From Atribacterota bacterium (GTDB lineage: Bacteria > Atribacterota > Phoenicimicrobiia > Phoenicimicrobiales > Stramentimicrobiaceae), in NCBI GenBank assembly GCA_028703475.1, contig JAQVMU010000006.1:1-41043 (forward strand): 41,043 bases of DNA, given 5' to 3'. The translations under genes and the position numbers were made by a program. The notes beneath the pieces are model-generated. The model was given only the letters and a program-made list of their open reading frames with translations. It was not told the origin of the DNA and searched no databases. Positions 1 to 41,043 of the stretch are shown in pieces (within the stretch, counting starts at the first letter, position 1; each line of letters begins with the position of its first letter).

Positions 1-20
1 TTTATTAATATTATATTTCT

Positions 21-1022
21 TTAAATACCTTTTGCCTGTAGAGCTGTTACTGCAACAACATCTGCTATTTCGGAAGGAGTACACCCTCTGGATAAGTCAT
101 TTACCGGTTTACGCATACCCTGGGATATTGGCCCTATCACCTCTGCTTTTGCCAGTCTTTGCACTAATTTATATGCTATATTTGCTGCTTGCAAATCTGG
201 AAAAATAAGAACATTTGCTTCACCTGCTATCTTACTTTCGGGGGATTTCCTCTTTCCAATTTCAGGAACTAATGCTGCATCTGCCTGAAGTTCTCCATCA
301 ATTTTCAACTCAGGAGATTTTTTCTTTGCAATTTCAGTAGCTTGAATTACCTTATCCACAAGCGGGTGTTTTGCACTTCCTTTTGTTGAGAATGAGAGCA
401 TTGCAACTTTTGGCTCTATTCCCATTAATACCCTGGCGGTATTTGCGCTGGCAATTGCAATATCAGCTAATTCCTCAGCATTGGGCTCTGGAAATAAAGC
501 ACAATCAGCAAATAACATAGCTCCATTTTCTCCAAAAGGACAATCAGGTACTATTAAAATAAAGGAACTTGATACAATTTTCACTTTTTCAGATGTTTTA
601 ATTGTTTGTAAGGCAGGTCTAAAAACATCCCCTGTTGCATTCACTGAACCAGCTACAAGGCCATCTGCATCATCATGGTATACCATTAACGCTGCATAAT
701 ATAGTGGGTTTTTTAACAATTCCCTGGCTTTATCTAATGAAACTCCTTTATTTTTTCTTAAGTTGTAATAGGTTTGAGCATATTTCTCTAAATTATCAGA
801 GTGTTCGGGATCAATAATTTCAATCTCATCCGGGAAGTTAATATTATTTTTTCTGGCTAAATCTTTTATCTTGCTTTCTTTTCCCAGAAAAACAAGTTTT
901 GCGAACTTTTCATTGTAAACTATTTGTGCAGCTTCAACCATCCTGATTTCTTCTCCTTCAGGCAAAACAATTGTCTTGACGCTCTCTTTCGCTTTTTCTC
1001 TAATATTTTTTGAAATATTCAT
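21..1022 (-). CDS. pta: Phosphate acetyltransferase (Pta)
   Basis: Cytosolic enzyme that interconverts acetyl-CoA and acetyl phosphate; with acetate kinase it yields ATP and acetate in fermenters. The 333-residue product is the short, catalytic-domain-only form. The family C-terminal half is clear: MLSFSTKGSAKHP near residue 205, KIDGELQADAAL near 240, ANVLIFPDLQAANIAYKL near 270 and GPISQGMRKPVNDLSRGC near 295. ATG start with a GGGAGGAG ribosome-binding site somewhat far upstream (about 12 nt). It is transcribed divergently from tmcAL across a 95-nt gap and its stop lies 20 nt from the window edge, so the following gene, possibly ackA, is not visible. Identity is secure; physiological direction is inferred. 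Confidence 0.95.
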   Translation of the reverse strand: MNISKNIREKAKESVKTIVLPEGEEIRMVEAAQIVYNEKFAKLVFLGKESKIKDLARKNNINFPDEIEIIDPEHSDNLEKYAQTYYNLRKNKGVSLDKARELLKNPLYYAALMVYHDDADGLVAGSVNATGDVFRPALQTIKTSEKVKIVSSSFILIVPDCPFGENGAMLFADCALFPEPNAEELADIAIASANTARVLMGIEPKVAMLSFSTKGSAKHPLVDKVIQATEIAKKKSPELKIDGELQADAALVPEIGKRKSPESKIAGEANVLIFPDLQAANIAYKLVQRLAKAEVIGPISQGMRKPVNDLSRGCTPSEIADVVAVTALQAKGI

Positions 1023-1053
1023 ATTACTGTAAATCTCCTCCCAAATAATTGTT

Positions 1054-1082
1054 TTAAGAATTTTGGTAAAATAATGTATAAT
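1054..1082 (+). promoter_or_regulatory. Candidate sigma-A promoter for tmcAL
   Basis: TTAAGA at 1054-1059, a 17-nt spacer and a perfect TATAAT at 1077-1082 lie about 35 nt before the tmcAL start. The -35 box is weak (4 of 6). The divergent pta promoter must share this short gap; an ATTATA at 1081-1086 reads TATAAT on the minus strand. Confidence 0.45.
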
Positions 1083-1117
1083 TATAGCATAATTTTTAAC
1101 TTTTTACGAGGAAACAC

Positions 1118-2419
1118 ATGGAAACATTAGGCATTATAGCTGAGTATAATCCTTTTCATAATGGCCATCTTTATAATTTACAAAAGGCAAAAGAATTAAG
1201 CGGGGCAAAATATACAATAGCAATAATGGGTGGTAACTTTTTGCAAAGAGGAGAGCCTGCTTTATTTGACAAATGGGTTAGAACAAAGATGGCATTATTA
1301 TCCGGTATTGACCTGGTAGTCGAATTGCCTTTTGTTTTTGCCAGTCAGGATGCAAAGATTTTTGCTCATTCAGGAATTCGTCTTTTAAATGCGTTAGGTA
1401 TTGTAGATTATATTTCCTTTGGTTGTGAAGAAAGCCGAATTGATTTTCTAATTAAGATTGCCGAACTAATCAGGCAAGAACCTCCTTTTATACAACGAAT
1501 GCTAAAATGTGGTGTTAAAAACGGTTATAACTACCCCAAAAGTAGAGAAAAAGCGATCTTGGATTATTGTCAAAAATTTGACACAATAATCAAAGAAATA
1601 CCTTTAATCCGGATTAAAGAAATACTACAGGAACCTAATAACATTTTAGCTTTAGAGTATTTAATATCATTAAATAATACAAAAAGCTTGATAAAACCTG
1701 TACCTGTTAAACGTATTGGTTCAAGCTATTCAAAAAAATCCCTGGAAGGTAAATATTCCAGTGCTACTGCAATAAGGGAAAGAATCTTTGATAACATTAA
1801 CAATTGTAATCCAAATCTCTTAGATGGTTTAGAGTCAATTATACCCGACACATCTTTTCAGGTTATATCATCTCTACTTTCCAAAGGAATCAATCCTGTT
1901 AATCTATCAACTTTTGAACAGTCTATTCTGTATCAATTGAGAAAATTAAAACTTGTCGAAATTAAAAAAATACATGGTATTAAAGAAGGATTAGAAAATA
2001 GATTGAAGGAGGCAGCAATTTTGTCAACCGATATTGAAGGGTTAATTCAAAGGACCAAAAGCAAGCGATTCACACGAACAAGAATACAGAGAATATTAAT
2101 ACATTCACTGATGTCATTAACTCAAAAAGAAGTGGCTACTTTTAATAAATCTGGACCACTATATTGTCGTATACTCGGCTTGAACAAATATGGAAAAATT
2201 ATTATAAACAAACTCAAGTTAAAATCTGAATTACCAATAATTATGAGACCAAAACAATTCAACCTGAAAAATAGTAGTAACAGCAGAGATACTATTGCTA
2301 AAATGATGTTAGAATACGATATACTGGCTACAAATTTATATGTATTGGGATACAATTCTAAAGAGCTAAAAATAGGTGGCCAGGATTATACTAATAGAAT
2401 AATTATCTTAGACTATTAA
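1118..2419 (+). CDS. tmcAL: tRNA(Met) cytidine acetate ligase (TmcAL, YlbM family)
   Basis: In Bacillus subtilis this family activates acetate with ATP and acetylates C34 of elongator tRNA-Met (ac4C), securing AUG decoding. The 433-residue product begins with the nucleotidyltransferase signature GIIAEYNPFHNGH (HxGH type), followed by MGGNFLQRGEPALFDKW near residue 38 and ELPFVFASQDAKIFA near 70, all family hallmarks. A later RIGSSYSKKSLEGKYSSATAIRE block near residue 200 matches the second conserved region. ATG start with GAGG 8 nt upstream. It is divergent from pta and convergent with coaD (18-nt gap). Other bacteria use an unrelated acetyl-CoA enzyme (TmcA) for the same modification. Family identity is firm. 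Confidence 0.92.
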   Translation: METLGIIAEYNPFHNGHLYNLQKAKELSGAKYTIAIMGGNFLQRGEPALFDKWVRTKMALLSGIDLVVELPFVFASQDAKIFAHSGIRLLNALGIVDYISFGCEESRIDFLIKIAELIRQEPPFIQRMLKCGVKNGYNYPKSREKAILDYCQKFDTIIKEIPLIRIKEILQEPNNILALEYLISLNNTKSLIKPVPVKRIGSSYSKKSLEGKYSSATAIRERIFDNINNCNPNLLDGLESIIPDTSFQVISSLLSKGINPVNLSTFEQSILYQLRKLKLVEIKKIHGIKEGLENRLKEAAILSTDIEGLIQRTKSKRFTRTRIQRILIHSLMSLTQKEVATFNKSGPLYCRILGLNKYGKIIINKLKLKSELPIIMRPKQFNLKNSSNSRDTIAKMMLEYDILATNLYVLGYNSKELKIGGQDYTNRIIILDY

Positions 2420-2437
2420 AATTATGATTCCCTTTTT

Positions 2438-2920
2438 TTATTTTATTCTAAATTTCTCCTTTAGTTTTTCTGCAACATATTCGGGTACTAAATCTCGAAT
2501 ACATCCATTAAATGATGCTATTTCTTTTACAATGCTTGAATTCAAATAAGAGTACTCAGTACTTGTTACCATAAATATTGTTTCAATCTCTGGTGCCATT
2601 TTTTTATTAATTAAGGCAAATTGTGATTCATATTCAAAATCTGATATTGCTCTCATCCCCCTAATTATAACATTTGCTTTATTTGCACGCACACATTCAA
2701 TTAATAAACCATTGAATAGTTGAACTTCAATCCCGTCTAAATCCTTCACAGCATTTATTATCATATCCCGTTTTTCTTCAATCGAAAAAAAAGATTTCTT
2801 TCGAGCATTTTCTGCAATCACAACAACTACTTTATCAAAAATATTGCTAGCCCTTTTAATAATATCAAGGTGCCCATTTGTAATTGGATCAAAACTTCCT
2901 GGATAAATTGCCTTAATCAT
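2438..2920 (-). CDS. coaD: Pantetheine-phosphate adenylyltransferase (CoaD)
   Basis: Fourth step of coenzyme A synthesis: transfers AMP from ATP to 4'-phosphopantetheine, giving dephospho-CoA. The 160-residue product starts AIYPGSFDPITNGHLDIIKRA, the TNGH version of the HxGH motif; IIRGMRAISDFEYESQFALINKK near residue 88 and the C-terminal TEYSYLNSSIVKEI near 120 complete the family pattern. The open frame continues 38 codons upstream, but that stretch lies inside rsmD and is unlike CoaD. ATG at 2920 has AAGGGG about 7 nt before it and yields the normal length. It overlaps the end of rsmD by 8 nt, so the two are translationally coupled. Confidence 0.96.
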   Translation of the reverse strand: MIKAIYPGSFDPITNGHLDIIKRASNIFDKVVVVIAENARKKSFFSIEEKRDMIINAVKDLDGIEVQLFNGLLIECVRANKANVIIRGMRAISDFEYESQFALINKKMAPEIETIFMVTSTEYSYLNSSIVKEIASFNGCIRDLVPEYVAEKLKEKFRIK

Positions 2921-3494
2921 TATTTTCCCCTTTTTTAAATTGTTTATTGTAACTAAATATTGTAACTTTTGTTTTGCCATATCTTTTTTCTTTAATAGTT
3001 TGAATTCTTGAAAAATTGTTTTGCATTTTTTCATGAATTTGATATTGTGCTATGATTATTGAATTATTTTTTAACAAAGAACTTCTGTCAATTTCACTTA
3101 AAGTCTTTTGTAATAAATCTTTATTATATGGCGGATCTAAAAAGATAATATCATATTTTTTTTGTTGCTCGTTTAAAAACTTTAATGAATAGATATAATC
3201 ATTTTTAACAATAGTAGCAGTTTCTTTCTCTCCTATCTTTGTTAAATTTGTATTTATCAGTTCTATTGCATTTCTGTTTCTTTCAACAAAAGTAACACTT
3301 TTTGCTCCTCTGCTGATAGCTTCAATTCCAATTGCTCCTGTTCCAGCAAATAAATCCAAAAAATCAGAATCAACAACTTTAAACCCAATAATATCAAAAA
3401 TTGCTTCTCTTACTTTACTCGGAGTTGGCCTGATGAGTTTTCCCGGGATGGTGTTTAAGGTAAATCCCCTATATTTTCCTGCTATTATTCTCAT
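2913..3494 (-). CDS. rsmD: 16S rRNA (guanine966-N2)-methyltransferase (RsmD)
   Basis: SAM-dependent methylation of G966 in 16S rRNA during 30S assembly. The 193-residue protein opens with MRIIAGKYRG and RPTPSKVREAIFDII. It carries the SAM-binding DLFAGTGAIGIEAISRGA near residue 47 and the catalytic DIIFLDPPY near residue 115, all typical. rsmD-coaD is a common pair across bacteria. Translation signals are weak (AAAGG about 10 nt before ATG). A promoter reading leftward is proposed at 3543-3571. Confidence 0.95.
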   Translation of the reverse strand: MRIIAGKYRGFTLNTIPGKLIRPTPSKVREAIFDIIGFKVVDSDFLDLFAGTGAIGIEAISRGAKSVTFVERNRNAIELINTNLTKIGEKETATIVKNDYIYSLKFLNEQQKKYDIIFLDPPYNKDLLQKTLSEIDRSSLLKNNSIIIAQYQIHEKMQNNFSRIQTIKEKRYGKTKVTIFSYNKQFKKGENND

Positions 3495-3542
3495 AACTAA
3501 ATAACCTTTTTTTAGATTTTTAAATACATAGAAATAATTCTT

Positions 3543-3571
3543 TATATAATTGCTTGATTATTAATACTTAA
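3543..3571 (-). promoter_or_regulatory. Candidate promoter for rsmD-coaD
   Basis: On the minus strand TTAAGT (3566-3571) and TATATA (3543-3548) are 17 nt apart. They lie within the same segment as the rpmB promoter, giving face-to-face overlapping promoters. Both boxes are 4-of-6 matches at best. Confidence 0.3.
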
Positions 3572-3578
3572 TTATGAT
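3550..3578 (+). promoter_or_regulatory. Sigma-A type promoter for rpmB
   Basis: TTGCTT at 3550-3555, exactly 17 nt, then TATGAT at 3573-3578. The predicted transcript starts near 3585, giving a leader of about 44 nt that ends in GGAGG before rpmB. Confidence 0.6.
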
Positions 3579-3628
3579 AAAATAAAATCTGTGATTTTTC
3601 AAGATTAAAGAAGTCGGAGGAACTTAGT

Positions 3629-3817
3629 ATGGCAAAATGCGATGTATGTGGTAAAGCTCCACTATTTGGAAAACAAATCAGCCATTCACATAAGTTAAGT
3701 AATCGAAAGTGGTCTGTAAATATTCAAAAAGTAAGAGTAAAAGTAGACAATACAGTTAAAAAGTTAAATGTTTGCACTAAATGTCTTAAATCTGGACGAG
3801 TACAAAAAAATGGCTAA
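3629..3817 (+). CDS. rpmB: 50S ribosomal protein L28 (zinc-type)
   Basis: Small protein of the large ribosomal subunit. The 62-residue product has the L28 pattern CDVCGKAPLFGKQISHSHKL, a basic central part, and a second CxxC (CTKC near residue 50). Four cysteines in two pairs suggest the zinc-binding paralogue form. Strong GGAGG 8 nt before ATG. It stands alone on the plus strand between divergent rsmD and a terminator shared with ispH. Confidence 0.96.
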   Translation: MAKCDVCGKAPLFGKQISHSHKLSNRKWSVNIQKVRVKVDNTVKKLNVCTKCLKSGRVQKNG

Positions 3818-3843
3818 TTAAAAATAATTTTTTATTAATTTTT

Positions 3844-3894
3844 AAAAAGAAGGTTATTTTTATTTTTTTTTAAAATATAATCTTCTTTTTTTAT
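3844..3894. terminator. Bidirectional terminator between rpmB and ispH
   Basis: A 14-bp stem (3844-3857 with 3877-3890, one G-U pair) has A-rich and T-rich flanks on both sides, so it can end rpmB on the plus strand and the ispH-side operon on the minus strand. The loop is about 19 nt. Confidence 0.75.
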
Positions 3895-3952
3895 TTTACC
3901 GTATTTGCGCTTATCATTATTTGTTATGATAGACAGATAAAAGGAATAATAA

Positions 3953-4804
3953 TTATTGTGGTATCTTCTTAATTCTTCTAATAACAGATTCTGTTACATA
4001 ATCCGGTGTTGATGCCCCACTGGTAACACCTATTTTTTGTATTCCTTTGAACCAGGCTTCTTCTATATTATTCTCACTTTCGATATGATAGGTTTTTACT
4101 CCTATTTTTCTACTAATCTGTGCCAAGCGAGCAGTATTTGCACTATTTAAACCACCTACAACTATAATTATATCCACTTTTTTTGCCAGTTCACTAACTG
4201 CGCTTTGTCTGAGGGTAGTTGAATTACATATTGTTCTAAAAATTCTTAATTCCTCTACTTTATCTATCATTTTAATTGCAATTTTATTAAAGTCGTTTGT
4301 GTTTTTAGTTGTTTGAGAAACTAAAGCAACTTTTTTATTGCCTGCCAACAAAAAATCTTTTATTTCATCAATAGATTGGATAACTGCTGTATTATTAGTA
4401 TTGTAACTTAATAAACTTTTTATTTCAGGGTGATCCAAATCTCCAAATATTGCAATATGGTAATTTTCTTTCCTCAAAAGTTTTGTAATCTCATGTAATT
4501 TTTTTACATAAGGACAAGTTGTATCAATTAGTTTTATATTGCGGCTTTCCGCAATTTTCTTTTCGTGTAGAGAAATACCATGTGCTCTGGATATTAAATA
4601 TGCATTGTACGGTACCTGGGTAACTTCATTTACTATTTTTACTCCCTTTTCTGTAAATTCTTTAATTACCTGAGGATTATGAATTATTTCTCCAAGCATA
4701 TATATGCCATTATTTTTTATTTCTTTTATTGCCCTGTCTGCTTTGTTGACAGCCCTTTTTACACCAAAACAAAAGCCCATATTCCTTGCCTTTATAATTT
4801 CCAA
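3953..4804 (-). CDS. ispH: 4-hydroxy-3-methylbut-2-enyl diphosphate reductase (IspH)
   Basis: Last step of the MEP isoprenoid pathway: the [4Fe-4S] enzyme reduces HMBPP to IPP and DMAPP. The three cluster cysteines are visible in NMGFCFGV (near residue 12), DTTCPYV (near 94) and CNSTTLRQ (near 190), with GEIIHNP, RAHGIS, VSQTT and SGASTP blocks between and after them. I place the start at TTG 4804. It lies 1 nt after the cmk stop, has AGGAGAG about 9 nt upstream, and gives the normal short N-terminus. An ATG at 4831 would add nine non-conserved residues inside cmk. It is the last gene of the trpS-scp-rluB-cmk run. Confidence 0.95.
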   Translation of the reverse strand: MEIIKARNMGFCFGVKRAVNKADRAIKEIKNNGIYMLGEIIHNPQVIKEFTEKGVKIVNEVTQVPYNAYLISRAHGISLHEKKIAESRNIKLIDTTCPYVKKLHEITKLLRKENYHIAIFGDLDHPEIKSLLSYNTNNTAVIQSIDEIKDFLLAGNKKVALVSQTTKNTNDFNKIAIKMIDKVEELRIFRTICNSTTLRQSAVSELAKKVDIIIVVGGLNSANTARLAQISRKIGVKTYHIESENNIEEAWFKGIQKIGVTSGASTPDYVTESVIRRIKKIPQ

Positions 4805-4805
4805 A

Positions 4806-5495
4806 TTACACACTCTCCTGACTTTTAACATTTTCTAACATCAGGTTAATTACTTCTTCAATACTTTTATCCGATGTATCTACAATAATAGCATCTTCAG
4901 GAATTGTTAATGGGGCAAACTTTCTTTTGCTATCTATCTGATCCCTTTTTTTAATTTCTGATTTTACCTCATCTATGGTAACATTAAATCCTTTTTCTTT
5001 AAGCTCTTTATATCTTCTATCTGTTCTGGTTTTCTCATTTGCAATCAGGTAAAATTTTAAATCAGCATTTGGTAGAATCACTGATCCAATATCTCTTCCT
5101 TCCATTACTATTGATTTATTTTCAGCCAGCAGACGCTGAAGAGGAATCAGATTTTTACGTACTGTAAAATGTCGGGCTACCAGTGACACTTTTTTATCTA
5201 TATCAGGACTGTGTATTTGTTTTTTAATATAGCTATCTTCTTGAAATATGAACTCTAAATTATCCCTGTTAACTATTAACTCTTCTACAATTTTTTTTGA
5301 TAAATTATCCATTAATTCCGGGCTATTTACATTTAACTTATTTTTAATTGCACAATAAGTTACATATCGATAAAGATCTCCTGTATTAATATAATTATAA
5401 CTTATTTTCATAGCCAGTATTCTTGCTATTGTGCTTTTTCCGGAACCTGCAGGTCCATCAATTGTTATAGTTATTCCTTTTTTTTTATATTTCAA
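4806..5495 (-). CDS. cmk: Cytidylate kinase (Cmk)
   Basis: Phosphorylates CMP and dCMP with ATP in nucleotide salvage and RNA turnover. The 229-residue protein has the P-loop TIDGPAGSGKSTIARIL near residue 10, INTGDLYRYVTY near 36, VMEGRDIGSVILP near 130 and the lid-region RDQIDSKRKFAPL near 188, all standard. The start is TTG (5493-5495), not ATG; AAAGG lies 7 nt upstream, inside the end of rluB. There are 11 nt between rluB and cmk. Confidence 0.95.
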   Translation of the reverse strand: MKYKKKGITITIDGPAGSGKSTIARILAMKISYNYINTGDLYRYVTYCAIKNKLNVNSPELMDNLSKKIVEELIVNRDNLEFIFQEDSYIKKQIHSPDIDKKVSLVARHFTVRKNLIPLQRLLAENKSIVMEGRDIGSVILPNADLKFYLIANEKTRTDRRYKELKEKGFNVTIDEVKSEIKKRDQIDSKRKFAPLTIPEDAIIVDTSDKSIEEVINLMLENVKSQESV

Positions 5496-5506
5496 TTTTT
5501 AACCTT

Positions 5507-6232
5507 TTATATTTCAATTTTCTTTATTTTTTTAATCTCATTCGGAGTAAGATATCTGTATTTTCCTGTTTCTAAATTCTCAATAGTCAAGAATCCTATT
5601 TTTATTCTTTTTAATCTTACTACATTAAATCCAATATATGAAAGCATTCTTCTGATTTGCCTTTTTTTACCCTCATGAATTGTTATTTGCAATATAGAAT
5701 TATCTTTATTTTTTCTAAGAATTATAGATTTGCATGGACTTGTAGTAAAATTCTCTGTAAGCGGTATACCTTTCTCCAGTTGTAATAAATCATTTTGGCT
5801 AGGATATCCTTTTATTTTAACCACATAGATTTTTTGAACACTTTTTTTAGGATGAGTCAAATGGTGAATAAGATCTCCATCATTTGTTAAAAAAACAAGC
5901 CCTTCTGATAGATAGTCAAGCCGTCCTGCATAATTTACTTTTGTTTTAATGTCCTTTAATAAATCATATATGGTTGGTCTTCCAAAAGGGTCATGTCGTG
6001 TACAAAGGTATCCTCTTGGTTTATTTAAAATTATGTAAATATTTTTTTGTTTTTTCTTGATTACTTTATCATTTACTTTTATTATATCAATTGCCGGGTC
6101 AATTTTCGTACCAAGTTTTGTCACAACTATGTTGTTTACTTTTATCTGCCCCTGTACAATTAAATCTTCACTTTTTCTTCTTGAATCAATACCGTTATTG
6201 GCTAAGTACTTTTGTAATCTTACTTTCATCAT
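5507..6232 (-). CDS. rluB: 23S rRNA pseudouridine synthase (RluB/RsuA family)
   Basis: Isomerises a uridine in rRNA to pseudouridine. An N-terminal S4 RNA-binding domain (RLQKYLANNGIDSRRKSEDLI, then GQIKVNN) is followed by the RsuA/RluB catalytic domain: INKPRGYLCTRHDP-type segment near residue 70, catalytic Asp in YAGRLDYLSEGLVFLTNDGDL near 100, and a basic GKKRQIRRML near 195. I chose ATG 6232 (241 residues): GGGA lies 7 nt before it. The frame is open from a TTG at 6253. The gene overlaps the end of scpB by about 38 nt, which suggests coupled translation. RluB rather than RsuA is inferred from the scpAB neighbourhood. Confidence 0.88.
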   Translation of the reverse strand: MMKVRLQKYLANNGIDSRRKSEDLIVQGQIKVNNIVVTKLGTKIDPAIDIIKVNDKVIKKKQKNIYIILNKPRGYLCTRHDPFGRPTIYDLLKDIKTKVNYAGRLDYLSEGLVFLTNDGDLIHHLTHPKKSVQKIYVVKIKGYPSQNDLLQLEKGIPLTENFTTSPCKSIILRKNKDNSILQITIHEGKKRQIRRMLSYIGFNVVRLKRIKIGFLTIENLETGKYRYLTPNEIKKIKKIEI

Positions 6233-6770
6233 CACCAATTCCCAACTGCTCAATAGGAGGTAAATCTGAAATGCTTTTCAACCCAAAATGTAGCAAAAAT
6301 TTTTCTGTTACTCTGTATAATAATGGATTTCCCGGCATTTTCTTTCTCCCACAAATCTTTATAAAATCATGTTTTAACATATTAAGCAATATACTACTGG
6401 AGTTTACTCCTCTTATTTTTTCTATTTCCATACGTGTTGCCGGTTGGTTATATGCAATTATTGCTAAAGTTTCAATAGATGCTTTAGACAATATATATTT
6501 TTTTTCATTATTATACAATTTCTTAACCCACTGGGAATAATCCGGTTTAGTAGCAAATGAAAACCCCCTGGCAACCTCTTGAATAAAAAATGGTCGATCA
6601 TTTTCCAGATATTCACCCTTAAGCTCATCAATTATCAGTTTTATCTCTTTACTTTCTTTACCGGTAATTTCTTTAATTTTCTTTATTGGTATAGGTTTAT
6701 TTGACAAAAAAAGTAGTACTTCAATTATTCTTTTCCAATTATTTTGTGATTTATTTTCTTCTTTGCTAAT
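6195..6770 (-). CDS. scpB: Segregation and condensation protein B (ScpB), start codon unclear
   Basis: Kite-family partner of SMC-ScpA in chromosome condensation; two winged-helix domains. Recognisable parts are KPIPIKKIKEI near the start, EVARGFSFATKPDYSQWVKKL, and the second wing LSKASIETLAIIAYNQPATRMEIEKIRGV with KICGRKKMPGNPLLYRVTEKFL. The first conventional start, TTG 6707, cuts into the first helix. In the same frame upstream, codons read NWKRIIEVLLFLS, matching the conserved ScpB N-terminus, and the frame stays open to a TAG at 6774-6776 with no ATG, GTG or TTG. An ATT at 6768-6770, preceded by AAAGG, is the best candidate start (191 residues). The gene would then overlap scpA by 46 nt. 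Confidence 0.85.
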   Translation of the reverse strand: MSKEENKSQNNWKRIIEVLLFLSNKPIPIKKIKEITGKESKEIKLIIDELKGEYLENDRPFFIQEVARGFSFATKPDYSQWVKKLYNNEKKYILSKASIETLAIIAYNQPATRMEIEKIRGVNSSSILLNMLKHDFIKICGRKKMPGNPLLYRVTEKFLLHFGLKSISDLPPIEQLGIGDDESKITKVLSQ

Positions 6771-7501
6771 TTCCTATCATCCTTTCTATAAAATATAATA
6801 TCTCCAAAATTTATAGATTGTCTATAATATACTTTACCCTGGCATATTAATTCTAATAAAGCTAAAAATGTCACAATTATTTCTATTTTTGTATAATTAT
6901 TGGCAATCAATTTATAAAAAGATAATTTTCCATTATTATGTTTAAAGCTATTTTCAATCTCAGCAATTTTTTGGACAATATTGTATTCCCTTTTTTTTAT
7001 ATTGATAGTTTTATATTCTTTTTTTCGAGATAATACAGCTTCAATTGCTAAAATTAAGTCAGAATATTCATTCTGTTTGAATCTTTCTTCTTGCTCTATC
7101 TTTGGATCCAGGTACGTTAAATAAATATCTTTTTGTTTGTTTTCCCTATCTTCAAGTATTTTAACTAAGGAGTGGTATTTTTGATATTCAACCCAAAGTT
7201 CTTCGTTGGATATACTATTTTCAATGTCATTTTCTGTATCTTCCATGTCATTGTTAACCGGTAATAACAAGTTAGACTTCCAAAGTATTAGATTTGAAAT
7301 AGAAACAAGAAAATCAGCAACAATATCTATATTTATTCCCTTTGCCGGTGTTAAAATAATATATTTTAAATACTCCTCAATTATTTCTAATAAAGAAATT
7401 TCGTTTGGGTCAATTTCATTGTTTTTTGCTTTATAGAATAATTGCTCTACTGAAATACCGTATTGTTCTATTTTTACATTGTTTACTTCATTTTTTTTCA
7501 T
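6725..7501 (-). CDS. scpA: Segregation and condensation protein A (ScpA)
   Basis: Kleisin subunit that bridges SMC heads. The 258-residue protein has the N-terminal family block NNEIDPNEISLLEIIEEYLKYI near residue 28 and VADFLVSISNLILWKSNLLLP near 65. It has a charged linker and a C-terminal winged helix (IEIIVTFLALLELICQGKVYY near 205, INFGDIIF near 230). Its ATG overlaps the trpS stop as ATGA, showing tight coupling. The last 15 or so residues are basic and lie over the proposed scpB start. The usual FEGPLDLLLHLI segment is replaced by a diverged YGISVEQLFYKAK. Confidence 0.93.
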   Translation of the reverse strand: MKKNEVNNVKIEQYGISVEQLFYKAKNNEIDPNEISLLEIIEEYLKYIILTPAKGINIDIVADFLVSISNLILWKSNLLLPVNNDMEDTENDIENSISNEELWVEYQKYHSLVKILEDRENKQKDIYLTYLDPKIEQEERFKQNEYSDLILAIEAVLSRKKEYKTINIKKREYNIVQKIAEIENSFKHNNGKLSFYKLIANNYTKIEIIVTFLALLELICQGKVYYRQSINFGDIIFYRKDDRKLAKKKINHKIIGKE

Positions 7502-8487
7502 GCATAGTCTATTTTCATAGCCTTTCGAACATCGATTAAAGTCTGCCTGGTTACCTTTCTAGCATCCTGACTCCCTTTCATTAATATTTCCCAGACTAAT
7601 TTAGGATTATTTTCATAATAATGTCTTTTTTCCCGAAAAGATTGAAAGGTATTAACTAAAACTTCTGCCAATCTTTTCTTACATGCCACACACCCCAATT
7701 TAGCATTTCTACAATCTTTTTCAATATTTTTTATCTCGTCCTGGTTAAAAATATCATGATATCTAAAAACTACACATACTTTGGGATGTCCGGGATCGGA
7801 CAATCTTATTTTTTTTGGGTCTGTAATCATTGAAAGAACTTTAGTTTTTATATCTTCTGGCTTATCAGATAGAGTAATATCATTTTTCAAACTCTTACTC
7901 ATTTTTTTTCCATCAGTCCCAGGTATTCTGGGAGTATGTGACAGTTTTAGCTTTGGAATTGGAAATACAGGACTATAAAGATTATTAAAACGCCTGGCTA
8001 TTTCACGAGCTAATTCAACATGGGGTGACTGGTCTTCCCCTACCGGTACAGCATTAGACTTATAAATTAATATATCAGAAGCCATCAATACTGGATAGCC
8101 AAGAAGACCATATCCCATATTATCTTTTAGATTAAGATCACGAACCTGCTCCTTTAGTACAGGGTTTCTTTCCAGCCATGCTAATGGTGTAATCATTGAT
8201 AATAATAAATGAAGTTCGGCATGCTCCGGAACTTGGGACTGTATTAATATAGTGCTTTTATCAGGATCAATTCCAGCACTTAGCCAGTCTGTAACCATTT
8301 CTATCATATTTTCCTTAATATCTGATGTATCCTCATAACCTGTTGTAAGTGCGTGCCAATCTACTACTCCAAAATAGCACTTGTAATTATTTTGTAGTTT
8401 AACCCAATTTTTAAGTGCTCCATAATAATTACCTATATGCAGTCTCCCAGTGGGCCTCATTCCGCTAAAAATAATGCCTTCTTTCAT
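7498..8487 (-). CDS. trpS: Tryptophanyl-tRNA synthetase with Fe-S-type cysteine motif
   Basis: Class I synthetase charging tRNA-Trp. The HIGH-type motif is RLHIGNYYGAL near residue 15 and KMSKSLKND lies near 196, so catalytic signatures are intact. Length is 329 residues, normal for bacteria. Four cysteines at about residues 238, 259, 266 and 269 are spaced C-x20-C-x6-C-x2-C; the last three match the positions known to hold a [4Fe-4S] cluster in Thermotoga maritima TrpRS (from memory). ATG start with AAAGGAGG, the strongest ribosome-binding site of this run. Its stop overlaps the scpA start. It lies 78 nt after the M50 peptidase gene. Confidence 0.96.
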   Translation of the reverse strand: MKEGIIFSGMRPTGRLHIGNYYGALKNWVKLQNNYKCYFGVVDWHALTTGYEDTSDIKENMIEMVTDWLSAGIDPDKSTILIQSQVPEHAELHLLLSMITPLAWLERNPVLKEQVRDLNLKDNMGYGLLGYPVLMASDILIYKSNAVPVGEDQSPHVELAREIARRFNNLYSPVFPIPKLKLSHTPRIPGTDGKKMSKSLKNDITLSDKPEDIKTKVLSMITDPKKIRLSDPGHPKVCVVFRYHDIFNQDEIKNIEKDCRNAKLGCVACKKRLAEVLVNTFQSFREKRHYYENNPKLVWEILMKGSQDARKVTRQTLIDVRKAMKIDYA

Positions 8488-8565
8488 TTATATTTTTGCC
8501 TCCTTTGTATGCAAATTATTTTATTTAAAAATTAATTATATATAATGATTTTTATCTTTCTTTGA

Positions 8566-9216
8566 TTATGTTAAAAAACGAAAGATGTAAAAAGCAATTG
8601 GAAATATTACTTTCCCAATAATACCAGTCCAAATCAGCATTAATAAAATTAACATCCCGTAAGTACTATTTATTTTAGAATATATCTTTGCCCATTTTAT
8701 TGGTAAAATACCAATTGCAATATGATGACCATCCAGAGGTGGTACTGGTATTAAATTGAAAAATGCCAGGACTAAGTTAATCAAAATTCCTGTTTGTAAA
8801 AAAATAATCCATCCCCTTATAAGGGTTAATACAAGATTTGGTATATTACCAAGTGCACTATAAATAATATTTTGTAAAAATAAATTATTAATCCGGTAAA
8901 TGATGGAAAATAAAAAAGCTATTAAAATATTTGATATTGGGCCAGCTAAAGAAACCTTTATCATGTCTTTTCTGGGATTTCTTAAGTTTCCATAATTAAC
9001 CGGAACGGGCTTTGCCCATCCAATTCTAAACATAATCAACATTATTGTTCCTATTGGATCCAAATGCGCTATAGGATTTAACGTTAATCTTCCCGCTAAT
9101 TTTGCCGTAGGATCTCCATAATAATAAGCAGCAAATCCGTGAGCATATTCATGAAAGGTTATAGCTATTAATACAGCAGGTATACTCCATATAATTTCAA
9201 AAATATTATTTATCAT
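8566..9216 (-). CDS. M50-family membrane metalloprotease (site-2 protease, YwhC-like)
   Basis: Membrane-embedded zinc protease of the compact YwhC type, without a PDZ domain. The 216-residue protein has the zinc motif HEYAHG near residue 22, the family block GDPTAKLAGRLTLNPIAHLDPIGT near 34, and the third metal ligand in NLIPVPPLDGHH near 155. About five hydrophobic segments are visible. Substrate is unknown. It follows the DHH-CBS-nucleotidyltransferase gene by 8 nt, so both are probably on one transcript. The ribosome-binding site is poor (AAAGGGAT more than 12 nt from ATG). This family often sits between tRNA-nucleotidyltransferase or pyrimidine phosphorylase genes and trpS-scpAB in anaerobes. 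Confidence 0.9.
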   Translation of the reverse strand: MINNIFEIIWSIPAVLIAITFHEYAHGFAAYYYGDPTAKLAGRLTLNPIAHLDPIGTIMLIMFRIGWAKPVPVNYGNLRNPRKDMIKVSLAGPISNILIAFLFSIIYRINNLFLQNIIYSALGNIPNLVLTLIRGWIIFLQTGILINLVLAFFNLIPVPPLDGHHIAIGILPIKWAKIYSKINSTYGMLILLMLIWTGIIGKVIFPIAFYIFRFLT

Positions 9217-9224
9217 AATATATA

Positions 9225-11864
9225 TTAAACAATCCCTTTTTCTATAATTTTTTTGACAAAATCCAACTCATCATCCTTATTCTTTAAAATACCATTTAGC
9301 TGGAGGTATAATATCAGTTTTAATATTTTAGCATAAATCGGGTTGGGTCTCATACCAATTTTGATTAAATCATTCCCCGTTATATAAGTAGATGTATATT
9401 TATAAATATCCAGGTAATCTTTAATTCTTTTAATTATTGTTTCATTATTATAGTTTTCTAAAAATAGAATAAATAATAATTCATTATTAATACTTTTTAG
9501 ATAATAATAGATATTGCTTGGCAATGTTTTCTTATCTTTCAAAATAGAAACAATTAATTCTTTCTCATCAATAATATTTTCTAATATTTTTATATTTTTA
9601 CTATTTAACTCAATTTTCTTTGTAATGTTCTTTATTCCTATATCTGAGAGTTTCAGTAAATAATATATATATATCATACTTTTATTAATGATTTCTTTTG
9701 GGAATCTTTCATGCCATCTAATTAGTATTTCTTCTACTTCTTCCAATCTTTTTACCAAATCATCGCTCAGTGAAAATTTTGGTATTATTCCAGAAAGAAC
9801 TCCCAACTCATCCATTCTTTTAAGAACTTTTACTGGTTTTTTTTCATGTAATAATATAAAAAATTCCTCGCTTAGTCTTTTTTTCCTAATCTTAGATAGC
9901 AAACCTTCTTTTATTGCTTTTTTTAAAAATTTTTCAGTTGATTGTTCAATTGTAAAATCATACCTTTGTTCAAATCGAATCGCTCTTATTATTCTAGCCG
10001 GGTCCTCAGTAAAACTAAGACTATATAAAATCCTTATTTTTTTTGACTCTAAATCTCTTTTACCGCCAAAAAAATCAAGCAATCTTGCAAACTTATCTTC
10101 ATTTAATTGTATAGCCATAGCATTTATAGTAAAATCCCTTCTATATAAATCCTTTTTTATAGAAGCAAATTCAACCTTTGGCAATGCAGCAGGAAACTCA
10201 TAGAATTCTCTTCTTGCCGATGCAAAATCAATTTTTAGTCCACTTGGTAAAACAACAACAGCCGTTTTAAACTTTTGATGTGACCTTATTTTTCCTTTTA
10301 ATTTATTACTAAAATAGCGGGCAAATTTTAAAGCATCTTCTTCAATGACAATATCAAGATCTAAACTTGGTATTCCTAAGAATAAGTCTCTTACAATACC
10401 CCCCACCATAAAAACAGAATAACCTAATTCATCACCTGTTTTTCCTATGTAATACAAAATCTCAAGTATGTCCCTGGGAAAATATTTTTGAATCAGGTTT
10501 TTAATATTCTCTTTTCTTAAATTATAGTGTCCATTATTATTTTCATATATTGTATATGATTCTCTATTGATATCTTTTTCCCCATAAAGACTTCTGATTA
10601 AGTCTGTTCTTGTAATAATTCCTTCCAATTTTCCGTCTTTACTTAAAACCAGTACCCTTCCAACATCATATCTAATCATTAATTCCTGTATCTCTAATAT
10701 CGGGGTATCTAAATTTACACTAATAATATTTTCTGACATATAAATATCTATGGTTTCATTTTCATAATGATGATGATTAGCTTTATAAATTTCCTGACGG
10801 GTAATAATGCCAACCAGTTTATTTTTATCCATTACAGGAAAGCCATTGTGTCCATAGCGCAACATAATCTTAGAAGCTTCTTCTATAGTTGTATTAACAT
10901 CTAAACTTTTCACTGGACTGGTCATGATATCTTTCGCTATTGTTTCAATTTTTATATAATTATTTAGTGTTTTTTTTATTTTGTCTTCAACTTCCGATAG
11001 GGATATCTTTCTTACTACTGCTGATGCAGCTTGAGAATGCCCACCACCACCAATACTTTTCATTACGTCTCCAACATTTACATTTGCTCTATTGCTCCTG
11101 CTAACAACATAAACCCTGTTTTTCATTTGAACTAAAACAAAAATTATGTCACTGTTTAGAATTTCAAGCAATTTGTGTGTAACGAGGGCTAACCCCTCTA
11201 TATATTCTTTTGTTTTACTTTTTGCAAAAACTACACTGATTCCTTTAAAATAAATTTCCTGAGAACTTGAAATCAATTGGTTTAAAAGTTTCTTTTGTTG
11301 TATATTCAAACCTGTGTTTGTAAATTTATTAACAGTCCTTAAATTGACACCAATCGAAAAAAGATACCCTAATACATCTATATCTTCTTTAGTAGTTGTG
11401 GAAAAACTCAAAGAGCCGGTATCTTCATAAATTCCCAGAGCAAATATTGTTGATTCTAAAGATGTTATTGGTATTTTCTTTTTGATTATTAACTGTAATA
11501 ATATTGTGGTTGTCGCGCCAACCTGTTTTATGATGTTATTTTTTGAAACAATATCATTATCAGAGGCTGGATGATGATCATAAATTCTTATTTTTATATT
11601 TTTTTTATTTAATAATAATTCAAACGGTCCGATTCTATCTTTTTGTCTTGTATCTACAATAATAATTTCGGAAATATTATCCATATCAATATGCTTTAAA
11701 GAAGATATATTCAAAGTATTCCCATATAGCGAAAGGAACTTTCGAACATTTTCCTCTATTGCCCCTGGAAAAACAACTACAGAATCAGAATATATTTTTT
11801 TTGCAGCAATCATGGAGGCAAGACAATCGAAATCTGCACTTGTATGACCAATGATTACCTTCAT
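9225..11864 (-). CDS. DHH phosphoesterase / CBS pair / tRNA nucleotidyltransferase fusion
   Basis: An 879-residue multidomain protein. Residues 1-300 form a DHH-DHHA1 phosphoesterase: GHTSADFDCLAS near 6, VDTRQKDR near 70, IYDHHPAS near 94, EDTGSLSF near 150 and GGGGHSQAAS near 275. Residues 310-430 hold two CBS domains (DIMTSPVKSL and YMSENIISVN). From about 470 comes a class II poly(A) polymerase/CCA head: VFMVGGIVRDLFLG, the metal pair in LDLDIV, and RRDFTINAMAIQL near 580, then FGGKRDLESKKIRILY and DPARIIRAIRFEQR. The rest is helical. The head probably adds CC, A or CCA to tRNA 3' ends; which cannot be told here. The DHH part resembles NrnA-like nano-RNases and may trim RNA. ATG with GGAAGAG upstream. 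Confidence 0.92.
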   Translation of the reverse strand: MKVIIGHTSADFDCLASMIAAKKIYSDSVVVFPGAIEENVRKFLSLYGNTLNISSLKHIDMDNISEIIIVDTRQKDRIGPFELLLNKKNIKIRIYDHHPASDNDIVSKNNIIKQVGATTTILLQLIIKKKIPITSLESTIFALGIYEDTGSLSFSTTTKEDIDVLGYLFSIGVNLRTVNKFTNTGLNIQQKKLLNQLISSSQEIYFKGISVVFAKSKTKEYIEGLALVTHKLLEILNSDIIFVLVQMKNRVYVVSRSNRANVNVGDVMKSIGGGGHSQAASAVVRKISLSEVEDKIKKTLNNYIKIETIAKDIMTSPVKSLDVNTTIEEASKIMLRYGHNGFPVMDKNKLVGIITRQEIYKANHHHYENETIDIYMSENIISVNLDTPILEIQELMIRYDVGRVLVLSKDGKLEGIITRTDLIRSLYGEKDINRESYTIYENNNGHYNLRKENIKNLIQKYFPRDILEILYYIGKTGDELGYSVFMVGGIVRDLFLGIPSLDLDIVIEEDALKFARYFSNKLKGKIRSHQKFKTAVVVLPSGLKIDFASARREFYEFPAALPKVEFASIKKDLYRRDFTINAMAIQLNEDKFARLLDFFGGKRDLESKKIRILYSLSFTEDPARIIRAIRFEQRYDFTIEQSTEKFLKKAIKEGLLSKIRKKRLSEEFFILLHEKKPVKVLKRMDELGVLSGIIPKFSLSDDLVKRLEEVEEILIRWHERFPKEIINKSMIYIYYLLKLSDIGIKNITKKIELNSKNIKILENIIDEKELIVSILKDKKTLPSNIYYYLKSINNELLFILFLENYNNETIIKRIKDYLDIYKYTSTYITGNDLIKIGMRPNPIYAKILKLILYLQLNGILKNKDDELDFVKKIIEKGIV

Positions 11865-11915
11865 AACACTCTTCCATTTTAAATATTATTTTTTTTATAA
11901 CACCATAATATTAAA

Positions 11916-11941
11916 TAATATAATCTTTAATGATTATATTA
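11916..11941 (-). terminator. AT-only hairpin over the pyrimidine phosphorylase stop codon
   Basis: A perfect 10-bp stem (11916-11925 with 11932-11941) and 6-nt loop contain the stop codon at 11939-11941. The stem is all A-T except one pair and has no clean T tract on the minus strand, so a terminator role is weak. Confidence 0.25.
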
Positions 11942-13267
11942 GTAAAATATTTTAAAACCTTTTTTATCGATAGTAGCCAGTATTAAAGGCTTTTTTACCG
12001 GTTTCTCATCAGAAACGGAAAATGCATTTTTGACTATATTGTGTGCTACAAGACTTTTTCTCTCATCATTATAATACAATGTTGCAAAGTTTTGTTTTAA
12101 ACTAATATAGTCTCCCTCTTTTTTATTAAGTACTATACCAACTGCTAAATCTATTTTATCATCCTTTTTTTCTCTTCCAGCACCAAGGATCATTGAAGCT
12201 TTTCCAATCTTATAGGCATCTATTGATTTAATATATCCCTTCTTTTCAGAATATACTTTTCTTTGATATTTTGTCTTTGAAAGTAAGCATGTATCATCTA
12301 TCTGTTTAATGTCACCCATTTGCATTTTGACTATCTGCTTTAGCTTCTCTAAAGCTTGACCATTTTCTATTTTATTCTTTAATATTTCAATACCTTCCGG
12401 GCAACTACTTACAATTCCACCAGCAATTAGCATATGAGATCCGATAAATAAACATATTTCCTTTAAATCTTCCGGTCCTTTATTCTTAAGTAGATTAATT
12501 GCCTCCTCTACTTCGAGAGAATTCCCCACTGAATAACCTAACGGCTGATTCATTGATGATATAATGACAAATGTATCCTTATTATTTTTTTTCCCAATAT
12601 TTGACATTATTTCCCCTAATAATATTGCGTCATCGATTTTTTTTAAAAACGCCCCTTTGCCAACAGTTACATTTAACACAATTGCATCTGCACCACCTGC
12701 AATTTTTTTACTCATAATACTACTTGCTATAAGAGGTATACTATCAATTGTACCTGTAACATCCCTTAAAGAATATATTTTTTTATCGGCTGGCACAATA
12801 TTGTTACTAGCGTTTATAATTGAGGCATTTATTTTTCTGACATTTTCTATGAACTTACTGATTTTAAGGTTAGTTTGGAATCCACTAATTGATTCCAACT
12901 TATCAATGGTTCCACCGGTATGACCTAATCCACGACCGGATATTTTTGGAAAAGGTACACCGGCAGACCCAATCAATGGTAATAATGCTAAAGTTGTTTT
13001 GTCCCCTACTCCACCTGTGCTATGTTTATCAACTTTTATTCCAGGAATTTTATTTAAGTCTAATATTTTTCCGGACTCAGCCATGATCATCGTTAAATCA
13101 TTTGTTTCCCGCTCAGATAACCCATTAAACCAGATAGCCATGAGAATTGATGATATTTGATATTCTGGTATTATACCTTTAATATGACCATTTATAACAT
13201 ACTCTAATTCAAATGCTGTTAATTCTTTTTTATTCTTTTTTTTATTAATAATATCAATTATATTCAA
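11939..13267 (-). CDS. pdp: Pyrimidine-nucleoside phosphorylase
   Basis: Phosphorolysis of uridine, thymidine or deoxyuridine to base and (deoxy)ribose-1-phosphate in salvage. The 442-residue protein has the family signature KVDKHSTGGVGDKTTL near residue 79 and GRGLGHTGGTIDKLESI near 108. The Lys/Ser-rich phosphate-binding segment SSIMSKKIAGGADAIVLNVTVG lies near 185, and the C-terminal alpha/beta cap is present. The start is TTG (13265-13267), with almost no Shine-Dalgarno sequence, but NIIDIINKKKNKKEL aligns with the usual N-terminus, so this start is likely. Broad-specificity Pdp is favoured over thymidine phosphorylase DeoA by resemblance to the Bacillus enzyme; this is not certain. Confidence 0.92.
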   Translation of the reverse strand: MNIIDIINKKKNKKELTAFELEYVINGHIKGIIPEYQISSILMAIWFNGLSERETNDLTMIMAESGKILDLNKIPGIKVDKHSTGGVGDKTTLALLPLIGSAGVPFPKISGRGLGHTGGTIDKLESISGFQTNLKISKFIENVRKINASIINASNNIVPADKKIYSLRDVTGTIDSIPLIASSIMSKKIAGGADAIVLNVTVGKGAFLKKIDDAILLGEIMSNIGKKNNKDTFVIISSMNQPLGYSVGNSLEVEEAINLLKNKGPEDLKEICLFIGSHMLIAGGIVSSCPEGIEILKNKIENGQALEKLKQIVKMQMGDIKQIDDTCLLSKTKYQRKVYSEKKGYIKSIDAYKIGKASMILGAGREKKDDKIDLAVGIVLNKKEGDYISLKQNFATLYYNDERKSLVAHNIVKNAFSVSDEKPVKKPLILATIDKKGFKIFY

Positions 13268-13337
13268 AATAAAGTTTTAGTTTTATAATCTATTTTCTTA
13301 ATTTTATTAATATATTTCATGTTAATACTTTCTAATA

Positions 13338-15302
13338 TTATAAGAATAACGGTATAAAAACTAAAGCCACTATGGACATTACTTTAATTAATATATTCAT
13401 GGATGGTCCTGCTGTATCTTTAAACGGATCACCAACTGTATCACCAATAACTCCTGCTTGGTGAGCAGGAGAGTTTTTACCGCCAAAATTACCTTTTTCA
13501 ATATATTTTTTTGCATTATCCCAGGCACCACCTGAATTAGCCATCATGATAGCTAAAAATACACCCACAACTACAGATCCCAGCAATAGTCCACCCAGTG
13601 CTTCCGGTCCTAACAAAACACCAACTAAAATAGGAGCTATTATTGCGATTAATCCTGGTATAATCATTTCTTTTAATGCGCCTTTTGTACTAATATCGAC
13701 GCATTTCTCAGGTTCAGGTTTTGAAGTACCTTCCTTTAAGCCGGGAATTTCTTTGAATTGTCTTCTGACTTCTGCAATCATTAGTGATGCAGTTTTACCC
13801 ACTGCTTCAATTGTCATAGAAGCAAAAAGAAAAGGCAATATCGCCCCAAGGAAAATACCAATCATAACCATGGGATTTGTAATACTAATAACACTTAGCT
13901 CCACAGATTTACTATATGCCGTAAATAGTGCCAGGGCTGTTAATGCTGCTGAACCAATTGCAAATCCTTTACCAATTGCTGCAGTGGTATTCCCAACAGC
14001 ATCCAGGGAATCAGTAATCTCTCTTACTTCCGGTTTTAACCCGGCCATTTCAGCTATACCACCTGCATTGTCTGCAATTGGGCCATAAGAGTCTACTGAT
14101 ACAGTCATTCCTACAATGGAAAGCATTCCCACTGCTGCTACAGAAATACCATATAATCCGGCAAAATAATGAGAAATATAAATTGCCAAACATATTATAA
14201 TTATAGGTAATGCGGTACTTTTTAGTCCCACAGCAAATCCTTCCAAAATCGTCGTAGCAGGTCCAGTCAGAGAGGCTTCAGCTATCTTTTTAACAGGAGA
14301 ATAATCATATGAAGTGTAATATTCTGTAATTAAACCAATAACTACTCCGGCAACTAACCCGGAAACTGTAGCAAAAAATATAGTTATAGAATTAAATAAC
14401 ATATAAGATAAACCTAATGATGCAATTAATACTAATGCTCCACTAATATAGGTTCCTGAATTTAATGCTTTATGAATACTCTGATCATCTTTTGGAGAAA
14501 TAAAAAAAGTTGCAATAATTACTGAAATAATGCCGCAAGCTGCAAGAATTAATGGGTATATAACATAATTAACTGAGTCATGCAGAATAACCCCCAAAAT
14601 CATACAAGACAAAATAGAGCCTACAAATGATTCAAATAAGTCTGCACCCATTCCTGCCACATCTCCTACATTATCTCCCACATTATCTGCAATAACAGCA
14701 GGATTTCTTGGGTCATCTTCGGGTATTCCTGCTTCTACCTTACCAACTAAATCTGCACCAACATCTGCAGCTTTTGTGTATATTCCTCCACCTACTCTTG
14801 CAAATAATGCAATTGAACTTGCACCTAAGGCAAATCCGTTAATAAGATTTGGGTCTTCAAAAAAGTAATACAGAGCCCCCAATCCTATTAAACCAAAACC
14901 TGCTACTGATAAACCCATAACAGCACCTCCGGAGAAAGCAATTTTTAGTGCCTTTGCCATTCCTGATTCCTGGGCTGCAAATGTAGTTCTTGTGTTTGCT
15001 TTAGTGGCTATTTTCATACCAATATATCCTGCTAAGGCAGAGCAAGCTGCCCCTAGAATAAAAGAAATACCGGTTATTCCCCCTCTAACCCAAAAAATAA
15101 TAATAGCAATTATTGCAACAAAAAATATTAAAATTGAGTATTCCCTTTTGAGAAATGTCATAGCACCTTTCTCGATAGAGCCTGATAGTTGTTGCATTAA
15201 ATCATTTCCCGGTTTTTCTGAAACCACATTTTTTGCAAGCACCATAGCATAAAATAATGAAATTAAACCACTTACAATAATCATTAGCTTTATTACAGTC
15301 AT
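13338..15302 (-). CDS. hppA: Membrane-bound ion-pumping pyrophosphatase (K+-dependent type)
   Basis: Hydrolyses cytoplasmic pyrophosphate and pumps Na+ or H+ out. The 654-residue polytopic protein (about 16 hydrophobic segments) has the substrate-binding block [22 protein letters not shown] near residue 192, [20 protein letters not shown] near 217, and the C-terminal [21 protein letters not shown] near 620. The segment [10 protein letters not shown] near residue 436 has Ala where K+-independent enzymes have Lys, so this is the K+-dependent subfamily, which includes Na+ pumps. The transported ion cannot be fixed by eye. ATG with AGGAG 9 nt upstream. ppdK, a pyrophosphate-linked enzyme, lies just upstream. 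Confidence 0.95.
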
Positions 15303-15515
15303 TTTTTTTAACTCCTTTATTTAACTAATAAAAATATACTTTTAATCTTTAATTGATAATATTATTGACTATTTTATACACATATAATACTTTATATTCC
15401 TATATTAACTACTAAATTACAAGGTGGCTTCCTTTTTAAAATTAATGGAAACCACCTTGTATTTACAATTATTACATAACTAATATATTTTTAATGCTAT
15501 ATTAATTTTTCAGTT
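15303..15515. other. Intergenic region between ppdK and hppA
   Basis: Contains the inverted repeat at 15418-15461 and AT-rich sequence upstream of hppA that should hold its promoter. No box pair stands out clearly, and no small gene is seen. Confidence 0.5.
15418..15461 (-). terminator. Hairpin downstream of ppdK
   Basis: A 15-bp stem (15418-15432 with 15447-15461, one G-U pair on the minus strand, core CAAGGTGG/CCACCTTG) and a 14-nt AT-rich loop. On the minus strand it lies about 55 nt after the ppdK stop. The following sequence ATTTAGTAG is a poor T tract, so it may be a leaky terminator or a 3'-end-protecting hairpin. Confidence 0.5.
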
Positions 15516-18155
15516 TTATTCTTTTAACACAGCATGAGCAGCAGATAGTCTGGCTATTGGAACTCTAAATGTAGAGCAGCTTACATAATTCAATCCTACT
15601 TTATGGCAAAATTCAACTGAGCTTGGTTCTCCCCCATGTTCACCACATATACCTACTTCTAAATCAGGTCTTGTTTTTCTTCCCAATTCTGTTCCGGTTC
15701 TTACTAATTTTCCAACTCCATCGACATCCAATACTTCAAAAGGATTTTCTTTTAAAATTCCCTCTTCAACGTATTTTAATAAAAATTTCCCTTCTGCATC
15801 ATCCCTGCTTATACCAAAAGTTGTTTGGGTTAAGTCATTAGTTCCAAATGAGAAAAATTCCGCATATTCTGCAATTTCATCGGCTGTTAATGCAGCTCTG
15901 GGTAACTCAATCATGGTTCCCACTTTATATTCAAGTTTTACGTTTTTATCCTTAATAATCTTCTCAGCAATTTGTTTTGTTTTGTTGTAAATAGGTTTCA
16001 ACTCATTGATATGGCCAATTAAAGGAATCATTATTTCTGGTTTTATATTTATACCATTATCCTGCAATTCTACACTGGCTTCGATAATAGCCCTCACTTG
16101 CATCTCATAAATTTCAGGATATAACAAACCTAAGCGACAACCTCTCAATCCAAGCATAGGATTCATTTCCTGTAACATCCTTATTCTTTCAAGAATTTTT
16201 TCCTGTTTGTCGAGTTCTGCCTTATTTTGTGGTTTTTCTAATCTTAATTTTGTAACATTTACTAATGTTTCTTCAAAATTAGGTAAAAATTCATGTAAAG
16301 GGGGATCTAGTAAGCGAATAATAACCGGTAACCCTTGCATTGCTTTTAATATACCTAAAAAGTCGCTTTTTTGCATTGGAAGCAATTTGTCTAATTGTTC
16401 CTGTCTTGCTTTTTTCGTATCAGAAATAATCATAGCCTGTACAATTGGAAGTCTCTCAGGTGCCATAAACATGTGCTCTGTTCTGCATAAACCAATACCT
16501 TCAGCACCCAGATCTCTAGCTTTTTGAGCATCTTCAGGTGTATCAGCATTAGCATATACACCAAGTTTTCTGATTTCATCAGCCCAGGAAAGGAGTAATT
16601 TAAATTCTTCACTCATTTTCGGCTCTATCATCGGAACTTTACCTTTATAAACATTTCCAGTTCCACCATCTATTGTAATATATTCACCCTTTTTAACAAC
16701 TTGATCATTTTTGATAGTAAATATCCCTTTTCCGGAATTTATAGCAATATCGCTGCATCCTGCTACACATGGCATACCCATACCTCTTGCTACAACTGCT
16801 GCATGGCTTGTCATACCCCCACGACTTGTTAAAGTTCCTTTAGATGCAACCATTCCATGAATATCATCCGGGGTTGTTTCAGTTCTGACTAATATAACAT
16901 CTTCACCATTTCCCCCCATTTCTTCAGCTTCATCAGCTGTAAAAACAACTTTACCACTTGCTGCCCCTGGTGAAGCAGGTAATCCTTTTGCTATAACCGT
17001 AATATCTGCTTCCGGATCAATTCTTCTATGTAGTAATTGATTAAGCTGAATTGGTTCAATTCTCATCACGGCTGTTTCTTTATTAATTATTCCCTCTTTA
17101 ACCATATCAACTGCAATTTTTAATGCAGCTTGCGTAGTACGTTTACCTGTTCTGGTTTGTAATAGATACAGTTTATTCTTTTCAATTGTAAATTCATAAT
17201 CCTGTACATCTTTATAATTATTTTCCAATATTTTTACAGTTTTTATTAATTCATCATATACTTTTGGCATATCATTTTTTAATTCATCTAAATGTTTTGG
17301 TGTTCTAATGCCAGCTACAACATCTTCTCCCTGTGCATTTAATAAATATTCACCATAATTTTCTTTTTCACCAGTTGAAGGATTTCTGGTAAATCCAACA
17401 CCAGTGCCTGAATCGTAACCCATATTTCCAAATACCATTTCCTGTACATTAACTGCTGTCCCTAAATCATCAGGTATTTTATTGATTTTACGATAAGTTA
17501 TTGCACGCTTATTATCCCATGAGCTGAATACTGCTTCTATAGCCATATTTAACTGTTGTTTAGGATTATCCGGAAATTCTCTTCCAGTTTCTTTTTTAAC
17601 CAACTCTTTATACTTTCTAACAATTTCTTTTAAACCCTCAGTATCGATATCGGCATCAATTTCTACTTTCTGCTTTTCCTTAATCATCTCCAGTATTTCT
17701 TCAAAAAATTCACTCTTTATTCCCATTACAACATTTCCAAACATCTGTATGAATCTTCTGTAGCTATCATATGCAAATCTTTCATCTTTTGTTTTGCTGA
17801 TAATTCCCTGAATTGTGTTTTCATTCAATCCAAGGTTTAGAATTGTATCCATCATACCAGGCATTGAAATTGCTGCTCCTGAACGAACTGAAACTAATAA
17901 TGGGTTTTCTGGGTCTCCAAAAATTTTACCAGCGTTTTTTTCTAATGTTTTTAGGTTTTTATCGATTTGTTCAAGTAATCCTTCTGGAAATTTATTATCG
18001 TTTGTATATTCGATGCAAGCCTCTGAAGTAATTGTAAAACCTTTGGGAACTGGTATTCCCATTTTAGTCATCTCAGCTAAATTGGCACCTTTACCACCTA
18101 ATAATTTTTTCATGTCTTTATTTCCTTCATCGAAGAAATAAACGTATTTTTTCAT
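15516..18155 (-). CDS. ppdK: Pyruvate, phosphate dikinase (PPDK)
   Basis: Reversible conversion of PEP, AMP and pyrophosphate to pyruvate, ATP and phosphate; in many anaerobes it works in glycolysis as a pyrophosphate-using pyruvate kinase. The 879-residue protein has the full layout: nucleotide-binding domain starting KKLLGGKGANLAEM, FTRNPSTGEKENYGEYL near residue 255, and the swivelling phosphohistidine domain with catalytic His in GGMTSHAAVVARGMGMPCVAG near 450. The PEP-binding barrel follows, with GLCRTEHMF near 555, GLRGCRLG near 680 and FSFGTNDLTQTTFGISRDD near 770. ATG with GGAG about 10 nt upstream; own promoter proposed at 18203-18231. Neighbouring hppA suggests a shared pyrophosphate economy. 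Confidence 0.97.
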   Translation of the reverse strand: MKKYVYFFDEGNKDMKKLLGGKGANLAEMTKMGIPVPKGFTITSEACIEYTNDNKFPEGLLEQIDKNLKTLEKNAGKIFGDPENPLLVSVRSGAAISMPGMMDTILNLGLNENTIQGIISKTKDERFAYDSYRRFIQMFGNVVMGIKSEFFEEILEMIKEKQKVEIDADIDTEGLKEIVRKYKELVKKETGREFPDNPKQQLNMAIEAVFSSWDNKRAITYRKINKIPDDLGTAVNVQEMVFGNMGYDSGTGVGFTRNPSTGEKENYGEYLLNAQGEDVVAGIRTPKHLDELKNDMPKVYDELIKTVKILENNYKDVQDYEFTIEKNKLYLLQTRTGKRTTQAALKIAVDMVKEGIINKETAVMRIEPIQLNQLLHRRIDPEADITVIAKGLPASPGAASGKVVFTADEAEEMGGNGEDVILVRTETTPDDIHGMVASKGTLTSRGGMTSHAAVVARGMGMPCVAGCSDIAINSGKGIFTIKNDQVVKKGEYITIDGGTGNVYKGKVPMIEPKMSEEFKLLLSWADEIRKLGVYANADTPEDAQKARDLGAEGIGLCRTEHMFMAPERLPIVQAMIISDTKKARQEQLDKLLPMQKSDFLGILKAMQGLPVIIRLLDPPLHEFLPNFEETLVNVTKLRLEKPQNKAELDKQEKILERIRMLQEMNPMLGLRGCRLGLLYPEIYEMQVRAIIEASVELQDNGINIKPEIMIPLIGHINELKPIYNKTKQIAEKIIKDKNVKLEYKVGTMIELPRAALTADEIAEYAEFFSFGTNDLTQTTFGISRDDAEGKFLLKYVEEGILKENPFEVLDVDGVGKLVRTGTELGRKTRPDLEVGICGEHGGEPSSVEFCHKVGLNYVSCSTFRVPIARLSAAHAVLKE

Positions 18156-18202
18156 TTTTATTTTTCTCCTCTCTTATAGCAATCATAAAAATAAATATTT
18201 TT

Positions 18203-18231
18203 ATAATAAAAATATTAAATATAATTGTTAA
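18203..18231 (-). promoter_or_regulatory. Sigma-A type promoter for ppdK
   Basis: On the minus strand TTAACA (18226-18231), a 17-nt spacer and TATTAT (18203-18208). The site lies about 48 nt before the ppdK start and after the glyS stop direction, so ppdK can be expressed separately. The -10 region also sits in an AT-only inverted repeat. Confidence 0.5.
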
Positions 18232-18249
18232 AAAGTATATTAGGATTAT

Positions 18250-20361
18250 TTATCCCTTGGCAAGAGCAATCTTGGATAAATCAGCAACTACACAATACAT
18301 GTCTGTAATGTTTTTCAATAAAGCTAAACGGTTCTTCTTTATTTCTTCATCTTTATCCATTACCAATACATTATCAAAAAATATATCAATTGATTCAGTA
18401 ATAGATTCTAAAGTATCGAAAATCTCTCTATAATTTTTTTTATCCAATGCTTTCTTGATATTATCATTAGTTTTTATATAATTCTCATATAATATTTTTT
18501 CTTCTACTTCTTTAAATATTGATTGATTAATCTTATAATACTCTGTATTTTTTGAAAGATTGTAAGTTCGAGTAGCTGCAGTAATAATTCTATTAAACTT
18601 GGGTAGTTTATAAATACCTTGAATTGCTTCTATTCTTAAAAATGCATCAATTACATTATTTGGCTTTAACAATAAAACAGCATCTACAATATCATAATTA
18701 TATCCCTTTTCAATAAAAAGATATCTTAATCTTTGTAGAATAAACTCTTTTATTTTTAATTTCAATTCTTCGATATTAATGTTTATACTAAAGGAATCAT
18801 TACTTAATAAAAGATTAATATTATGGTTAATTATTTCATCAAAAGATATATTTATATTATTAGAAAGTAATATATTAATAATACCCAGAGATTGTCTTCT
18901 CAATGCATATGGGTCCTGAGATCCATCAGGAATATTGTTATTAACAAAACAAGATGTAATATTATCTAGTTTGTCAGCAATGCTAAGAATAGTACCATAA
19001 ATTGTATTTGGTAAACTATCATCAGAAAACCTTGGTAAGTAATGTTCAAAAATAGCATCAGCTACTGCCCTGTCTTCTCCTTGCAAAATAGCATATTCTT
19101 TCCCCATAATCCCCTGCAGTTCAGGGAATTCTTTTACCATTTCTGAAACTAAATCTGACTTGCATAATTGCGCCGATCTTTTCAAAATTTTAACTGATTC
19201 CCGGTCTAATTTCATTTTATTTCCTATTATCTCACTTAGCGCTATTATCCTTTCAACTTTATCGTACATGGAGCCTATGTTTTCCTGATAAATTACATCT
19301 TTTAACTTTTCAAAAAAATTATCTAATGGTTTTAGTTTATTATTAGAAACTCTTTGGTCTTCCTGGTAAAAGAATTTGGCGTCTTCCAGCCGAGCCTTTA
19401 AAACTCTTTCATTTCCTTGAATTATACTATTTTTGTAGGTACTTTTGTTGCCATTTATTACAACAAAGAAAAATGGTAGCAATCCATCTTTTTTTGAATA
19501 AACAGGAAAATATTTTTGATGTTTTATCATTACTGCTTCTAATACTTCAGGCGGGAGTTTGAGATAACTTTCATCATATTTACCCAACAGGACTCTTGGA
19601 TATTCTACTAAATTTTTAACTTCATCCATTAACTTTTCATCTATATAGTCTTTTCCTGATATTTTCTTGGTGTTATTATTTATTTGCTTGAGAATAATTT
19701 TCTTTCTTTTTTCGGGATCTATTATTACGAAACATGTTTCCATTATTTTTGAATATGCTTCAGCGGAATATATTTTTACCGGTTTTGGGTGGAGAAGTCT
19801 ATGTCCGTAAGAAATACAATCAGATTTTATATTCTCTAATTCAAAGGGAACGATTTTATCATCCAATAACGCCACCATCCATCTAATTGGCCTGATAAAA
19901 CGAAAAGAATTATTACCCCATCTCATTGATTTGGAAAAGTTTAATCCATTAATGAGATTTAAACATAACTTTGGTAATAGTGTTTCAGTCTTTTTCCCTT
20001 CAATATTCTTTTCAACAAATAAATAATCACCTTTTTCAGTACTTTCTGCTATTAATTCTTCAACTTTTACATGGTTTGCATTAGCAAACTTAATTGCCGG
20101 TTTTAAGGGAGAACCGTTACTGTCAAATGATATATTTTTTGAAGGACCTTTTATTTTTTTAGATATATCTCTTTGTTTAGATTTTATATTATCAATATAT
20201 ATTGATAATCTTCTTGGTGTACCAAATGTCTGGACATTCCCGTGATCAATATTTAATTCCTTTAAATCTTTTATGGCAATATTTTTTAAATCAACTATTG
20301 CCTTATCTATGTAAATAGGAGGTATCTCTTCAACTCCTATTTCTAAAATAAATGTATGCAT
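18250..20361 (-). CDS. glyS: Glycyl-tRNA synthetase beta subunit
   Basis: tRNA-binding subunit of the bacterial alpha2-beta2 glycyl-tRNA synthetase. The 703-residue protein begins TFILEIGVEEIPPIYID, typical of GlyS, with FGTPRRLSIYI near residue 45, FIRPIRWMVALLD near 153 and the HD-like core (LPPEVLEAVMIKHQKYFPV near 265, FYQEDQR near 335). LVSEMVKEFPELQGIMGKEYA lies near 412, and YALRRQSLGIINIL near 480 is the anticodon-arm region. The ATG lies 3 nt after the glyQ TGA, with GAGG inside the glyQ end. It follows glyQ on the same transcript. Confidence 0.97.
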   Translation of the reverse strand: MHTFILEIGVEEIPPIYIDKAIVDLKNIAIKDLKELNIDHGNVQTFGTPRRLSIYIDNIKSKQRDISKKIKGPSKNISFDSNGSPLKPAIKFANANHVKVEELIAESTEKGDYLFVEKNIEGKKTETLLPKLCLNLINGLNFSKSMRWGNNSFRFIRPIRWMVALLDDKIVPFELENIKSDCISYGHRLLHPKPVKIYSAEAYSKIMETCFVIIDPEKRKKIILKQINNNTKKISGKDYIDEKLMDEVKNLVEYPRVLLGKYDESYLKLPPEVLEAVMIKHQKYFPVYSKKDGLLPFFFVVINGNKSTYKNSIIQGNERVLKARLEDAKFFYQEDQRVSNNKLKPLDNFFEKLKDVIYQENIGSMYDKVERIIALSEIIGNKMKLDRESVKILKRSAQLCKSDLVSEMVKEFPELQGIMGKEYAILQGEDRAVADAIFEHYLPRFSDDSLPNTIYGTILSIADKLDNITSCFVNNNIPDGSQDPYALRRQSLGIINILLSNNINISFDEIINHNINLLLSNDSFSININIEELKLKIKEFILQRLRYLFIEKGYNYDIVDAVLLLKPNNVIDAFLRIEAIQGIYKLPKFNRIITAATRTYNLSKNTEYYKINQSIFKEVEEKILYENYIKTNDNIKKALDKKNYREIFDTLESITESIDIFFDNVLVMDKDEEIKKNRLALLKNITDMYCVVADLSKIALAKG

Positions 20362-20364
20362 TTA

Positions 20365-21237
20365 TCAATCCTCTTTTAATAGCGGAAATCCTATTATTTC
20401 TCTTTGTTCAATATAATGTTGTGCACATAGCTTGGCTAATTCTCTTACTCTTGCTATATATCCGGTTCTTTCAGTCACACTTATTGCCCCCCTAGCTTCT
20501 AAAAGGTTAAATGTGTGTGAACATTTTAATGTATAATCATATGCTGGTATTGGTAACTTTTTCACTGCTAATCGCTTTGCTTCTTTTTCATAAACTTTAA
20601 ATAAAGAAAAAAGCATTTTTACATCAGCTTCTTCGAAATTATATTTTGATTGTTCGACTTCGACTTGATGCTGGATTTCTCTATAGGTTATATCTTTATT
20701 CCACAATAAATCATAAATATTGTCTTTCTGCTGCACTACCATTGCAAGTCTTTCAATCCCATAAGTAATCTCAATAGATATTGGCTCTAAGTCTATACCA
20801 CCAGCTTGCTGAAAATAAGTGAATTGAGTTATCTCCAAGCCATCTAATACAACTTCCCATCCTAAACCCCAGGCTCCTAAAGTTGGTGCTTCCCAATCAC
20901 CTTCCATAAATCTGATATCATGTTCTCTTCTTAAGATTCCTATTTTTTCAAGGCTTTCTAAATACCAATCCTGTATATTAGCGGGTGACGGTTTTATAAT
21001 TACCTGAAACTGAAAATGCTGCTGAACTCTATTGGGATTTTCACCATATCGTCCATCAGATGGTCTACGGGAAGGTTCAACATAAGCTGTTTTCCAGGGT
21101 TCTGGACCTAAAACCCTTAAAAATGTCGCAGGGTTCATTGTTCCAGCTCCAACCTCAGTGTCATATGGAGTTAAGATAATACACCCTTTTTCGCTCCAAA
21201 ACTTTTCTAAATTAAAAATTGTTTCTTGAATATTCAA
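20365..21237 (-). CDS. glyQ: Glycyl-tRNA synthetase alpha subunit
   Basis: Catalytic class II subunit that activates glycine. Family blocks are [20 protein letters not shown] near residue 13, [20 protein letters not shown] near 57, [11 protein letters not shown] near 78, [21 protein letters not shown] near 127 and [10 protein letters not shown] near 160. I prefer the TTG start at 21237 (290 residues): AAGGATG lies about 9 nt upstream and the product begins [13 protein letters not shown], matching the usual N-terminus. The ATG at 21246 directly abuts AAGG and would leave no usable ribosome-binding-site spacing. A strong promoter and structured leader lie upstream. Confidence 0.96.
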
Positions 21238-21261
21238 TACATTCATCCTTTTTTATAAACA

Positions 21262-21323
21262 AAATCCCTCTCCAGTTTACCTTTGAATAGCTTCGATTGT
21301 ATCTATTTCCATTGGGAGGGACT
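21262..21323 (-). promoter_or_regulatory. Structured 5' leader of glyQS (unknown class)
   Basis: On the minus strand TCCCTCCC near the transcript start pairs with GGAGAGGGA near the gene (8 bp with one bulged A), enclosing an AATAG/CTATT stem. It has no T-box signature and no terminator. It may affect translation, since the GGAGAGGG is itself Shine-Dalgarno-like but sits too far (about 19 nt) from the first ATG. Confidence 0.4.
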
Positions 21324-21336
21324 TAATATCTTATTA

Positions 21337-21365
21337 AATATAACAAAATCATTTTATGATGTCAA
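21337..21365 (-). promoter_or_regulatory. Strong sigma-A promoter for glyQS
   Basis: Minus strand: perfect TTGACA (21360-21365), exactly 17 nt, TATATT (21337-21342). Predicted start near 21330, giving a leader of about 90 nt. This is the best-matching promoter in the window. Confidence 0.75.
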
Positions 21366-21439
21366 AAAAAGATTTACTATTTTTACTATATAATATTAGT
21401 ATTTTTTAAGAAAGTATTTGAGCTACATTAGATTAATGT

Positions 21440-22204
21440 TTACTTTTTAAATGATCTTAATTTATTGACAAATTCCTGGCTCTTATTGTTAATATCAAAA
21501 TAATAAGACATATATTTTTCAGTTATTTTACTTAACTGACACAACTCACAATCTATAACTTTTTTATTATGTATCATTGCCAAATCAGCAACAATTATTC
21601 TCTTTAATAATTTTAAACAATAATTTGATATTTTTATTTGATAGCAATTTTTACTACCACTACAAGCATTACAAACTATCCCTCCCTTTTTTATATCAAA
21701 AGTATGATAATCACTATTCTTTACAGATTGATTGCAATTAATACATTTTTTTAGTTCTGGCTGAAAACCTAGTATATTGGTTAATTTCCATTTGAATGCT
21801 TCTGTTAAGAGGGTGATGTTTTTTTCATCGTTCAAAAATTCCAACATATCAGTAAAAATATTATAAATTTGTTCATTTGGGTCTTCTTCTTCTGTTATCC
21901 TGTCAATAATTTCAGCACATTGAATTGCTAAGGCATAGCGATTTAAATCCTTGGAATTTAAAAAAAAGGATTTAACAATCTCTGTCTGACTTATAGTATA
22001 TAAATTTTTCCCTTTATAAACTAAAAGTTTTACTCTGGTAAGATTTTCGAGACTACTTCCAAATTGACTTCTTGTTTTTCTGATTCCTTTAGCTATTGCC
22101 CTTATTTTTCCATAATTACGGGAAAATATTATTACAATTTTATCAGCTTCATTTAATTTTATATTTCTGATAACGATTCCTTCTGTTTGAAATAACCTGT
22201 TCAT
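21440..22204 (-). CDS. recO: DNA repair protein RecO
   Basis: RecF-pathway mediator that loads RecA onto SSB-coated single-stranded DNA and anneals strands. The 254-residue protein starts with the OB-fold segment FQTEGIVIRNIKLNEADKIVIIFSRNYGKI and AKGIRKTRSQFGSSLENLT, typical of RecO. A four-cysteine zinc site follows (CINC near residue 146, then CNAC about 20 residues later). ATG start; AGGAG lies about 14 nt upstream, longer than ideal. The order recO-glyQ-glyS-ppdK is common in Clostridia; here glyQS has its own promoter. Confidence 0.93.
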   Translation of the reverse strand: MNRLFQTEGIVIRNIKLNEADKIVIIFSRNYGKIRAIAKGIRKTRSQFGSSLENLTRVKLLVYKGKNLYTISQTEIVKSFFLNSKDLNRYALAIQCAEIIDRITEEEDPNEQIYNIFTDMLEFLNDEKNITLLTEAFKWKLTNILGFQPELKKCINCNQSVKNSDYHTFDIKKGGIVCNACSGSKNCYQIKISNYCLKLLKRIIVADLAMIHNKKVIDCELCQLSKITEKYMSYYFDINNKSQEFVNKLRSFKK

Positions 22205-22339
22205 TATTTATATTAGTCTCCTGAAAACAACAAATCATAAAAACGATTACACTAAAACTGTTAAGATAAACTACAATAACATTAAAGCAAAAAACTTTTC
22301 TTATAATATTATTTCCTTTTTTTATTGAATATATAGTTT

Positions 22340-22372
22340 AATTATTAATACAAATTTTTTGTATTAATAATT
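22340..22372. repeat. Perfect 15-bp inverted repeat with 3-nt loop upstream of recO
   Basis: Arms 22340-22354 and 22358-22372 are exact reverse complements, nearly all A-T, with TTT between. It is directly next to the TRAP operon terminator and about 135 nt before recO. It has no T tract of its own, so it may be a second hairpin of the terminator region or a protein-binding site. Confidence 0.5.
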
Positions 22373-22376
22373 AATG

Positions 22377-22435
22377 AAAAAAATGTAATCGCAAAGATGT
22401 ATTAATAAACTTAATTACTTCTCTGCGATTACATT
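22377..22435 (-). terminator. Terminator of the TRAP-TAXI operon
   Basis: A 12-bp stem (22382-22393 with 22424-22435; AATGTAATCGCA and its complement) is followed on the minus strand by seven Ts (22377-22383, partly inside the stem). It lies about 40 nt after the permease stop. Confidence 0.75.
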
Positions 22436-22473
22436 ATATTTCTAATTACTTATTGTTTTACACTTTTCTTATT

Positions 22474-24474
22474 TCAATCTTGATCTGAAACTCCACTTTG
22501 CTTTTTCTGTCGAGTGTATTGGATATAAAGAACGGCACCCAATATCACAATTCCCGGGATGTCTGTTACAATATTTGGGGTTAACAATAAAACTGCACTA
22601 ATAGCTAATAAAAATCTCTCAATTTGCCTTGTCCTTGTTAACAGATAGCCACCTGCAGCAGATCCTAAGGCTAATACACCAGCCAGTGAGGTAATAATCA
22701 ACAATACTGTGCGGAACCAGTTTCCACCCAATCCAAGTAATGCAGGATCAAGCGCAAATATAAAAGGTATCATGAATCCTGCAATTGCCAATCGAAGGGC
22801 ATTTAATCCTGTTTTCATAGTATTACCACCTGCTATTCCGGCACCAGCATATGCTGCTACTGCAACTGGTGGTGTTACATCAGCTATGACTCCAAAATAC
22901 AAAATAAATAAATGTGCAGCCAGAGGAAGAACACCCAGTTGTACTAATGCAGGTGCAGCCATAATTGATAAAATTATATATTTAGCAGTGGTAGGTAATC
23001 CCATCCCCAGCAATATAGATGCAATCATAGTAAATATTAAAGTCAAAAATAAATTTCCCCCACCTAAGGCTACCAGTCCACTGGCAATCTTCAGTCCTAA
23101 TCCCGTCAAGGTAACCACTCCTACTACCATCCCGGCGCAGGCACAAGCGGCTGCCACACCTAAAGCTCCTCTTGCTCCATCTTCAAAAGCACCTAATAAT
23201 CCTTTAAAATCCAGTCTTGTTTCTTTTTTCAGCATACAAAATGCTATGGTTAATACGATTGCCCAGAAGGCAGCAAATAATGGTGTGTATCCATTAACCA
23301 GGAAGTAGACTAACCCAATAATGGGTATTATAAGATGACCTTTCTCAGCTAATACCTGTTTTGCCTTAGGTAATCTTTCCTTTGGTAATCCCTTTAATCC
23401 ATATTTACAGGCTTCCAGATGTACCATGGTCATAACTGCTATATAATAAATCAATGCTGGTATTACTGCCGCGGCAGCAATTTCAATATATGGAATTTCT
23501 AAAAATTCTGACATTACAAAGGCGGCAGCTCCCATAACCGGGGGAAGTATTTGACCACCGGTAGATGCTGCAGCTTCTACTGCTCCGGCAAAATCTTTTT
23601 TATAACCGATACTTTTCATTAAAGGAATGGTAAAACTACCGGTTGTTACAGTATTGGCAACAGAACTTCCATTAATTGAACCCATAAAGCCACTGGCAAT
23701 AACTGCTACTTTCGCAGGTCCTCCTGTGGTATGTCCTGCAAGTGCCATAGACATATCTATAAAAAATTTCCCCATACCGGTCTTATTCAGGACAGCACCA
23801 AACAAAATAAATAAAAATACAAAAGAAGAGGAAACTCCTAGTGGTATTCCAAAAATACCCTCTGTTCCTAAATACAAGTGTTCTATAATTCTTTCAATAG
23901 AGTAACCGCGGTGTGCAAAAAACCCGGGCATATAAGGGCCAAAATAAGAATACAATAAAAAAACAAGAACAACTATTGGTAATTCCGGTCCAATTGACCT
24001 TCTTGTTCCTTCCAATACAAGTAATATACAGATACCCCCAAAAATAATATCCAAGCTGGTTGGTAACCCGGAACGAATAACAAGCTCATTGTAATAAATA
24101 ATATGGTATAAACATACAATCGCTCCTAATATACAAAATATTAAGTCATAAATTGGAATCTTGTTTTTAAGGTTTTCTGGAACTTTTTTTGTAATAGGAT
24201 AAAGAAGAAAAATTAATGCCAGGGTAAAAGCTAAATGTAATGCCCTCTGTTTTAGTGCAAGCCATAAACCAAATCCTCCTGTATAAAAATGAAATATTGA
24301 CATGCTTATTGCAATAATTGATATAATAATAGCAATAATCCCAATTGGTTTTCTAACATTAGATTCTGAGTCATACTGCTCTAATATTTTTTGAACATCA
24401 ATTTTTCCTTCATCTTTTGCCTGTTCATGAAGACTTTTAACAGGCTTGATGTCTTTTTCCTGATTATTTTTCAT
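22474..24474 (-). CDS. TRAP transporter fused permease (4TM/12TM, TAXI type)
   Basis: Membrane part of a tripartite ATP-independent periplasmic transporter, with the small DctQ-like and large DctM-like subunits in one 666-residue chain. Residues 45-190 hold about five membrane segments of the small-subunit part. From about 205 the large subunit shows GAVLNKTGMGKFFIDMSMAL, GGPAKVAVIASGFMGSINGS, and TVTTGSFTIPLMK with EAAASTGGQILPPVMGAAAFVM. A second copy-like block contains LGMGLPTTAKYI and DVTPPVAVAAYAGAG near 545. Uptake is normally driven by a Na+ gradient. GGGGG about 10 nt before ATG. It is the last gene of a binding protein-DUF1850-permease operon. The substrate is unknown; characterised TAXI systems take organic acids such as glutamate or 2-oxoglutarate. 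Confidence 0.94.
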   Translation of the reverse strand: MKNNQEKDIKPVKSLHEQAKDEGKIDVQKILEQYDSESNVRKPIGIIAIIISIIAISMSIFHFYTGGFGLWLALKQRALHLAFTLALIFLLYPITKKVPENLKNKIPIYDLIFCILGAIVCLYHIIYYNELVIRSGLPTSLDIIFGGICILLVLEGTRRSIGPELPIVVLVFLLYSYFGPYMPGFFAHRGYSIERIIEHLYLGTEGIFGIPLGVSSSFVFLFILFGAVLNKTGMGKFFIDMSMALAGHTTGGPAKVAVIASGFMGSINGSSVANTVTTGSFTIPLMKSIGYKKDFAGAVEAAASTGGQILPPVMGAAAFVMSEFLEIPYIEIAAAAVIPALIYYIAVMTMVHLEACKYGLKGLPKERLPKAKQVLAEKGHLIIPIIGLVYFLVNGYTPLFAAFWAIVLTIAFCMLKKETRLDFKGLLGAFEDGARGALGVAAACACAGMVVGVVTLTGLGLKIASGLVALGGGNLFLTLIFTMIASILLGMGLPTTAKYIILSIMAAPALVQLGVLPLAAHLFILYFGVIADVTPPVAVAAYAGAGIAGGNTMKTGLNALRLAIAGFMIPFIFALDPALLGLGGNWFRTVLLIITSLAGVLALGSAAGGYLLTRTRQIERFLLAISAVLLLTPNIVTDIPGIVILGAVLYIQYTRQKKQSGVSDQD

Positions 24475-24495
24475 ATTTAATAATCCCCCTAAATT

Positions 24496-25008
24496 CTAGA
24501 TAAGATATTTCTTATATAGATACTTTAATATATTATCCTCATTTATATTAATTATCACAACTGAATCTCCAACTGTCTTCGATAAATCTATTTCTTTACC
24601 ATTAAATATAAAATAATTTTCTCTAATCCTACCAATTCGATAATATAAAGGCATTTTTATTACTCTTGACATATTTTTTATTTTAAAAAGATTGTCTTCA
24701 TTAACAAAAATCTCATTATCAAAAGCTGCATATGGCAGTCCCGCACCATGATCAAGAAAATGGGTTTCTACCAATATTAGAATACCTTTATTGTTTATCT
24801 GAAAAATTTCCCATACTGGTGTTTTGGAAACTGAATGTGTATATTTCAATGTGAAATGCTCGTTGGGATTAATTCTTTCTACGAGTAATTTTTTACCATC
24901 ATTAAAATTCTCTACAGTAAGAAAATGTATTTTACAAAAAAATAATATTATAGATAATATTAATAGAATAGAAACAATTAATAAAAACGGTATTTTTGTA
25001 TTTTTCAT
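24496..25008 (-). CDS. DUF1850 protein of a TRAP-TAXI operon
   Basis: A 170-residue protein with one N-terminal membrane segment (residues 6-26, FLLIVSILLILSIILFF), so anchored or exported. The DUF1850 hallmark FTLKYTHSVSKTPVWEIF lies near residue 52 and LVETHFLDHGAGLP near 79. Members are found almost only between TAXI binding proteins and fused permeases, and their role in transport is not established. ATG start has no recognisable Shine-Dalgarno sequence, which may keep its level low. It lies 21 nt before the permease gene and 85 nt after the binding-protein gene, with a strong hairpin in that gap. Confidence 0.85.
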   Translation of the reverse strand: MKNTKIPFLLIVSILLILSIILFFCKIHFLTVENFNDGKKLLVERINPNEHFTLKYTHSVSKTPVWEIFQINNKGILILVETHFLDHGAGLPYAAFDNEIFVNEDNLFKIKNMSRVIKMPLYYRIGRIRENYFIFNGKEIDLSKTVGDSVVIININEDNILKYLYKKYLI

Positions 25009-25049
25009 TAAAGGATTACTGCTATAAATATTTTAATTTTCATACATAT

Positions 25050-25085
25050 AAGAATCAGGGCACCTCTTAAGGTGCCCTGATTCTT
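25050..25085 (-). other. Intercistronic hairpin between TAXI binding protein and DUF1850
   Basis: A perfect 16-bp stem with a 4-nt loop (25050-25065 with 25070-25085, GGGCACC core), starting 9 nt after the binding-protein stop. The T tract after it on the minus strand is poor (TTCTTATATG), whereas on the plus strand it is good but no gene reads that way. It probably gives partial termination or mRNA 3' protection, so that the binding protein is made in excess of the membrane part. Confidence 0.7.
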
Positions 25086-25093
25086 TTTATATT

Positions 25094-26050
25094 TTATTCA
25101 ATCAGACCAATTTCTTTGTAATATAATTCTGCACCAGCATGTAATGGAACACCCATTCCATCTAAGGCTGTTTCTAATGTAATATCTTTTCCTTTGGCAT
25201 GGGTTTGGGCTAATATATCTGTATTTTCCCATAAAGCTTTAGTCATTTTATAAACTAAAGTGGGATCCAATTCAGAATCACAAATCCAGAGAGCAGGAGT
25301 TGCCAATGCAGCTACTGGTTCTTCCTGTCCAGCGTACATGCCTGCTGGAATTTCAGTAAGACCATAGTAAGGAATTTCCTCAACTAATTTTGCCGCAACT
25401 TCTAAATCTACCGGTATTAGCACAATATCCCTGACAGTTGCTATATTAATAACGCTGGATGTGGGGAAACCTGCAGTAGTAAAGCCAGCATCGATTTGGC
25501 CATCGATTAATCGGTCTGCTACTTCATTAAAATCAATATAATCTATTTTCAAATCATCGAAAGATAGTCCGTGTGCCTGTAGTATAATTTCGGCATCAGC
25601 TGCTGTTCCACTGTTAGGTGCGCCAACTCCCACGCTCTTCCCTTTTAAATCTGCAATAGATTTTACTCCAGATGCTTTAGTAGCAATAATGTGGATAGTT
25701 TCTGGATACAATGAAGCTATCCCCCTTAAGTTGGTAATGGGTTCTGTATCAGACAATATACCTGTTGCACTATAAGCCCAATATGTGGTATTTGCCTGAG
25801 AAAATGCTGTTTCTATTTGATGTCTACCTATTAAATTACAATTAGCTACTGATGCATTTGCGGTTTGAGCAGTAACAACTACGCCTTCTATATTATTTGA
25901 TAGCATTTGTGCTAAGGCACCACCAAGTGGATAGTATGTTCCACCTGTTCCACCTGTTGCAATTGCTAAAAATTTCATTTGTGCAGATCCAGTAAAACTC
26001 ATTGACAATAATAAAGTACCAATTATTAATATTGTTAATATTTTTCTCAT
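25094..26050 (-). CDS. TAXI-family TRAP transporter solute-binding protein
   Basis: Extracytoplasmic binding protein (318 residues). A signal peptide (RKILTILIIGTLLLSM, then SFTGSA) precedes the TAXI domain: FLAIATGGTGGTYYPLGGALAQML near residue 27, ANASVANCNLI near 64, LRGIASLYPETIHIIATK near 105 and DLKGKSVGVGAPNSGTAADAE near 134. VADRLIDGQIDAGFTTAGFP lies near 175. Start placed at ATG 26050, because GGAGG sits 5 nt before it. An in-frame ATG at 26062 precedes that GGAGG and has no site of its own. No lipobox is visible, so it is likely soluble in a periplasm-like space. It is the first gene of its operon, with a good promoter about 125 nt upstream. Confidence 0.94.
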   Translation of the reverse strand: MRKILTILIIGTLLLSMSFTGSAQMKFLAIATGGTGGTYYPLGGALAQMLSNNIEGVVVTAQTANASVANCNLIGRHQIETAFSQANTTYWAYSATGILSDTEPITNLRGIASLYPETIHIIATKASGVKSIADLKGKSVGVGAPNSGTAADAEIILQAHGLSFDDLKIDYIDFNEVADRLIDGQIDAGFTTAGFPTSSVINIATVRDIVLIPVDLEVAAKLVEEIPYYGLTEIPAGMYAGQEEPVAALATPALWICDSELDPTLVYKMTKALWENTDILAQTHAKGKDITLETALDGMGVPLHAGAELYYKEIGLIE

Positions 26051-26174
26051 GATTACCTCCATAAATATATTTTTTACTTTTTTTACATCATCTATATATT
26101 TTTTATAATAGTATCACTTCCCTTCATTCTAAAATGTATTCTATGTTGTTTGTAATTATTTTTGTTTCTCTTTT

Positions 26175-26203
26175 ATTATGCACCATATACAAGAAAATTT
26201 CAA
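26175..26203 (-). promoter_or_regulatory. Sigma-A type promoter of the TRAP-TAXI operon
   Basis: Minus strand: TTGAAA (26198-26203), 17 nt, CATAAT (26175-26180). Predicted start near 26168, leaving an AT-rich leader of about 118 nt before the binding-protein gene in which I see no known riboswitch. Confidence 0.6.
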
Positions 26204-26318
26204 TTTTTTTGAAGGTCCTCTATAAGTCTTTAACTTTTAAAAAATTTTTAGTATGATAATTCATTTATTAATTGTTAGTAAATATCTCATTTAACATAAA
26301 AGATCTGGTTACTTATAA

Positions 26319-26780
26319 TTAATCTTTAAGTATTTTATCTGTTATTTTTAGAATTCTATCCTCTTCATTTTTCATTTTGTCGAATTCTTCATCAGAATTA
26401 TGATCATAACCTAATAAGTGTAGTAAACCATGAGTTATCAAGATATTTATCTCTTGCATCAAGGATATTTCTGCTAATTCTGCATTTCTCTGAGCTGTTT
26501 CTATAGATATTACAATGTCTCCTAAAAGAAAATCATCAATTTCATCATTATCTGTGAAACTATCCAGCCCTTCACTCATACTGAAAGACAGTACATCAGT
26601 AGGAGTATCCTTATCTCTGTAAACTTTGTTCAAATATTGTATTTCCCGATCAGATGTTAACAGCAAGCTTACTTCACTATTCTTTTTTATCTCCATTACT
26701 TCCATTGCTGTTATTAATATTTTTTCTATTATCTGAAAATTTAGCTTCTTTTTCTGTTTGTTTTTTATTCGAACTATCAC
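26319..26780 (-). CDS. ybeY: Endoribonuclease YbeY (16S rRNA maturation factor)
   Basis: Zinc-dependent RNase involved in 16S rRNA 3'-end maturation and ribosome quality control. The 153-residue protein has DREIQYLNKVYRDKDTPTDVLSF near residue 45, LLGDIVIS near 84 and the zinc motif HGLLHLLGYDH near 117. The start is GTG 26780 with AAGGAAAG about 8 nt upstream. An internal ATG at 26705 would delete the conserved N-terminal strand. The true gene therefore overlaps the end of the HD-domain gene by 104 nt in another frame, an unusually long overlap. Confidence 0.94.
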   Translation of the reverse strand: MIVRIKNKQKKKLNFQIIEKILITAMEVMEIKKNSEVSLLLTSDREIQYLNKVYRDKDTPTDVLSFSMSEGLDSFTDNDEIDDFLLGDIVISIETAQRNAELAEISLMQEINILITHGLLHLLGYDHNSDEEFDKMKNEEDRILKITDKILKD

Positions 26781-28923
26781 TTTGATTTCTTTCCTTTTTT
26801 AATTTATTAATCAATTCCTCATCCGGATATTCTACTCTATTATGAAACATGCCAGTTAATATTCTAGAGAAAACATCTTTTATTTTATCTAAATCTCTTA
26901 AGGTTAGATTACATTCATCTAATTGTCCATTTTCCAAATTTCTTTTTACAACATTCTGGGTTAAATTTTTTATCCTGCTAGAAGTAGGATTATTGAGTGT
27001 ACGGGCTTCTGCCTCAAGAGAATCTGCTAATAATATTATACCGGCTTCCTTTGTTTGCGGCTTAGGTCCTGAATATCGATAGTTTTCTTCATTAACAGAT
27101 GTGTTTTTTGATTCATTAGATTGTAAAGCACGATGGTAAAAATAGGTAATTAAACCAGTTCCATGATGCTGGTTTATAATATCAATAATTGCCTTTGGTA
27201 ATTTGTATTTTTTGGCTAAATCCACTCCGTCTTTAACATGAGAGGCAATTACCAACGCACTTAAACTTGGCTCCATGTCATCATGTGTGTTTTTATAAGC
27301 TTCCTGGTTTTCGGAAAAAAAGTATGGCCTTTTTAGTTTTCCAATATCATGATAATAAGCCCCAACACGTGTTAACAGAGAGTTTGCGCCTATCTCTTCA
27401 GCTGCTGTTTCTGCTAAATTACCTACTACAACACTATGGTGATATGTTCCCGGAGCTTCTACTAATAACTGCTTTAATAAAGGTTGATTTGGATTTGATA
27501 ATTCCATTAATTTAAATGATGATGTTATGTCAAAAAAACTTTCTAAAAAGGGAAGTACACCAATAGTTAATATTGCTGAAATAAAACCGTTTAGCGCACC
27601 CCACATACTATTTTCTAATAGTGACTGGGGAGAAGATCTTTGAACCAGCCCAAGCGCAAGGATTGTAAATATATTGGTAGCAGCAATCAGAAGGCCTGCC
27701 CTGGTGAGATTAGATCGCTGAGTAGCTTTACGGATACTAAAAATTGAAATAAATCCTCCAGCTAAAGCAACTATCATATAATTTATTTCACCTAAAAATA
27801 TAAACCCAATATTTGAACTTATAATAAAAGTCATCCATAATGCCAACCTTGAATCGATAGTGATGGCTATCAGCATTGAAGCAGATGCAACTGGAATTAG
27901 ATATCCGGAAATTTCTCCTGAAACCTTTGCAATAAGAATAATGGAAATATATATTATACTTAACAAAATAAGTTTATTTACATCATCGAATATTTTTTTA
28001 TGAAATGTAAATATATAAAGTCCAATTAGAAAAATAAACAAAGAGTCTATAAAAAATAATCCAAGTATATTTTGGTAATGTAAAATCGGGTTTTGCAATC
28101 CCAATGCCTTCATTTTTTCTATATGTTCAGCATTTACTATCTCACCTTTTCTGATAATTATCTGGTCTTTTCTTATAATACTTTTAACATCTCTTACTGC
28201 GTCTATAGAATCCTGTATTTTCTTTTCTGTTGCCTCTATATCCAAAAATAAACTGGGTTTCAAAAAAGACTCTCCCATTTCACTGGCAATAATGGCCAGA
28301 TATGGGTTTGTGGCTTGTTCACTTATTTCTCTTGCAATTTGTTTTTTTGCCTCTTCAATATCTGCCTCTTTAATACCCTGTTCCATGATTTTTCTTATAG
28401 ATAAAAATAGCCATTGTTCAATTTCCTGAAGTGAATCAGTATCAATTGTTATCAAATTGCTTATTGTTGAATTTTCAATGTCTAAAGAGTATTTCTCTCT
28501 TATTTCAATCAATTCATTATTATTGAAATAATTATTTACATCTCTAATCTCTAAAACGTCATTTTCGCTTTGACTGGCATTATATTCATTCCTTAACTCT
28601 TTTAAATCAGCAAAAAAGTTACTAAGTTCATTTTCTACATTTTCAATACTGGCAAGATTTAAATTGTAAACTTCTCTTATTGATTTTGCTGCTTCTTCTT
28701 TTAATTTTACTGTCGCGTTTTCATCTGTATATTCAATGGTTTCTCTCGCAATAATATCCTTAGTAGCAACTTCGCCTTCTTTTAGTGTTACTCTTCCAGG
28801 AATAAAATTAATAGACAAAATAAATGTAATTGACAACACAAGAAGTAAAAATATTATTAGTTTTTTCAGGATACTTTTCTGAAAAATATTACGAGCATTT
28901 TTTGTGAATTTATCTTTTTTCAT
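26677..28923 (-). CDS. pgpH: 7TM-HD cyclic-di-AMP phosphodiesterase (PgpH/YqfF family)
   Basis: Membrane protein whose cytoplasmic HD domain hydrolyses c-di-AMP in characterised members. The 748-residue chain has an N-terminal membrane segment (residues 20-40) and an extracytoplasmic 7TMR-HDED domain (about 50-280, starting GRVTLKEGEVATKDI). About seven membrane helices span 285-470. The HD domain has GTYHHSVVVGNLAETAAEEIG near 492, AYYHDIGKLKRPYFF near 528, ASHVKDGVDLAKKYKLP near 560 and NQHHGTGLITYFYHRA near 585. The last 40 residues are Asn/Ser/Lys-rich and overlap ybeY. phoH overlaps its start by 14 nt. The order phoH-pgpH-ybeY matches Firmicutes. Confidence 0.93.
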   Translation of the reverse strand: MKKDKFTKNARNIFQKSILKKLIIFLLLVLSITFILSINFIPGRVTLKEGEVATKDIIARETIEYTDENATVKLKEEAAKSIREVYNLNLASIENVENELSNFFADLKELRNEYNASQSENDVLEIRDVNNYFNNNELIEIREKYSLDIENSTISNLITIDTDSLQEIEQWLFLSIRKIMEQGIKEADIEEAKKQIAREISEQATNPYLAIIASEMGESFLKPSLFLDIEATEKKIQDSIDAVRDVKSIIRKDQIIIRKGEIVNAEHIEKMKALGLQNPILHYQNILGLFFIDSLFIFLIGLYIFTFHKKIFDDVNKLILLSIIYISIILIAKVSGEISGYLIPVASASMLIAITIDSRLALWMTFIISSNIGFIFLGEINYMIVALAGGFISIFSIRKATQRSNLTRAGLLIAATNIFTILALGLVQRSSPQSLLENSMWGALNGFISAILTIGVLPFLESFFDITSSFKLMELSNPNQPLLKQLLVEAPGTYHHSVVVGNLAETAAEEIGANSLLTRVGAYYHDIGKLKRPYFFSENQEAYKNTHDDMEPSLSALVIASHVKDGVDLAKKYKLPKAIIDIINQHHGTGLITYFYHRALQSNESKNTSVNEENYRYSGPKPQTKEAGIILLADSLEAEARTLNNPTSSRIKNLTQNVVKRNLENGQLDECNLTLRDLDKIKDVFSRILTGMFHNRVEYPDEELINKLKKERNQSDSSNKKQTEKEAKFSDNRKNINNSNGSNGDKKE

Positions 28924-29941
28924 TTTCCTGTTCTTTAGTCCTGTTTTCTTTAAAAGATTTTTTTATTTCACTTCCCGTGTTATTATCACTTTTTTCGTAG
29001 GCTTTTATTATCTCTTTCACCAATCCGTGTCTGACAACATCATTTTTTTCCAGATTAACAAATTCTATTCCCTTTATATCATTTAATATATTGGATATCT
29101 TAACCAGTCCTGAGTTTTTGCTTTCAGGTAAATCAATCTGTGTAATATCCCCGGTCACAATGATTTTAGAGCCAAATCCGAAACGGGTTAAAAACATTTT
29201 CATTTGGCCTAATGTTGTATTTTGTGCATCATCTAATATAATAAATGAATTATTCAAAGTTCTGCCACGCATGTAGGCTAATGGGGCAACTTCAATAATT
29301 CCACGATCTAAATAGTGCTGAAATTTATCAGAGGGCATCATTTCAAAGATTGCATCATATAATGGTCTAAAATAAGGGTCTATTTTTTCCATAAAATCCC
29401 CTGGTAAAAAACCAAGGCTTTCACCTGCCTCTACAGCTGGACGTATCAATATAATTCTGTCTACTTCTTTCTTTTTTAGTGCAGAAATAGCTATTGCAAC
29501 CGCTAAATATGTTTTTCCACTACCAGCTGGACCAATTACAAATAGTATATCATTATTTTGTATCTTTTCTAATATTCTTTTTTGTCCAAAAGTCTTTGGT
29601 CTTATAATTTTATCCTTTTTAAAAACATGAATTTCTTCCTCGTATAATTGCTCGATATGAAATGTGCAATTTTCCTTAATCATATCGATCTGATATTTTA
29701 TTTCTGATAACTTTACAGAATGTCCTCCCCGTATTATTACCAGCAAATCTTCTATGACCTTTACAGCTTTGCATACATTATCTTTTTCTCCCGTCACAGT
29801 AAGGTTACTATTTCTATTTGAAATAATAACTGATAAAGATTGGCTTATCATTTTTATGTTAGAATCAAGGCTCCCAAAAAGTTCTCTCAGCTCTTCTTTA
29901 CTTTTTATAATAATTGATTCTTCAATTATATCTTCATTCAT
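28910..29941 (-). CDS. phoH: PhoH-like ATPase (PhoH/YqfE family)
   Basis: Predicted cytoplasmic ATPase linked to RNA metabolism; the exact role is unsettled. The 343-residue product has an N-terminal KH-like region and the Walker A motif VIGPAGSGKTYLAVA near residue 134. It also has IILIRPAVEAGESLGFLPGDFMEK near 165, the Walker B FIILDDAQNTTLGQMKMFLTR near 227 and IVTGDITQIDLP near 257. I use ATG 29941, with GGAG 9 nt upstream. An ATG at 29956 has no ribosome-binding site and its own codons contain that GGAG. Its stop overlaps the pgpH start. Confidence 0.93.
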   Translation of the reverse strand: MNEDIIEESIIIKSKEELRELFGSLDSNIKMISQSLSVIISNRNSNLTVTGEKDNVCKAVKVIEDLLVIIRGGHSVKLSEIKYQIDMIKENCTFHIEQLYEEEIHVFKKDKIIRPKTFGQKRILEKIQNNDILFVIGPAGSGKTYLAVAIAISALKKKEVDRIILIRPAVEAGESLGFLPGDFMEKIDPYFRPLYDAIFEMMPSDKFQHYLDRGIIEVAPLAYMRGRTLNNSFIILDDAQNTTLGQMKMFLTRFGFGSKIIVTGDITQIDLPESKNSGLVKISNILNDIKGIEFVNLEKNDVVRHGLVKEIIKAYEKSDNNTGSEIKKSFKENRTKEQENEKR

Positions 29942-30068
29942 TATTATTTTCTCCATTTTATCAATATAATTAAGATATTATAATTTTCTGTTATGTTTAA
30001 CCAAAATATATTATTTTAATTCTTATCATTAATTACTATTTTATATATATGATTTTAAAAGACAAAAT

Positions 30069-30097
30069 ATTATAACTAATTTAAAATGTTTTTGCAA
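30069..30097 (-). promoter_or_regulatory. Sigma-A promoter for phoH-pgpH-ybeY
   Basis: Minus strand: TTGCAA (30092-30097), 17 nt, perfect TATAAT (30069-30074). Transcript predicted to start near 30062. Confidence 0.65.
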
Positions 30098-30184
30098 AAA
30101 AAGTAGACAATAGTTAATTTAATTTATACTTTTATACTGTTTTAAGTATATATCTTTTATATTCATCAATGTTATTTTTTATTT

Positions 30185-30227
30185 AAAAAAATAGAAGGCC
30201 CTGTTTTTACCTGGACCTTCTATTTTT
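30185..30227 (-). terminator. Terminator downstream of rpsU
   Basis: Stem AAAATAGAAGG(C)CC with GG(A)CCTTCTATTTT (about 30187-30201 with 30213-30227, one mismatch) followed on the minus strand by a T run at 30185-30190. Flanks are A/T-rich on both sides, but only rpsU needs it. Confidence 0.7.
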
Positions 30228-30323
30228 ATCAGAGATATTATTTTAAATTGTTTATTATTTTTTCTTGCTATTTGATAAAGCAAATTTGCCTTTTCAACTC
30301 TGAAATTATAAAATTTCAGAAAA

Positions 30324-30512
30324 TTAATTTCTTCCTCTCCTCTTCTTTTTTCTCTGGGCAGCTATTAATTTTCTCTTTCTTCTTTCACTTGGCTTTTCAT
30401 AATATTCGTGTCTCTTAATATCTGATATAATGCCACTTTTTTGACATTCTTTTTTAAATCGCTTTAGTGCATGATCAAATTCTTCATCTTCTCTTACCCT
30501 TATTGTTGCCAT
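30324..30512 (-). CDS. rpsU: 30S ribosomal protein S21
   Basis: Small-subunit protein near the mRNA exit site. The 62-residue product, starting ATIRVREDEEFDHALKRFKK, with RHEYYEKPSERRKRK and a poly-basic tail, is unmistakable. Strong GGGGGTG about 7 nt before ATG. It is apparently monocistronic: strong promoter upstream, terminator downstream. In Firmicutes yqeY usually follows; here it does not, and phoH comes next after a long gap. Confidence 0.96.
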   Translation of the reverse strand: MATIRVREDEEFDHALKRFKKECQKSGIISDIKRHEYYEKPSERRKRKLIAAQRKKKRRGRN

Positions 30513-30812
30513 ACATTCACCCCCTTTTTGCCGTGATAAGCAATCAATATGCTAAAAACAGCCAAGTTATTTTACATTATATATTATAGTTTAAAAATGT
30601 TCAAGAAAACATTATCTTTATTTTATAGTCATTGTGTTCTTATTGTTACAGGTATATTATTCTTAATATAATTACTGTAGCTACTTTCGGCACTAAAAAG
30701 TTATTATTTTATTAACAGAAATAAAGTAATTCTCCATTTTCTTTACTTAATTTCCCTATTATGCTAAACTTAAAAAGTTATAAATTTTATAAAATGAAAG
30801 GAGAACATCTAA
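30513..30812. other. Divergent intergenic region between rpsU and the parvulin gene
   Basis: Holds the rpsU promoter on the minus strand and, near 30742-30770, a possible weak plus-strand promoter (TTTACT, 17 nt, TAAACT) for the parvulin gene. No hairpin, small gene or known RNA was recognised. Confidence 0.5.
30576..30604 (-). promoter_or_regulatory. Sigma-A promoter for rpsU
   Basis: Minus strand: TTGAAC (30599-30604), 17 nt, perfect TATAAT (30576-30581). A second TATAAT lies inside the spacer. Leader of about 57 nt. Confidence 0.65.
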
Positions 30813-31706
30813 TTGATAGTAAAACAAAAAGTATGTAGAATAACTATTTTTCTTTGTGCTGCTTTATTAATTTTAATGTCACTTTCCATGCAAGTATTAT
30901 CTGAACAAGATCAAGAAAATAATGAAGTAGTATTAGCCACCATTAATGGAGAGGTTATTTCCCTTGAAACTTTCGAAAGTTTCTGGAATATAATTCCTGA
31001 TAGTTATAAGGTACAGTTAAATAAGGAAGACGTGTTAGAACAAATAATTACTCAGACATTGTTAATTCAGAAAGCTGATGAACTAAACCTACGAGAGGAC
31101 CCTGATCTTAGTTTTCAAATAAAAAATGCTATTGATCAGATATTGATACAGTCACTATTAGAAAAAGAGATTATTGAAAAAACTGACTTAACAGAAAAAG
31201 ATATTGAAGATTATTATGAAGAAAACAAAGAAACGTATTGGCATGATGAAGAAATTCATGCATTGAATATTCTTGTAGAAACTGAGGAAGAGGCTGAAGA
31301 TATAATTAAAAAGATTGAAAGCGGTGAAGATTTTGCATCCCTGGCAGAAAATCATTCCATTGCTTCCAGTGCTTCTAATGGTGGCGATATCGGCTTTATT
31401 AGCAAGGGAACTTTAAGATCTGAGATTGAAGAAAAATTATTTATTCTTGAACCTGAGGAAGTAAGTGAAATTATTCCAGTAGAAAATGGTTTTCATATTT
31501 TTAAAGTAGTAGAAAAAAACCCTTCAGGCTACCTTGAAATAAACGAGGTTAAAAACGAAATTGAAACTCAGTTATTACCAGTAAAACAACAGCAGGCTTT
31601 TGATGAATACCTGAAGAATATTGAAGAAAATGCAATAATAGAAAAAAATATTGAGCTACTTTCTGAAGAAGAGAACAATGAACCAGATAGACAGGAACAG
31701 GATTAG
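30813..31706 (+). CDS. Secreted peptidyl-prolyl cis-trans isomerase (PpiC/parvulin, PrsA/SurA-like)
   Basis: Extracytoplasmic folding factor. The 297-residue protein has a signal-type N-terminus (FLCAALLILMSLSMQ, residues 13-28), then a SurA-like chaperone arm (residues 38-140). The parvulin domain runs from IHALNILVETEEEAEDIIKKI near 149 through FASLAENHSI, GGDIGFISKG and NGFHIFKVVEK near 220. An acidic Glu/Asn-rich tail follows. No Cys follows the hydrophobic core, so unlike Firmicute PrsA it is not an evident lipoprotein. Start is TTG 30813 with GGAG 10 nt upstream. It is the only plus-strand protein gene in the right half and converges on pcrA. Confidence 0.88.
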   Translation: MIVKQKVCRITIFLCAALLILMSLSMQVLSEQDQENNEVVLATINGEVISLETFESFWNIIPDSYKVQLNKEDVLEQIITQTLLIQKADELNLREDPDLSFQIKNAIDQILIQSLLEKEIIEKTDLTEKDIEDYYEENKETYWHDEEIHALNILVETEEEAEDIIKKIESGEDFASLAENHSIASSASNGGDIGFISKGTLRSEIEEKLFILEPEEVSEIIPVENGFHIFKVVEKNPSGYLEINEVKNEIETQLLPVKQQQAFDEYLKNIEENAIIEKNIELLSEEENNEPDRQEQD

Positions 31707-31766
31707 CAAAAATATAGATAACCATTATTTTTATTCATTATAAAAACATGAACCAGGATAAAACGT

Positions 31767-31801
31767 AAAGGTAGAGAAATTAATTTTTCTCTACCTTTTT
31801 T
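31767..31801 (+). terminator. Terminator of the parvulin gene, overlapping the pcrA 3' end
   Basis: Stem AAAGGTAGAGAAA (31767-31779) with its complement (31784-31796), then six Ts on the plus strand. The right arm is the last codons of pcrA on the other strand, so terminator and coding sequence share bases. The minus-strand T tract is weaker. Confidence 0.75.
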
Positions 31802-33960
31802 AATGGTGCATACTTTAATGAAAGTCTTTTAATCCCATAAAATTTGAAATTTACAGTAACATAGCAATCATTTCCAGTCTCTTTTTTGTTTATAATACTA
31901 CCTTCACCCCAGTCTGGATGACAAACAACATCATCAATGAAAAGTTCTTTTTTATCCCTTTTCAGTGTTTCATAACCTGAATTAATGTTGAATCCATTTG
32001 ATAGTATTTTTGCTTTATCCAGATATCTTTTAGGTATTTCAGAAAAAAAACGTGATGTTTTATTAAATACTGTTTTCCCGTCCATATTTCTTCGCCAGGT
32101 ATAAGTTAAATACAACAAATCTATGGCTCGAGTCATACCTACATAACATAATCTTCTTTCTTCTTCCAACTCTACCTGACTGGAGAAACTTCTATTATGT
32201 GGGAAGATTCCTTCCTCTAAACCTGTTAGAAATACAACCGGAAACTCAAGCCCCTTAGCACAATGTAATGTCATTAAATTAACAGCATTTTTGTTATCTG
32301 AATTATCAAGACTATCAACACCTGAAATAAGTGATACATAGGTTAAAAAATCATTGAGCTTGGCTTGTGTATTATGCTTTTCATATTCTCTGACAGATTG
32401 GATAAATGCTTTTACATTCTCAATTTTATTTTCCGTTTTTATCTGGTCATCATCATCTCTTATTAAATTGTAGTATTCTACTCTTTTTATCAATTGCTCT
32501 ATAACAAAAGATATCTTATCCTGATTTTTTCTAAGATAATTGAATGTTTGGAGATAGTTGATTATTTTTTCCTTATTGTTTTCATTAATCCTACTTCCTG
32601 GGCTCTGAATAAATTCAGGCAAAACATCTAAAATAATCCTCTGCTCGTGGTTTGCTATATAATTTATTTTTTTAAAACCCATTTCTCCTATACCCATCCT
32701 ATCCATCTCTAACCATCTTTTTATACATTCCTTGTCATCAGGGTTATAAATAATCTTTAAAAGATACAAAATATTTTTTATTTCTTTTCTATCATAAAAT
32801 CTTATTCCACCAATCAACCTAAAAGGTATGCTGTTTTTAGCAAACACTTCTTCGAATGATCTTGATTGAGCATTAGTGCGATATAGTAGTGCAATATCCC
32901 GCCATTTTAGTTTTTTGTGCTTCACTATATTTTTAATTTCTCTAGCAATGAATTCTGCTTCATCAAATGCACTACTTGCTTCATAATACTTTATTTTTTC
33001 GCCACCTTTTCGAGTAGTCCACAATCTTTTTTCTTTCCTGTAAGTATTGTTCTTTATAACAAAAGAGGCGGCTTTAAGTATATTTTCTGAGGATCGATAG
33101 TTTTGCTCAAGTTTAATTACTGTACTCTCTGGAAAATCTTCTTCGAAGCTTATAATATTTCCCAATTCTGCACCTCTAAACCTGTAAATACTCTGGTCAG
33201 GATCTCCAACTACAAACAAATTTCTTCTTTTTTTTGAAAGCAATTTTATTAAAATATATTGTGCGTGATTGATATCCTGGTACTCATCAACCAAAATATA
33301 TTTAAATTTTTCTTGATAATATTCTAAAATATCAGGGTGTTTTTTAAATAATTGTACAGTTTTTACTATCAAATCACTGTAATCCAATGATTGGTTATTT
33401 TTTAGCTCTTCCTGATATTTTTTATACACCTTACTAATTATTTTATTATAAAAACCAATCGCGTTGTCATAAAAGTCATTTTCATCAATCAGCTTGTTCT
33501 TAGAATTTTCAATTATATTACTTATTGTTTTAACCTGATACTGTTTTGAATCTATGTCCAGCATTGAAATGCATTTCTTTATAAGCCTTTTAGAGTCATT
33601 TTTATCATAAATATTGTAGCTTTGCTGAAATCCTAAATAATTTATATGCTTATGTAATATCCTGGCACAAATTGCATGAAAAGTACCTATCCAAATATTA
33701 CTAAAATCTTTATCATTAACTTTACTATCAGAACATTTAATTTCTTCTAATCTTTCTTTCATTTCGTTAGCTGCTTTATTTGTAAAGGTTACGGCTAATA
33801 TATTATCTGGACTTATAGATCTTTCTTTATCATTAATTAAATATATAATATGCTGTATTAAAACACTTGTTTTTCCACTTCCGGCACCTGCAATTACCAA
33901 AACAGGTCCATCGCTTGCTTGAATTGCTTCTTTTTGTGCTTGGTTATATTTTCTTAGCAT
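31780..33960 (-). CDS. pcrA: ATP-dependent DNA helicase PcrA/UvrD
   Basis: Superfamily 1A 3'-5' helicase for nucleotide excision repair and removal of RecA or stalled polymerase. The 726-residue protein has all motifs: VIAGAGSGKT near residue 25, AVTFTNKAANEM near 60, VDEYQDINHAQY near 222, VVGDPDQSIYRFRGA near 245 and QNYRSSENIL near 280. TLHCAKGLEFPVVFLTGLEEG lies near 565 and RRLCYVGMTRA near 600. A C-terminal Tudor-like segment (VVCHPDWGEGSI near 690) is typical of PcrA. ATG 33960 has AAAGGG 8 nt upstream. The frame opens earlier at a GTG (33993), but that would place the ribosome-binding site inside the gene. Confidence 0.96.
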   Translation of the reverse strand: MLRKYNQAQKEAIQASDGPVLVIAGAGSGKTSVLIQHIIYLINDKERSISPDNILAVTFTNKAANEMKERLEEIKCSDSKVNDKDFSNIWIGTFHAICARILHKHINYLGFQQSYNIYDKNDSKRLIKKCISMLDIDSKQYQVKTISNIIENSKNKLIDENDFYDNAIGFYNKIISKVYKKYQEELKNNQSLDYSDLIVKTVQLFKKHPDILEYYQEKFKYILVDEYQDINHAQYILIKLLSKKRRNLFVVGDPDQSIYRFRGAELGNIISFEEDFPESTVIKLEQNYRSSENILKAASFVIKNNTYRKEKRLWTTRKGGEKIKYYEASSAFDEAEFIAREIKNIVKHKKLKWRDIALLYRTNAQSRSFEEVFAKNSIPFRLIGGIRFYDRKEIKNILYLLKIIYNPDDKECIKRWLEMDRMGIGEMGFKKINYIANHEQRIILDVLPEFIQSPGSRINENNKEKIINYLQTFNYLRKNQDKISFVIEQLIKRVEYYNLIRDDDDQIKTENKIENVKAFIQSVREYEKHNTQAKLNDFLTYVSLISGVDSLDNSDNKNAVNLMTLHCAKGLEFPVVFLTGLEEGIFPHNRSFSSQVELEEERRLCYVGMTRAIDLLYLTYTWRRNMDGKTVFNKTSRFFSEIPKRYLDKAKILSNGFNINSGYETLKRDKKELFIDDVVCHPDWGEGSIINKKETGNDCYVTVNFKFYGIKRLSLKYAPLKKVEKN

Positions 33961-34020
33961 TTTGGAATCCCTTTCCTTATAACAATTTTTCACTTGATAT
34001 AAAGCAATAATATAAAAACC

Positions 34021-34080
34021 AAAAAGAAATCCAGGGTAAATAATTTAAACCCATAATTATCCCTGGATTTCATTTAAATA
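34021..34080 (-). terminator. Terminator of the guaA/purA/purB/ilvE/aspB cluster
   Basis: Stem AAATCCAGGG (34027-34036) with CCCTGGATTT (34071-34080), extended by an inner ATAATT/AATTAT pair, followed on the minus strand by TTTCTTTTT. It lies 23 nt after the aspB stop. Confidence 0.75.
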
Positions 34081-34102
34081 TATAATGTGTATTATACTAA
34101 AA

Positions 34103-35293
34103 TTAATTAAATAAATCTTTTAATCTCTTCATGCCTTCTTCTATATCCTGCATAGAGGTTGCATAGGATAATCTTAAATATCCTTCTGATTCAAATGCAC
34201 TCCCTGGCACTACAGCTACTTCTACCTTATTAAGAATATAATTTGCTAATTGCAGGGAATCTTTAATCACCATGTCATTAAATACAATTCCCGCATTAAG
34301 AAGTTTTTTAATATTTGGAAAAACATAGAAGGCACCTTTGGGAAGGTCACAACTAAAGCCATTGATACTGTTTAATTCTTTAACAATATATTTTCTTCTT
34401 TTGTCAAATTCATTACGCATATATTTAATTGACTCTTGATTGCCTACCAATGCCTCAACGCTCGCTTTTTGAGCAATTGAATTTGCATTAGAAGTACATT
34501 GTCCTTGCAATTTATTCATTCCTGCAATAACCTCTTTCGGTCCAGCTGCATAGCCTATTCTCCAACCAGTCATTGCATAAGTTTTTGATACACCATTTAT
34601 TAGTATCACTCTTGATTTTATATTTGAACCCAGAGAGGCAATAGAAACATGTTCTGAATCATCATATACTAATTTTTCATAAACCTCATCACTAATGCAA
34701 TAAATATCCTTTTTTACTAAAAGATTGCCTATTTTTTGTAAATCTTCTTTGCTATAAACAGCTCCTGTAGGATTATTAGGGGAATTTAATAAAATGGCTT
34801 TTGTCTTATTTGTTATGTTTTTTTCAATTTCTTTAATGAGTACTTGAAATTGACTAATAGGATTTGTTTTAACAAAAATAGGCTTGGCTTGGGCTAATTT
34901 AATTTGCTCTGCATAACTGACCCAACATGGAGTGGGCAGAATTACTTCATCTCCAGGGTTACACAATGTCATTAATGTATTATAAAGAGAGTGTTTTGCC
35001 CCATTTGAAATAATAATTTCATTGACGTCATAGTTTAGATTGTTATCTAACTTTAATTTTTTAATTATTGCCTTTTTTAATTCAATTATGCCTGAGGATG
35101 TCGTATAATGAGTAAAGCCGTCCTTTATAGCTTTAATAGCTGCTTTTTGTATATTTTGTGGAGTACTAAAATCTGGCTCTCCCGCACCAAAACTAATAAT
35201 TTTTTTTCCTTCATCTTTCATTCTTAAAATCTGTGCATTTATCGCTAAAGTTTGGGAGGCTTTAATATTATTTATTCTTTCTGATAAAATCAT
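34103..35293 (-). CDS. aspB: Class I aminotransferase, probable aspartate aminotransferase
   Basis: PLP enzyme moving amino groups between aspartate and 2-oxoglutarate. The 396-residue protein has the class Ib pattern: ISFGAGEPDFSTPQNI near residue 33, YTTSSGIIELKKAI near 63, PTPCWVSYAEQI near 120, NSPNNPTGAVYS near 170 and DEVYEKLVYD near 202. The PLP lysine is in GVSKTYAMTGWRIGYAAGP near 234, and RLSYATS lies near the end. ATG 35293 has GAGGG 8 nt upstream; an upstream in-frame GTG (35314) precedes that site. It lies 27 nt after ilvE. Substrate assignment is by resemblance; other class I aminotransferases cannot be excluded. Confidence 0.88.
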   Translation of the reverse strand: MILSERINNIKASQTLAINAQILRMKDEGKKIISFGAGEPDFSTPQNIQKAAIKAIKDGFTHYTTSSGIIELKKAIIKKLKLDNNLNYDVNEIIISNGAKHSLYNTLMTLCNPGDEVILPTPCWVSYAEQIKLAQAKPIFVKTNPISQFQVLIKEIEKNITNKTKAILLNSPNNPTGAVYSKEDLQKIGNLLVKKDIYCISDEVYEKLVYDDSEHVSIASLGSNIKSRVILINGVSKTYAMTGWRIGYAAGPKEVIAGMNKLQGQCTSNANSIAQKASVEALVGNQESIKYMRNEFDKRRKYIVKELNSINGFSCDLPKGAFYVFPNIKKLLNAGIVFNDMVIKDSLQLANYILNKVEVAVVPGSAFESEGYLRLSYATSMQDIEEGMKRLKDLFN

Positions 35294-35320
35294 ATATATT
35301 CCCTCTGTTTCCACAAATTT

Positions 35321-36229
35321 TTATACAAAGCTTAACCATTCACTATACTGGTTTTCTTCTCCTTTGAACACATCAAACAATTTTTTCTGTAATTGAGTGC
35401 TTATAGGACCTCTCTTACCTGATCCAATTATCTGGTTATCAATTTCTCTAATTGGAGTTAACTCAGCTGCTGAGCCTGCAAAAAAAGCCTCATCAGCTAA
35501 ATATAATTCATCTCTGGCAATAAACTCTTCCTTAACTGTAAATTTCATATCAACTGCAATTTGTATTATTGTTTTCCGGGTAATTCCTTCCAGTATTGAA
35601 GTTAAAGGTGGTGTACAGATAATACCGTCTTTAATCCAGAATATATTTTCGCCCGGACCTTCTGCCACATAGCCATTGTTATCTAACAATATTGCCTCTT
35701 CTACTCCTGCTTCGACTGCTTCCATATTGGCAAAGATTGAATTAATATAATTCCCGCAGATTTTAGCTTTAGCTGATGTTGAGTTGATATGGCTTTTTTG
35801 CCATGATGATATTATAGCTTTTATTCCTTTTGCTAATGCTTCTTCTCCTAAATAAGCACCCCATTCCCATGCAGCAATCATTACCTTAACAGGACAACTA
35901 AAGGGATTTAGCCCTAATGCTTTAAAACCTCGGTACACTAATGGTCTTATATAGCAACTATCTAAATTATTTGTTTTTACCGTTTCCTTTATAGCGTTTG
36001 CTATTTCTTCTCTTGAAAAAGGTATTTCCATTTTTAATATCTTTGCTGAATTAAACAATCTGTCAACATGTTCATTTAATCTAAATACAGCGGTACCTTT
36101 CTTTGTTTTATAAGCTCGAATACCTTCAAATACACCGCTACCATAATGCAGGGCATGTGTGAGAACATGTACCTGTGCATCATTCCAGTTTACCAAAACA
36201 CCATCCATCCATATTTTTTCAGCTTTCAT
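35321..36229 (-). CDS. ilvE: Branched-chain amino acid aminotransferase (IlvE)
   Basis: Class IV PLP enzyme for the last step of Val, Leu and Ile synthesis or the first of their breakdown. The 302-residue product has KIWMDGVLVNWNDAQVHVLTH at the start, HYGSGVFEGIRAYKT near residue 28 and RPLVYRGFKALGLNP near 96. The lysine region KAKICGNYINSIFANMEA lies near 154, with EAILLDNNGYVAEGPGENIFWIKDG near 180 and AFFAGSAAELTPI near 250. Very strong GGAGGAAGGG before ATG. It follows purB by 15 nt. Confidence 0.95.
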   Translation of the reverse strand: MKAEKIWMDGVLVNWNDAQVHVLTHALHYGSGVFEGIRAYKTKKGTAVFRLNEHVDRLFNSAKILKMEIPFSREEIANAIKETVKTNNLDSCYIRPLVYRGFKALGLNPFSCPVKVMIAAWEWGAYLGEEALAKGIKAIISSWQKSHINSTSAKAKICGNYINSIFANMEAVEAGVEEAILLDNNGYVAEGPGENIFWIKDGIICTPPLTSILEGITRKTIIQIAVDMKFTVKEEFIARDELYLADEAFFAGSAAELTPIREIDNQIIGSGKRGPISTQLQKKLFDVFKGEENQYSEWLSFV

Positions 36230-36244
36230 CTTTACCCTTCCTCC

Positions 36245-37555
36245 TCATATTGGCTCATCCTTTTTATATACCCTACTATATATGTAGTCTATATTTCTTA
36301 TAAAATAACCATAATCAAAGCATTCGTTGATATCATCATCTGATAGATATTTTCTTATTTCCTTATCATTTAACAACATTTCTTTAAAATCATTTTTATC
36401 TTCCCACGCTTTGAGAGTCTTGATCTGCACTTTTTTATAAGCATCTTCCCTTGATAATCCTTTATCGGTTAGTGCAAGTAAAACTCTTTGAGAAAATATA
36501 ATACCTTTAGTTAATCTTAGATTTTTCTCCATATTGTTTTTATTTATTTTTAATTTTTCTAATACAAAATAGAATTTTTTTAACATATAATCTATTAATA
36601 TTGTTGTATCAGGCAATACAATTCTTTCTACTGAAGAATTTGAAATATCCCTCTCATGCCATAAATTATTATTTTCCAATGAAGACAAGGCGTTTCCTCT
36701 AATAACTCTGGATAAACCAGAAATTCTTTCACATAAAATAGGGTTTTTTTTATGTGGCATGGCAGAAGAACCCTTTTGTCCTTCAGAAAACCCCTCTTCT
36801 AATTCTAATATCTCTGTTCTTTGTAAACTCCTGATTTCTGTTGCAAACTTTTCTAAAGATGATGCTATAATGGCTAAAATGCTTACAAAGTGTGCATGTC
36901 TATCCCGTTGAATAATCTGGCTTGATATATCAGCTGCCTTTAATCCTAATTTACTGCAGACCATTTCCTCTAACCTTGGTTCAAGATGAGCAAAAGTTCC
37001 CACCGCCCCTGATATCTTTCCGAAGGATACATCTTCTTCCAGGGTATTCTCCATTCTCTTTAAATTCCTACACATTTCTGAATACCATAGGGTAAATTTA
37101 AAACCCAAAGTTATAGGTTCAGCATGTACTCCGTGTGTTCTACCAATCATAATTGTATCTTTATTTTCAAATGCTAATTGTTTTAGGATTCTCATTAATT
37201 CTTTGATATCTTTTATAATAATAAGTGACGCTTCTTGTAAAATAAGACTCAAAGAGGTATCTAATATATCAGAAGATGTCATTCCCTGATGAAAATATCT
37301 TGAGTACTCTCCCAGATTTTCACCAACATTAGTTGTAAAAGCCAATACATCATGTCTGGTAATTTTTTCAATCTCATTTATTCTCTTGACTGAAAACGAA
37401 GCTTTCTTCTTTATCAGATCATATGTTTCTCTATCTAAAAGACCTAATTCTTTTCTAACTTCACATACTGCTAATTCAACTTTTAACCATGAGTCATATT
37501 TCTTTTTATCACACCATAAACTTTTCATTGGCTCAAATGCATATCGATCGATCAT
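36245..37555 (-). CDS. purB: Adenylosuccinate lyase (PurB)
   Basis: Cleaves SAICAR and adenylosuccinate, releasing fumarate, in purine synthesis. The 436-residue protein has ITRHDVLAFTTNVGE near residue 63, MTSSDILDTSLSLIL near 91, MIGRTHGVHAEPITLGFKFTLW near 136 and the fumarase/ASL signature GSSAMPHKKNPI near 262. ATG with TGGAGAC about 9 nt upstream. It lies 83 nt after purA without a visible terminator and 15 nt before ilvE, so one transcript is likely. Confidence 0.96.
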   Translation of the reverse strand: MIDRYAFEPMKSLWCDKKKYDSWLKVELAVCEVRKELGLLDRETYDLIKKKASFSVKRINEIEKITRHDVLAFTTNVGENLGEYSRYFHQGMTSSDILDTSLSLILQEASLIIIKDIKELMRILKQLAFENKDTIMIGRTHGVHAEPITLGFKFTLWYSEMCRNLKRMENTLEEDVSFGKISGAVGTFAHLEPRLEEMVCSKLGLKAADISSQIIQRDRHAHFVSILAIIASSLEKFATEIRSLQRTEILELEEGFSEGQKGSSAMPHKKNPILCERISGLSRVIRGNALSSLENNNLWHERDISNSSVERIVLPDTTILIDYMLKKFYFVLEKLKINKNNMEKNLRLTKGIIFSQRVLLALTDKGLSREDAYKKVQIKTLKAWEDKNDFKEMLLNDKEIRKYLSDDDINECFDYGYFIRNIDYIYSRVYKKDEPI

Positions 37556-37638
37556 TAAATATTGTCTCCAATTAATTTAAAAAAATTATTTGTTTTTATA
37601 GAATATTAAAAAATCAATGTAGTATTTCTTATAACTAT

Positions 37639-38919
37639 TTATCTAATAATAGTCATGTCTCTTTCGGGTCCAACTGAGATTATTGAAACTTTACAATCAA
37701 TTGTTTTTTCTATCGCCTCAACATATTTTTTTGCATTCTTGGGCAAGTCTCTATAATTTTCTACATTGCTAATATCTTCATCCCATCCGTCAAATTCTTC
37801 ATAAACAGGTTCAATCTGTTTTGCTAAATAACTATCGGCCGGAAAATATTTATATATTTTATTATCAATTTTATATTCTTTGCAAATTCTAATTTTACTT
37901 AAGAAATTCAAAACATCCAATTTAGTTAACACTATCTCGGTTATACCATTAATCCTGTTGGCATATTTTACAACTGGTGCATCAAACCACCCACAGCGTC
38001 TTGGTCTACCTGTGGTTGCCCCGTATTCATGTCCATATTCCCTCATTTTTTCTCCCGTTTCATCTGATAATTCAGTTGGGAATGGACCTGAACCAACTCT
38101 CGTTGTATATGCCTTGGCGATGCCTATAATTCTTGTAATAGAAAGAGGTGTTATTCCACATCCAGTACAAACACCACCGGCAATAGGATTTGACGAAGTA
38201 ACATATGGATAAGTACCGTGATCAACATCGAGCATTACTCCCTGAGCACCTTCAAACAGTATATTTTTTTGTTTCTTAATATTTTCATACAGGAATAAAG
38301 AGCCATCAATTGAAAAATTTTTTATTTTTTCACCATAATTATGACATTTTTCTTTAATCTCTTTTATCTGGTCAGGAGATAACTTCACCTGGTAATTCTG
38401 GTATAAATATTCCTGTTTTTGTTCTAATAGAATATTTAATTTATTTTCTAATCTATCTGCATGTATAATGTCACAAACCCTGATACCACTACGGGAATAT
38501 TTATCTACATAAGCTGGACCAATACCTTTAGTGGTAGTACCTATTTTGTTTTTTCCTTTTTTTTCTTCATTTAATCTATCAATGATCTTATGGTACGGCA
38601 AGATAATATGGGTCTTTAAATCTACGAATAATCTCCCTTCAATATTAATACCTCTGCTGGTAATAAAATCGATTTCTTCAAACAAAGCTTCAAGATCCAA
38701 AACTACTCCATTACCTATTAAACACAATGTTTTCTGATGCAAAATACCAGAGGGTAGTAAATGAAAAATAAATTGTTCTTTTCCAACCACTACCGTATGA
38801 CCTGCATTACATCCACCCTGGTATCGGGCAATTATATCATAATCTTTTGATAATAGGTCAGTAATCTTCCCTTTTCCTTCATCTCCCCATTGTGTACCTA
38901 CAATTACATCAGTTGACAT
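37639..38919 (-). CDS. purA: Adenylosuccinate synthetase (PurA)
   Basis: Joins IMP and aspartate using GTP, committing to AMP. The 426-residue product starts STDVIVGTQWGDEGKGKITDLL, followed by RYQGGCNAGHTVV near residue 32, GTTTKGIGPAYVDKYSRSGIR near 126, LFEGAQGVMLDVDHGTYPYVT near 216 and RTRVGSGPFPTEL-type sequence near 280. ATG 38919 has AAAGG 7-8 nt upstream and gives the family length. The open frame runs 18 codons further up without family similarity. It is 181 nt after guaA; that gap is AT-rich with no clear terminator or purine riboswitch. Confidence 0.96.
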   Translation of the reverse strand: MSTDVIVGTQWGDEGKGKITDLLSKDYDIIARYQGGCNAGHTVVVGKEQFIFHLLPSGILHQKTLCLIGNGVVLDLEALFEEIDFITSRGINIEGRLFVDLKTHIILPYHKIIDRLNEEKKGKNKIGTTTKGIGPAYVDKYSRSGIRVCDIIHADRLENKLNILLEQKQEYLYQNYQVKLSPDQIKEIKEKCHNYGEKIKNFSIDGSLFLYENIKKQKNILFEGAQGVMLDVDHGTYPYVTSSNPIAGGVCTGCGITPLSITRIIGIAKAYTTRVGSGPFPTELSDETGEKMREYGHEYGATTGRPRRCGWFDAPVVKYANRINGITEIVLTKLDVLNFLSKIRICKEYKIDNKIYKYFPADSYLAKQIEPVYEEFDGWDEDISNVENYRDLPKNAKKYVEAIEKTIDCKVSIISVGPERDMTIIR

Positions 38920-39100
38920 TTTTAACACCTTTCTTAAATATTGTTTTTTATTTTTGGTTATTTTTGTGAGCATTAAATATAATAATCTAAATAATAACTA
39001 TTTTAATTCATTGTTATATATTTAATTCTAAAATATTCTTACACAAATTAATATCCGCAATATTTCTTCTTAATACTATAATTTAAGTAATTGATACTGT

Positions 39101-40666
39101 CTATTCCCATTCAATTGTAGAGGGCGGCTTTGAACTAATATCATAAAGAACTCGATTAATTCCTTTTACCTGATTGATTAGAATATTAGATATTCTACCT
39201 AATAAACTATGTGGTAATTTTGCCCAATCAGCTGTCATACCATCATAACTTGTAACTATTCTTAAAACAAGACTATAATCATAAGTTCTCATATCTCCCA
39301 TTACCCCTACTGACTTAACCGGAAGCAGTATTCCAAAATATTGCCATAATTTTTTGTTTAAGCCTTCTTGAGCAATTTCTCTTCTGATAATCTCATCAGC
39401 TTCCCTCAGTATATCCAATTTTTTACCATCCACTTCACCTATCACTCTTATACCCAATCCAGGACCTGGAAATGGCTGTCTCCACAATAGTTTTTCAGGA
39501 ATTTTAAGATTTTCTCCAATTGTCCGCACTTCATCCTTGAACAAATATTTTAACGGCTCTAATAAAGATAGTTCCATTTTTTCCGGCAAGCCCCCCACAT
39601 TATGATGAGATTTTATCTTTACAGATGGTCCATTTACCGATGTACTTTCAATAACATCTGGGTAAAGCGTTCCTTGTAATAAATGGGTAACTTTACCGAT
39701 CTTTTTTGCTTTTTCCTCAAATACTTTAATGAATAAATTTCCAATTATTTTCCGTTTCTCTTCCGGATCAGTAATACCTTTCAGAGCTTTAAGAAACTCT
39801 TTTGAGTAATCATATACATTTAATTTTATATCAAAACAATTTTCGAATACATCTCTTACTTCTTGTGCTTCATTCTTTCTCATAAGTCCGGTGTCAATAA
39901 AAATACAATTAAGCTGATTTTTTATAGCTTTATGGGTTAAAATTGCCGCAACTGTGGAATCAACACCACCACTCATACCTGCAACAACTTTTCCGTCCCC
40001 TATTTCCCTTTTAATCTCGTTTATAGTATTTTCAATAAAAGAATCAGGTGTCCAATTTTGAGGACATCTGCAAATATTATTTGCAAAATTATATAGAATT
40101 TCTTTGCCTTTTTCAGTATGAGTTACTTCAGGATGAAATTGTAATCCATAAATATCTCTTTTTTCATTAATAATAGCAGCTACCTTGTTATCGTGGGTAA
40201 CAGCAGCTAATTCAAAATCATTTGGTAATTTTTTTATAATATCATTATGGCTCATCCAAACGCTTATTTTTTCAGGTAAATTAAAAAATAAGTTATTTCT
40301 ATTCTTAATTTCTACAATTGTATGACCAAATTCGGCTTTTTTAGAACATTCAACTATACCACCCATTTGCTTTGCAATTAAATGGTAGCCATAACATATT
40401 CCAAGAATTGGTATATTTAAATTAAAAATCTCTTTATTGATATCAGGGGAATTTTCATTTAAAACACTATCAGGTCCCCCTGATAATATGATACCTTTAG
40501 GGTTTTTCTTTTTTAATTGAGAAATGTCAGTATAATATGGATAAATCTCGGAATAAAACTTTAATTCTCTAATTCTTCTTGCAATTAATTGCGTATATTG
40601 TGAACCAAAGTCTAAAATTACTATCATATCCCTATTTTTATCATTCTTATTCAATGTTTTTCCCAT
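39101..40666 (-). CDS. guaA: GMP synthase (glutamine-hydrolysing)
   Basis: Converts XMP to GMP using glutamine and ATP. The 521-residue protein has the class I amidotransferase domain (ILDFGSQYTQLIARRIREL near residue 17, catalytic Cys in GICYGYHLIAKQMGG near 93, LQFHPEVTHTEKG near 180). The ATP pyrophosphatase domain follows (VVAGMSGGVDSTVAAIL near 227), and then the C-terminal dimerisation domain ending KPPSTIEWE. ATG with GGGAGTG 5-6 nt upstream. It heads the purine/aminotransferase cluster and is divergent from the glycine riboswitch. Confidence 0.97.
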   Translation of the reverse strand: MGKTLNKNDKNRDMIVILDFGSQYTQLIARRIRELKFYSEIYPYYTDISQLKKKNPKGIILSGGPDSVLNENSPDINKEIFNLNIPILGICYGYHLIAKQMGGIVECSKKAEFGHTIVEIKNRNNLFFNLPEKISVWMSHNDIIKKLPNDFELAAVTHDNKVAAIINEKRDIYGLQFHPEVTHTEKGKEILYNFANNICRCPQNWTPDSFIENTINEIKREIGDGKVVAGMSGGVDSTVAAILTHKAIKNQLNCIFIDTGLMRKNEAQEVRDVFENCFDIKLNVYDYSKEFLKALKGITDPEEKRKIIGNLFIKVFEEKAKKIGKVTHLLQGTLYPDVIESTSVNGPSVKIKSHHNVGGLPEKMELSLLEPLKYLFKDEVRTIGENLKIPEKLLWRQPFPGPGLGIRVIGEVDGKKLDILREADEIIRREIAQEGLNKKLWQYFGILLPVKSVGVMGDMRTYDYSLVLRIVTSYDGMTADWAKLPHSLLGRISNILINQVKGINRVLYDISSKPPSTIEWE

Positions 40667-40775
40667 GTTGTCACTCCCTGTATAAATTATTTGTCATCAG
40701 CATATTTATAGTATATAATATTTTGTATAAAAAAACATTTAAAATTATAGCATAAATATTTTTATTCTCATAATA

Positions 40776-40803
40776 TTTATATTCACTAATATACGAATAA
40801 AAT
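40776..40803 (+). promoter_or_regulatory. Weak candidate promoter of the glycine riboswitch transcript
   Basis: TTTATA (40776-40781), 16 nt, TAAAAT (40798-40803), placed so that transcription starts near 40810, just before the first aptamer. Sequence is so AT-rich that chance matches are common. Confidence 0.3.
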
Positions 40804-40820
40804 AATGAAAACTGTAAGAT

Positions 40821-41005
40821 GATTTCGGGAGAGCATTTTTTATTATTCAATAAAAAAACGCCGAAGGGGCAAGATGATGGTTCATCCAAACTCTCAGGTA
40901 AAAGGACCGAAATTGGACAGTACTCTGGAAAGATATTTATATCGCCGAAGGGGCAATTTCCATAATTCGATCAGGAAAAATCTCTCAGGTTTTTACAGAC
41001 AGAGT
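40821..41005 (+). promoter_or_regulatory. Tandem glycine riboswitch (two aptamers)
   Basis: Aptamer I spans about 40821-40914: GATTTCGG pairs with CCGAAATT as P1, with GGGAGAGC, CGCCGAAGGGGCAA and CTCTCAGGTAAAAGGACC between, all glycine-riboswitch consensus. A short linker (TGGACAG) leads to aptamer II (about 40922-41005) with ACTCTGGA, ATCGCCGAAGGGGCAA and TCTCTCAGG. P1 of aptamer II is ACTCTG (40922-40927) with CAGAGT (41000-41005). The arrangement controls a plus-strand gene beyond the window, in known cases often glycine cleavage genes or a Na+-coupled amino acid transporter. A minus-strand open frame overlapping this region is not a real gene. Confidence 0.93.
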
Positions 41006-41037
41006 TCTATTTAAATTATAGAATTCTGTCTTTTTTT
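40998..41037 (+). terminator. Riboswitch-controlled intrinsic terminator
   Basis: Stem 40998-41010 with 41018-41030 (13 bp, one G-U), 7-nt loop, then seven Ts. Its 5' arm includes the 3' strand of aptamer II P1 (41000-41005), so ligand-stabilised P1 and the terminator are mutually exclusive: glycine should turn expression on. Confidence 0.88.
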
Positions 41038-41043
41038 ATTTTA

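Follow-up and report, generated by a model that had tools for sequence, protein, structure and literature searches.

DHH-DHHA1 architectures occur in tRNA nucleotidyltransferases (NTs) (PMC12709177), and a CCA-adding cluster has been described among DHH-DHHA1 proteins (PMC9757072). For the class II CCA-adding enzyme of T. maritima, PMC8208693 gives the Nrn and CBS domains as not required for CCA addition. A shortened loop is described as a hallmark of bacterial CC-adding enzymes, and, as far as PMC3925840 and PMC7014341 go, swapping in a longer loop does not always restore A addition. The DHH/CBS/NT architecture is therefore already in print, and the protein described here is a further member, encoded in the window, that is, the whole stretch of 41,043 nucleotides that was analysed, which is contig C6 of a 1.79-Mb Atribacterota genome. 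A literature search that covered few subscription papers found none in which the DHH or the CBS part of a fusion like this had been assayed.

Domain architecture of the fusion protein

The gene is a single uninterrupted open reading frame on the minus strand of the window, beginning with ATG and encoding 879 residues. Its parts are listed below, all Pfam domain calls exceeding the curated cut-offs.

9225..11864 (-): whole fusion gene, DHH-DHHA1 / CBS pair / class II tRNA nucleotidyltransferase, 879 aa
11430..11858 (-): DHH domain, residues 3-145 (Pfam, 4.1e-10), with H7, D11, D13, D71 and D96-H97-H98; D148 lies just behind the domain
10950..11183 (-): DHHA1 domain, residues 228-305 (Pfam, 2.5e-10), with R256 and GGGGH at 272-276
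10581..10937 (-): CBS pair, about residues 310-428 (Pfam, two repeats; best 310-362, 3.4e-31; the end of the second repeat is an estimate)
Residues 415-421: GxxT/SxxD signature in the second CBS repeat
10512..10580 (-): low-confidence linker in the AlphaFold2 model, residues 429-451, separating the CBS pair and the NT part
10032..10412 (-): NT head (PolyA_pol), residues 485-611 (Pfam, 2.2e-28), with motif A GG..RD/LDLDIV, a full-length loop and motif B RRDFTINAMA
Within the NT head: ARREFY, read as the B/A motif
Residues 620-624: motif D EDPAR, directly ahead of the RNA-binding domain
9774..9959 (-): RNA-binding domain (PolyA_pol_RNAbd), residues 636-697 (Pfam, 1.8e-9)

An earlier note on this DNA had read the protein as three joined parts with intact motifs, and this description holds: the parts lie in one frame, and DHH (96-98), GGGGHS, LDLDIV and RRDFTINAMA were all found. 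The AlphaFold2 model has a mean pLDDT of 89.9, and the linker is the sole segment below 50; the placing of the parts relative to each other is uncertain in this model because its pTM is 0.65.

A scan of named genomes found the fusion at no fewer than 80 loci in several phyla, and 88 fused proteins, namely nine from Atribacterota (the window's included) and 79 among the matches listed, could be aligned; L128, which has no clean frame, was left out of the alignment. Since it recurs across several phyla and its members align, the fusion is not a chance join, and the earlier note's remark that the architecture exists in other bacteria agrees with these loci and with the T. maritima precedent in PMC8208693.

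Conservation of the DHH-DHHA1 part and its likely substrates

In DHH-DHHA1 proteins, the residues H, D, D / D / DHH / D and GGGH bind metal, and this set is complete in the window protein. Because the two peptide patterns used in the scan sit in the DHH domain, residue counts over the 88 proteins are biased to intact DHH, and the DHH count was therefore repeated on a set retrieved solely by the NT domain. All 14 checked DHH/DHHA1 positions are kept in each of the 25 Atribacterota proteins that reach the DHH region; the 29 Nitrospirota proteins (from L346-L375) that do so keep them as well, with two exceptions: every one of them has E at position 148, and one row is gapped at positions 7, 11 and 13. 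The DHH region was not reached by four of the 29 Atribacterota and one of the 30 Nitrospirota proteins fetched in this way, and these were left out of the counts. Loss of metal-binding residues, which the earlier note had named as evidence that would tell against it, was thus looked for and not found, apart from the replacement of D148 by E in other lineages. Given that the metal site is still present, with these exceptions, in a set chosen without regard to DHH, the DHH part is probably active as a predicted metal-dependent phosphodiesterase.

Selection was compared by Nei-Gojobori dN/dS, which was 0.04-0.13 for DHH-DHHA1, 0.02-0.16 for the CBS pair and 0.05-0.28 for the NT part. Both extra regions were below the NT part in all eight of the nine pairs that gave a ratio; the ninth gave none because its synonymous sites are saturated. 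Three of the remaining pairs have a dS above 1 in one domain or more, and as lineages recur among the pairs, these are not independent. The lower ratios indicate that the extra domains are maintained.

The top Foldseek matches were the CCA enzyme of T. maritima together with 4wby and 1vfg, A-adding entries that we take to be the enzyme AaL of A. aeolicus, followed by GdpP, TM1595, DhhP and NrnA, the relatives nearest to the DHH-DHHA1 part, whose alignments of about 320 columns have the length of the N-terminal part. The earlier note had called the domain RNA-trimming-type; trimming of tRNA 3' ends is weakened, since NrnA of B. subtilis degrades RNAs of 2-4 nt in the 5'-3' direction and is poor on pAp (PMC9757072). 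The DHH part might instead be a tRNA 3'-end repair phosphatase or phosphodiesterase, clearing damaged ends before A addition like the HD domain of the E. coli and M. tuberculosis CCA enzymes. Such a role would fit the phosphohydrolase (HD) domain with phosphatase activity known in a tRNA NT (PMC10673834), the lack of any HD domain among the Pfam matches of the fusion protein, and the conservation and purifying selection of the DHH part, yet the characterised DHH-DHHA1 relatives cleave short RNAs or cyclic dinucleotides (PMC9757072), and we consider it quite unlikely. The DHH-DHHA1 part would rather be a DhhP/NrnA-type phosphodiesterase acting most likely on very short RNAs or adenine-containing dinucleotides, not on tRNA ends to be trimmed.

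The genome encodes a diadenylate cyclase and two other DHH proteins, of which one, a standalone DHH-DHHA1 protein, resembles NrnA in size and layout, so that the DHH part of the fusion need not serve ordinary nanoRNA decay, and the second is read as RecJ. A PgpH-type 7TM-HD protein, with an open frame of 761 aa, lies at 27520-28074 (-) of the window. Hydrolysis of c-di-AMP was considered as the main role of the DHH part, in view of its near relatives GdpP and DhhP and of the diadenylate cyclase, and was lowered by the PgpH-type protein and the standalone DHH-DHHA1 protein. Because of the two other DHH proteins, the diadenylate cyclase and the PgpH-type protein, the DHH part more likely has a substrate peculiar to the fusion than a role in general nanoRNA or c-di-AMP turnover.

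The CBS pair as a putative sensor

The GxxT/SxxD ribose-phosphate signature marks adenine-nucleotide binding. In the 88 aligned fusions, 79 of them among the matches listed, it is kept only in the second CBS repeat, where G415 is present in 87, T or S at 418 in 85 and D421 in 86 (the other two having E); the first repeat is without an acid at 358. By analogy, the CBS pair is a probable, though putative, adenine-nucleotide sensor, as the earlier note had supposed, and the bound nucleotide might modulate the polymerase, the nuclease or both.

CBS-pyrophosphatases belong to the DHH superfamily. As CBS-pyrophosphatase responds to adenine nucleotides, with AMP/ADP as inhibitors and ATP as an activator (PMC11172384), the CBS pair may sense a ligand for the DHH part only, leaving the NT part unregulated; the low-confidence linker of the predicted model, which sets the CBS pair apart from the NT part and not from DHH, points the same way. 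This arrangement is somewhat unlikely in our judgement, as it is opposed by a genome from another family of Atribacterota (G024), which keeps a CBS-NT fusion of 570 aa (L051 1101-2813) without DHH in that gene, followed by M50-like and trpS-like genes. The G024 gene also counts against the necessity of the DHH part.

The nucleotidyltransferase part

Motif A DxD, motif B RRD and motif D EDxxR, by which class II NTs are recognised, are all present in the fusion. D502, D504, R551, E553, R575-R576-D577, D621 and R624 occur in all 88 aligned fusions (79 among the matches listed), and position 620 is E in 87 and D in one. Motifs A and B lie 88 residues apart, a distance shared with most of the other long enzymes (88 in 27 of 30 long proteins, 89 in two and 87 in one), and because of this spacing the fusion is not of the short-loop CC type. 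L024 and L025 (from G032 and G031), which the motif pattern missed and which stand outside the spacing, tree and DHH-conservation counts, were read separately and have the 88-residue spacing, DFD, DHH and YEDTG.

The NCBIfam model NF041569, "A-adding tRNA nucleotidyltransferase", aligns to residues 1-875 (1e-223), at 745.3 bits against an equivalog cut-off of 1440, which is reached by a single one of six further fusions scanned, L130 from Geomobilimonas (1830). The best solved relatives by sequence are the T. maritima CCA enzyme (1.2e-81) and the A. aeolicus A-adding enzyme (3.1e-56), and in the NT-domain tree the T. maritima homologue groups with fusions whose genomes mostly have two enzymes, though the support is modest (86). 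A-specificity is not given by sequence alone, because the CCA-adding T. maritima homologue is closer than the A. aeolicus enzyme and groups with these mostly two-enzyme fusions.

PcnB models also match the NT part, as would be expected of a poly(A) polymerase. That the fusion is such an enzyme is nevertheless extremely improbable, for it scores only 94.9 bits against a cut-off of 305.65 for TIGR01942 PcnB, its full-length match to NF041569 is far better, and its branch in the tree is separate from that of the E. coli PAP fragment.

A second class II enzyme and its distribution in Atribacterota

A second class II NT was sought in the genome, as the earlier note had proposed, and was found on contig C2 as a protein of 437 aa (L002 649-1962, minus strand), which matches the CCA and PcnB models only under their cut-offs. 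The question whether the fusion adds CC, A or CCA, which that note had left undecided, is thereby shifted towards A. Among 26 Atribacterota genomes with a completeness of at least 90%, both enzymes occur in eight of the 11 belonging to the window's order (families f1 and f2), where PF01743 matches at two places, in a long and in a short protein; each of the other three showed one match, which is the long protein in G005 and G012 and a 61-aa fragment in G019. Elsewhere in the phylum, all 15 genomes have one class II NT, of the fusion type (14 with an open frame of 866-907 aa, the remaining one with 678 aa).

Short partners of the neighbouring family f2 have a motif A-to-B spacing of 77-80 in eight of nine, with 87 in L034, whereas the seven of f1 have a spacing of 85-92 and an unconserved loop. 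The 437-aa partner, with a spacing of 85, lacks a clean loop deletion, its motif B is SRDFTIDS where relatives have RDFTIN, and its end branch in the NT-domain tree measures 0.46 versus 0.13 for the fusion. This partner may be drifting, and its fast evolution could be a sign of being lost.

These features lend themselves to another reading, in which the fusion, like its T. maritima homologue, would add the whole of CCA, with the 437-aa protein as a CC-biased helper or an enzyme being lost. It draws on the T. maritima enzyme being the closest solved relative, on the single fusion-type NT of the phylum's other families, and on the long branch and changed motif B of the partner, but is opposed by the retention of that partner in most genomes of the window's order; on this evidence, together with that of the tRNA genes given below, we hold it to be unlikely. 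Instead, we read the fusion as one half of a split system, the half that adds A76, because a second class II NT is present and the f2 partners have, with one exception, the short loop typical of bacterial CC-adding enzymes.

Encoded 3' ends of tRNA genes

tRNA genes were classed by the letters at positions 74-76, located with the help of the paired acceptor stem. For the window's genome, 40 genes were read against 41 in the Rfam listing (G000, L052-L081, L275-L283); for the other genomes, the better-scoring Rfam matches and their neighbours were used, which are part of each set, and one G011 candidate with too short a tail and within-genome duplicates were excluded. CCA is encoded in 148 of 169 sampled genes of nine two-enzyme genomes, leaving 21 without it, and in 86 of 86 of six fusion-only genomes (Fisher p = 1.5e-4, with genes treated as independent, although by descent this is about one contrast).

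The two families differ in what is missing. In f1, 12 of 75 genes are without CCA, ten of these having CC followed by T, whereas in f2 CC is kept in none of the nine (of 94) without CCA. C74 and/or C75 are hence missing in 11 of the 21 non-CCA genes (two in f1, nine in f2), so that C addition is needed in two-enzyme genomes, which fits a retained CC enzyme and speaks against the fusion as a complete CCA enzyme. The window's genome has five of 40 genes without CCA, all ending in CC-T (Arg-tct, Arg-tcg, Glu-ttc, Leu-taa and Pro-cgg), and the terminal A must be added de novo to these five tRNAs because their genes encode CC and then T. De novo C addition is required by none of the 40, a count that favours the complete CCA enzyme.

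Other phyla and descent

In 35 fusion-bearing genomes drawn from the loci found by the scan, at least one further class II NT was present in 27 and none in eight; six of the further NTs group with E. coli PAP, and in all six genomes concerned there is an additional NT besides. In Nitrospirota, the phylum of L101, a search with the NT part matched in all 41 genomes. Reading the rows by eye, we count 36 genomes whose strong match falls within an open frame of 558-1058 aa, and a further place is present in 31 of these 36.

On a 60-protein tree, made of those 35 fusion-bearing genomes and 25 Atribacterota proteins of at least 800 aa, the one- or two-enzyme status changes at least seven times, six of them forced by starred branches, a number inflated by incomplete metagenome assemblies, in which a genome can wrongly seem to have one enzyme. 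Atribacterota rows were given the state of their family (f1 and f2 two, f4-f7 one), though G001, G005 and G012 showed one match. The NT-domain tree splits the Atribacterota fusions in two groups, with the window's order joining other phyla (SH-aLRT 94, not starred); a single origin of the Atribacterota fusions was not rejected (p-AU 0.397).

Genomic neighbourhood

Downstream of the fusion gene, the window continues on the same strand with a peptidase gene and genes read as trpS, scpA and scpB (6195-11864, minus strand), the first two being:

8566..9216 (-): M50 peptidase gene, 8 bases downstream of the fusion gene
7498..8487 (-): class Ib aminoacyl-tRNA synthetase, read as tryptophanyl (trpS), Pfam tRNA-synt_1b

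Among the 79 loci in the matches listed (L082-L161), the 61 with at least 2500 bases downstream have M50 in 24, trpS in 20, scpA in 28, scpB in 26 and rluB in 8. Upstream, at 13338-18155 (-), lie genes that presumably encode a membrane pyrophosphatase (654 aa) and a pyruvate phosphate dikinase (879 aa), as read from sequence, and these would suggest a pyrophosphate-linked energy metabolism.

Proposed function and comparison with known systems

On balance, the fusion is probably an A76-adding NT working beside a CC-supplying partner, with an active DHH phosphodiesterase and a CBS pair as adenine-nucleotide modulator. Its NT part would add and repair the terminal A76 on tRNAs ending in CC, and the separate 437-aa enzyme would supply C74C75 where needed. 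A bolder proposal, which we regard as speculative and rather improbable, is that within Atribacterota the same three-part enzyme has switched between adding the whole CCA and only the final A; that, with a CC partner at hand, selection to encode the tRNA end was relaxed, A76 being the position chiefly lost where genes of the window's family have lost any; and that the DHH and CBS parts couple tRNA completion to the adenylate state and to adenine-containing RNA breakdown products. Since Atribacterota has relatives with and without the partner, and one gene without DHH, both the proposed change of specificity and the function of the additional domains are directly testable.

Several described systems resemble parts of this arrangement. 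NrnA, DhhP, TM1595 and GdpP share the fold and metal-site motifs of the N-terminal part and are not joined to CBS or NT domains. The A-adding enzyme AaL of A. aeolicus is, like the fusion, a class II NT with a CC-adding partner alongside (PMC3925840), but its solved chains (390-410 residues) match the NT part only. The nearest solved relative of the NT part is the T. maritima class II CCA-adding enzyme (3h37, 3h38, 5hc9), whose native protein also has Nrn and CBS domains (PMC8208693). The T. maritima work consulted omitted these extra parts, the solved chain having 441 residues and the sequences in PMC8208693 being trimmed for trees, whereas here the extra parts have a lower dN/dS than the polymerase. 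The T. maritima enzyme acts alone and adds CCA (PMC3925840), in contrast to the fusion described here, whose genome has a second class II NT.
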